Below are positions 1 to 41,341 of a stretch of 41,341 nt of DNA, one piece after another. Under the pieces are notes generated by a model that was given only the letters and a program-made list of their open reading frames with translations, was not told the origin of the DNA and made no database searches. This DNA comes from Planctomicrobium piriforme. GTDB lineage: Bacteria; Planctomycetota; Planctomycetia; Planctomycetales; Planctomycetaceae. Positions within the stretch are counted from its first letter, which is position 1; the number at the start of each line of letters is the position of its first letter. The stretch lies in assembly GCA_945860955.1 (NCBI GenBank), contig CAMATH010000077.1, positions 1 to 41,341 of the forward strand, in the 5' to 3' direction. Both the position numbers and the translations under genes were made by a program.

Positions 1-8
1 ACGAACTG

Positions 9-142
9 AAAACCGGCCAGAGGTGCCCACCGGCAGATGAGGCACCTCGGCAACCGTTCGGAACCCAATTCCCGCCACCTTTCACCCCACCCTCCCTGGC
101 CGGTTTTGGGGCGCCCATGAGTGGCCGGTTTTGAGGCGCCCA
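9..142. repeat. Direct and inverted repeats ahead of the first gene of the element
   Basis: The sequence TGGCCGGTTTTGRGGCGCCC occurs twice in direct orientation (97-116 and 122-141, period 25 bp). Its core TGGCCGGTTTT is found inverted at 9-19. The second copy runs into the start codon of the excisionase-like gene at 143. Such a cluster could be an operator for the small HTH proteins or an iteron-like array for the replication module. The repeats are seen directly; the role is inferred. Confidence 0.6.
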
Positions 143-385
143 ATGACAACGTCGGCTCAAGCTCTCGTCGATTCCAAGGCAGCCTCGAAGATTCTGGCGA
201 TCAGCGAACGAACACTCTGGGGACTCGCGCACGGTGGCCAAATCCCCTTCGTTCGCGTCGCCCGTCGGCTCATTCGTTTTCGGCCGGGTGATCTGGCCGC
301 GTACATCGAGGGGCAAGTCAGTTCAACGGCTCCCGTAGCGTGTCCAGGTGCAGGCAAGCCCAGCCAGGGGGCGACGAATGGGTAG
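143..385 (+). CDS. Small excisionase-like helix-turn-helix DNA-binding protein
   Basis: An 80-residue protein. Residues about 10-55 fit the HTH_17/excisionase family: an AASKILAISERTLWGL helix-turn-helix, then a short wing with VARRLIRF and the closing FRPGDLAAYI, the usual signature of Xis/AlpA-like proteins. Such proteins bind DNA and act as recombination directionality factors or local transcription regulators. The ATG at 143 is chosen because it begins just before the HTH; a TTG at 131 is in frame but lies inside the repeat. The gene overlaps the next one by 8 bp, so the two are probably co-translated. No integrase is in the window; it may lie to the left. Confidence 0.75.
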   Translation: MTTSAQALVDSKAASKILAISERTLWGLAHGGQIPFVRVARRLIRFRPGDLAAYIEGQVSSTAPVACPGAGKPSQGATNG

Positions 386-647
386 TCGCCCCGACTTCCG
401 CAGCCATTTGACCCCGCCTGCGGTCGCAATCCAACTCGGTGTAAAACCTCAAAAGATCCTCGATTGGATCCGTTCGGGGGAACTGCGAGCCGTGAACCTT
501 GCGGCGGTCGCCCACGGGCAGAGACCGCGGTGGCGGATCTCGCCTGCGGATCTCGATCAGTTTCTCGCCACGCGGCGGGCCGTGGCCAGCGTTCCGCGAG
601 TTCGGCGATCTCGCCGACCGCCGCCTGACGTCATCAAGTTTTTCTGA
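378..647 (+). CDS. Second small helix-turn-helix protein (excisionase-like)
   Basis: An 89-residue basic protein. Residues about 10-65 again look like an HTH_17-type domain: LTPPAVAIQLGVKPQKILDW for the helix-turn-helix, GELRAVN for the wing and ISPADLDQFLATR for the last helix. A basic tail (RVRRSRRPPP) follows. The ATG at 378 overlaps the end of the preceding gene and has a G-rich ribosome-binding stretch (AGGGGGCG) just ahead. Two adjacent excisionase-like proteins are common at the control end of planctomycete integrated elements; one may control excision and the other transcription of the primase genes. That division is inference. Confidence 0.65.
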   Translation: MGSRPDFRSHLTPPAVAIQLGVKPQKILDWIRSGELRAVNLAAVAHGQRPRWRISPADLDQFLATRRAVASVPRVRRSRRPPPDVIKFF

Positions 648-722
648 GGCCAGCCGTGGCATCGCGAACGCCTCGATAGCGACGCCGCATTCAACCCTTT
701 GAGGCACGAAAGAATTGCAGAG

Positions 723-1079
723 ATGAGATTCACCGTCAGCCAAGGTTTGTTCGCACCGGTCGGCGACTATCGTGCGACGCTTGTCGGCATCAAGGAGATG
801 AAGCCGCACGCCGAGTACGGTCGCAGCGTTCGCTTCATTTTTCGGGTGGCCGGTGGCGAGCACGACGGCGCAGAACCGTGTGCATTCATCAACGTCGAAG
901 ATCCGCCGAGCCCGACGAATCAGTTTGGCAGGTTTCTCGCGGGGTTGACCGGAACCGCGATTGTGCCTGGTTCGACGATCGACGTCGAGCAGTTCATCGG
1001 CAAGATCTTCCAGATCCAAGTCGAAGATGCCCCCAACCGCAAGGGAACCCGGGTCAGCAGCGCGACTCCGGCGTTCTAA
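723..1079 (+). CDS. Small conserved element protein, possible OB-fold ssDNA-binding protein
   Basis: A 118-residue protein of mixed beta-strand character (FTVSQGLFAPVGDYRATLVG, SVRFIFRVAGG, FQIQVEDAPN). It lies directly upstream of the primase gene. Position, size and beta pattern suggest a single-strand-binding or recombination accessory protein of the DUF669/gp2.5 kind, but no diagnostic motif can be named, so the function stays open. The ATG at 723 follows a purine-rich stretch (GAAAGAATTGCAGAG). A strong hairpin lies just beyond the stop codon and separates this gene from the primase gene. Confidence 0.55.
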   Translation: MRFTVSQGLFAPVGDYRATLVGIKEMKPHAEYGRSVRFIFRVAGGEHDGAEPCAFINVEDPPSPTNQFGRFLAGLTGTAIVPGSTIDVEQFIGKIFQIQVEDAPNRKGTRVSSATPAF

Positions 1080-1089
1080 TCTCAAAGCG

Positions 1090-1123
1090 AAACAGGTGCC
1101 GGTCTCGACACCGGCACCTGTTT
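1090..1123 (+). terminator. Perfect 14-bp hairpin between the small gene and the primase gene
   Basis: AAACAGGTGCCGGT (1090-1103) pairs perfectly with ACCGGCACCTGTTT (1110-1123) around a 6-nt loop (CTCGAC). The stem ends in TTT and is followed by CTTAC. It fits a Rho-independent terminator or attenuator that would lower primase expression relative to the small proteins. It could also stabilise the upstream transcript. Confidence 0.65.
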
Positions 1124-1145
1124 CTTACAACGAAAGGTAGAAGTG

Positions 1146-3440
1146 ATGATACCGAACGATTCAACGATTTTGGAGGCGGCTCTCGAGTCCGCCGAACTCG
1201 GAATTGCCGTGTTCCCGTGCCATTCCATCGACGATGGAAAATGCACATGCGGAAAGACCGACTGCAAGCACCCGGGGAAGCACCCGGCGACGATGAAGGG
1301 ATTCAAGTCGGCAACGACTGACCCGCAGCAGATTCGCGAGATGTTTTCGCGGGGCAAGTTCAACATCGGCGCGGCGACCGGCTCGACGAGCGGTTGGTGG
1401 GTCCTGGATCTCGACGGCCCGGACGGGATCGCGGCCTTCGACGGCTGGATGCGGCAGGAAGGTGGAGAACTGCCGCCGATACCATCGTCGAGCACTGGCG
1501 GCGGCGGCAGGCACCTCTTCTGGAAAATGAATGGCGACGAGATCAGGAACACGACGAAAGTCGGCGGCGATCCGATCGACGTTCGCGGGACTGGTGGTTA
1601 TGTCATCCTGCCGCCGAGCAATCACGCCAGCGGCGGCTCCTACGCATGGGAGCGTCCCTTCGAGACGGGGATTGGGACCACGGCGCCCAACTGGCTCCTG
1701 GATCGGATCGCCGGACGAAAGTCTTCGGGTGGAAGTTCGCAGAACTCGCAAAGTTCGCAAGCCTCGCCGTTCACGTTCAAGATCGAAGCCGGCCTCGCCG
1801 ACAATCCGGGCGTGAATGAAGGGAGTCGCCACGACACGGCAATGCGGCTGATCGGTCGAGAACTGGCGGCCGGTAAGCCGGCGGCTCAGGTCGAGCGGCT
1901 GGCTCTCGCCTTCGGTGGCCGTTGCTCTCCGCCGATGGATGAAAAGGAAGTCGTTCGCATGGTGTACGACTTCGACCGGAACCGAACAGCCGAGCTTGCG
2001 GCCGAGGCGGATGCCGTTGATGAGGAGCCGTTGCCTGAGTCCAAGTGGCCAGTTTTGGCCCCAGCCGCATTCCACGGAATTCTCGGCGAGACGGTCAAGG
2101 CGATCGAACCCCATAGCGAGGCCGATCCAGCGGCGGTGCTGGTGCAAGTTTTGACAATGTTCGGAAACGCCATCGGCCGAGGGCCGTACTTCATGGTCGA
2201 GGGAACGGCGCATCACCCGCGGCTGTTCGCTGTCGTAGTGGGTGCCACCAGCCAAGGCCGAAAGGGAACGGGCGGCGACCGTGCGAAGAGTCTGTTCCAG
2301 AATCTCGACCTTGATTGGATCAGCGACCGCGTTCAGAACGGACTCGTTTCGGGCGAGGGATTGATACATGCGGTTCGCGATCCAGTGATCAAAACTGACA
2401 AGAATGGTCAGCAGAGCATCGTCGACGAAGGCGTCTCCGACAAACGCCTTCACGTGGTCGAGAGCGAGTTTGGTGGTGTTCTTCGAGTCTGCAAACGCGA
2501 GGGGAACACTCTCTCACCGACGATGCGCCAGGCATGGGACGGCAGCAATCTGCGGACGATGGCCAAGAATTCCGCCTGCAAGGCGACTGAGCCGCACATC
2601 TCGATTATCGGCCACATTACTCAAGCCGAACTCGCGACAACCCTGGGTGAGGTCGAAGTGTTCAACGGACTCGGGAACCGATTCCTCTGGATTGCCGCGC
2701 GGCGTTCCAAGCTTTTGCCAAGTGGTGGCGGCGACCTGGATCTCGGCCCCTTCGTCGCACGACTGTCCGCCGACTTCAATTCGGCAAAGCAGATCGGTCG
2801 GATGCGGCGTGACGAAGCCGCCGAGGCACGGTGGCAGGAGATCTACATTTCCTTGGCCGACGTCAACCACGGCGGCCTCGCGGGAGCCGTCACAAGCCGA
2901 GCCGAGGCCCAGGTGTTACGGCTCTCGATGATCTATGCTCTCGCCGATGCCAGCGCCTCGATCCGGGTCGAGCACCTCGAAGCGGCTCTCGCCGTCTGGC
3001 GATACAGTGAGGCGACTGCGCTCATGTTGTTCGCCGGCTCGACCGGAAACCGCCTCGACGACCGGCTCCTCGCCTTGATTCGCAAGTCTCCCGGAATCAG
3101 CCGGAAGGGACTGCATCAGGCTCTCAACAACCATTGCCCGGCCGCGGAGTTGGTGGCGGCCCTAGCCCGTCTGCGGGATGCTGGCCGGATTCGATGCGAA
3201 CATCGGACCGGTACTCGTGGCAGGTCGAGCGAGTGCTGGTGGCCCGAGAGTCTGCGAACTTTCGAACAAAGCGAACCTCGCGAGCAACGCCCCCCCGGCA
3301 CCTCGCCGACAGCCGAGAGTACCCGCGAACAAAGCGACGAAAGCGAACAAGCCACCCGAGCCGGCGGCGACGGTTCGCAAAGTTCGCAAAGTTCGCAAAG
3401 TTCGCAGGTCGCACGGGGAACGGAGGTATTCCGCCTGTGA
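1146..3440 (+). CDS. PrimPol-type primase/polymerase fused to DUF3987 helicase-like domain
   Basis: A 764-residue replication protein of an integrated element. Residues about 8-185 match the bifunctional primase-polymerase N-terminal domain (PF09250 type): GIAVFPC with a cysteine/histidine-rich insert (CTCGKTDCKHPGKHP), the catalytic VLDLDG, and GGGGRHLFW followed by DVRGTGGYVILPPS. A PriCT-like helical segment follows at about 225-275 (NEGSRHDTAMRLIGREL). From about 300 to 620 it resembles DUF3987, with a degenerate P-loop (GATSQGRKGTG). The C-terminus is low complexity, rich in SQSSQ and charged residues. It probably primes and unwinds element DNA. ATG at 1146 is preferred over the in-frame GTG at 1143. 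Its stop overlaps the start of the next gene, so the two are coupled. Confidence 0.85.
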   Translation: MIPNDSTILEAALESAELGIAVFPCHSIDDGKCTCGKTDCKHPGKHPATMKGFKSATTDPQQIREMFSRGKFNIGAATGSTSGWWVLDLDGPDGIAAFDGWMRQEGGELPPIPSSSTGGGGRHLFWKMNGDEIRNTTKVGGDPIDVRGTGGYVILPPSNHASGGSYAWERPFETGIGTTAPNWLLDRIAGRKSSGGSSQNSQSSQASPFTFKIEAGLADNPGVNEGSRHDTAMRLIGRELAAGKPAAQVERLALAFGGRCSPPMDEKEVVRMVYDFDRNRTAELAAEADAVDEEPLPESKWPVLAPAAFHGILGETVKAIEPHSEADPAAVLVQVLTMFGNAIGRGPYFMVEGTAHHPRLFAVVVGATSQGRKGTGGDRAKSLFQNLDLDWISDRVQNGLVSGEGLIHAVRDPVIKTDKNGQQSIVDEGVSDKRLHVVESEFGGVLRVCKREGNTLSPTMRQAWDGSNLRTMAKNSACKATEPHISIIGHITQAELATTLGEVEVFNGLGNRFLWIAARRSKLLPSGGGDLDLGPFVARLSADFNSAKQIGRMRRDEAAEARWQEIYISLADVNHGGLAGAVTSRAEAQVLRLSMIYALADASASIRVEHLEAALAVWRYSEATALMLFAGSTGNRLDDRLLALIRKSPGISRKGLHQALNNHCPAAELVAALARLRDAGRIRCEHRTGTRGRSSECWWPESLRTFEQSEPREQRPPGTSPTAESTREQSDESEQATRAGGDGSQSSQSSQSSQVARGTEVFRL
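3374..3408 (+). repeat. 9-bp tandem repeat encoding an SSQ tract in the primase tail
   Basis: TTCGCAAAG is repeated three times (3374-3400), followed by a partial fourth copy, and is read in frame as SQSSQSSQSSQ. A related short run (NSQSSQ) occurs near 1740-1760 in the linker after the PrimPol domain. It is a slippage-prone low-complexity stretch in disordered linkers. Confidence 0.8.
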
Positions 3441-4027
3441 ACCTTCTCGATGTTCTCAACGTCATTCGGCTGGCTGGCGGAACGGTGCAGATTGACGTCG
3501 GCGAGGTTTTCGTGGAGGTTCCCACCGGGACCCTGACCCTCGATCACCGGGCCGTTCTGGTGGCCCACAAGTCGGAGATCATCCGACTGTTCGGCAACGA
3601 CACCAGGAGTTCGACGGGAACCCCGGTCCACGGCACAGTCGCCGCCGATATCTCGCAAACTCCCATCAAGACCGAGCCGGTGGTTGCTGTCGACCGCCAA
3701 TCAATCGATCGGCAGCAACGCCCCCCCGGCGATGCGCCGGCCGTCTGGCGGGAGATCGTAAGGAATGATCGGCAGGAAGTTCCCCTTGTGCGGGTGATGA
3801 TGAAGGTCGACACCGAATGGTGCAACCCGGGCGGCGACCGATTCATCATTCCCGCCAGAGCCTTCGGCTGCCTGGTCGTCGATCCCATCCGGCAGATTCC
3901 CAACGACACCGACCGACACACGATCGCCGACACGTTGAAACGCAAGTACCGGTCCGGATCTCCAGCGGTGGCGGTTGAGATCTGGGGCAAGTCGCGAGTC
4001 ATCGACCGATCACTCGTTCACTTCTGA
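3437..4027 (+). CDS. Element protein with TubC-N-like docking domain
   Basis: A 196-residue protein starting at GTG 3437, which overlaps the TGA of the primase gene. A strong GGAGGT lies 9 nt upstream and decides this start. Residues about 1-53 (LLDVLNVIRLAGG, VEVPTGTLTLDHR, LVAHKSEIIRLFG) look like the TubC N-terminal docking domain, a small alpha-beta unit that mediates protein contacts in NRPS/PKS lines and is also found beside phage primases. The C-terminal part (DTEWCNPGGDRFIIPARAFG, AVEIWGKSRVIDRS) is not recognised. Translational coupling suggests a partner of the primase/helicase, perhaps a loader or adaptor; that is inference. Confidence 0.65.
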   Translation: MNLLDVLNVIRLAGGTVQIDVGEVFVEVPTGTLTLDHRAVLVAHKSEIIRLFGNDTRSSTGTPVHGTVAADISQTPIKTEPVVAVDRQSIDRQQRPPGDAPAVWREIVRNDRQEVPLVRVMMKVDTEWCNPGGDRFIIPARAFGCLVVDPIRQIPNDTDRHTIADTLKRKYRSGSPAVAVEIWGKSRVIDRSLVHF

Positions 4028-4141
4028 AAGAAGTGAACATTGATCAACACGAATGGATTGCAGAGTGCGCCGCAGCTCGCCGAGGGGTTGTTCTTCGAGC
4101 CGCCACCCGCCCCGCTCGAAAAAAATCGGACAACTGGAAAT

Positions 4142-4162
4142 GCGGGTGTCAGTGACACCCGC
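4142..4162. repeat. Near-perfect 21-bp palindrome
   Basis: GCGGGTGTCA and TGACACCCGC flank a single G. The sequence is between the last element gene and the tRNA fragment. Related half-sites (TGACACCCG) occur at 4354-4362 and 31147-31155, so it may be a dispersed planctomycete palindromic repeat or a protein-binding site. It has no T-run and so is not a convincing terminator. Confidence 0.6.
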
Positions 4163-4259
4163 TGGTGGCATGTTTTGGGCATTTACGGGCATCGTCGGAG
4201 TCGAATAAACGCCTTGAAAACAAGCCTTTTTAGTGCAAAACGAAAATCGTTCTTTAGAA

Positions 4260-4298
4260 TTAGAAATCCGTTGCTCTATCCAACTGAGCTACGGGGGC
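4260..4298 (-). pseudogene. 5' half of tRNA-Arg(UCU), broken at the anticodon loop
   Basis: Read on the minus strand from 4298, the sequence gives a normal 5' acceptor strand (GCCCCCG), TA, a D arm (GCTC, loop AGTTGGATA, GAGC), the 5' anticodon strand ACGGA and the loop TTTCTAA with anticodon TCT. The next bases are TTCTA where TCCGT is needed to close the anticodon stem. No T arm and no CGGGGGC acceptor partner are found downstream. The tRNA is therefore cut at the anticodon loop, a known crossover site for tyrosine integrases. A 9-bp inverted repeat (AAAACAAGC at 4217-4225, GCTTGTTTT at 4303-4311) brackets it. It most likely marks the right end of the element on its left. Confidence 0.75.
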
Positions 4299-4613
4299 AA
4301 ACGCTTGTTTTTTAGGGTTTTCTGCGGTTTCCGCCGTTGCTTTTCAGCATGGCTGACACCCGTTTTTTCCCCCACTATCGCCTCGGACTGTACGAAATCG
4401 CTCCCGACGGCGGCAACTGACGGCATTTAGCCGACATCCGCCCCTTTTCAGGGATTGGGCGATCAACGGAAAGGATTCTATCGAAGCCAAACGGGCAAAG
4501 CCACTTCCCGCTTCCCACACCCCCATCCGACCCATCGGATTCGCCCAGCGCTCCGAGGTTTCTCCCGTGCGGATTGATTCCGGGGACTGATTGCCGTCCG
4601 GGCCGAACCCATG
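4299..4613. other. Non-coding stretch beside the tRNA fragment
   Basis: About 315 bp without a recognisable gene. It holds one half of the 9-bp inverted repeat around the tRNA fragment, a TGACACCCG half-palindrome at 4354-4362 followed by a T/C run, and nothing else that can be named. It separates the integrated element from the housekeeping genes that follow. Confidence 0.5.
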
Positions 4614-5570
4614 CTAAAACGGCAACGGCCGGCCCAGCTTTTCCCGTTTCGCCAGTTCCAGCAGTTTGGCCCCCAAAGCGACATCTTCAATCGCCAGGCC
4701 GACCGACTTGAACAGCGTGATGCTCTCGGGCGTCTGTCGGCCGGCCGCCTGCCCGGTCACCACGTCGCTCAATTCATGCATGTTTGACCAGTCAACGGCA
4801 CCGTCTTCCAGCGCCTGCCGAAAATCTCCCGCTTCGAGCCGGCATTGCTCGATGCTGTCGCAGACGATTGAGTCGGCGCGGCGGACGGTTGTCACGTCGA
4901 TCTCGGCTTTGTTCCAATGATTCGCCCCCACGACGTTGAGGTGTGTCCCCTCATCCAGCACACGTCCATCAAACAGCGGTGTCCGGGCGGTCGTGGCGCA
5001 GATCACGATGTCTTTCTCGGCGGCGACGTCGTCCGGTGTGTGCATCGGCACGACGCGAGTCAGACACAGTTCCGACATTTCATCGGCGAACAACTGACAC
5101 TTGTCGATGTTGCGGGAATAGACTTCGACCAGCTCAATCTTGCGAACTTTGCAGACCCCTTGCAGTTGCGTCCGCGCCTGCTGACCCGCGCCGAACAGTC
5201 CTACGACTTTGCTGTCGGGCCGGGCCAGGAATTCGCTGGCGACGGCGCTCGCCGCCCCGGTTCGCAACTGCCCTAGATAGTCGGCTTCGACCAGCGCGAG
5301 CAGCTCACCTGTGACCGACGAATAGAGTCCCACGAGAAACTTTGCCCCTGCGGCGGTCGTGGTATAAGACTTCCAGCCCACCAGTCCCAGATAGTCCGCC
5401 GCAGCGGACATCGTGTGCAGGACAATCCCCTCCCCCCGCGCTCGCGCGCGGGGAACATTCGTCGCTCCTCCCTTGGCAAGCTGGCGAAACGCCTCTTCCA
5501 GAGCGGCAATCGCCAGATCCATGTCGAGCAGTTCGCGAACCTCGGAGTCGGAAATATAGAGGGGGGGCAT
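4614..5570 (-). CDS. Ornithine cyclodeaminase / mu-crystallin family protein
   Basis: A 318-residue member of the OCD/AlaDH2/mu-crystallin family, NAD(P)-dependent enzymes that deaminate or reduce small amino acids and imines. Visible features are the substrate-side Lys in GLVGWKSYT (about 67), the family segment ADYLGQLRTGAASAVAS (97-113) and the Rossmann fold VVGLFGAGQQARTQL (122-136), then TVVRRADSIVCD and a C-terminal TLFKSVGLAIEDVALG, which is highly typical. Substrate (ornithine, alanine or a ketimine) cannot be told. The ATG at 5570 is chosen because homology begins there and GGAG lies just upstream; an in-frame start further upstream adds an arginine-rich tail unlike the family. A TATAAT box lies about 90 bp upstream. 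Confidence 0.85.
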   Translation of the reverse strand: MPPLYISDSEVRELLDMDLAIAALEEAFRQLAKGGATNVPRARARGEGIVLHTMSAAADYLGLVGWKSYTTTAAGAKFLVGLYSSVTGELLALVEADYLGQLRTGAASAVASEFLARPDSKVVGLFGAGQQARTQLQGVCKVRKIELVEVYSRNIDKCQLFADEMSELCLTRVVPMHTPDDVAAEKDIVICATTARTPLFDGRVLDEGTHLNVVGANHWNKAEIDVTTVRRADSIVCDSIEQCRLEAGDFRQALEDGAVDWSNMHELSDVVTGQAAGRQTPESITLFKSVGLAIEDVALGAKLLELAKREKLGRPLPF

Positions 5571-5660
5571 TGACGTCGCTCCTCGCAGGGGGAACCGCGC
5601 GGGACGCTCTCGCGAGCGCTCCCGGGCGGCATTTCGTGAAGGGTGAGGTGTCGCTGCCGT

Positions 5661-5666
5661 ATTATA
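5661..5666 (-). promoter_or_regulatory. Candidate -10 box (TATAAT) of the cyclodeaminase-family gene
   Basis: A perfect TATAAT on the minus strand, about 91 bp upstream of the ATG at 5570. No good -35 is seen at 16-18 bp, so the promoter is only partly supported. Confidence 0.35.
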
Positions 5667-5736
5667 ACGCAACCATCGGAAAATCACCCGAAATCGCGGG
5701 CAACGATCCGTGCCGCTTCAATGCACTCCCGGCGAA

Positions 5737-7281
5737 CTACTCGGCGGTGTCCTGGACGAACTTGGCCATCTCGGCGAAATTCCCCTTCAGTGACCCGTAC
5801 AGTTTCTGATAGATCGGATGCAGCGCATCGTAGATCTTCTTTTCTTTCGGCTGCGGCGAGGTCGCGTCGACCACTTGAATGGTCGCCTGGCACGCTTCGA
5901 CCACGGTCTTGAACGCACCCGTCCCCACGGCGGCCAATAGCGCCACGCCGTACGCCGGCCCCTCGTGCGAATTGGTCACGGCCACGGGGAGTCCATATAC
6001 GTCCGCCTGAACCTGCCGCCAGAACAGACTGCGGGCTCCGCCGCCCGACAACCGTACTTCTTTGGCGGGAACTTTCAACTGCTGGATGATCTGGAGCGAA
6101 TCGCGCATGGCGAATGTCGCCCCTTCGATCACCGCCCGCGCCAAATGCGCGCGGCTGTGACGCAGTGTGAGACCGACCCAGGCTCCCCGCGCGTTCGCGT
6201 CAGCGTGTGGGGTTCGCTCGCCGGTGAGATACGGCAGAAAGACCAGCCCCTCGCAACCCGCCGGTGCCTCGGACGCTTCGTTCGTGATCAGTTCGTACGG
6301 GTCGATCTTGCTCTTCTTTGCTTTGGCCATCTCATTCTGGCAGAGTTGATTGCGAAACCATTGCAGACTTCCGCCGGCGGACAGAACGACCCCCATCATG
6401 TGCCATTTGCCACGAACGGCGTGACAGAATGTGTGCAGTCGACCGGCCGGGTCGTACTGGACTTCGTCGCTGTGCGCGAACACGACCCCGCTGGTTCCCA
6501 TGGTTGCCGAGATCACGCCCTTTTTGACGATCCCGTTCCCCACGGCGCTCGCCGCCTGATCCCCACCGCCGCCTACTACCGGAACCCCGACCGAAAGTCC
6601 GAGCAGCTTGGCGGCGGATGTATTCAGCCGGCCGCTGACTTCTTCGGATTCATGGACCCGGGGCAGCCAGTCCTTATCGATCTGCAGGCGGTCGAGCAGT
6701 TTTTTCGACCAGATGCGGTTGCGCACATCCAAAAGTAGCGTCCCCGACGCGTCGCTCACCTCAGTGGCGAACTCGCCTGTCAAGCGGAGCCGGACGTAGT
6801 CTTTGGGCAACAGCACATGCCGGCAGCGGTCGTAGTTCTTTGGTTCGTGGTTTCGCAGCCACAAAATCTTGGGCGCGGTGAACCCGGTGAGTGCCGGGTT
6901 CGCGACCATTTCGATCAGTTTCTTACGGCCCCCGGCGAGTTTCTCGATTTCGATACACTCGGCCTGAGTGCGTTGATCGTTCCAAAGGAGCGCGGGCCGG
7001 ATTACCTGCTGCTGTTCATCAAGGAAGACACTGCCGTGCATCTGGCCGGAAAGCCCGATACCGGAAATGTCGGACGGCTTGATGTCTCCCTGCTTCAGAA
7101 CGGCGCGCACCGTCTTAATCGTCGCCTGCCACCAATGTTCGGGATCCTGTTCCGACCAGCCGGGTTTGGGACTGAGCAGCGGATACTCGGCGGTCGCCGA
7201 CGCGAGGATCTTGCCATCGCGGCGCATCGCCAGTGTCTTGGTGCCGCTTGTTCCAATGTCGATGCCCAGGTACACGCTCAT
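5737..7281 (-). CDS. xylB: Xylulokinase (FGGY family carbohydrate kinase)
   Basis: A 514-residue sugar kinase that would phosphorylate D-xylulose to xylulose 5-phosphate, feeding the pentose phosphate pathway. The N-terminus carries the phosphate-1 motif [11 protein letters not shown] (residues 6-16). Later come the xylulokinase-typical [23 protein letters not shown], the [16 protein letters not shown] region with the presumed catalytic Asp, [20 protein letters not shown], and the FGGY signature area [21 protein letters not shown]. Length and motif order are normal. The ATG at 7281 is chosen because the ATPase fold begins right after it; an upstream in-frame start would add 36 unrelated residues. 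It is the only sugar catabolic enzyme nearby, so no xylose operon is visible. It points the same way as the cyclodeaminase-family gene, 166 bp upstream of it. Confidence 0.9.
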
Positions 7282-7443
7282 CTCAACCGCCTCGCGAACT
7301 CCGGAGAAAACAGGGATCTGGTTGCAAATGTACAGCAATTGAAGGATTCCCGCCAGACTCTGGAGGTCGAAACTCGAACCCAGGACCACTAGAATCTACG
7401 GTCACTGTCATCATCGGTACCACCCATTCACCCCCCCAGGCTC

Positions 7444-7929
7444 ATGGATCTGTCCCAGTTATTCGGACTTTTCGTCGCTTCCCGCATCCTTCACGTTCTG
7501 ACCGCGGTCGTTCTGGTTGGAGGGACATTTTTCATGCGGTTTGTCCTCAGCCCGGCCGCCGCGAAGTCACTTTCGGACCAGGATCACCAGACCCTGCGTG
7601 CCGCGGTGATTCAGAACTGGAAAAAATTCGTTCATGGCGGCATCGCCGTCTTTCTGCTGACCGGATTTTTCAACTACTTCCGGGTCATCATGGACGGATC
7701 CCATAAAAAGGACGGACTGTATCACGGATTGATCGGAACGAAGATCATTCTGGCGTTCGTGATCTTTTTTATCTCGTCGGCCCTCGTGGGACGGTCGGCC
7801 GGGATGGAAAAACTGCGCCAAAACTCCCGATTCTGGATGGGCGTGAATATCGCCCTCGCAGTGATCATCATCGCGATCTCGGGGTACTTGCGTCTGCGCC
7901 CGTATTCGCCCCCCGGAATTGTTGAATAG
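7444..7929 (+). CDS. Small CopD-like four-helix membrane protein
   Basis: A 161-residue integral membrane protein with four predicted transmembrane helices (about 10-34, 63-82, 100-117, 134-150). Helix 1 contains SRILHVLTAVVLVGGTFFM with a His and Gly pattern like CopD/YozB-type and other small copper-resistance membrane proteins, and a loop carries a charged HKKDGLYHGLIGTK. Function is not certain: copper handling or heme/protoporphyrinogen-related membrane proteins share this layout. It is divergent from the xylulokinase gene with about 160 bp between starts and is not in an obvious operon. Confidence 0.65.
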   Translation: MDLSQLFGLFVASRILHVLTAVVLVGGTFFMRFVLSPAAAKSLSDQDHQTLRAAVIQNWKKFVHGGIAVFLLTGFFNYFRVIMDGSHKKDGLYHGLIGTKIILAFVIFFISSALVGRSAGMEKLRQNSRFWMGVNIALAVIIIAISGYLRLRPYSPPGIVE

Positions 7930-7988
7930 CCACGTCGCGATCCAAAATGACAGCGCAAAGCGGCGATGATTCGCCGCACTAAAACAAA

Positions 7989-8017
7989 AACGGGAGAAGT
8001 TAAAAACTTCTCCCGTT
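7989..8017 (-). terminator. Strong Rho-independent terminator
   Basis: AACGGGAGAAGT (7989-8000) and ACTTCTCCCGTT (8006-8017) form a perfect 12-bp stem with a 5-nt loop. On the minus strand the stem is followed by TTTGTTTTAG, a good U-tract, so it terminates the secreted-protein gene that ends at 8061. On the plus strand the tail (GGTTCTTACG) is weaker, so it may also stop the CopD-like transcript. Confidence 0.85.
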
Positions 8018-8060
8018 GGTTCTTACGTTGGCGAACATGCCGCCGTGCTGCCGACCGCGT

Positions 8061-9062
8061 CTACCGGGTCCGCAGATACAACATGGGATCGTCAATGATC
8101 CACGGAGTCGAGATCGTGCGGCCATCATCAACGTTGACGACGTTGAAGAAGAATGTCGTCATCCGCTGGGCGGTGTAGCCGTACGGTTTCTGGGTCGAGA
8201 TGTGGTCCTTTTCGGTCAACGGCTCGACACCGGCGTGGGCGTAGTAATGCACCAGGCCATCTCCGGTGAACGACATGCCCAGCGTCCACCAGCCCGGTTC
8301 GGTGATCATTGGGCCGGGAACTTCTTCGCCCCGGGAGCCGGCACGCATCAGCAGCATCGCCGAGTCTTCGGTGTGCTGGCCGTCGTGCTTGCTGTGGAAC
8401 TGAATGAAGAAGCCGGGCCAGTACGCTTCGACCTTTGACTGCTGCTCGCGCGGTTCACCGCCACGGAACATGCGGCGCCAGGCGGTCTTGGCCGTTTCGA
8501 CTTTGGTCGTTTCGAGTTCCGCGCGGAAACCGAAATGCGAGCCAGTCCGCCGTTCCCACTGCTCCCACGGGGGGAGGTAGACTCGGACCACGCAACTGGG
8601 GGTTTGCGAAACGGCGATCGGTCCCCCCAGAATCGTCGTCACGTTGACCAGCAGATCGTCCTGCTGCTGCTTGCGCGAGACGTAGCCCGGAACACCGGTG
8701 AGGGTCGACTGAATCAGCATCGCCCCTCTGCTGCCGGGGAGGCCACCAGGGGGCGTTTCAACCCGCTTGACAATGTCGGGCTGACCGCGATAGGTGCTTT
8801 CGTAAATCCGCTGGTTCTTCGAAATCCCCGAGGGGAGTCGATCCTGCTTGTCGAGATTCGTGCTGCTTTTGGGAGCGTTGGGGTAGTATTCCCAGTCTTC
8901 GGCTTCGAAGTCGTCGCCGACTTGTTCGACCTTCTGGCCACGACCAGGGACGACCCGGGCGCGAAACTGTGCGGCGACGGTACCGGCTCCCACGAGTGCG
9001 ACCAGCGCACAAAGAGAGAGTCGGCGAATGACCCCCGGCTGAAACAAATTGCGGAACAGCAT
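8061..9062 (-). CDS. Secreted planctomycete protein of unknown function
   Basis: A 333-residue protein with an N-terminal signal peptide (hydrophobic LSLCALVALVGAGTVAAQ at about residues 15-32, probable cleavage after AAQ or nearby). The mature part is rich in aromatic and polar beta-strand segments (SCVVRVYLPPWEQWERRTG, AYWPGFFIQFHSKHDGQH, GWWTLGMSFTGDGLVHYYAH), suggesting a concanavalin/LamG-like beta sandwich. No catalytic motif is recognised. It is transcribed alone toward the terminator at 7989-8017. It is divergent from the propeller protein gene at 9412, with about 350 bp between them. Confidence 0.7.
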   Translation of the reverse strand: MLFRNLFQPGVIRRLSLCALVALVGAGTVAAQFRARVVPGRGQKVEQVGDDFEAEDWEYYPNAPKSSTNLDKQDRLPSGISKNQRIYESTYRGQPDIVKRVETPPGGLPGSRGAMLIQSTLTGVPGYVSRKQQQDDLLVNVTTILGGPIAVSQTPSCVVRVYLPPWEQWERRTGSHFGFRAELETTKVETAKTAWRRMFRGGEPREQQSKVEAYWPGFFIQFHSKHDGQHTEDSAMLLMRAGSRGEEVPGPMITEPGWWTLGMSFTGDGLVHYYAHAGVEPLTEKDHISTQKPYGYTAQRMTTFFFNVVNVDDGRTISTPWIIDDPMLYLRTR

Positions 9063-9411
9063 TTGTGTATTCCCACAGCAGAGTAGCGTCTACGAAACGA
9101 CCGGTCGAACGACACGCGGCGAGGCAATTCAGCACGTTGGCAGGCGCCAGCCAACGGCGTCCTTGCCAGGTTGCGGTTCCACAGACAGCGCACGACCGAA
9201 CTCACTGCGAATATCGGCGAAACGCGTGGTTCCCCCATGACCGTTGGAACCGCATCCACCACGACACCCCCAGTTTACCCAAGCGGACCCCGGAAATCGA
9301 CTGTAGCGGTTGCGACGACTTTGCCGGCCTGTGGCTCCCGACTTGAATTTGGATCGTCGTCCGGATCCAATCGGTTCCAGTTGACCCGACCTCGAAATCG
9401 CATCGAACGCC
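9063..9411. other. Divergent intergenic region
   Basis: About 350 bp between two oppositely directed genes for exported proteins. It must hold both promoters, but no clear -35/-10 pair, operator or repeat was recognised by eye. Confidence 0.4.
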
Positions 9412-10959
9412 ATGCTAAAGACAGATGATCACCGAGTTGCCGTCCGATCGTGGTGTCGGCGGGGGATTTTGCTGACCGTGACCGGTCTGTGGTTGGGTGG
9501 GGCGCTCACCGCGTTCGCCGCCGACAAAGCCACATCTGCGAAGAATCCACAATTCTACCCCAAGGAGATTTCCGCCGTTCCGCAAACGAAGGCGGGCACG
9601 ACGAAGGCCGCCGAGCGAACCGGAGAGGACTGGCCGGAGTTTCTGGGACCACGGGGGAATGGCACCTCCGGCGAAACCGGTTTGCTCGCGAGCTGGCCCG
9701 AAAAGGGTCCGAAGGTGTTGTGGAAACTCAAAGTGGGGGAGGGGTACACCGCCCCCTCGATTCGCGGTGACCGACTGGTCTTTTTTCACCGCGTCGATGA
9801 CAAGGAGACTATTGATTGTCTCACACCGGAAACGGGAGACAAGTTGTGGAGCCATTCGTACCCGACACGGTTCAACGATCCCTACGGTTACAACGGCGGC
9901 CCGCGCTGCACGCCGTTACTGACCGAGACGCATTGCTTCACGTTTGGAGCCGAGGGGAAGCTGACCTGCGTGGAATTGGCGACCGGAAATCGTGTCTGGC
10001 AACGAGATACGAACCGCGATTTTCAAATCCCCCGGGGATTCTTCGGCGTCGGATCGACTCCCATTCTGGACGGGGATCGTTTGATTGTGATGGTGGGAGG
10101 ACATCCCAAATCGGGAGTCGTCGCGTTCGAGGCGGCGACCGGGAAGACGCTATGGGAAAGTGTAGAGGCCGAGACGTTTCCCCCCGCACCAATGCGGATC
10201 GAGCGGGACCGGCCGCCGGCGAAACTCGCCAGCTACTCTTCGCCAATGATCGCGACGATTCACGGCCGTAGACACCTACTCTGTTTCATGCGGACTGGTC
10301 TGGTGTCGCTGGATCCGAAAACGGGCGAAGTCAACTTTTCGGTCTGGTTTCGCTCGCCGATCCATGATTCGGTGAACGCGGCCCGGCCGGTTGTTTCGGG
10401 CGACCAGATCTTTCTCTCGGCCGCCTACGAAACCGGGGCGATGCTGCTGAAGGTCGACCCCACTGGCAAGAAAGCCGACGTTGTCTGGCAGGACGTTGAC
10501 GCGATGCAGACGCATTGGTCGACGACGATCGAACATCATGGATTTCTGTATGGCTTCAGCGGCCGGCACGAGCCCGGGTCCAACCTGCGATGCATTCGCG
10601 CCACCGACGGCAAACTGATGTGGCGGACTCGCGATAATAATGAAGACGAAGAGCCCGATCCCAAAGCGGGATTGGGAACCAGCATCCCCAATTACTACGG
10701 TCGCGGGTCGGCGATTCTGGCCGACGGCAAACTGATTGTGATGGGGGAACGGGGAACGCTGGCTCTCGTCGATTTAAATCCCGAAGAATTCCAAGAGATC
10801 AGTCGGGTGAAGTTTCGAGAGCTGGGTTATCCCTGCTGGACCGCCCCGGTTCTGTCTCGCAAACGGCTGTTCATCACCGGTTCACGGCAGTTTCGAGGAT
10901 TGGGGGGATTCAATGACTATGAATACCACCTGATCTGTCTGGATCTGGCCGCCGAGTGA
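9412..10959 (+). CDS. Exported PQQ-like/BamB-like beta-propeller protein
   Basis: A 515-residue protein with a signal peptide (basic RSWCRRG then ILLTVTGLWLGGALTAFAAD, about residues 13-38). After a short linker comes EDWPEFLGPRGNGTSGETGL, a hallmark of planctomycete PQQ-binding-like repeat proteins, followed by propeller blades with tryptophan docking motifs (WPEKGPKVLWKLKVGEGY, CLTPETGDKLWSHSYP, CVELATGNRVWQRDTNRDF, FEAATGKTLWESVEAE). There is no sign of a quinoprotein dehydrogenase active site, so a structural or binding role outside the cytoplasm is more likely than catalysis. The following methyltransferase gene is 61 bp downstream on the same strand. Confidence 0.8.
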   Translation: MLKTDDHRVAVRSWCRRGILLTVTGLWLGGALTAFAADKATSAKNPQFYPKEISAVPQTKAGTTKAAERTGEDWPEFLGPRGNGTSGETGLLASWPEKGPKVLWKLKVGEGYTAPSIRGDRLVFFHRVDDKETIDCLTPETGDKLWSHSYPTRFNDPYGYNGGPRCTPLLTETHCFTFGAEGKLTCVELATGNRVWQRDTNRDFQIPRGFFGVGSTPILDGDRLIVMVGGHPKSGVVAFEAATGKTLWESVEAETFPPAPMRIERDRPPAKLASYSSPMIATIHGRRHLLCFMRTGLVSLDPKTGEVNFSVWFRSPIHDSVNAARPVVSGDQIFLSAAYETGAMLLKVDPTGKKADVVWQDVDAMQTHWSTTIEHHGFLYGFSGRHEPGSNLRCIRATDGKLMWRTRDNNEDEEPDPKAGLGTSIPNYYGRGSAILADGKLIVMGERGTLALVDLNPEEFQEISRVKFRELGYPCWTAPVLSRKRLFITGSRQFRGLGGFNDYEYHLICLDLAAE

Positions 10960-11020
10960 AACGACGGGGCCGATGTGAAAATTGGAATTGTCAGGTCAAA
11001 CACCAAACGACGGCCCACCG

Positions 11021-11704
11021 ATGCTCACTCGCGTACTTGAACCCGAGGTCATGGACTCGCCCGCAGAGGCGCGGGATTATGACTCGATGGACCACTCGGC
11101 GGTCAACGCGCTGTTCGCCGACGATTTCCTCGCCGCGCTTGACCGTGCGTCGCGGACCGAGTCGGCAGCGTGTGCCGTTCTCGACGTCGGGACGGGAACC
11201 GCGCAAATCCCGATTGAAATCGCCCGCCGACGACACGGGCTGGCGATCACGGCGATTGATCTCGCGCCGCACATGCTGGCTCTGGGACAAATCAACGTCG
11301 ATCGTGCGGAGCTGACGGGGGTGATCACGCTGCGGCTGGTGGACGCGAAGGGACTGCCGTTCGCAGATCAGTCGTTTGACGCTGTCGTTTCGAACAGCAT
11401 CATTCACCACATACCCGAGCCGGTGGTTTGCCTGCGGGAAATGGCTCGAACGGTGAAGCCGGGCGGGGTCTTGTTTGTGCGTGACCTGCTGAGGCCGAAC
11501 GATGACGCGACGCTGACCGGGCTGGTGGACCGGTATGCGCACGGGGCGAACGCGCACCAACGGAAACTGTTCGCCGACTCTTTGCGGGCGGCGCTGACGC
11601 TTGAGGAAATTCGCGAGCTCTTGAGATCGATTGGACTGCCAACTGACTGGGTTGAACAAACGAGTGATCGGCACTGGACGATCAGTACGCACGTAAGGGT
11701 TTGA
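11021..11704 (+). CDS. Class I SAM-dependent methyltransferase
   Basis: A 227-residue protein with a Methyltransf_11/25-type fold: motif I VLDVGTGTAQIPIEIARR (about residues 50-67), the acidic end of strand 2 ITAIDLAPHML, motif LRLVDAKGLPFADQSFDAVV and post-motif SNSIIHHIPEPVVCLREM, then ARTVKPGGVLFVRDLLRP. The substrate is not evident; the sequence is like ubiquinone/menaquinone-type or generic small-molecule methyltransferases. The ATG at 11021 is chosen because an in-frame TTG at 10982 would add 13 residues without fold content. It is close behind the propeller gene and may be co-transcribed with it. Confidence 0.8.
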   Translation: MLTRVLEPEVMDSPAEARDYDSMDHSAVNALFADDFLAALDRASRTESAACAVLDVGTGTAQIPIEIARRRHGLAITAIDLAPHMLALGQINVDRAELTGVITLRLVDAKGLPFADQSFDAVVSNSIIHHIPEPVVCLREMARTVKPGGVLFVRDLLRPNDDATLTGLVDRYAHGANAHQRKLFADSLRAALTLEEIRELLRSIGLPTDWVEQTSDRHWTISTHVRV

Positions 11705-11720
11705 TTGAACAATCGGAGAA

Positions 11721-11856
11721 CGTAGCCCCCACTCTCCGAGTGCGCGGCCCGTTGTGCGCTCTTCGTCACTCGACGCACTCGGGGCTGGCGCAACCTCCCA
11801 ACCGAGCCGTCCGTCACGAAATGAATGGGACGTCGTCGGGGCTTCGCCTCTTCGCC
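11721..11856. repeat. Intergenic palindromic repeats before recQ
   Basis: The stretch holds two dispersed motifs. CGTAGCCCCCACTCTCCGAG, continuing TGCGCGGCCC (11721-11750), resembles the sequence around 35405-35433 and contains CCGAGTGCG (11736-11744), inverted as CGCACTCGG at 11774-11782. GGGCTTCGCCTCTTCGCCG (11838-11856) is the inverse of a motif seen again at 31076 and 37033. These look like members of repeated intergenic families, with no coding capacity. Confidence 0.6.
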
Positions 11857-11957
11857 GGGACTCGCGAGATACTGTCGACACGGCGCGAGCTGATCGGTAT
11901 ATTCTTGTCCACTGTCTGGTTTGGTTGCGAGTGTTGTCGGGCGAAGTGGAAACAGCC

Positions 11958-14153
11958 ATGGAAGAGACTCTGGAGATTCTCCGTCGCTATTGGGGGTACG
12001 CGAGTCTGCGCCCCTTGCAGGGGGAGGCGATTGAATGCGTGCTGCAAAAGCGGGACTCGGTGGTGGTGCTGCCGACCGGGGGAGGGAAATCGCTCTGTTT
12101 TCAGATTCCCGCGCTGCAACGGCCGGGATTGGCGATTGTGATCTCGCCATTGATTTCGTTGATGAAGGATCAGGTCGATACGCTGGTCGATTGCGGGGTG
12201 GAGGCGGCGTGCGTGAACAGCACGTCGAGCGCCGACGATCGCCGACGGATCGCCGCCGACGCGCGGTCGGGCAAATTGAAACTGCTGTACCTCTCTCCCG
12301 AACGGTTAATGTCCGATCGGATGATCGAATTTCTCCAGAGCATTCCGTTGTCATTCGTGGCGATCGATGAAGCGCACTGCATCAGCGACTGGGGCCACGA
12401 TTTCCGGCCCGAGTACCGGATGCTCGGAAAGCTGAAGGAGTTGTTTGCCGGTGTTTCGCTGCACGCGTTCACCGCGACCGCGACTCCCCGGGTGCGGGAG
12501 GATATCGCCCGCGAGTTGAAGCTGTTGGAGCCGCGAATTCTCGTGGGGTCATTCGACCGCCCGAATCTCGTGTATCGAGTCCAAAGGCGGTCCGATCGGT
12601 TTCAGCAGATCCTCGACGTCATCAAACGGCATCCCAACGATTCCGGCATCATCTACTGCATCCGCCGGCTGGACGTTGACGAAATCTCTGCCGCTCTGGT
12701 ACGCGAGGGCTACAGCGCCCTCCCGTACCACGCGGGAATGTCGGACTATGACCGCACCCGCAATCAGGACGCGTTTCTGAACGATCGGACGAAGATCATC
12801 GTGGCGACCGTGGCGTTCGGCATGGGGATCGACAAGTCGGACGTGCGTTATGTGATTCACTCCGGCGCCCCGAAGTCGATCGAACATTACCAACAGGAAT
12901 CGGGGCGCGGCGGCCGCGACGGGCTGGAGTCGGAATGCTGGCTGTTTTTCTCCACGATCGATTTTCAGACGTGGAAGAAACTGCAGTCGGATCTTCCCCC
13001 CGAGGCCTACGCGATCGCGCTCAAAATGCTGGAGGGGATCGAGCGGTTTTGTTCCGGAGCCCGCTGTCGGCATCGGTCGCTGGTCGAGTACTTCGGGCAG
13101 GATTTTGAACCGGAAAACTGTCAGGCGTGCGATGCGTGCCTGGCGGAATTGGATGTTGTCGCGGAGCCTCTGATTCTGGCGCAAAAGATCCTCTCGAGTA
13201 TCGTTCGCCAAGGGGAAAAATTCGGTGGCGATTACACCGTCAACGTCTTGATGGGGTCGAGTGAACAGCGCATTCTGACAAACGGGCACGACAAACTGAC
13301 CACGTACGGATTGCTGCGCGAACACGACAAAAAGCACGTGCGCGAATGGGTCGAACAGCTTGTGGCGCAGGGCTTCATTGAACGGCGGGGTGAGTTCAAC
13401 GTGCTGGGGGTGACTCCCGCCGGCCGGCGTCTGCTCAAGGGGGAATTGCAGCCGCGTCTGCTGAAGCCGCAGGAGAAGCCGAAACAGTCGGCCGCCGACC
13501 GGATTTCGTGGGAAGGGGTCGACAAGGGACTGTTCGAAACACTGCGCGGCTGGCGAAAAGAGGTGGCGACCGCCCGCGAGGTTCCTCCGTTTGTGGTGTT
13601 CAGCGACGCGACGTTACGCGAACTCGCGAGAACGCGACCCTCCAGCGCGGGAGGGCTGCTCAAGGTTCAGGGGATCGGGGAGCATAAAAGGGACGAATAC
13701 GGCGATGACCTGCTCGCGCAGATCGCGACCTATTGCCAGACGCACAAACTCCCCTTCGATGTCGGACTCGATGCCCGCCCCGCCACTCCGCCCCGCGAGC
13801 GGAACCCGGCGGCGACGACGGGACTGAGTCCCAGCGAGGCGAAGCGGCACGCGTTTCAGCTTTTCGCGCAGGGGAAGCCGATCGATTTTGTGATCGAACA
13901 AGTGGCCCGCGCTCCATCCACCGTCTGGGAATACCTCAACGAGTTCATTGTGGCCAACACGATTTGCGAACCCGCCCCCTGGGTCGACGAGCCGACATTC
14001 GAACGGATCCGGACCGCGGCCCGAAGTGTCGGCAAAGAGAAACTCAAGCCGATCTTCGAGACACTTGGCGGGACGATCGACTACGGGCTGATCAAAGTCT
14101 CAGTGAACTGTCTGAATAACGCTCCACCGGAAGGCGATCCGCAACCAAGCTGA
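11958..14153 (+). CDS. recQ: ATP-dependent DNA helicase RecQ
   Basis: A 731-residue RecQ helicase, acting in recombination and repair with 3'-5' unwinding. Motifs in order: YWGYASLRPLQGEAI (motif 0, about 11-25), Walker A LPTGGGKSLCFQIP (38-51), DEAH box FVAIDEAHCISDWGHDFRPEY (131-153, including the aromatic-rich loop), TATATPRV, and motif VI QESGRGGRDG (312-321). Zinc-binding cysteines are at about 365, 370, 388, 391 and 394, then the RQC winged helix and an HRDC-like domain (about 517-592). The last 100 residues contain an HTH_40-type segment (LSPSEAKRHAFQLFAQG...APSTVWEYL), as in many RecQ proteins of this length. The ATG at 11958 matches the family start; a GTG 12 bp upstream is in frame. 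Confidence 0.93.
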   Translation: MEETLEILRRYWGYASLRPLQGEAIECVLQKRDSVVVLPTGGGKSLCFQIPALQRPGLAIVISPLISLMKDQVDTLVDCGVEAACVNSTSSADDRRRIAADARSGKLKLLYLSPERLMSDRMIEFLQSIPLSFVAIDEAHCISDWGHDFRPEYRMLGKLKELFAGVSLHAFTATATPRVREDIARELKLLEPRILVGSFDRPNLVYRVQRRSDRFQQILDVIKRHPNDSGIIYCIRRLDVDEISAALVREGYSALPYHAGMSDYDRTRNQDAFLNDRTKIIVATVAFGMGIDKSDVRYVIHSGAPKSIEHYQQESGRGGRDGLESECWLFFSTIDFQTWKKLQSDLPPEAYAIALKMLEGIERFCSGARCRHRSLVEYFGQDFEPENCQACDACLAELDVVAEPLILAQKILSSIVRQGEKFGGDYTVNVLMGSSEQRILTNGHDKLTTYGLLREHDKKHVREWVEQLVAQGFIERRGEFNVLGVTPAGRRLLKGELQPRLLKPQEKPKQSAADRISWEGVDKGLFETLRGWRKEVATAREVPPFVVFSDATLRELARTRPSSAGGLLKVQGIGEHKRDEYGDDLLAQIATYCQTHKLPFDVGLDARPATPPRERNPAATTGLSPSEAKRHAFQLFAQGKPIDFVIEQVARAPSTVWEYLNEFIVANTICEPAPWVDEPTFERIRTAARSVGKEKLKPIFETLGGTIDYGLIKVSVNCLNNAPPEGDPQPS

Positions 14154-14350
14154 GTTCATGGAGCAACTGGTCGGTGGGAAGGTCGGCCTATTGGGGACGG
14201 CGGAGCGGGGTGAACCGGCAGAAACTCCAATCCCGAAAGGAATACATGCGGCTGAATTGTGCGGCAGTCGACGGACATCAGTCAAGCTGCGCACCGTGTT
14301 TCGGGAAGCGCTATGGGTGCCTGCCAAGCGTGTCGCGGTACCGGAATCAC

Positions 14351-15616
14351 TCACCGCCGTTTCGTCAGCACTTTCCGTACATACTCCAGCGCATCAACCA
14401 GTGCGTCGATCTCGTCGTTCGTGTTGTAAAACGCCAGACTCGCGCGGACGGACGCAGAGATACCCAGCAGGTCGTGGAGCGGCATGGTGCAGTGGTGTCC
14501 GGCGCGAACGGCAATTCCCTTGCGATCCAACACTTCCGAGACATCGTTGGCCTGCAGCCCTTCCAGCACAAAACTCACGATCGAACCACGGTGTTCCTCG
14601 GCTGGTCCCAGAATGCGCAGGCCCGCGACTTCACTCAGGCGGCGGTAGGCGTAGTGGGTCAGTTTCCGTTCGTACGCCGCGATGGTGGCAAAGCCGACGT
14701 GGTTAACGTAATCAATCGCCGTCCCCAATCCAATCGCCTGGGCGATCGGCGGTGTCCCCGCTTCAAACTTGGCGGGGATCTCGCCGAAGTCCGAGCGATC
14801 TTTCCAGACCCTGCGGATCATATTCCCACCCCCCAGGAACGGATCCATCGACTCCAACAGCTCCCGTTTGCCCCACAACACCCCCACGCCGGTCGGTCCG
14901 TAGAGTTTGTGACCCGAAAATGCCAGAAAGTCGATACCAAGCGCCTGCACGTCGAGCGTGTCGTGCGGAACGCTTTGAGCGCCATCGACCAATGTGAGTG
15001 CGCCCCGCTGCCGCGCCCGGCTGGCGATTTCACCAATCGGGTTGATCGTTCCCAGCACGTTGGACATACCGGTGACCGCCACCAGACGCGTTCGATCGGT
15101 CAGCACCGAATCGAGCTGTTCAAGATCGAGCCGACCGTCGGGGGTCAGCGGAATGAACCGCAGGGTCGCGCCCCGTTCATTCGCGATCTGCTGCCAGGGA
15201 ACCAGATTCGCGTGGTGTTCCATCTCGTTCAGCAACAGTTCATCGCCCGGCTTGAGGAACCGCCCTCCCCAGGCGCGCGCCACGAGATTGATCGACATCG
15301 TGGTTCCCGAGGTGAAGATGACTTCATCGACCTCGGGTGCGTTGATCAAAGCGCGGATCTTCTCGCGCGCCTCTTCCATTTCGGACGTCACCTGGTCCCC
15401 CAGCGTATGAACGCCGCGATGGACATTCGCGTTGTACTGCGCATAAACCTCGGCGGTCTTCGCGATCACCGACGCCGGCTTCTGACTGGTGGCTCCCGTG
15501 TCGAGATAGACCAGCGGCAGATCACCCGGCAACCGCCGCGCGAGGATCGGAAAATCACGGCGGACGGCCGCCACATCAAAATCAACCACAGAAACGGCCG
15601 AAGTCTCGGAACCCAT
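14351..15616 (-). CDS. sufS: SufS-type cysteine desulfurase
   Basis: A 421-residue PLP enzyme of the group II (SufS/CsdA) class that removes sulfur from cysteine for Fe-S cluster assembly. Clear features are the N-terminal FDVAAVRRDFPIL and VYLDTGATSQKP, ANVHRGVHTLGDQVTSEMEE, the PLP-binding Asp in TLVDGAQSVPHD (211), the Schiff-base Lys237 in FSGHKLYGPTGVGVLWGK, and catalytic Cys376 in VRAGHHCTMPLHDLLG. ATG at 15616 is preceded by AGGAAG at 9 nt spacing; the longer in-frame extension is unlike the family. No SufB, SufC, SufD or SufU gene lies nearby, so here it stands alone, and it could equally be a CsdA-like enzyme. Confidence 0.9.
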   Translation of the reverse strand: MGSETSAVSVVDFDVAAVRRDFPILARRLPGDLPLVYLDTGATSQKPASVIAKTAEVYAQYNANVHRGVHTLGDQVTSEMEEAREKIRALINAPEVDEVIFTSGTTMSINLVARAWGGRFLKPGDELLLNEMEHHANLVPWQQIANERGATLRFIPLTPDGRLDLEQLDSVLTDRTRLVAVTGMSNVLGTINPIGEIASRARQRGALTLVDGAQSVPHDTLDVQALGIDFLAFSGHKLYGPTGVGVLWGKRELLESMDPFLGGGNMIRRVWKDRSDFGEIPAKFEAGTPPIAQAIGLGTAIDYVNHVGFATIAAYERKLTHYAYRRLSEVAGLRILGPAEEHRGSIVSFVLEGLQANDVSEVLDRKGIAVRAGHHCTMPLHDLLGISASVRASLAFYNTNDEIDALVDALEYVRKVLTKRR

Positions 15617-15779
15617 GAGTGAAAGCTTCCTGAAAGTGTTGTTGATACATTCTAGACCTGTGTCGCCAGAAACAGAACCACACATCCCCATCCATCGATC
15701 CTTGACGTTCGTACGCCCCCCCGCGAAACTCCCGTCATTGACCTGCAACCGACCGATCCCTTCTTGAGACTCCCCGAAC

Positions 15780-17054
15780 ATGAACCGACTGGGACTGGCG
15801 ACTCTCGCGTGCTGCGTGCTGTTGGGCGGTGTCGCCCAAGGCGAAAACTGGCCTCAATGGCGCGGCGCGAAACATGACGGAATCTCCGCCGACAAAAGTC
15901 CCCCCACCAAGTGGACCGCGTCGGATGGAGTCGCCTGGCGGCTCAAGATGCCCGGCCGCGCCGGGGCGACCCCTATTGTCTGGGACGACAAGATCTTCCT
16001 GACCTCGGTGGCCGAGGATAACGACAAATTGTTGTTGTTCTGCGTGGGGACCGACGGCAAGATCCGCTGGCAGAAACAGATGAGCCAGGGAAATAAAGAC
16101 GCCCGCGTCAACGAAGGGAACAGCGCGTCCCCCTCGCCAGTCACCGATGGCAAACATGTCTGGGCGTTTCTCGCCAATGGCGTGTTGGGCTGTTACGACT
16201 TCGAAGGGAACGAGGTCTGGAAGTTCGACGTACAAGACCGCTACGGCAAGCTGATCATCCAGTTTGGAATGACCTCCAGCCCGCTGCTCGACGGCGACCG
16301 GCTGTACCTGCAGCTCATTCATGGCGAAGGCGACCCCAAGACGCGCGAAGCCAAGATTGTCTGTCTCGACAAAGCGACCGGCAAAGAACTCTGGAAGGCG
16401 GAACGCCCGAGCGAAGGCTATGCCGAGAACGAGCATTCGTACGCCTCTCCCACGCTTTATCGCGACGACAAACGCGAATTCCTGCTGACGCACGGTGCCG
16501 ACTACATCGTCGCCCATGATCTGAAAGACGGGCATGAACTGTGGCGGTCGGGTGGCTTGCAGCCCGACAAGTACGACCCGACATTGCGGCTGGTCGCCTC
16601 GCCGGTCTGCGCCCCGGGGCTGATCATCGCCCCCTCCGCGAAGGGAGGGAGGTTGATTGCCCTGAGTCCCGAGGGAAGTGGCGACATCACAAAGACGCCG
16701 TTCAAGTTGTGGGAATACACCCCGACCCCCGACGTTCCGTCGCCGTTGATTCACGACGGACTGGTTTACCTCTACCGTGAAAATGGGGTACTGGTGGTGC
16801 TGGATGCCAAGACCGGCAAAAAGCAGTACGAACAGCGGACTCCCGGGGAGAACAATCGCGCGTCCCCCGTCTACGCCGACGGCAAGATCTACCTTCTGTC
16901 GCGGAACGGCATCACCACCGTGGTGAAAGCGGGACCGAAGTACGAGGAGATCTCGCAGAACGCGCTGGAAGAAATCACGACCGCTTCCCCGGCTTTCGCG
17001 AATGGTCGGATTTACATCCGCACCTACGAAGCGCTCTGGGCGATTGGCAAGTAG
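15780..17054 (+). CDS. Exported PQQ-like/BamB-like beta-propeller protein
   Basis: A 424-residue protein with a signal peptide (LGLATLACCVLLGGVAQGEN, about residues 4-23), then ENWPQWRGAKHDGISADKSP, the standard start of the planctomycete propeller family. Blade motifs follow: VAWRLKMPGRAGATPIVWDD, WQKQMSQGNKDARVNEG, GCYDFEGNEVWKFDVQDRYG, CLDKATGKELWKAERP, and the closing YIRTYEALWAIGK. Its role is probably binding or scaffolding in the periplasm-like space; no dehydrogenase site is seen. It lies 107 bp ahead of the sugar dehydrogenase fusion on the same strand and could be transcribed with it. Confidence 0.82.
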   Translation: MNRLGLATLACCVLLGGVAQGENWPQWRGAKHDGISADKSPPTKWTASDGVAWRLKMPGRAGATPIVWDDKIFLTSVAEDNDKLLLFCVGTDGKIRWQKQMSQGNKDARVNEGNSASPSPVTDGKHVWAFLANGVLGCYDFEGNEVWKFDVQDRYGKLIIQFGMTSSPLLDGDRLYLQLIHGEGDPKTREAKIVCLDKATGKELWKAERPSEGYAENEHSYASPTLYRDDKREFLLTHGADYIVAHDLKDGHELWRSGGLQPDKYDPTLRLVASPVCAPGLIIAPSAKGGRLIALSPEGSGDITKTPFKLWEYTPTPDVPSPLIHDGLVYLYRENGVLVVLDAKTGKKQYEQRTPGENNRASPVYADGKIYLLSRNGITTVVKAGPKYEEISQNALEEITTASPAFANGRIYIRTYEALWAIGK

Positions 17055-17161
17055 TTCGATCGGCTGCACGAACGGTGGCAACAGTCGCGGCGGCACCGGG
17101 TCGCCGCGACTCGGTGTTCGTTTCCTCGCTCCTCACGAAGGGGCTTTTTTCGAGATTCGTC

Positions 17162-19900
17162 ATGCGTGACCAGCGGCTGTGGATTGGTGTGTTGGTGTGT
17201 CTGGTCGGTTGGGGCGACACGGGGGCCGCCGAGCCGGACGCGCCCGGGGTCGATCCGAGCAGATTTGAAGTCAACATTCTGGTGAACGGCTTGCGGCAGC
17301 CGATGGAGCTGGCGGTCGCTCCCGACGGAACGGTGTACTACATCGAACTGGAGGGGAAGCTCAAAGCGTACGATCCGAAAACCCAGCAGACATCTCTGGT
17401 GGGGGAATTGACGGTGACGACGGCACAGGAGAACGGCCTGATCGGTCTGGCGCTCGATCCCGATTTTTCCCGGACACACTGGGTTTTCCTGCAGTATTCG
17501 CCGCCGGATTTTCCCGGTCAGCACATCAGCCGCTTCACGCTGAAGGATGGCAAGCTCGATCTCGCGTCGGAGAAGCTGCTGCTGAAGTACGAAGAACAGC
17601 GGAAGGAATGCTGCCATCACGCCGGCTCGCTGCATTTCGGTCCGCGCGGAGAATTGTTCATCGCGACCGGCGACAACACCCATCCGTTTGGCGATTCGCA
17701 AAGTTTCGCACCGCTGGACGAACGACCGGACCGCGCTCCGTACGACGCCCAGAAGTCGTCGTCGAACACCAACAGCTACAACGGCAAGATTTTGCGGATC
17801 CGCCCGACTCCCGAGGGGGGTTACGAAATCCCCGCGGGGAATCTCTTCCCGCGCGACGGGTCGGGGGGACGTCCGGAAATCTATGTGATGGGTTGCCGAA
17901 ACCCCTGGCGGATCAGCGTCGATTCGGCGACCGGTTACGTCTACTGGGGGGATGTCGGTCCGGACGCGAATGGAGAGGGGCCGCGCGGCCCCCGCGGGTA
18001 TGACGAAGTCAATCAGGCCCGCAAGGCGGGGAATTTTGGGTGGCCCTATTTTATCGCCAACAACCAGGCGTACGCCCACGTGGATTTCAACACGGGCACG
18101 GTCGGGGCCAAATTCGATCCGCAGGCCCCGGTCAACAACTCCCCTAACAACACCGGGGCGAAAGTACTCCCCCCCGCGCAGGCAGCGTTCATTTTCTATC
18201 CCTACGGGGAATCGGCCGAATTCCCGGAACTTGGCCAGGGGGGACGGACCGCCTGCGCCGGTCCCGTGTATCACCACTCAACCGATGTCCGGTCCGGAAT
18301 CGCGTTTCCCAAAGCCTACGACCGGGCGCTGTTCATCTTCGAATGGACCCGGAACTGGATCAAAGTGGTCCATCTCGACGAGGACAACAACGTCCAGCGG
18401 ATCGAGCCGTTCATGCCCGGCCAGCAGTTCGTCCGGCCGATCGACATGGCGTTTGGCACGGACGGGGCGATGTACCTCATTGAGTACGGCGAAACCTGGG
18501 GACTGAACGCCAACGCCCGGCTCGTTCGGATCGACTATGTGAGCGGAAACCGCCTGCCGGTGGTGGTCGCATCGGCCGAGAACAACATCGGCAAACAGCC
18601 GCTGGAAGTGTCGCTGTCGAGCAAGGGGACGTTCGACAAAGACGCGGGAGATGAATTGAGTTACGAATGGAAACTGATTCGCGCGACCGTTCCCAACGCG
18701 ACACCCAAAGTGCTGTCGCGCGAGGCGAATCCGCATGTGACGATCACGGAACCGGGGGTTTACAACGTCGAATTGGAAGTGACCGACTCACACGGCGGCA
18801 AGCGGGCGGCCGCTGTGCCGGTCGTGGTGGGGAACGCGCGACCGACCATTCGATTCGTGGAACCGCAGGCGGGGGACTTCTTCGATCCCGAACAGCCAAT
18901 CAGCTACAGCCTGATCGTCGAGGATGCCGAGGATGGAACGAACGACTTCGACGCGGTGGAACAGAACAAAGCCGAATACATTGATGTCGGCTCGCCCGCG
19001 CGGGTGTCGTTGAACGCGCTGTACGCCACGGGTCCGGTTCCTTCCGCCGACGGAGGGGCAGCGGCCGACCAGGGGCCGCCCGGGATGAAACGGATGAAGC
19101 GGACCGACTGCTTCAATTGTCATGCCGTCGATCAGCCGCGAGTTGGTCCCCCATTACTGGAAGTGGCGAAAAAATATCGGGGCGTCGAGGGGGCGTTGGA
19201 ACAGTCGGTTCAGCGGGTGCTGAAAGGGTCGACGGGAGTCTGGGGGAAAATCCCGATGATTCCGCATTCACAGCACACTCCTGACGAAGTCCGCGAGATG
19301 GTCGGCTGGATCTACAGTCTCGAGCCGGCCGGCCTCGTGCGGATCTTCCACGGATTTGTGGGCGAGATTCCCGTACTGAAGGAAGAGGCGGGAAAACCGG
19401 GGTACTACTCGCTGGAGGCCAATTACGTCGATCGCGGGGCGGGAGAAATTCCGCCTCTCACCGCGTCGACCACGCTGCACCTGCGGCGGAGGCTCGTGGA
19501 AGCCGAAACCGCCGACGAGATTCATGGTCCCCAGAAACTGCAATCCGGCACCGCTGGCGGCGGAACATTTATCGGCGCGATCAACCACGACCACTACCTG
19601 CGGTTTAACAGCCTGTCACTCGATCGGGTGAAGAAACTGAAGCTGCGGGTGGCGTCGGCGGGGGCCGGGGGAGAGATTGAAATCCGTCTCGACAAACCCG
19701 ATGGCAAGCTGCTGGCGAAGGCCGAAATCGAGGTCAACGGTGCCTGGGAAAAGTGGTACGAACGGACTGTCGAAATCCCCGCAACCCAGGGGCGACACGA
19801 TCTCTTTGTGCGATTTGTGAACGCTAAGAACCAGGGCGGGTTGATGAACCTCGATTCCATCTACTTCGAGTCCGATGTCGCGCCGCCTGGCCTGGATTGA
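17162..19900 (+). CDS. Secreted sugar dehydrogenase-PKD-cytochrome c-CBM fusion
   Basis: A 912-residue exported protein with a signal peptide (LWIGVLVCLVGWGDTGAAE, residues 5-23). Residues about 32-460 form a GSDH-type (glucose/sorbosone dehydrogenase) six-blade propeller: LRQPMELAVAPDGTVYYIE, ENGLIGLALDPDF, HHAGSLHFGPRGELFIATGD, GCRNPWRISVD, RPIDMAFGTDGAMYLIEYG. A PKD-like domain follows (about 465-560, LEVTDSHGG). Next is a c-type cytochrome with heme motif CFNCH (650-654) and likely distal Met at about 699 (KIPMIPHSQ), then a CBM6-like C-terminal domain (about 780-912). It probably oxidises a sugar and passes electrons to its own heme. The start at 17162 is the first ATG ahead of the signal peptide. 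Confidence 0.85.
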   Translation: MRDQRLWIGVLVCLVGWGDTGAAEPDAPGVDPSRFEVNILVNGLRQPMELAVAPDGTVYYIELEGKLKAYDPKTQQTSLVGELTVTTAQENGLIGLALDPDFSRTHWVFLQYSPPDFPGQHISRFTLKDGKLDLASEKLLLKYEEQRKECCHHAGSLHFGPRGELFIATGDNTHPFGDSQSFAPLDERPDRAPYDAQKSSSNTNSYNGKILRIRPTPEGGYEIPAGNLFPRDGSGGRPEIYVMGCRNPWRISVDSATGYVYWGDVGPDANGEGPRGPRGYDEVNQARKAGNFGWPYFIANNQAYAHVDFNTGTVGAKFDPQAPVNNSPNNTGAKVLPPAQAAFIFYPYGESAEFPELGQGGRTACAGPVYHHSTDVRSGIAFPKAYDRALFIFEWTRNWIKVVHLDEDNNVQRIEPFMPGQQFVRPIDMAFGTDGAMYLIEYGETWGLNANARLVRIDYVSGNRLPVVVASAENNIGKQPLEVSLSSKGTFDKDAGDELSYEWKLIRATVPNATPKVLSREANPHVTITEPGVYNVELEVTDSHGGKRAAAVPVVVGNARPTIRFVEPQAGDFFDPEQPISYSLIVEDAEDGTNDFDAVEQNKAEYIDVGSPARVSLNALYATGPVPSADGGAAADQGPPGMKRMKRTDCFNCHAVDQPRVGPPLLEVAKKYRGVEGALEQSVQRVLKGSTGVWGKIPMIPHSQHTPDEVREMVGWIYSLEPAGLVRIFHGFVGEIPVLKEEAGKPGYYSLEANYVDRGAGEIPPLTASTTLHLRRRLVEAETADEIHGPQKLQSGTAGGGTFIGAINHDHYLRFNSLSLDRVKKLKLRVASAGAGGEIEIRLDKPDGKLLAKAEIEVNGAWEKWYERTVEIPATQGRHDLFVRFVNAKNQGGLMNLDSIYFESDVAPPGLD

Positions 19901-19942
19901 GTTCCTTGAAGCCGGTTGCGAACGGACATTGCCGCAAACGCA

Positions 19943-19966
19943 GCCAGCGAGTGCGAACTCGCTGGC
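19943..19966. repeat. Perfect 10-bp hairpin after the dehydrogenase gene
   Basis: GCCAGCGAGT and ACTCGCTGGC surround the tetraloop GCGA, 42 bp past the stop codon. There is no U-tract, so it may be a transcript-stabilising hairpin or a dispersed repeat rather than a full terminator. Confidence 0.55.
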
Positions 19967-19967
19967 G

Positions 19968-19997
19968 TTGACTCATCAAGGGGCATCGATCTATTGT
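19968..19997 (+). promoter_or_regulatory. Candidate promoter of the DUF1501 gene
   Basis: TTGACT (19968-19973) and TATTGT (19992-19997) are separated by 18 bp, about 60 bp upstream of the ATG at 20059. The -35 matches the sigma-70 consensus at 5 of 6 positions and the -10 at 4 of 6. The pair lies directly after the hairpin at 19943-19966, which would fit a transcription unit boundary. Confidence 0.4.
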
Positions 19998-20058
19998 GTT
20001 GGACCACCGTCTGATCGACGCCCGAGACCTCGTTCTCCCCAACAGGTACGCCCCACCG

Positions 20059-21414
20059 ATGCTCTCGATACTTGGAAGTCCCGCGAACCCGTTTTGCGAT
20101 GGGCATTCACGCCGGCATTTTTTGAAGATCGGCGGTTTGGCGCTGGGCGGGTTGGGGTTGCCGCAGATTCTCCGGGCGGAGCAATCCGGTCGCGGCGGAG
20201 GACCGGGGCTGGGACACAAGGCAATCATCATGATCTACCTGTCGGGCGGTCCCTCGCACCAGGACATGTATGATCTGAAAATGGACGCCCCGAAAGAAAT
20301 TCGCGGGTCGTTCCGTCCGATCCAAACCAATGTCCCGGGAATTGAAATCTGCGAGCATATGCCGCGACTCGCGGCGATGATGGACAAATTCGCCATCATT
20401 CGGTCGCTCTATGGCAGCCCCGACCAGCATGCCTCGGATACTTGCCTTAGCGGATATCCGATAGGTCCAAAGGGGAGGCAGGACAACCATCCCTCATTGG
20501 GTTCTGTTGTTTCGAGGTTGCAGGGACCGGTCGATCAAGCGGTTCCCCCATTCGTCGGGTTGACCACGAAAACAGGGCACGCTCCCTATTCGAATCCGGG
20601 CGTTCCGGGATTCCTGGGACTGGCCCACGCTCCGTTCCAACCGGACGGCGAGGGGATGGCCAACATGCGGCTCAACGGAGTGTCGCTCGATCAATTGCGC
20701 GATCGAAAAGCGCTGCTCACGAGTTTCGACGGTTATCGCCGGTTCGCTGACCAGAACCCGATATTTCAAGGAGTCGATTCCTTCACTCGCAAGGCGTTCG
20801 ACGTCCTGACGTCGAGCAAACTGGTGGAAGCGCTGGATCTTGAAAAAGAGGATCCCGCGTTGCGCGATCGCTACGGTCGCGGAAGTTCGAACCCCGCGTT
20901 CGGCGAAGACGCCGGGCCGCACTGGATGGACCAGTTCCTGGTGGCCCGACGACTGGTTGAAGCGGGCGTTCGCTGTGTCACGTTGTCATTCGGAAGCTGG
21001 GATCGCCACGGCGCGAACTTTGAACGCCTCCCGGAACAACTCGGAAAGCTGGACCAAGGTGTGACGGCACTTGTCGAGGATCTCCATGCCCGGGGTCTGG
21101 ACCAGGACGTCAGCGTCATCGCGTGGGGTGAATTCGGGCGAACTCCACGGATCAATCCGGGCGGCGGTCGTGACCATTGGCCGCAAGCGTCGTGCGCGCT
21201 TCTCGCGGGGGGGGGCATGAAGATGGGGCAGGTGATCGGCTCGACAAATCGCCTGGGTGAAGTCCCCCAAGATCGCCCGATTCACTACCAGGAAGTCTTC
21301 GCCACACTCTATCGGCAACTGGGGATCGACGTCGCGACGGCGACAATTCCCGACCCCAACGGCAGGCCTCAGTACTTGGTCGACCGCCGGGACGTCGTTC
21401 GCGAACTGGTCTGA
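20059..21414 (+). CDS. DUF1501 family protein with twin-arginine-like leader
   Basis: A 451-residue member of DUF1501, a sulfatase/alkaline-phosphatase-fold family much expanded in Planctomycetota. The N-terminus has [20 protein letters not shown] (about 17-36), a Tat-type export signal. Family motifs are [19 protein letters not shown] (about 57-75), [40 protein letters not shown], and [14 protein letters not shown] plus [10 protein letters not shown] near the C-terminus, where metal ligands of the fold would lie. Exact function is unknown; these genes usually sit with cytochrome c (PSCyt) partners, and here the cytochrome-containing dehydrogenase is just upstream. The ATG at 20059 begins right before the Tat signal. 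Confidence 0.88.
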
Positions 21415-21447
21415 GGTGAACCGAAGCCCACGGGCCACATCGACTGC

Positions 21448-23637
21448 TCACTCCGGGTTTCCCTCCAGAAACCGCAGTCCCTCGGGAAACACCTCTTCCA
21501 ACGTCTTCTGCGTGATCGTCACCGATTTCCGTTCACCCGGGGACAACTTGACCGTCTCCGCGGGAACACTGACGGAGCTTCCCTGTCCACGATCGAATGA
21601 TCGGCTGATCGTGATCGCCCCCGCGGGGAGCGGCATCGCCCGGGGTTTCGCCTTGAGTTCGAAATCGTAGATTTGAAAATACGCCGCGTCGTTGGGCAGG
21701 CCGGGAAAATGGATGGACAGGCCGACTTTCTGTTTCGCACCCGCAACTCCCGCCAAATCGACACGGGCCAGCGGTGGAAGTTCAATCTCGATTTCCTCGC
21801 CGACCTCGGGAACATTCGCCAGGGTAAATCCCGCTGAAGAAATCACCGCCAGTCGGTATCCGCGCTCGGGAGATTCAATGCGGAACCGCCCCTCGCGGTC
21901 GGTCGTCGTCCAGATCTCGTCGAGTGTGTCACGCAGCGACAGGTCTTCACGGAGAACGATCGGCATCGTCGCTTCCTCGGGAAACAACACGACCGTCGCA
22001 CCGACCACCCGTTCCCCTTGAGGGTCGCGCACCATACCGTGCCGCAACAACTCGGGATTGGGGTCCAAATCTGCCTGTTCGGTGTATTGGTCGTAGCGCT
22101 CGCTCGCGCGGGGAGAAATCGAACCAAAGCTGATCCCCACCGGCTCAAACAACTCACGGTACATCTGCATCGACGCGTCGTGGTATTTTTTCCACAGTTT
22201 TTCCGCGTGGGCACCATTGGTGAAATACAAATTCGGATGGATGGGTGCCCCCAGTTTCTTCCGCTGGGCTCGCAACCGGTCCACCACTTCTTCCCAGGTC
22301 ACCACTTGGCGATCCCACACGATCACATTCTTGGCGATCACGATATTCAACGACTCGATCCCGCGGTTCACTTTCGGTTCGGCCTCAACCGGAAGCGTCT
22401 CTTCGTCTCCCGGCTCTGGTTCCGCGGCCGGAACCGATTCTTCGGGAATTGCTGCCGCCTCACCCGCATGGACGGTCTCGTGGACCACCGGGGTGGCACT
22501 GACCCCGGGTTTTCGTTCCTCGGCTGTCGAAACCGCCCCGGCCAGCCCAATCCCAAGGAGTGTCAGGACACAGACCACGATTGAGAAACCACCGACGCCG
22601 CAGATCGGCTCCCGTTGGTTGGTTTGAAACAGCCGTTCAATCCGCTCAAGAATCGAACCACCGCGCGCACCGAGCGCCAAGTGCGGTGTCGCCACTCGCG
22701 ACTCTTCCACAAACAGCAGGGCCCGCCCGTACTCCACGCGATTCCCCAGCGCTCCGACAGCCAGATCGTCACAGCACAGCTCGCGAACGTCGCGGATCCG
22801 CCGGGTCAGCCACCAGACCGCAGGGTGGTAAAAGAACAGGGTTTCGAGTACCGCTTGAACCAGGTTGATCACGTAGTCATGGCGGCGAACGTGGGCGATT
22901 TCATGCGCCAGAATCGCATCAAGCTGCACTGCGGAAATTCCCGACAACAAACTCACAGGCAGTAAAATGGTCGGACGCAGCCAGCCAACAACGACCGGGG
23001 TTTGAACCAGACTCGACTGCAGAACTCGCAGCACGTGGCGCACACCCAATCGATTCGCCAGTCGCGCAACGGAGGATTGGACGGCGTCAGTCACGTGCGA
23101 AACACCCACCCGGCACAACGTTCGAATTGTCCAAAGCCCACAAATCGGACGGAATGAAAACGCGCAGACTCCCACCAGCCACAGGGCAACCAGCGGTTTG
23201 AGCCAGGGCCGAACGGTTTGACCAATCTGGCTCGCCCATGGCAGCCCCACGTGGTCGGCTATGACGGACTTCTCCAATGCCGAATTGAAAGCCAGCTTTG
23301 CGCCAGCGACGGGCATCGCTTGGTTCGGATTCGGCCCCTCAATAGATGTTCCATTTGCCAAGGCGGTCTCCGCGGCGGTTCTTTCCACCCGCATCGCCAG
23401 CTCGGTGCCGCTATCCCCCTGTCGAGCGGACCATGTCGCAAACCCGGTCATGGTCACTGCCACAACGAAGCCACTCATCGCGATCATCAGAAGCGAGTAC
23501 CGTAGTGAAGGGTTCCGATTCTTTGTCAATCGATCCACCCCGGCTGCGATCAGCGCGATCGCCGTGAATTGCCAGATCGAATGCACCAGGATCCAACCCA
23601 GCAATTCGAACAGAGGAGTCATCTGCGGGAATGTCAT
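21448..23637 (-). CDS. BlaR1/MecR1-like M56 membrane metallopeptidase
   Basis: A 729-residue membrane protease. The first 370 residues hold transmembrane helices (about 12-33, 46-68, 148-165, 348-368) and the zinc site HEIAHVRRHDY (245-255), with the third ligand likely Glu286 in RELCCDDLAVG and YHPAVWWLTRRIR between them. This is the M56 domain that cleaves the BlaI repressor in related systems. The extracytoplasmic half has no penicillin-binding sensor domain; it has instead a carboxypeptidase-regulatory-like beta domain (about 540-630, VVGATVVLFPEEA, GRFRIESPERGYRLAV). The signal sensed is unknown. Its ATG overlaps the TGA of the BlaI gene (ATGA), so they are coupled. Confidence 0.85.
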   Translation of the reverse strand: MTFPQMTPLFELLGWILVHSIWQFTAIALIAAGVDRLTKNRNPSLRYSLLMIAMSGFVVAVTMTGFATWSARQGDSGTELAMRVERTAAETALANGTSIEGPNPNQAMPVAGAKLAFNSALEKSVIADHVGLPWASQIGQTVRPWLKPLVALWLVGVCAFSFRPICGLWTIRTLCRVGVSHVTDAVQSSVARLANRLGVRHVLRVLQSSLVQTPVVVGWLRPTILLPVSLLSGISAVQLDAILAHEIAHVRRHDYVINLVQAVLETLFFYHPAVWWLTRRIRDVRELCCDDLAVGALGNRVEYGRALLFVEESRVATPHLALGARGGSILERIERLFQTNQREPICGVGGFSIVVCVLTLLGIGLAGAVSTAEERKPGVSATPVVHETVHAGEAAAIPEESVPAAEPEPGDEETLPVEAEPKVNRGIESLNIVIAKNVIVWDRQVVTWEEVVDRLRAQRKKLGAPIHPNLYFTNGAHAEKLWKKYHDASMQMYRELFEPVGISFGSISPRASERYDQYTEQADLDPNPELLRHGMVRDPQGERVVGATVVLFPEEATMPIVLREDLSLRDTLDEIWTTTDREGRFRIESPERGYRLAVISSAGFTLANVPEVGEEIEIELPPLARVDLAGVAGAKQKVGLSIHFPGLPNDAAYFQIYDFELKAKPRAMPLPAGAITISRSFDRGQGSSVSVPAETVKLSPGERKSVTITQKTLEEVFPEGLRFLEGNPE

Positions 23638-24023
23638 GGGAGTTTCTTCTCCATTGCGTCGAGCAGCGCCCGGGCGGCGTCGAGTTCGTCTTGGGTGGCA
23701 GTGGTACGGGACAGCGCTTTCAGGACGAGGCTCATCGCCGCCCCGTCGTAGACACGTTCAATCAGATCGTCGAGCATGCGTCCGCCGGCATGATCCCGGG
23801 TGACGGCGGCCCGATAGACCTGCGGCGTGACCGTCTCGTCCCGCCGAACCAGCCCTTTGTCGAGCATGATCCCCAGCATCTTGACCGTCGTCGAGTAGTT
23901 GGTTCCCTTCGCGGCCTCGACTTCCCGATGGATCTCGCGCACCGGACTCGGGCCACGGTCCCAGAGGATCCGCAGAATGAGGAGTTCCACCTCCGTCGGT
24001 TGTCGGGAAACGGGTCGTGCCAT
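23634..24023 (-). CDS. BlaI/MecI family transcriptional repressor
   Basis: A 129-residue winged-helix repressor: PTEVELLILRILWDRGPSPV (about residues 9-28), VREIHREVEAAKGTNYSTTV recognition helix area, KMLGIMLDKGLVRRDE, then the dimerisation helices ending in DELDAARALLDAMEKKLP. Proteins of this family bind paired operators as dimers and are inactivated by cleavage by the partner M56 protease, encoded directly downstream with a 4-bp overlap. The ATG at 24023 matches the usual start MARPVSRQPTEVE. Two operator-like palindromes cover its promoter, so it very likely represses its own two-gene operon. Confidence 0.9.
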   Translation of the reverse strand: MARPVSRQPTEVELLILRILWDRGPSPVREIHREVEAAKGTNYSTTVKMLGIMLDKGLVRRDETVTPQVYRAAVTRDHAGGRMLDDLIERVYDGAAMSLVLKALSRTTATQDELDAARALLDAMEKKLP

Positions 24024-24074
24024 GAAGAGAGTGCTGGTGGATTTGAGGGCGGGGCAGGGGGGGGGCGGAACCGG

Positions 24075-24132
24075 ATTGGCGAATTCATTCGCCAATCTCC
24101 ATTCAGTCTAGCGAACGAATTCGCCAAGTCAA
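24075..24132 (-). promoter_or_regulatory. Promoter with two BlaI-type operators
   Basis: On the minus strand TTGACT (24132-24127) and TAGACT (24110-24105), 16 bp apart, form a sigma-70-like promoter for blaI. One operator (24107-24128, core TTGGCGAATTCGTTCGC) covers the spacer between the two boxes. A second, perfect palindrome (24075-24096: ATTGGCGAA, TTCA, TTCGCCAAT) lies just past the expected start point. The centres are 32 bp apart, about three helical turns. This is the arrangement expected for repression by a BlaI dimer pair. The sequences are seen; binding is inferred. Confidence 0.75.
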
Positions 24133-24139
24133 GAGCCGA

Positions 24140-25633
24140 CTACCAGATCAACGGTGCCGGCTCGTTCTTCCAGAAGATCCAGCGGCGGGTTTCCCGGTGG
24201 GTCGCGGTCGAAATCGTCTGTGGATCGCGCTCCCCCGTATCGAGATCAAGCAAGCAGAGAAACCCCGCGCAGCTTGTGACGATCAGCTTTTTGCCATCAC
24301 GACTGATGTCGATGTCTTCGATCGTGGAACCGATGAAGTGCTGCCAGCGGAATTTTCCCGCGAAATCAAACGCTCGCAAGTAACCGTAGGCGTCACTGAC
24401 AATGAATTCGTCACCACGGGAGATGGCCGCATACACCCGCATGCCATCTTCCAGTGCGATCAACGGCGGTGCCATCTCGTAGGGTTTCGTGTGGAGCCCC
24501 GGAAGTTCGCTCGTGGGAACTCCGATTGTGATTCCGCTATAGAAGTGACACGAATTGAACAGGATCAAACTCGAATCGGCATTGAACGCCGCAAAATGCG
24601 GGTACTCGCTCTGAGGGCCGATCTCCCCCGCCACAGCCAAAGTCTCGGCGTCAAACACCAAATGCTGACTCCCCTGATGACCGGCGGCAATCCACTTTCC
24701 ATCAGGCGACACGGCACCATGTTCCATGTAGAGCCGATAAGGCAGTGGCACTGACGATTTATCGTCCCGCAACAATTCGAAGTCTTCCAGAATTTCAGCA
24801 CTCGTGGGAAGAAGTCGCGACGCCCCGTCGCTTCGCAGCACGAAGACCCCCGTTTCGCTCACGAGCAACGCACGACTTCCATCGGCGAACGGCACGAGAC
24901 GAGTCACTGGCGGGGGATTTTTCGGAGCGGGAACGTTGAGTTCCTTTGGAACTCCTTCGAGTCCGGTCGGCCACGAGAGTTGGGAAATGACCGGCCCCTG
25001 CCAGCCGTCGTGGACGTTGACTCCGGTTTCGGTGGCCAACGCGAAGAACCGACGGTCCGGTGATCGCCCAATCGCTATCAGCCCGGGAAGATCGGTCACG
25101 GTTGTCCCCTCAATCAGATGAAATCGGGGCGACTCCGTCGGCGATCCAACTTGCAATACAACTCGGCCGTCGTCGAGTAACAACGCGAGAGGCAGAGATT
25201 GCCCCTGTTCGTCCAGCATCGCGAGCAACGGTTCCTGCGCCGGTGGAAACCGTTCGCGCAGGCCATTGGTCTCACCCCGCCGATTGGCCTCACGCACGAC
25301 CCGCATGACGGCTTGCGCCAATGGCCCCCGGTTGTCCTCGAGTGTTTCTCTGGGAACGTCTGCCACGCTCTCCCAGCCCTCCGTGAGTCCCCGGCGCACA
25401 TAGTCATTCACGACGTTCGCGTGCCTCAGGCCTTCTTGCGTCCAGGTGCGTGACAGTTCGTCTTCGGTCATTGTGGCTCCATCGGGGAGCTGGGACATTT
25501 GGGCCTCACTCGCGCCAGGCGGCGGTGTTAGGTGACGCGGACGGCAACCCGCGGCCACCAGCGCGATGGCCATCGGGAGGTGGCGGGACAGGAAACCCTG
25601 TAGCACTGTAGCGGCCTCCAAAACCGAGTTCAT
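24140..25633 (-). CDS. Lipoprotein with beta-propeller-like repeats, unknown function
   Basis: A 497-residue predicted lipoprotein: a hydrophobic leader ends in the lipobox LVAAGC with Cys30. The rest is made of beta-rich repeats with WD/YVTN-like features (FALATETGVNVHDGW, GAVSPDGKWIAAGHQGSQHL, DISRDGKKLIVTSCAGFLCL), fitting a quinoprotein- or WD40-like propeller. Start at ATG 25633 is chosen because a GAGG lies 9 nt upstream and the leader begins there; an ATG at 25654 is also in frame. It is transcribed toward the blaI promoter and ends only 8 bp before the -35 box. Its last 48 codons exist again, nearly identical, at 25894-26052. Confidence 0.7.
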   Translation of the reverse strand: MNSVLEAATVLQGFLSRHLPMAIALVAAGCRPRHLTPPPGASEAQMSQLPDGATMTEDELSRTWTQEGLRHANVVNDYVRRGLTEGWESVADVPRETLEDNRGPLAQAVMRVVREANRRGETNGLRERFPPAQEPLLAMLDEQGQSLPLALLLDDGRVVLQVGSPTESPRFHLIEGTTVTDLPGLIAIGRSPDRRFFALATETGVNVHDGWQGPVISQLSWPTGLEGVPKELNVPAPKNPPPVTRLVPFADGSRALLVSETGVFVLRSDGASRLLPTSAEILEDFELLRDDKSSVPLPYRLYMEHGAVSPDGKWIAAGHQGSQHLVFDAETLAVAGEIGPQSEYPHFAAFNADSSLILFNSCHFYSGITIGVPTSELPGLHTKPYEMAPPLIALEDGMRVYAAISRGDEFIVSDAYGYLRAFDFAGKFRWQHFIGSTIEDIDISRDGKKLIVTSCAGFLCLLDLDTGERDPQTISTATHRETRRWIFWKNEPAPLIW

Positions 25634-25797
25634 TTTGTTCCGCCTCGAATTCATCGCGGGTATTTTATCATCCCGTTGGTGGCTGGACGCGGTGGAGATG
25701 TGCTGGCCAAATCGAGTAATGCCTTGATTGTCGCACAAACCCAGTGACACCCACCAGACAGACACAGGAAATCTTCGTCAAATCGAAGGAACCAAGA

Positions 25798-25837
25798 GTG
25801 ACGTAACCGGATACTGACACTTGGCCGGCTACGTCAC
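25798..25837. repeat. 13-bp imperfect inverted repeat upstream of the lipoprotein gene
   Basis: GTGACGTAACCGG (25798-25810) and CCGGCTACGTCAC (25825-25837) pair with one mismatch around a 14-nt loop. No U-tract follows. It may be an operator (GTGACGTA half-sites) or a hairpin at the end of the QueG-like transcript. Confidence 0.45.
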
Positions 25838-25893
25838 ATCGGGCAGATTCAGAACACCGTTTCACGTACTGGCTGATGGGTGTTCCGCGAGGC

Positions 25894-26052
25894 CGCCAAG
25901 TCAAGAGCCGATTACCAGATCAACGGTGCCGGCTCGTTCTTCCAGAAGATCCAGCGGCGGGTTTCCCGGTGGGTCGCGGTCGAAATCGTCTGTGGAGCGC
26001 GCTCCCCCGTATCGAGATCGAGCAGGCTGAGAAATCCCGCGCAGCTCGTAAC
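25894..26052 (-). pseudogene. Tail fragment of a paralogue of the lipoprotein gene
   Basis: This 159-bp block aligns without gaps to 24122-24280, with about 9 differences (about 94% identity). It covers the last 46-47 codons, the stop codon and about 17 bp beyond. Seven of the nine differences do not change the protein (six at third codon positions, one a silent Leu change); the stop is TAG in one copy and TAA in the other. Two residues change (Asp to Ala, Cys to Ser). The rest of the gene is absent: similarity stops abruptly at 26052. It is therefore the remains of a second, once-functional copy rather than a fresh duplication. Confidence 0.8.
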
Positions 26053-26114
26053 AATGGCTCATCCGGAGAATGCGTACCTGGGCAGAAACAGGATCTGAAA
26101 AGTCTCACCGGCGG

Positions 26115-27443
26115 TCAGGCGGGGAAGCACTTGCCGAACGCGGTCAGCAGTGAGAGCCGGCCCTTGACTCGCACCTTCCGGCGGAGAATGGCCCAAACGA
26201 TGTTTCGTTCCTTACGAAGGAAGCCAATCCAGGTGGCCGAATCGGCCGTCACCGCGCAATCCGCCGTGCCAACGAGTCCTGGTTGAACTTCGACACGCTG
26301 ATTGCGAATGGTCACCGTCGCCTGTGCCGTTTCGTTTCCCGTAAAGGTGAAGTGGTACACGGCGTCGAGCCCTTTCGACTGGCCCGACTGGAACACGATG
26401 GGAATCCCGAACAGGAAGCCCTGGATACTGGTAGGCAGCAGTCCGCCAACCCGCCTGAGAGTTTTGTGCGGAAACTTTCGTGCGACGAACTCCTCGGCGT
26501 CGGAACGCGGCACCACATAGACGGTCTCCTCCTTCTGCTGCAGCGGCTGGATCGTTTGCGCCATGAAACCTTCACGGTCGGCAAGGAAGGGGCTGATGAC
26601 CTCTTCGCCCGCAGGACAGACCGCCAGACAGTACGCCGCTTTGTAGTTGGCCCCAAAACTCAGGCTCTGCCACATTGAGGCCGTTTCGTTGTCGGGGACG
26701 CGACGGCGGTAATCGGCACCGCTTTGGCTGTCTGTGACCTGTTCGACCCAGTCGGTGAAGCCACTCATGAATTCTCGATAGTTGTGGGTCATGCACGAAC
26801 TGGCGTCGAAACGGCCGTCGGGCTTGATGGCGCCGACGGGGCAGGCCGCGACACACAGTTTACAGCCCAGACAGGGGTTGTAGTCGATGGGGCGGGTTTC
26901 AACGTCGACGTCAGCCGCCAGCAGTATGGTGCCCAGGATGATGAAGTTGCCGAACCTGGGGTGAATGACATTGCGGTGAACACCCATTTGCCCCAGACCG
27001 GCGGCGACCGCCACCGGTTTGTGAGAGACAACCCAAATTTTACCCGGAAACCGGCTCATTTCCATGGGGAATCCCGCCGAGGGATTGAGGGCGCCGACTC
27101 CCCGGTCTTCAAGCTGGCGGACGATTTCGCGGGCGACCTCGTTGACCTGATCGGTGGTCTCATGGAACTCCAGATTGGCGACCGACCGGTTGAGACTGCG
27201 CACCGGCTCGCGGTTCATGCGGCAGACGAAGCTGATCAGGGTTCGAGTCTGGGAAAAGGCCTGCAGGATGTCGGTCCGTTGATCGTCGATTTCGGGCCGG
27301 TTGATTGCAACGAAGCCGACGTCGTCGGCTCCGGCGGCCAGACAGATCGCCCGCAAATCAGCGGAGGACAGGGATGTGCGGGCTGGTGCGGCTTCCCGGT
27401 TGCGAACCGCCACCACGGTGGGATGCTGGTCAAGTCTGGTCAA
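26115..27443 (-). CDS. QueG-like 4Fe-4S protein fused to an SCP2 domain
   Basis: A 442-residue protein. Residues about 25-190 resemble the epoxyqueuosine reductase/reductive dehalogenase-like N-terminal fold (AAGADDVGFVAI, GLGQMGVHRNVIHPRFGNF). A ferredoxin region follows: NPCLGCKLCVAACPVGAI with Cys at 191, 194, 197 and 201, and further cysteines at 217, 272 and 276 (YCLAVCPAGEE) that may complete a second cluster. The last 90 residues (about 355-442) look like an SCP2 sterol-carrier domain (YHFTFTGNETAQATVTI, AVTADSATWIGF, VRVKGRLSLL), suggesting a hydrophobic ligand. The TTG at 27443 is chosen because GAGGA lies 6 nt upstream and it clears the operator; an upstream ATG at 27512 would overlap the operator. 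Likely controlled by the divergent HxlR gene. Confidence 0.72.
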   Translation of the reverse strand: MTRLDQHPTVVAVRNREAAPARTSLSSADLRAICLAAGADDVGFVAINRPEIDDQRTDILQAFSQTRTLISFVCRMNREPVRSLNRSVANLEFHETTDQVNEVAREIVRQLEDRGVGALNPSAGFPMEMSRFPGKIWVVSHKPVAVAAGLGQMGVHRNVIHPRFGNFIILGTILLAADVDVETRPIDYNPCLGCKLCVAACPVGAIKPDGRFDASSCMTHNYREFMSGFTDWVEQVTDSQSGADYRRRVPDNETASMWQSLSFGANYKAAYCLAVCPAGEEVISPFLADREGFMAQTIQPLQQKEETVYVVPRSDAEEFVARKFPHKTLRRVGGLLPTSIQGFLFGIPIVFQSGQSKGLDAVYHFTFTGNETAQATVTIRNQRVEVQPGLVGTADCAVTADSATWIGFLRKERNIVWAILRRKVRVKGRLSLLTAFGKCFPA

Positions 27444-27482
27444 GCTCTGTCCTCGCGGGCACGTACTGCTGGCTGATATCTT

Positions 27483-27521
27483 GCTTGCGTTTTGCAAGTG
27501 GATTGCTTGCATTTTACAAGT
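27483..27521. promoter_or_regulatory. Tandem HxlR-type operator in the divergent promoter region
   Basis: Two 17-bp sites, GCTTGCGTTTTGCAAGT (27483-27499) and GCTTGCATTTTACAAGT (27505-27521), differ at two positions and are 22 bp apart, two helical turns. Each has CTTG...CAAG symmetry. On the plus strand TTGCAA (27492-27497) and TACAAG (27515-27520), 17 bp apart, could be the promoter of the HxlR gene, overlapped by both sites. The layout fits autoregulation and control of the divergent QueG-like gene. Confidence 0.7.
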
Positions 27522-27602
27522 GGCGGCGATAGATTCAAGATCAAACGTGTGAATCCGCCGGGAGTGTTCTGGCGGAATACCCCAGTACAGACCTCGGCCG
27601 CC

Positions 27603-27950
27603 ATGCGCAAGTCCAGACGATCGCCCTGCCCTGTCGCCTGTGTGCTCGACGTGATTGGCGACAAGTGGACACTTTTGATCATTCGTGATCTGGCGGCGGG
27701 CAAGTCGCAGTTTAAGGAGTTCTGCGCGTCGCCCGAAAGAATCGCAACCAATATTTTGGCCGACCGTCTCGACCGGCTGGTGTCGCACGGCTTGGTCGAG
27801 CGTTATGCTTCAGATGATCACCCGGGCCGTGAGGCCTACCGTCTCACGCTGAAGGGGCGCACTCTGCTGCCAGTGTTGAAGTCGATCGCCGATTGGGGAC
27901 TCGCGCACATCGAAGGGACCGAGGCGCGAATCCAAGTTGCAGCTCCGTGA
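27603..27950 (+). CDS. HxlR family transcriptional regulator
   Basis: A 115-residue winged-helix regulator of the HxlR family (a MarR relative): CPVACVLDVIGDKWTLLIIRDLAAGKSQFKEF at the start with the conserved N-terminal Cys (about residue 9) that in some members senses quinones or electrophiles, RIATNILADRLDRLVSHGLV for the recognition area, EAYRLTLKGRTLLPVLKSIADWG for the wing and dimer helix. Start at ATG 27603 gives the standard length. It is divergent from the QueG/SCP2 fusion, with a tandem operator in between, so it probably regulates that gene and itself. The inducer is unknown. Confidence 0.88.
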   Translation: MRKSRRSPCPVACVLDVIGDKWTLLIIRDLAAGKSQFKEFCASPERIATNILADRLDRLVSHGLVERYASDDHPGREAYRLTLKGRTLLPVLKSIADWGLAHIEGTEARIQVAAP

Positions 27951-28265
27951 ACGTGCCCATCGCGCCCGCGGAACCAGCGTGATCGCCTGAGTCTGTCACT
28001 TCAGCGGGCGGGGAAACGCCCCGAGTCGGCGGAAAAAGATGGAAAAAGATGCGGGCCACCCAAAGAACGTCGAGAGTGGGTGAATTGTCCTCCTGGAGAC
28101 CGCTTTTGCCGATGATCCACCACTTTTCACTGGGGGGCGAGCTTGCTGCAGGACGGCTGTTTTCCGCTACGGCACTGACCTGACTCATCGATTCGCGAAG
28201 AGTTTCTGCCCGCGCTCAGCCGATTGCCGGTACTGTTGCTCCATCCCCTTTGTCCCCGGACTCAT
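27951..28265. other. Intergenic region, no gene seen
   Basis: About 315 bp between convergent genes. It has a short repeat (GGAAAAAGATGGAAAAAGATG, 28032-28052) but no clear terminator or coding frame. Confidence 0.4.
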
Positions 28266-30323
28266 TCAATTCCGGTCTCGGGCGCTCCAGCGCGTCCACT
28301 GGCAGTCCACAAAGGACGCGTCCCATCGCCGCCGTTCTCCGCCACCGGCACTGTTTCCCGCCCCTTCAGGCAGCGGAAACAGCGCAAGGGTCGTTTCGTC
28401 CGCATCCAATCGTTCTGGAGGAGCGAATGAAGTTTCATACCGGATTCCCCGAGTGATACGGATCGCATCAACACGTCCCCGAAAACCGCGTTCTTCGGGA
28501 AGGTGGCCTGGAGGGACACCGCCGATAAACAGTCCGCCGCTCGTTTCATCGAGTTGATAGTCCACCACCGATGGAGTCGCCTCTCTCCCCCCGATGAACA
28601 GTCGAAGTTCACCTCCGTCGAACACACCGGCGAGATGAACCGGATTGAGCGATTCGTCAAATTCTCGGGAGGCGAACACCAACGACCGCCCTTCCCAGCG
28701 ACGGGCCAGTCCCCAGCGACCATCCGTGTTCCGATAGATCGCCATCCAGTCGGGACCCAACCACGAGACGACGTTCGACGGCCTCGACGGCTGAGGATCC
28801 AACGGTTGCACGATCAGTTCGACCGTGTACGACTCCCCGGCTGCGGGGACCAGGTCGGGCACCACCATGTAGCTTGAACCGCCGTTGAATTCCAGGGAGG
28901 CCCCGTCACCGCCGGTGTCGCGTCGCACGGGTCGGTGACCCGTCGCGTAGAACAGCAGGCACGCGACCCCAGTCAAAACAATCGCGGCCCATCCACGGCG
29001 TCGCCACCGCCGGGTACCATTCTCTCTCACGGAAACCTCGGCCACTCTGTCGGTCTGGGCAATGGTGCGATTGGAGGCGACCTCTGCACAATCTTCGGTG
29101 TTTGCTGTGCTGACGGATTCCTCTGTCGCGGCGGCCCCCATGACGGACGACCCAGTGCCCGTAGACTCTGTGGAACCCGTTTCGTCGCCGGTGCCACTCA
29201 GCGGGCATGTTTCGAGTGCGGAGATCACGTCGCTGGCGGTCTGAAATCGCTCACCGGGCTCCTTCGCGACCATCTTTCGAAACACCCGCTCGAGTTCTGC
29301 GGGGATCAGCACACCACCGGAGGACAGTCTGGGGATTGGCTCGCTGACGTGCGACATGATCATGTCGACCGCTGAGGCCCCCGAGAACATCGAGCGTCCC
29401 GTCAACAGGAAGTACAACGTGCAACCCAGGCTGTAGAGATCCGAGCGGGCGTCCGCGCGACGGGTGTCTCGCCCCTGTTCCGGTGCCATGTACGCCGCGG
29501 TCCCCATGACCATGCCCGATTCGGTGAGTTCGCTCCCCTCCAGTTCTTCCGGAAGATCAAACCGGGCCAGCCCCATGTCCAGCACTTTCACCACGCCGTC
29601 TTCGCCACGCAACAGGTTGGCCGGCTTGATATCGCGATGAACGATCCCCAGAGAATGCGCATACTCCAGTCCTCGAGCCGCCTGCAATACACAGTCAACG
29701 GCGGCTTCGACCGCCAGCGGACCCTGTTGCCGCACCGTTTCGTTCAGGTCACGTCCTGAAACGTACTCGGTAATCAGGTAGTGCAACCCCCCCTCTTCAC
29801 GCGCGTCGAGAGCGGCGACAATGTTCGGATGCGTCAGTCGGGCGGCGGCGCGGACTTCCCGGTTGAAACGCCGCAGCAATTCGGGACGGCCCTGCATTTC
29901 ACGTCGCAACAGCTTCAGTGCGACGGTCCGCCCCATCCGCTGATGCACCGCTTTGTACACCACTCCCATCCCGCCGCGCCCGATCCGTTCCACGATCCGG
30001 TAATCACCCAATTGGGTCGGATTCTCGTTGGCCGCCTGTCCCTGAACGGTACCACCCAGTTTTTCCAGCCAGTCTCGGGAGGCGTGCGGAAACCGTGCGA
30101 CCAGTTCCTCAAGCTTGGGAGAACGCCCCGCTCGCTGCCGGTAGGCGACCTCCAAAGTGAGCAGTTCCTCGAACGCCGCCCTCCGTAAGGTGTCGGGCAG
30201 CCCGGTCATCCACGCCTCGACACGCGGTGTTTCTCCCGACCTGCAGGCCGATTCGAATTCGTTGCAAAGCCGATTGAGCTGCACGAGCTGCTCTTTGGAA
30301 ATCGTTTGCGACTCAGAGTCCAT
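28266..30323 (-). CDS. Membrane Ser/Thr protein kinase with LamG-like outer domain
   Basis: A 685-residue eukaryotic-like kinase. After an N-terminal helical region (1-100), the kinase domain (about 107-375) has the glycine loop IGRGGMGVVYKA, Lys137 in VALKLL, HRDIKPANLL (229-238), DMGLAR in place of DFG (Asp249), activation segment GTAAYMAPEQ and DLYSLGCTLYFLLTGR. A linker rich in Ser/Thr leads to one transmembrane helix (about 444-461, AAIVLTGVACLLFYATG). The outer part (about 475-620) is a LamG/concanavalin-like sandwich (SLEFNGGSSYMVVPDL, VVSWLGPDWMAIYRN, PVHLAGVFDGGELRLFIGG). It could sense an external carbohydrate or surface signal. The sigma-factor gene ends 48 bp upstream in the same direction, so the two form an operon. 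Confidence 0.88.
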   Translation of the reverse strand: MDSESQTISKEQLVQLNRLCNEFESACRSGETPRVEAWMTGLPDTLRRAAFEELLTLEVAYRQRAGRSPKLEELVARFPHASRDWLEKLGGTVQGQAANENPTQLGDYRIVERIGRGGMGVVYKAVHQRMGRTVALKLLRREMQGRPELLRRFNREVRAAARLTHPNIVAALDAREEGGLHYLITEYVSGRDLNETVRQQGPLAVEAAVDCVLQAARGLEYAHSLGIVHRDIKPANLLRGEDGVVKVLDMGLARFDLPEELEGSELTESGMVMGTAAYMAPEQGRDTRRADARSDLYSLGCTLYFLLTGRSMFSGASAVDMIMSHVSEPIPRLSSGGVLIPAELERVFRKMVAKEPGERFQTASDVISALETCPLSGTGDETGSTESTGTGSSVMGAAATEESVSTANTEDCAEVASNRTIAQTDRVAEVSVRENGTRRWRRRGWAAIVLTGVACLLFYATGHRPVRRDTGGDGASLEFNGGSSYMVVPDLVPAAGESYTVELIVQPLDPQPSRPSNVVSWLGPDWMAIYRNTDGRWGLARRWEGRSLVFASREFDESLNPVHLAGVFDGGELRLFIGGREATPSVVDYQLDETSGGLFIGGVPPGHLPEERGFRGRVDAIRITRGIRYETSFAPPERLDADETTLALFPLPEGAGNSAGGGERRRWDASFVDCQWTRWSARDRN

Positions 30324-30371
30324 GCGATGCGGTTGGCTGTTGGCTGACTGGAACCATCGTGAAGCAGACGA

Positions 30372-30983
30372 CTACGTTTCATTCTCCCAGAGACGTGAGA
30401 TGAGCTGTATCTTACGTTCAACGGTCCGGTTGACGCAGTCCAGTCGCGCCGCCACGTCCGAAGTCGAGTCCCCCTGCATTTTCCACATCGCGATTCGCCG
30501 CAAGTCGGGGTCCCCCGTCGCATCCAGTCGCGCCATCAGACGATGGATCTGGTCGGCGAGTTCGGCGGTGAATTCCGGACTCGGTTCGAGACTGAGGATC
30601 TCGCTGAGCGATTCCCGCATCGCGCGGGGTTCGGGAGATTCACTCCCCGAAGTTGGCTGACCTGTTCCGCCACGTTTCAGGCGATTCTCGCCCCGAATCA
30701 GGTCGACGGATTTATTGAGCGTGATGGCCATCAACAGTGGCCAGAGATTGTCGGCCCCCAGCAACTGGGGAAAACGCCCATTCTGGACCCCCAGACAAAA
30801 GCTCTTGAAAGCGCTTAACGCAACGTCTTCCTCATCCGCGCCGGCCCGGGGGGCACCGCTGAGTTTCCGCTGCGCAAGTTCGACCATACGCTGAAAATAG
30901 ACTCTCCACAACTGCTCCGCCGCGATCTGGTCGCCCGCCCTGAGCTGGTCGATCCAAGTTGTGACAGGGTGCGACGACGACAT
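30372..30983 (-). CDS. ECF-type RNA polymerase sigma factor
   Basis: A 203-residue sigma-70 family factor of the planctomycete ECF type. Region 2: VTTWIDQLRAGDQIAAEQLW and FQRMVELAQRKLSG, with EEDVALSAFKSFCLGVQNGRF and WPLLMAITLNKSVDLIRGENRL typical of this group. Region 4: TGDPDLRRIAMWKMQGDSTS, DVAARLDCVNRTVERKI, the -35-binding helix-turn-helix. The ATG at 30983 fits the family start MSSSHPVTTW. It is followed by the kinase gene 48 bp away. In this phylum such sigma-kinase pairs couple a signal to transcription; here the kinase probably acts on the sigma factor or an associated protein, by inference. Confidence 0.85.
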   Translation of the reverse strand: MSSSHPVTTWIDQLRAGDQIAAEQLWRVYFQRMVELAQRKLSGAPRAGADEEDVALSAFKSFCLGVQNGRFPQLLGADNLWPLLMAITLNKSVDLIRGENRLKRGGTGQPTSGSESPEPRAMRESLSEILSLEPSPEFTAELADQIHRLMARLDATGDPDLRRIAMWKMQGDSTSDVAARLDCVNRTVERKIQLISRLWENET

Positions 30984-31073
30984 CGAATGCGGCCGGCAGG
31001 TGACGGGAACCAATGAATTCTGCGACGGAGTCTAGCAGATTCCATCGCGACCTGATTTGATTTCCCGACAAAA

Positions 31074-31177
31074 AACGGCGAAGAGGCGAAGCCTCGACGG
31101 GGGCCAATGGCGCGAGAGACTTGCCAATCTCATTCGTTCGCGCCGCTGACACCCGCAGGGCTTGCCTCTTCGCCGTT
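31074..31177. repeat. 104-bp element with 14-bp terminal inverted repeats
   Basis: AACGGCGAAGAGGC (31074-31087) and GCCTCTTCGCCGTT (31164-31177) are perfect inverted arms around 76 bp. The arms hold the motif CGGCGAAGAGGCRAAGCC also found at 11838-11856 and 37033-37051. No coding frame is present. It may form a long hairpin between the sigma-factor gene and the convergent-end region of the giant gene, or be a miniature mobile repeat. Confidence 0.65.
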
Positions 31178-31222
31178 ACCTGCCTCTTGCCGCAAAACAG
31201 ACTCCGTCACGTGAACAATCCG

Positions 31223-34200
31223 TCAATCGTCGACGGCCAGTCCGATCTGTAGCGTCCGTCCGAACAGTGTCCGCAGGGACTTCCGATCCGTCAGATCGAT
31301 GACACCGTTGCCATTCAGATCCGCGAAGTGACCCGCTCCCACTTGTCCCAGGAATTGCCCGAGTACGACTTCGTCCTGAGTGTCGACTCGACGGTCGCCG
31401 TTCAGATCCCCTTTCAAGCGGTAGAATCTGCGACTCGATTCCCGAGTTCCATTGCCGTCGCCGTCGAACTGCAGCTCGTAGTAGCCATCGCTGGTGAGTC
31501 CCTTCGGACCGAAGTCGAAGACCACCGAGTTTCCGTTTACCACGGCACGTCCCGTCAGGTTGACCGTTGACGCTCCCTGGCCATCCAGTCCGTGTCGGAT
31601 GAGCTGGAATGCGTCGTTGGAACTGTTTCCATCGCCAATCGTCGCCAACATAAGAGGCAGCACGTCTGCCGAATCAAACGTCAGCACGAGTGAAGTGACG
31701 TTCGACCTCTGTGCAGCTCCCGATTCGACGTCGAACTGTGTGACCACCAGCGGAAGCACAGCGGCGGAAACCAGAACGTCAGCCGGGGTGGCCGGGGCCG
31801 ACTCGGTCCTGCCGAAGCGATCTCGACCGATCGAATAGAACCGGTAGGAATGGACATTCCCGTCCGAGATCGGGCGGAACGGCAGCGTCGCCTGACTGAA
31901 TCCGTCGGCATTCGCCACGCCCGCATTGGTCCGGCCGATCAGCCGGGGAGCTGTTCCATCCACCGCAACCCACAAATCAAAGCTCGCCAGTCCGGCGGCC
32001 CCGACATCGCGACCAGACAGGGAGACGTTCCAGACGCTGGACGAACGGTCCACAGAGACCGCGTTCGATTGCGGTGCCGAGACGTCGGTGATCCACGATG
32101 TGTTCTGTGTTCCGGTTCCCGCCCGAGCGGCGCGATCCATCACACCGCCCGCCTGCACGGTGAGTCGGTAGGTTCCGGTCGCATTCGTGATGCGGGCCAA
32201 ATTTCCGATGCGAAACGTGTTTCCCGACACCGGGGTCACGGTCTGAACCCGGGTCATGCGATTGGGGCCGCCGTCCAGCGTGAGCATCACGTCGCGCCAG
32301 TCGAACGTCGCGGGATCGATTTCCCGGGTGAATGTGACGTCGATGGACTCGACCGAAGTGTTACGCAGACCGGGGGTGACGGGGGTGATCGACGCGACCT
32401 CCAGGGGGGCCACCGCGGTTCGGTTGGCTTCCAGGTGGTCGTAGATCGCCCTCAACTGCGGCAATTCACCGAGTGGTTGATCCTGCCGATGCATCAGGCC
32501 ATAGTTGCCAAAGAAGTTGACACTGGCCGCTGAGGTGAAGTTGAATTCGTTATAGAGATCGACGCCGATGTCGCGGACACCGTCGAGAAGTGTCTGATAG
32601 ACCTGGTACATTCTGGGGTGGTGCAGCGCCGCTGCCGCCGCCGGTCCAGCGGCGGTCCACCCAAACGGATTCGGATTTCCGATGACGTGGGAACCGCTCT
32701 CGTAGGTCACCAGGGAGAGGTCTTTTCCCCAGATGTCTTCGAATCGGTCGGCCAAGCGCCGGTGTTCCGCGAGGCGAGCGAGCGCCCAGGGGATCGAAGT
32801 GCCTTCGAGGAAATTGATCAGGTCGTCGGGGGTCGTTGACGCGCCAAACGCGAGCGCCGAGTTGTAGTCGATGCCGGCATAGGCCGAAGCGGAGACGGCA
32901 TCGACGTGGTTTCCCACGTTGAGCAGAAGCTGTTCCAGGATGTAGGGATTCGCCTGCTGGCCGGCGACGACCCGAATCAGGCGATCGCTTTGGCCGGCGA
33001 ACACGTCACTCCAGATGTCAAAGTCGCGGCGTATCTCTCGGCCGACGAACGAGAAGAAGTGCTGCCCCTGATTCTCCGGTCGAACCATTTCGTCTTGAAT
33101 CCAGTGATTGACTTCAAAGAGGCTGTTCCACACCTCGTTGGACCATTCCACGTAGATCTTCAGTTGAGGGTCCAGCGTGTCACGGACCATCGTCGCGAAC
33201 AGTCGGACGTAGTCGTCGTTGGCCTGGTGCGGCATGTTGAACCACGGATTCGCGTCGATCTCGTTGGCGAGTTCGATCTGGTATTCCAGTGCGACTCCGT
33301 TGGTGTGGTAGTACTGATATTCGCCATCCGCCTGCGACATCGCGGTCGGGGTACGCCGATCGTTCCAGGAAACAATGTCGGAGTCGTTCGTTGACGCCCA
33401 GTCCATGAAGCGGACGGTGTTGAACGGATCCAGACGCTGAAGGAATGCGGGATGGAATGGTGAGGCGTCGCTGGGGTTTCCCAAACCGGCACCAACCAGA
33501 CTTTGCCCCTGGTAATCCGGCATCCACAGATGGATGTTGCGGATGGGGTTGGCGGGATTGGTCGCGTTGATATCGACAGTGAAGTGGGCGCCAGCGGGCA
33601 TATTGACCAGCGCATAATGTCGTCCGCCGGCAAGCGTGCCACGTTCCGTCACATAGGGAATGGCCAGCTCCCCTTCACCCTCCCATTCCGCCCGGTAGAT
33701 CCCGGCCGGCTGATTCGCCTCAGCGGTGAAGACGACTGTCGTCGCCCGCTGTTCGTAAACAACGCCTTCGGAATTGACCCACGTTTTCAGGTCTGTGACC
33801 CAGCCGCTGGCGTCGACCGAGAGTTCCGGTCCCTGGCCGACAAACGACTGCCAGGTGGTGTCACCGGTGGCCGGGTTGTAGGCACGGACTCCCCAAGGAC
33901 GTGCCCGTTGGAAGGCGTCATTGAATATCCAGGCGGAACTCCAGTCGACCACGCTCTCCAGATTCACACCCACATTCAACACGGGGCGAGCGCCGGGGTC
34001 GGGCGGAGTTCCGGCGGAATTCCCCAGAAATGAAAGCAACTGCTGTTCCGTGGCTCCGGTCACCAGGTCGACTCCCTGGAGCGCCTCGGGAACGATGGGG
34101 CGCACGAAACGGGCGTAATCAAAACTGGCGTCAAGATCAGGATCGAACGGCTCGTAGGGAGTGGGGTCGGCAACCCCGGCCCTCAGCGTGGTATTGTTGT

Positions 34201-35020
34201 GTGTGAACGGATCAAAATTGTTCGCCTTCTCCCAGTTGGTGTAGGTGACAATTCCCAACTGAAGCGTGGCGGGCATGTCTGGCCGATGCAGCCGCTGCAT
34301 CACCCGCCATTCCCCGCCAGGCAGTTGATACAGCGACGTGATCACGTCCCCGACCCGGGCCAGACGCAATCGTGCGGAGTTCGTCTGCGTTGGTGTGAGA
34401 AAGAGCTGTGAATCGCTGTTTCGCGTCGACTTGGCTTCAAAGGTGAAATTGCCGTCGGTCGCGTGCCCCAACGACAGGAAGACGTAGTTCTCACCGTGGT
34501 TACCGCCGTCCTCCTGCATCGTTCCCGGCTGCCAGTCCGTTGCCGGGTTGGTGATCGCTCGCGGAGTGCGTACCATCAAGCCCGCCAATGAGAATTGAGC
34601 GTCGCCCGGGACATTGTCCGCATCGGATCCGCCGACATCATCGCGGTCGGTGATTTGAACCGAGGTCGTGAAGACAAAGTCCCCTGCGACCGACTTGAAC
34701 ACCATCGGACCCCGGTAGTCCTGGTACCAGACCGAAGTTTCCGGCCGGAGAGTCATTTGACCCTGCCGCGTCTGGTTGATGTCCCACGTTTGCAGTTGAT
34801 TCGAACTCCATCCCTCGGTCTGTTCAATCCGGGACCAGTTCTGCAGCGTACTCGCGTCGTTGAATTCGTCGCTCAACTGGGTGATGTCGACCGCGTTCGA
34901 TGACAGCAATTGTCGGCTTTCCAGAACTTGTGCGGCGACAGGCCGCGACGTATCGCGCCGCCGGCGTCGCAATCGGTTGTTCAGTAACTGGCCCAGTGAG
35001 AAGGGAAATGAGATCTTCAT
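31223..35020 (-). CDS. Giant secreted protein with glycoside hydrolase-like core and dockerin-like end
   Basis: A 1265-residue protein. The N-terminus has an arginine-rich run and the planctomycete LExRxLL-type motif VLESRQLLS (about 32-40), associated with export in this phylum. Residues about 45-320 are LamG/DUF1349-like. A core of about 370-900 resembles clan-A glycoside hydrolases: YVEWSNEVWNSLFEVN near 625-640 (candidate acid/base Glu), LVTYESGSH near 770 (candidate nucleophile), and AGIYRAEWEGEG. Ig-like modules follow, and the last 60 residues carry two dockerin-type Ca-binding repeats (DLNGDRRVDTQDEVVLGQF, DLNGNGVIDLTDRKSLRTLF). It likely acts on polysaccharide outside the cell; enzymatic activity is not proven. 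Start ATG 35020 precedes the leader. No partner cohesin gene is seen. Confidence 0.75.
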   Translation of the reverse strand: MKISFPFSLGQLLNNRLRRRRRDTSRPVAAQVLESRQLLSSNAVDITQLSDEFNDASTLQNWSRIEQTEGWSSNQLQTWDINQTRQGQMTLRPETSVWYQDYRGPMVFKSVAGDFVFTTSVQITDRDDVGGSDADNVPGDAQFSLAGLMVRTPRAITNPATDWQPGTMQEDGGNHGENYVFLSLGHATDGNFTFEAKSTRNSDSQLFLTPTQTNSARLRLARVGDVITSLYQLPGGEWRVMQRLHRPDMPATLQLGIVTYTNWEKANNFDPFTHNNTTLRAGVADPTPYEPFDPDLDASFDYARFVRPIVPEALQGVDLVTGATEQQLLSFLGNSAGTPPDPGARPVLNVGVNLESVVDWSSAWIFNDAFQRARPWGVRAYNPATGDTTWQSFVGQGPELSVDASGWVTDLKTWVNSEGVVYEQRATTVVFTAEANQPAGIYRAEWEGEGELAIPYVTERGTLAGGRHYALVNMPAGAHFTVDINATNPANPIRNIHLWMPDYQGQSLVGAGLGNPSDASPFHPAFLQRLDPFNTVRFMDWASTNDSDIVSWNDRRTPTAMSQADGEYQYYHTNGVALEYQIELANEIDANPWFNMPHQANDDYVRLFATMVRDTLDPQLKIYVEWSNEVWNSLFEVNHWIQDEMVRPENQGQHFFSFVGREIRRDFDIWSDVFAGQSDRLIRVVAGQQANPYILEQLLLNVGNHVDAVSASAYAGIDYNSALAFGASTTPDDLINFLEGTSIPWALARLAEHRRLADRFEDIWGKDLSLVTYESGSHVIGNPNPFGWTAAGPAAAAALHHPRMYQVYQTLLDGVRDIGVDLYNEFNFTSAASVNFFGNYGLMHRQDQPLGELPQLRAIYDHLEANRTAVAPLEVASITPVTPGLRNTSVESIDVTFTREIDPATFDWRDVMLTLDGGPNRMTRVQTVTPVSGNTFRIGNLARITNATGTYRLTVQAGGVMDRAARAGTGTQNTSWITDVSAPQSNAVSVDRSSSVWNVSLSGRDVGAAGLASFDLWVAVDGTAPRLIGRTNAGVANADGFSQATLPFRPISDGNVHSYRFYSIGRDRFGRTESAPATPADVLVSAAVLPLVVTQFDVESGAAQRSNVTSLVLTFDSADVLPLMLATIGDGNSSNDAFQLIRHGLDGQGASTVNLTGRAVVNGNSVVFDFGPKGLTSDGYYELQFDGDGNGTRESSRRFYRLKGDLNGDRRVDTQDEVVLGQFLGQVGAGHFADLNGNGVIDLTDRKSLRTLFGRTLQIGLAVDD

Positions 35021-35236
35021 GGTTGGACTCGCGTGCGTCTGTTTGGGACTGAGGCGGAATTCGCCCAAACAAGGCTCGATGTCCAACCCTCGGTTGCGAC
35101 AAATTTCTGGGAATTGTTCCGCAACTCGAACTGCACAACCACATTCCGCAGTTCGGCTTCGCGGCCCACGAGCTGCGTTCGCTGGCTGTGGCACCCAACT
35201 TATACTTCACGCGGCCGAATGCAGGAGGTTTGCGTG

Positions 35237-35328
35237 GTAGGGTGGGTCTCTGACCTGTCCACCCAGAGTGGCGGATTGTGTTCCGCTTCAAGTGCCGCCG
35301 CTCCGGACGGGTCAGAGACCCGTCCTAC
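35237..35328. repeat. 92-bp near-perfect long hairpin
   Basis: GTAGGGTGGGTCTCTGACC and its continuation TGTCC (35237-35260) pair with GGACGGGTCAGAGACCCGTC and CTAC (35305-35328), with 3 mismatches in 24 bp. Inside, AGTGGCGG and CCGCCGCT also pair with one mismatch, leaving a short loop. It lies upstream of the giant gene, about 220 bp from its ATG, and looks like a nonautonomous palindromic element. Confidence 0.7.
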
Positions 35329-35403
35329 GGCGGCCAGTACCCAACGTCTCAATGATTGGGAGGGAGCGTTGCGGGAATCGTCCGTCGTGCAGCGAACGAA
35401 ACA

Positions 35404-35433
35404 ACGTAGGCGGCACTCTCTGAGTGCCGGCCC
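35404..35433. repeat. Palindromic repeat CGGCACTC-TCT-GAGTGCCG
   Basis: Perfect 8-bp arms (35411-35418, 35422-35429) flank TCT. With the lead-in ACGTAGG it matches the sequence at 11720-11750 (ACGTAGCC, CACTCTCCGAGTGC). Two related copies in one window suggest a dispersed repeat family. Confidence 0.6.
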
Positions 35434-35478
35434 CGATGTGCGCCCGATGCGGAAAAATGCGACCTTGGGCCATGAGAC

Positions 35479-36891
35479 TCAATCCGCGACGACTCCCGCT
35501 CGCGCGTTTCTGAGAAGTCGTTTGCGTTCGCTTCGTGACGCCCGTTTCCAGACGGGTGTCTGTCGCAGTTCTTCCTCGGTTCTCCGGATCGGTGGCGAGC
35601 CGTCGACCGCCGGTCGCGGAGTTGTCGGCTCCAATGCGGGCGACGCGTGCGATTCCCGTTCCCGCTGCGATTCGGATTCCGACCAAGTGGCTGGCTCCCG
35701 CTGCGGATTCTGCTGAGGGGGCGGTTTGCGTCTTGGTATCGCGGGAGGATTTCGCCGGTGTGGCTGTTGTCGCGGTGACTGTTGTCGCGGTGACTGTTGT
35801 CGCGGTGACTGTTGTGACGAGGGGGGGCCGGGAGGTGGTGCGCATTCTGTCGCCGCCACTGGGTGAGTGGGGAACAACGCGGGCGCGTCCGGCATTTCGG
35901 CTAAATCTGACAGCGCGGGGACAACGGCGGCGGCGGGTTTTGGAATCGACGGCGCAGAACGGGGATCCTGCCAGTCGGCAATCTCCCACTGGATTCCATT
36001 CTCGGTCATCGAGAATGCCACCGAGGGGGGACGCTGGCACAGTTTATGACAAATGAGGTCGAAGCGGTCAGGATGTGAAGGGTTCTGGTCAATATGCCAG
36101 AGCGCGCCGACCGACTCGACCAGCATGGAGCTGCCGAACGCTTTCGCGAGCGTGACTTTCCCGGCCGACAATCGCGCCGGCAGAACCGTGAGTGGTGTCA
36201 CCAGCAGGATCGCCATGTGGCGTTCGAAGGCCAGCCGGTTGAGCTGATCGAGCAGCGTGCGCAGTTCCGACTCGCGCCATTTCCCAACCTGCCGAGGGAG
36301 GGCTTCGATGACGAGAAGTGAGACCGGTTCGTGTTCTGGTGAACGAGGTATGGTCAGGTGCGCGGGGGGCAGATTCTCCTCAAATTGCCACTGGCGCAAC
36401 AACGGAAAATCAGCCGGCAGGTTGAACGGCCGCTCACACGGATTCCCATCCGGGCCGGCGGGTTCGACGACGCCATTGGTGAGGTGCAACTGGTCGAGCC
36501 GACCGCCAGCCAGCGCGACCAGTCGACCAAAGTCGCGCCGCGGATCGCCTCCAGCGGTCACAACGGCGACCTTTTGCGCGAATTGCTTGCAGTACAGCCC
36601 GGTCGGCGGGCCAAGACCTGGAAACGTGGTGCCGGCGGTGAAGCGGGCGACCAGGTCGGCGACCAACCCCGAGAAATCACTCCCCGAGGGAGTCCCCAAC
36701 ACCGTGACTCTTCCCCGGGGAAGCCATCGCTGCCAGATCCATTTGGGTTCCAAGAGCGACTCTTCGTCGATACTCCAGTCCCGGATTTGGGCCTGCTCAA
36801 TTGTCTCCTGCTGCGCCTCGGAAACGGGCGGGCGTCGTTTCCCCCGACCGCTTCCACCCGGGCCAGATGTGTGAATCACCCGTGAATTCAT
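35479..36891 (-). CDS. RepA-like (AAA_25) ATPase-fold protein with degenerate P-loop
   Basis: A 470-residue protein. Residues about 45-310 have the layout of AAA_25/RepA-like hexameric helicase ATPases: WQRWLPRGRVTVLGTPSGSD at 53-72 where the Walker A should be, LLVIEALPRQVG (192-203) at the Walker B, and AILLVTPLTVLP, then DRFDLICHKLCQRPPSVAFS. The P-loop reads GTPSGSDFS, with no GK[ST], so nucleotide binding is probably lost or changed. The C-terminal third is Pro/Gln/Arg rich, with tandem QQSPR units, and ends in a basic segment (RASRSERKRLLRNARAG). No plasmid or phage gene lies directly beside it. It has a good sigma-70-like promoter 57 bp upstream. Confidence 0.7.
   Translation of the reverse strand: MNSRVIHTSGPGGSGRGKRRPPVSEAQQETIEQAQIRDWSIDEESLLEPKWIWQRWLPRGRVTVLGTPSGSDFSGLVADLVARFTAGTTFPGLGPPTGLYCKQFAQKVAVVTAGGDPRRDFGRLVALAGGRLDQLHLTNGVVEPAGPDGNPCERPFNLPADFPLLRQWQFEENLPPAHLTIPRSPEHEPVSLLVIEALPRQVGKWRESELRTLLDQLNRLAFERHMAILLVTPLTVLPARLSAGKVTLAKAFGSSMLVESVGALWHIDQNPSHPDRFDLICHKLCQRPPSVAFSMTENGIQWEIADWQDPRSAPSIPKPAAAVVPALSDLAEMPDAPALFPTHPVAATECAPPPGPPSSQQSPRQQSPRQQSPRQQPHRRNPPAIPRRKPPPQQNPQREPATWSESESQRERESHASPALEPTTPRPAVDGSPPIRRTEEELRQTPVWKRASRSERKRLLRNARAGVVAD
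35764..35815 (-). repeat. 15-bp tandem repeat coding for QQSPR units
   Basis: CTGTTGTCGCGGTGA is repeated three times (35764-35808), plus a partial copy, and is in frame inside the Pro/Gln-rich part of the RepA-like protein. Copy-number change would alter the protein by five residues without a frameshift. Confidence 0.85.
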
Positions 36892-36947
36892 AGGACACCG
36901 CGTTCGAATCCCCTGGGAGCTGCGTCGATGAAGTACTCATGCGTTTC

Positions 36948-36975
36948 AGTATACGTGTGTATTTATAGAGGTCAA
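36948..36975 (-). promoter_or_regulatory. Sigma-70-like promoter of the RepA-like gene
   Basis: On the minus strand TTGACC (36975-36970) and TATACT (36953-36948) are 16 bp apart; each matches the consensus at 5 of 6 positions. The boxes lie 57 bp and more upstream of the ATG at 36891, in a locally AT-rich stretch that stands out from its GC-rich surroundings. Confidence 0.6.
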
Positions 36976-37032
36976 GTGTAAAGTGGACTTTTTTTCATTT
37001 TTTGGATCGAAGCGGGGTTTGGCGATTCGAAG

Positions 37033-37129
37033 CGGCGAAGAGGCAAAGCCCGGCGATGGCGTTTACTCGCAGTGGAAGTTGCTGGACGCCTGTCGCGACG
37101 ACGCTCTCTTGTCGCGACGACGCTCCTGC
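37033..37129. repeat. Dispersed motif copy and 19-bp tandem repeat
   Basis: CGGCGAAGAGGCAAAGCCC (37033-37051) is another copy of the motif at 11838 and 31076. At 37092-37129 TGTCGCGACGACGCTCYYK appears twice in tandem (19-bp units). The second unit pairs partly with CGTCGCG just downstream. No protein is recognised here. Confidence 0.6.
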
Positions 37130-37195
37130 GGCGTCGCGCCCGACGGCGCAGCCGGCGGCCAGGTCGGTAAACGTGACCCGTTGTTTGACAGTCGC

Positions 37196-37440
37196 ATGCA
37201 CATCCGCAAATGCATGCGAAGGCTCAATGGAACCCGCCAAGCCTACTGCGCACTGTTGGAATCAACACGTACTGCGCGTGGCCCCCGGCAGCGCATCGTC
37301 GCCTGGCTGGGACGCCTCGACCAACACCGCCGACTCGGGATTGAGCAGTCGGCTCAGATGGATCGCGGTAAAAATCCCTCGGGAGACCAACAGCGATCTT
37401 TGTTCGGTGAGGAGTTTCCAGTCCGGAAATTGCAACGAAT
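37196..37440 (+). pseudogene. N-terminal fragment of an insertion sequence transposase
   Basis: In one frame the sequence reads MHIRKCMRRLNGTRQAYCAL, then LESTRTARGPRQRIVAWLG and QQRSLFGEEF. This is the typical start of IS1634/IS4-like transposases, in which a short beta domain precedes the RNase-H-fold catalytic core. After about 80 codons the similarity is lost, and the DDE part is absent. The remnant lies at the border of the broken-gene zone and points to past insertion and deletion. Confidence 0.6.
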
Positions 37441-37472
37441 CCAGTCAGGTTTTCTGACGGCGGGTTTGTCGG

Positions 37473-38585
37473 TTATGCTTCGGCAGTCCCTTCTCCAACC
37501 ACTACGACACGCATTGGCTCCCGGCGAATGTTCGCGATCGCCTCGGCGTCGTTAAACCGAGCGGCGAACACTTCACCGGCAATCGGAGGCGGCAGGCATT
37601 CCCCAAACTTCAGGTTTTCCATCGCATCTTCGCTGGGCGTGGGCACAATCTCATCTCGAATGCGGGAGGCGATCAGCGCCTCAACCTCGGCCAGCTTCAT
37701 GGTCGAGGGAAATCGGACGCAGAGTTTATCCATCCTCGCTTTTGTATTGCCGCCCAGGTGATCCATGACGAGTCTGTTTGCCAGCCCTCCGGCGAACGTC
37801 CACCACTGAACCTCCCCGTTTGGCTGTTGGACCAACATCGTCTGGTCAGGATACGCCCACGGGTAGTCCATACGTATCTCGCCAATCTGCGAAACGGCGC
37901 GCTGCGACCAGAATGGTTCGGTTGTCTCCGCGGCCAACACGCGGCGAATGGCTTGGCATACCCGAAAGCTCAGGAATTGTCCCTCACCGATCCAGCGGGA
38001 TCGCCCTTTCTCGTCGGTGGGTTCAACATGCGCGATGCGACGTTCCCAGTCCAGGCGATTCGTTTTCCAGCTTCTCCCTGCCAGAACGAGGATCGCCGGA
38101 CCGTCCTGTTTTTTGTAGAAGGTCGATTCATGAACGTTGCCGAGTTCTTTCTGTCCGCTGATGACCTGGAACAACGGTGGCGACGTGAACACCGACAGGA
38201 TTTCCAAGAAGTTCTTTCTGCCGTATTCGGCCTCCCCCTCTTGGCCGAAAGAGAGAATGCCGGCGTCCTCAAAAAGAGTGCCGGTGCGGACCAAATGATC
38301 CACGAGCGTCTCGATTTGTTCGCTGGGCATGGCGGCAAAGGCAGGCACGTCGGCCAGCCATTCCACAAAGGCCCGTCGACCGACCCCACGTTCTTGCAGC
38401 ACAAGGGCCATCAACTGTTGGACGAGAATATGGAACGGCTTGGGCGGTGCCTTGACGGATTCGACGAATCCCCGACTCCAAAGGTCCAGTAGCGCCGCTG
38501 CTCGTAGCAAGCCTTCATCGCTCGTCGCCAAGAACAAGCAATTCGATCGTCGCCGTGTGGCCCGCCGTTTCGTTCCCTCGATTCT
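37473..38585 (-). pseudogene. C-terminal remnant of an Lhr-like DEAD/DEAH helicase
   Basis: An open frame of about 370 codons. From SNCLFLATSDEGLLRAAALL on it matches the region of Lhr-type helicases just after motif VI: LWSRGFVESVKAPPKPFHIL, QQLMALVLQERGVGRRAFVE, LSFGQEGEAEYGRKNFLEIL, SVFTSPPLFQVISGQKELG, AGRSWKTNRLDWERRIAHVEP. The two RecA-like helicase domains that should precede it are absent, so no unwinding is possible. The frame opens directly after the TGA of the neighbouring AlbA_2-type fragment and in the same reading frame. A TTG at 38537 or an unseen start could still express it. The frame is clean, so truncation may be recent. Confidence 0.65.
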
Positions 38586-38933
38586 TCATGCGTTTTCTCC
38601 GCTGGTCGGTCGAGGCATCATCCCGTGGACTTCGACAACCCGGTTTCGGCGCAAATCTTGAAGCAAGTTCGTGATGAAGTTCCGCCTCTGATCGTCGTCC
38701 AGAGCATCCGACAGCTTCGCCAGCAACAGCTTGTCCACCACTGTCTCAGTCGCCGCAGCGATTTCCGCCGAGACGACCAGGTTCGGGCGTCGGCCTTCAA
38801 TAAGCTTCTTCGCCTTGAGCGAGCGGAATTCGTCCTCGCTGATCGGTTTGCCTTTCTGCACCTTGTCGAGAGCGATCACATCCAGCAGGGCGAGGTCCGT
38901 CCTTCCCATCAACATTCGGGTGTACCTTTCGTC
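38586..38933 (-). pseudogene. C-terminal remnant of an AlbA_2/Schlafen-type ATP-binding protein
   Basis: The frame reads DERYTRMLMGRTDLALLDVI, ALDKVQKGKPISEDEF, KKLIEGRRPNLVVSAEIAAA, then jumps to VDKLLLAKLSDALDDDQRRN and NLLQDLRRNRVVEV. These are the end of the AlbA_2-HATPase-like proteins and their final winged helix. Between AAAT and VVDK about 40-45 residues usually present (a helix-rich segment before the winged helix) are missing, an internal in-frame deletion. Everything N-terminal (AlbA_2 domain, ATPase) is absent. Proteins of this family occur in defence islands. Confidence 0.55.
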
Positions 38934-39310
38934 GATCGACCGTTCCCGGCAAAAACACCCCAACGTTCGTGAACCGCAGCGAGGTCGGCGTCTCGACGAG
39001 GTTGATTCTCCCGTCTCTCGGTTCGCAGGTGACTGACGATCATTCCGAGAGCCGCCTCGGCCGGTTCCGCCGGGTGGCAGGATCTCCCGAGTCAATCGCG
39101 CAAGAGGCGGCGAAACGCGGCCGCCGATATTCGCACGGGATGCCGACCAGTCGCGCCGCATACGTTGGGCAATCGTCCCGAAGTTCGACGGGCAAGACCT
39201 GAACGCGGCGGGCGGGCGGGAGGTCGGTGGCGTGCAGAGGCCGAAGCTGCTCCCTGATTCCGCATGGACTCAAATTGGTGTACAAAACTCAACAAATCCG
39301 GGGGATGCGC
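38934..39310. other. Non-coding or decayed stretch between remnants
   Basis: About 375 bp with open frames on both strands but no recognisable protein in any. It lies between the AlbA_2-type remnant and the amide hydrolase remnant and is probably fused debris. No promoter, repeat or tRNA-like sequence was recognised. Confidence 0.45.
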
Positions 39311-39316
39311 TGATGG

Positions 39317-39580
39317 GTGGCACTGACCTTCGACCCCAAAGAGCCGAACGTTTCCAGCACCATCTTCCGAACCGTGCAGGACCTGACCGGCGGCCGCTAT
39401 TACTTTGAGAGTACCTACGCCCCCAACGTGGTTTGGATCGACATCACCAAACTCGACTTCAGCAAAAGTCAGCCCGAGAGAGAATTGAAGGTCGAGAAGG
39501 AGATCTTCAAACTCAACGGCGACGTGACCGAAAAACTGGAGAAAGCGCAGCCGTTCGTATTCGGCAGGAATAAACCGTGA
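39317..39580 (+). pseudogene. C-terminal remnant of a linear amide C-N hydrolase
   Basis: About 87 codons that read FDPKEPNVSSTIFRTVQDLT, GGRYYFESTYAPNVVWIDIT and KLDFSKSQPERELKVEKE, the typical end of choloylglycine/penicillin V acylase-like Ntn hydrolases of about 340-370 residues. A stop codon lies just upstream in frame (39311), and the N-terminal catalytic Cys region is absent. It therefore cannot be functional alone. Confidence 0.55.
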
Positions 39581-39834
39581 TGCTCCAGCGAAGCCAGGGT
39601 TGTAACGGCTAACATCCACAAACCGCCCTGTCCCATCGGGAGTGAATTCGCCGCGACGCGCATCGCGAACGCGGGTTGCCTCAGTCGCGGAGCCGTCGCG
39701 TGCCAATTCGGATTCGCCGGATGGCGAGTCCGATCCAGCCAAAACCGGCAGCCACCGTTCACACGATGAACTACGGAGTTCGCCGTGGAACATTTCGGGA
39801 AAATCGGCTGTTGGCTTGTGGGGGGTACTGCCTC

Positions 39835-40293
39835 GTGGCCGTCATCCACAACCAGCAAACCGATACGCTCATTTCCATCTTCAACAGTCCGTTCGGGCCA
39901 GATGTTCTAGTCGTCACCGACAAGCTCGCGGAAGGGATCGACCTGCATCGCTACTGCCGGCATCTGGTTCACTACGAACTCAAACCCAGCCCAATTCGAA
40001 CGGTCCAGCGCAACGGGCGCCTTCGCCGCGTGAATAGTTGGGCGGCGATCACCGGCCAGCCGATTCGCTACGCCTACCCGGCGTTCTACGGAACACGCGA
40101 CCATCGCCTGGTGCAGATCATGAAGAAACGCATCAACAGCTTCTCGCTGCTGCTGGGAGGAGTTCAGGACTTCGATGTCGACGAAGTGGTCGACGCCGCT
40201 GAAAAATGGCGGAACGACGTAATTTCAGCGGCCAAGACTCAGCTTGCGAAGACGACGGGCAGTCTTCGGGCGAACGAATTCATGGTGAAATAG
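39835..40293 (+). pseudogene. C-terminal remnant of an SF2 helicase
   Basis: About 152 codons holding the last helicase motifs: FNSPFGPDVLVVTDKLAEGI for motif V, HLVHYELKPSPIRTVQRNGR (motif VI, QRNGRLRR), then a helical tail (FYGTRDHRLVQIMKKRINSF, LLLGGVQDFDVDEVV). The frame is open upstream to 39676 but loses similarity before about 39835, and motifs I to IV are absent. This pattern resembles SNF2/DEAD-type helicases of phage-defence loci such as DISARM-like or Dpd-like clusters, but no specific system can be named from a fragment. Confidence 0.6.
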
Positions 40294-40369
40294 ACTTGGC
40301 AGAGGGCTGTGAGAGATGGCGTCGACTGCTAACCGTGCGGTCTTGACGCTCCATCGCATCCGCCTTCGC

Positions 40370-41122
40370 TCATGCGAATAGGTCGTTGAATTTGCCGGGA
40401 TCGATCTGGAACATTCGTTCGGCGAATTCGTTTACATAGAACATATCTGGGGTGAAACGCTGAGCCCTGACGCGAATTTCAAACGCCGGATTGCTCGGGT
40501 CGACGGCGAAAAGCACCAGGCCGATTCCGAACAGCATGCAGAGGGCTTCCAGGCGGCTATAATCCTCCTCGGAAATGACCTTCGGCATAACAATGTACGA
40601 CTTTGCGGAGAACAGCCGATATGCCACAGCTTGTCCAAATGCGACCACCGGCTGTTGCGGATCTATCTTGATCTCTGCAGAGATGATCTCCAAGTCGAAT
40701 TTGATTCTGTGTGATGCCAAGGGTTTGTACACACCAACGACGTCTGGAGTACCCCACTTTCGTTGAAGCCCCGCGCCGCCGAGTGATACGGCAATAGTCG
40801 CTTCATCCAATTCCCCCTTCAGCCATTCTGCAAAGGGGTCGTAAAACTCATCTTCGCGGAACTTCGGCAGCGGTGTTGTGGGCGGTGGAATCGGTCCCGG
40901 TCCCGCGCTTGCCGGCAAATACAGTCCGCGGCTTGGCTTGTGTATCTCATTGGGATAGCGTTCGGCAAATCCTGAAAGCGAGCCGTGAACAGTGTTTGGT
41001 GGAGTTTCCGGATTCTCGTCAATGATCTGCTGGACCAGTTGTGAATACCGAATTCCTCCAGGATTCGCAGCTACAATTTGACGTCCTGCATCTCGGATCT
41101 GGGTAACTGACAACTTCGCCAT
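40370..41122 (-). CDS. Putative nuclease: HARE-HTH-like winged helix with PD-(D/E)XK core
   Basis: A 250-residue protein, apparently complete. Residues about 5-70 (VTQIRDAGRQIVAANPGGI, YSQLVQQIIDENPETPPNTV, SRGLYLP) resemble a HARE-HTH winged helix, as in type II restriction enzymes. After a Pro-rich linker (71-86) the C-terminal domain has a restriction-nuclease pattern: WGTPDVVGVY with Asp127, IISAEIKID with Glu150 and Lys152, and FGQAVAYRLFSAKSYIVMP with Gln164 and Tyr168. That is the PD...(D/E)XK...QxxxY order. Function is unknown; a modification-sensing or DNA-cleaving defence role is plausible. No methyltransferase lies in the window. It stands among remnants of defence-type genes and is the only intact gene there. 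Confidence 0.65.
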   Translation of the reverse strand: MAKLSVTQIRDAGRQIVAANPGGIRYSQLVQQIIDENPETPPNTVHGSLSGFAERYPNEIHKPSRGLYLPASAGPGPIPPPTTPLPKFREDEFYDPFAEWLKGELDEATIAVSLGGAGLQRKWGTPDVVGVYKPLASHRIKFDLEIISAEIKIDPQQPVVAFGQAVAYRLFSAKSYIVMPKVISEEDYSRLEALCMLFGIGLVLFAVDPSNPAFEIRVRAQRFTPDMFYVNEFAERMFQIDPGKFNDLFA

Positions 41123-41341
41123 GCAGACACGTGTGGGGTTGGTTTGGATTGGACCAGTGAATCAACAGGGAGAGTGTATTCTCTACTGCAGGCCGTAACT
41201 GCTCAATAACCCCGCGGTCGGCGCGCGGTCCGGCGGCGCTCGTCGCAGGCGTCGATTGAGTGCGCGAGTTTACGGAGGTGGAGAAGTTGCCTCAGGCCGC
41301 TGCCATTATCCGGTCTCGGGTGCGGGGGTCGCAGTCGCTTC

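Follow-up and report, generated by a model that had tools for sequence, protein, structure and literature searches.

A tRNA-Arg(UCU) half at the border of a primase/excisionase module

The window analyzed here, 41,341 nucleotides long, is the entire contig C77 of a Planctomicrobium piriforme genome (G000, 282 contigs). Its minus strand, read from 4298 to 4259, aligns side by side with nucleotides 1 to 40 of tRNA-Arg(UCU) and then diverges. The fragment keeps the acceptor 5' strand, the D arm, the 5' strand of the anticodon stem, and the anticodon loop. Neither ARAGORN nor Rfam calls a tRNA at this position, as expected of a half gene, and ARAGORN finds no intact tRNA gene in the window. A preliminary description of this DNA had placed a 5' part of tRNA-Arg(UCU) without its 3' half at the border of a primase/excisionase module. 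Indeed, two HTH_17 proteins and a Prim-Pol primase lie on the element side of the fragment and chromosomal metabolic genes on its outer side, including a cyclodeaminase gene that is matched in 15 of 25 genomes searched, its own included (Table 1). The 9-bp inverted repeat described as bracketing the fragment does exist, and it is ordinary as a candidate functional site: when the two 50-bp flanks were Markov-shuffled 5000 times, 776 of the shuffles held one.

Table 1. Features at the left end of the window and their basis
Feature	Position	Strand	Basis or remark
Repeat common to contigs C274, C186, and C228	1..148	.	Probably why the contig breaks within the element
HTH_17 excisionase-like protein, second copy	146..382	+	PF12728, E 3e-9
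HTH_17 excisionase-like protein	378..644	+	PF12728, E 8e-10; homologues in 8 of 11 sibling elements compared
Small element protein	723..1076	+	No Pfam match at 0.1
Primase-helicase (Prim-Pol, PriCT_1)	1143..3440	+	PF09250, E 1.4e-34; PHROG primases
Palindromic GCGGGTGTCAGTGACACCCGC, far arm of the element	4142..4162	.	Candidate integrase or excisionase binding site
9-bp inverted repeat	4217-4225 / 4303-4311	.	Within chance
Displaced 5' half, tRNA-Arg(UCU) positions 1-40, ending in the anticodon loop	4259..4298	-	Sequence, 92% match to contig C156, alignment
Outer 5' flank of the displaced half: A-rich AAAACAAGC and one GGGTGTC	4299..4370	-	Resembles integrase-side arm; probably left by an earlier integration
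CGGGTGTCA, arm-type motif outside the displaced half	4354..4362	-	Distance to the tRNA nearly as in the C156 arm; one copy in the outer flank
Ornithine cyclodeaminase/mu-crystallin family gene	4614..5687	-	PF02423, E 2.7e-54; chromosomal, outside the element

Residues 300 to 699 of the primase match proteins of L152 and L112, two of the 11 sibling elements compared (elements of the integrase family described below), and in L152 the excisionase and primase genes have the same order and direction. Part of the window element is missing, and the ORFs searched in what is present include no head or packaging gene. The repeat at the start of the window is 100% identical in C274 and about 95% identical in C228 and C186, with additional partial copies, and is probably the end of a transposable element. 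Its presence on three other contigs is the likely reason that C77 breaks where it does. A near-perfect 18-nt inverted repeat without a spacer (1089-1124) stands just 5' of the primase gene and could be a terminator or a regulatory hairpin. Far from the module, the window holds a 162-nt direct repeat (24122-24283 and 25894-26055) whose copies are 94% identical and 1772 nt apart.

An intact tRNA-Arg(UCU) gene beside a tyrosine integrase

In a search of the whole genome, the best non-self match of the fragment is C156:2875-2938 (92% over 64 nt, E 6e-19), which takes in 24 nt of 5' flank and then tRNA. ARAGORN identifies an intact tRNA-Arg(UCU) there, at C156:2899-2973; it is the only UCU gene found among the best 30 of 48 tRNA-like places in the genome, which were typed. 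The same contig encodes a tyrosine integrase of 378 amino acids (C156:1593-2729, minus strand; PF00589, PHROG integrase). The integrase gene starts 170 bp upstream of the tRNA 5' end and points away from it, which places the element against the 5' side of the intact gene. The remainder of the contig's start, C156:1-1330, holds a piece of an FGE-sulfatase-type gene and an unmatched ORF.

The sequence common to the displaced half and the C156 copy extends for about 40 nt with one mismatch. In the intact gene, the acceptor strands (GCCCTCG and CGGGGGT) pair with a U-G wobble, whereas the acceptor 5' strand of the displaced half, GCCCCCG, would pair better and is also that of the tRNA-Arg(UCU) genes of two relatives, G001 and G002. 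The wobble and the better-pairing displaced strand thus make the intact gene look chimeric, with a foreign 5' half. Judging from these sequences, a new 5' half seems to have come with the element, and the older half to have been pushed to its far end. Of the two relatives, G001 is the better native comparator, because an integrase lies just upstream of the G002 gene; on the 5' side of the G001 gene there is no integrase ORF within 3 kb. The last 70 bp of the element arm have a sigma-70-like score of 7.46 versus 7.22 in shuffles, barely above these, with 1 of 100 shuffles as good.

The integrase end with the intact tRNA and the excisionase/primase end with the displaced half are thus on two unjoined contigs. 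Contig ends provide no join between C77 and C156: C77 starts with the repeat, and the first 250 bases of C156 match elsewhere weakly (best E 2e-9). One of the two options in the preliminary description was an element with a 5' half of its own at the opposite end. The intact gene and adjacent integrase on C156 agree with this, as does the same layout, present on one contig, in the 12 sibling loci described next. The 3' half described as missing is indeed absent at the fragment; we read it as left in the host, where it is part of the intact gene.

A family of integrases on the 5' side of tRNA genes

Relatives of the C156 integrase at E 1e-30 or better occur in 60 of 170 genomes of the same order, and at 1e-40 in 6 of 392 genomes drawn evenly from the phylum, all in the same family; its own genome is included in both counts. 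A genome-wide pattern scan with the single integrase recovered only 2 loci. We examined 71 nonredundant loci in which the integrase N terminus is present, namely, 70 of 108 places listed plus L128; L129 is identical to L174, and most of the remaining places were partial matches or were not retrieved. A divergent tRNA gene lies 78 to 306 bp upstream of 57 of the 71 family integrases, a same-strand tRNA is present in one, and no tRNA is found upstream of 13, three of which have a contig end within 150 bp. Hence, 57 of the 58 tRNA-adjacent members take the 5'-side position, and these 57 loci target 17 tRNA species by anticodon. Loci L178 and L249 are family integrases beside a same-strand rather than a divergent tRNA.

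We looked for displaced halves in 28 loci, those whose element-side sequence reaches 9 kb or more. In 12 of them, L116 and L117 included, a displaced 5' half lies at the far end in direct orientation, and the break is always at tRNA position 39 to 42. No clear displaced half was found in the other 16; L113 (positions 13-36, 87.5%, E 0.001) was counted among these. The distance to the displaced half is 9.4 to 16.8 kb in ten loci and about 40 and 42 kb in two. The halves match at 1e-14 or better, compared with E 0.003 for the best inverted copy or 3' half. Displaced and intact halves differ by zero to two mismatches (none in nine loci, one in L141, two in L155), and the L119 pair has the same C-to-T difference as the window/C156 pair. 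These 12 loci show the signature used by Islander, that is, an intact tRNA and a fragment in the same orientation on one replicon with the integrase between them; the ends of the window element are on separate contigs.

Using an alignment of the family, we also found viral contigs, and 10 of 40 such family loci have a divergent tRNA upstream, with one having a same-strand tRNA. Altogether, 42 loci (29 viral and 13 genomic) have no intact upstream tRNA, and 13 of the 42 have less than 210 bp upstream. In six of the 42, a bare 5' half stands 102 to 260 bp upstream of the integrase and is followed by unrelated sequence (L228, L235, L236, L240, L256, and L175; five IMG/VR contigs and one genome contig). 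At L093 and L188, the contig stops partway through a 5' half. Random 660-bp windows of viral loci, arms not excluded, gave matches in 6 of 200 at 1e-8 and in 13 of 117 at the looser 1e-3. Among 29 viral loci whose upstream sequence reaches 250 bp or more, 14 show neither a tRNA nor a clear half; some of these 14 are only 27 to 35% identical to the query. The six bare-half copies are apparently unintegrated, and they match the attP that our model predicts, which holds the 5' half only.

The integrase clade lacks the first catalytic arginine

As controls, we chose by hand 40 other tyrosine integrases, each in a 5-kb stretch. They come from 9 of 10 complete genomes searched in the order; family members, the strongest matches, and duplicates within G052 were excluded. 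A tRNA is near 22 of the 40, and the integrase is on its 3' side in 22 of 22. Since the tRNA-adjacent controls of the same order are all on the 3' side, polarity goes with the clade and not with the genomes. Further, in a tree of 69 of the 71 family integrases (those longer than 300 amino acids) and 40 others (39 controls and the G002 integrase), the family sequences separate from the others with a support of 1.0.

In the same alignment, none of the 69 family members has the first catalytic arginine (63 have glycine) and all 40 others do; profile alignment to XerD agrees with this. The catalytic lysine and the second arginine are kept in 69 of 69 members and the tyrosine in 68 of 69, and a near-invariant tyrosine occupies the position of the first histidine. 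The family therefore departs from the canonical tyrosine recombinase pattern (R-K-H-R-H plus Tyr). An arginine two residues before the catalytic lysine is present in 69 of 69 family members versus 6 of 40 others, suggesting that this invariant residue may take over from the lost one. According to excerpts of a survey by Smyshlyaev et al. (2021; PMC8138268), the CTnDOT integrase has the same arginine loss, made good by a downstream arginine, and IntDes has a shifted arginine. The family described here differs in that it was found in planctomycetes and targets tRNA genes from the 5' side; the likeness noted is one of residue pattern.

An arm motif and the flank of the displaced half

The hexamer GGTGTC/GACACC occurs 9.74 times per kb in the 57 integrase-side arms versus 1.18 times per kb in host 3' flanks, an enrichment of about eightfold. 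Of the 57 integrase-side arms, 33 have it, but just 4 of 12 sibling elements carry it on both sides. The window element has it at both ends, with five and two copies, and in the far arm it forms a perfect palindrome.

Outside the displaced half, the flank is similar to the C156 arm and to the two G002 junctions, for which 0, 1, and 0 of 1000 shuffles, respectively, were as good. It has no likeness to the flanks of G001, G003, and G004 (766, 815, and 350 of 1000 shuffles as good). On these similarities, we lean toward reading the outer flank as a remnant of a previous element at this tRNA. A search for a remnant integrase outside the displaced half gave nothing convincing, the best of 22 rows having E 0.038. 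The preliminary description had also raised the idea of a tRNA that was split and displaced; in our reading the fragment is displaced, and it may derive from an earlier element, not the native gene.

Searches for an empty site in relatives

Comparison with close relatives for an empty site, as the preliminary description proposed, came back negative: none was found in the relatives searched for the C77 and C156 flanks nor by joined-flank searches of two sibling elements. In G002, the host genes of C77 and those of C156 are on separate contigs, neither with a tRNA by ARAGORN, and homology begins at the end of the cyclodeaminase gene for C77 and at the last tRNA bases for C156. The joined-flank search in G044 gave separate partial matches only, with the flank gene on one contig and tRNA matches on others, and that in G103 showed that this genome also has an insertion there, divided among contigs. 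L168 (G101) and L349/L353 (G103) come from two congeneric species and apparently represent one and the same insertion, at the same tRNA-Arg(CCU). On G103:C965, a second copy of the flank with the 5' half lies about 2 kb away.

In G002 (L101:7143-8393 and L100:841-908), the tRNA-Arg(UCU) gene has a different integrase about 10 bp upstream, which keeps the usual arginine. A displaced 5' half is located on contig C794 of the same genome, beside ORFs that look phage-like by eye. Integration of the 5' type may thus have arisen more than once.

A proposed integration model and its alternatives

We propose that the fragment at 4259-4298 is the far attachment site of an integrated element whose tyrosine integrase would recombine in the tRNA anticodon loop with reversed polarity, a reading to which, taken as a whole, we assign a probability of roughly 0.87. 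At integration, the 5' half carried by the element would be joined to the host 3' half, producing the chimeric intact gene beside the integrase, and the previous 5' half would be pushed to the other end of the element. The element would then run from C156, with the integrase and the chimeric tRNA-Arg(UCU), across the gap to C77, with the excisionase/primase module and the displaced half. In such an arrangement, transcription of tRNA-Arg(UCU) would be driven by the element.

Alternatively, the half gene could have no relation to the module and be left over from a duplicated or rearranged tRNA-Arg gene, with the C156 integrase belonging to another element. That C77 and C156 are unjoined and that their two flanks are side by side in no relative searched would both fit such a remnant. 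However, the break in the anticodon loop falls at the same place as in the 12 sibling elements, the half lies directly against an excisionase/primase module that has homologues in siblings, and the element side carries the arm motif, which together make the remnant unlikely. Still less probable is a host tRNA that was broken, left unrestored, and rescued by another tRNA gene, as in the tRNA-dependent lysogeny of mycobacteriophages. Such an event would likewise leave a broken half gene beside a mobile module. Yet the intact gene lies at the integrase end and has a 5' half unlike the displaced one, the shared stretch is about 40 nt long versus about 10 bp in that system (PMC10865867), and the window has no tRNA gene, whereas in such lysogeny the element encodes the rescuing tRNA.

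A further question is whose half was displaced under the proposed integration model. It could be the native 5' half of the host, its flank resembling an arm since an element had once captured the native flank. Consistent with this, its acceptor sequence is the same as that of the G001 gene. The flanks in G001, G003, and G004 nevertheless share nothing with the flank of the displaced half, whereas both G002 junctions and the C156 arm do, and this flank has the arm-type GGGTGTC at almost the same spacing. We thus regard a native origin as possible, although the less favored of the two, and an origin from an earlier element as preferable. The broader reading, in which an arginine-less recombinase clade swaps the upstream region and 5' half of tRNA genes, a tRNA gene whose 3' half was swapped at the anticodon loop by an ordinary island can end up as wholly mobile DNA, and the 5' half of the window tRNA-Arg(UCU) was overwritten at least twice, leaving the displaced half as a fossil, we consider an even bet.

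Relation to known islands and satellites

Islands of the 5' type are already known and rare. As far as excerpts of the Islander paper go, 159 islands have 5' fragments and 3760 have 3' fragments, for a total of 3919 (PMC4383910); a second source, also consulted as excerpts, describes 5'-distal recombination as considerably less frequent (PMC6563490). The 5'-fragment islands (Islander; Zhao and Williams 2002) resemble the elements described here in having an intact tRNA at one end, a displaced 5' fragment at the other, and an integrase between. In the material seen, the Islander 5' class is a total without named clades, whereas here one integrase clade is fixed in polarity across its tRNA species. 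The pTN3-like integrases of Thermococcales also use the tRNA 5' half (PMC8371274, PMC5495485); by the same partial accounts, they are archaeal and the integrase gene is disrupted on integration, whereas here the integrase gene stays whole, at the upstream spacing given above. What is new is a clade fixed in 5' polarity that lacks the first arginine and tRNA genes that are flanked by both 5'- and 3'-type elements. Among the matches listed, we found no published description of clade-wide 5' polarity at the level of titles and abstracts. Because displaced 3' halves are the rule for tRNA-gene islands, a clade of opposite polarity offers a natural experiment on the direction of integration. Further, with a swapped 5' half the cell would entrust the upstream region of a tRNA to a mobile element, making element regulation and dependence testable.

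Capsid-forming phage satellites of the cfPICI/PICI type carry an integrase, an excisionase, a primase, and their own head or packaging genes in about 10 to 17 kb, without tail genes. We read the ORFs of five sibling elements and tested four. A fused head protease-major head protein is encoded in L115 and L145 and a large terminase in L112 and L152, and these four elements, of about 9 to 11 kb, combine an integrase and a primase-like protein with head or packaging genes. Tail genes were judged absent by reading the ORFs of the five. Sharing these genes, and an excisionase-like protein in most of the 11 compared, the sibling elements look like capsid-forming phage satellites from their sequences. 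They differ from cfPICI/PICI in that they attach in the 5' manner and have no known helper, and the ORFs searched in the window element include no head or terminase gene.

tRNA genes between two elements

A second integrase is found on the tRNA 3' side in at least 9 of the 57 family loci, of which only 24 have 700 bp of sequence there. The presence of elements of both kinds at one tRNA gene suggests that each of its halves can be replaced. At the tRNA-Arg(CCU) of G169 (L114/L295), the tRNA gene lies between a 5'-type and a 3'-type integrase, and we propose that its 5' half came from one element and its 3' half from another. On the side of the first integrase, about 59 kb of sequence yielded no displaced 5' half. 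A displaced 3' half, identical over positions 31 to 75 (L335:9121-9165), is located about 10 kb downstream of the tRNA, past the second integrase.
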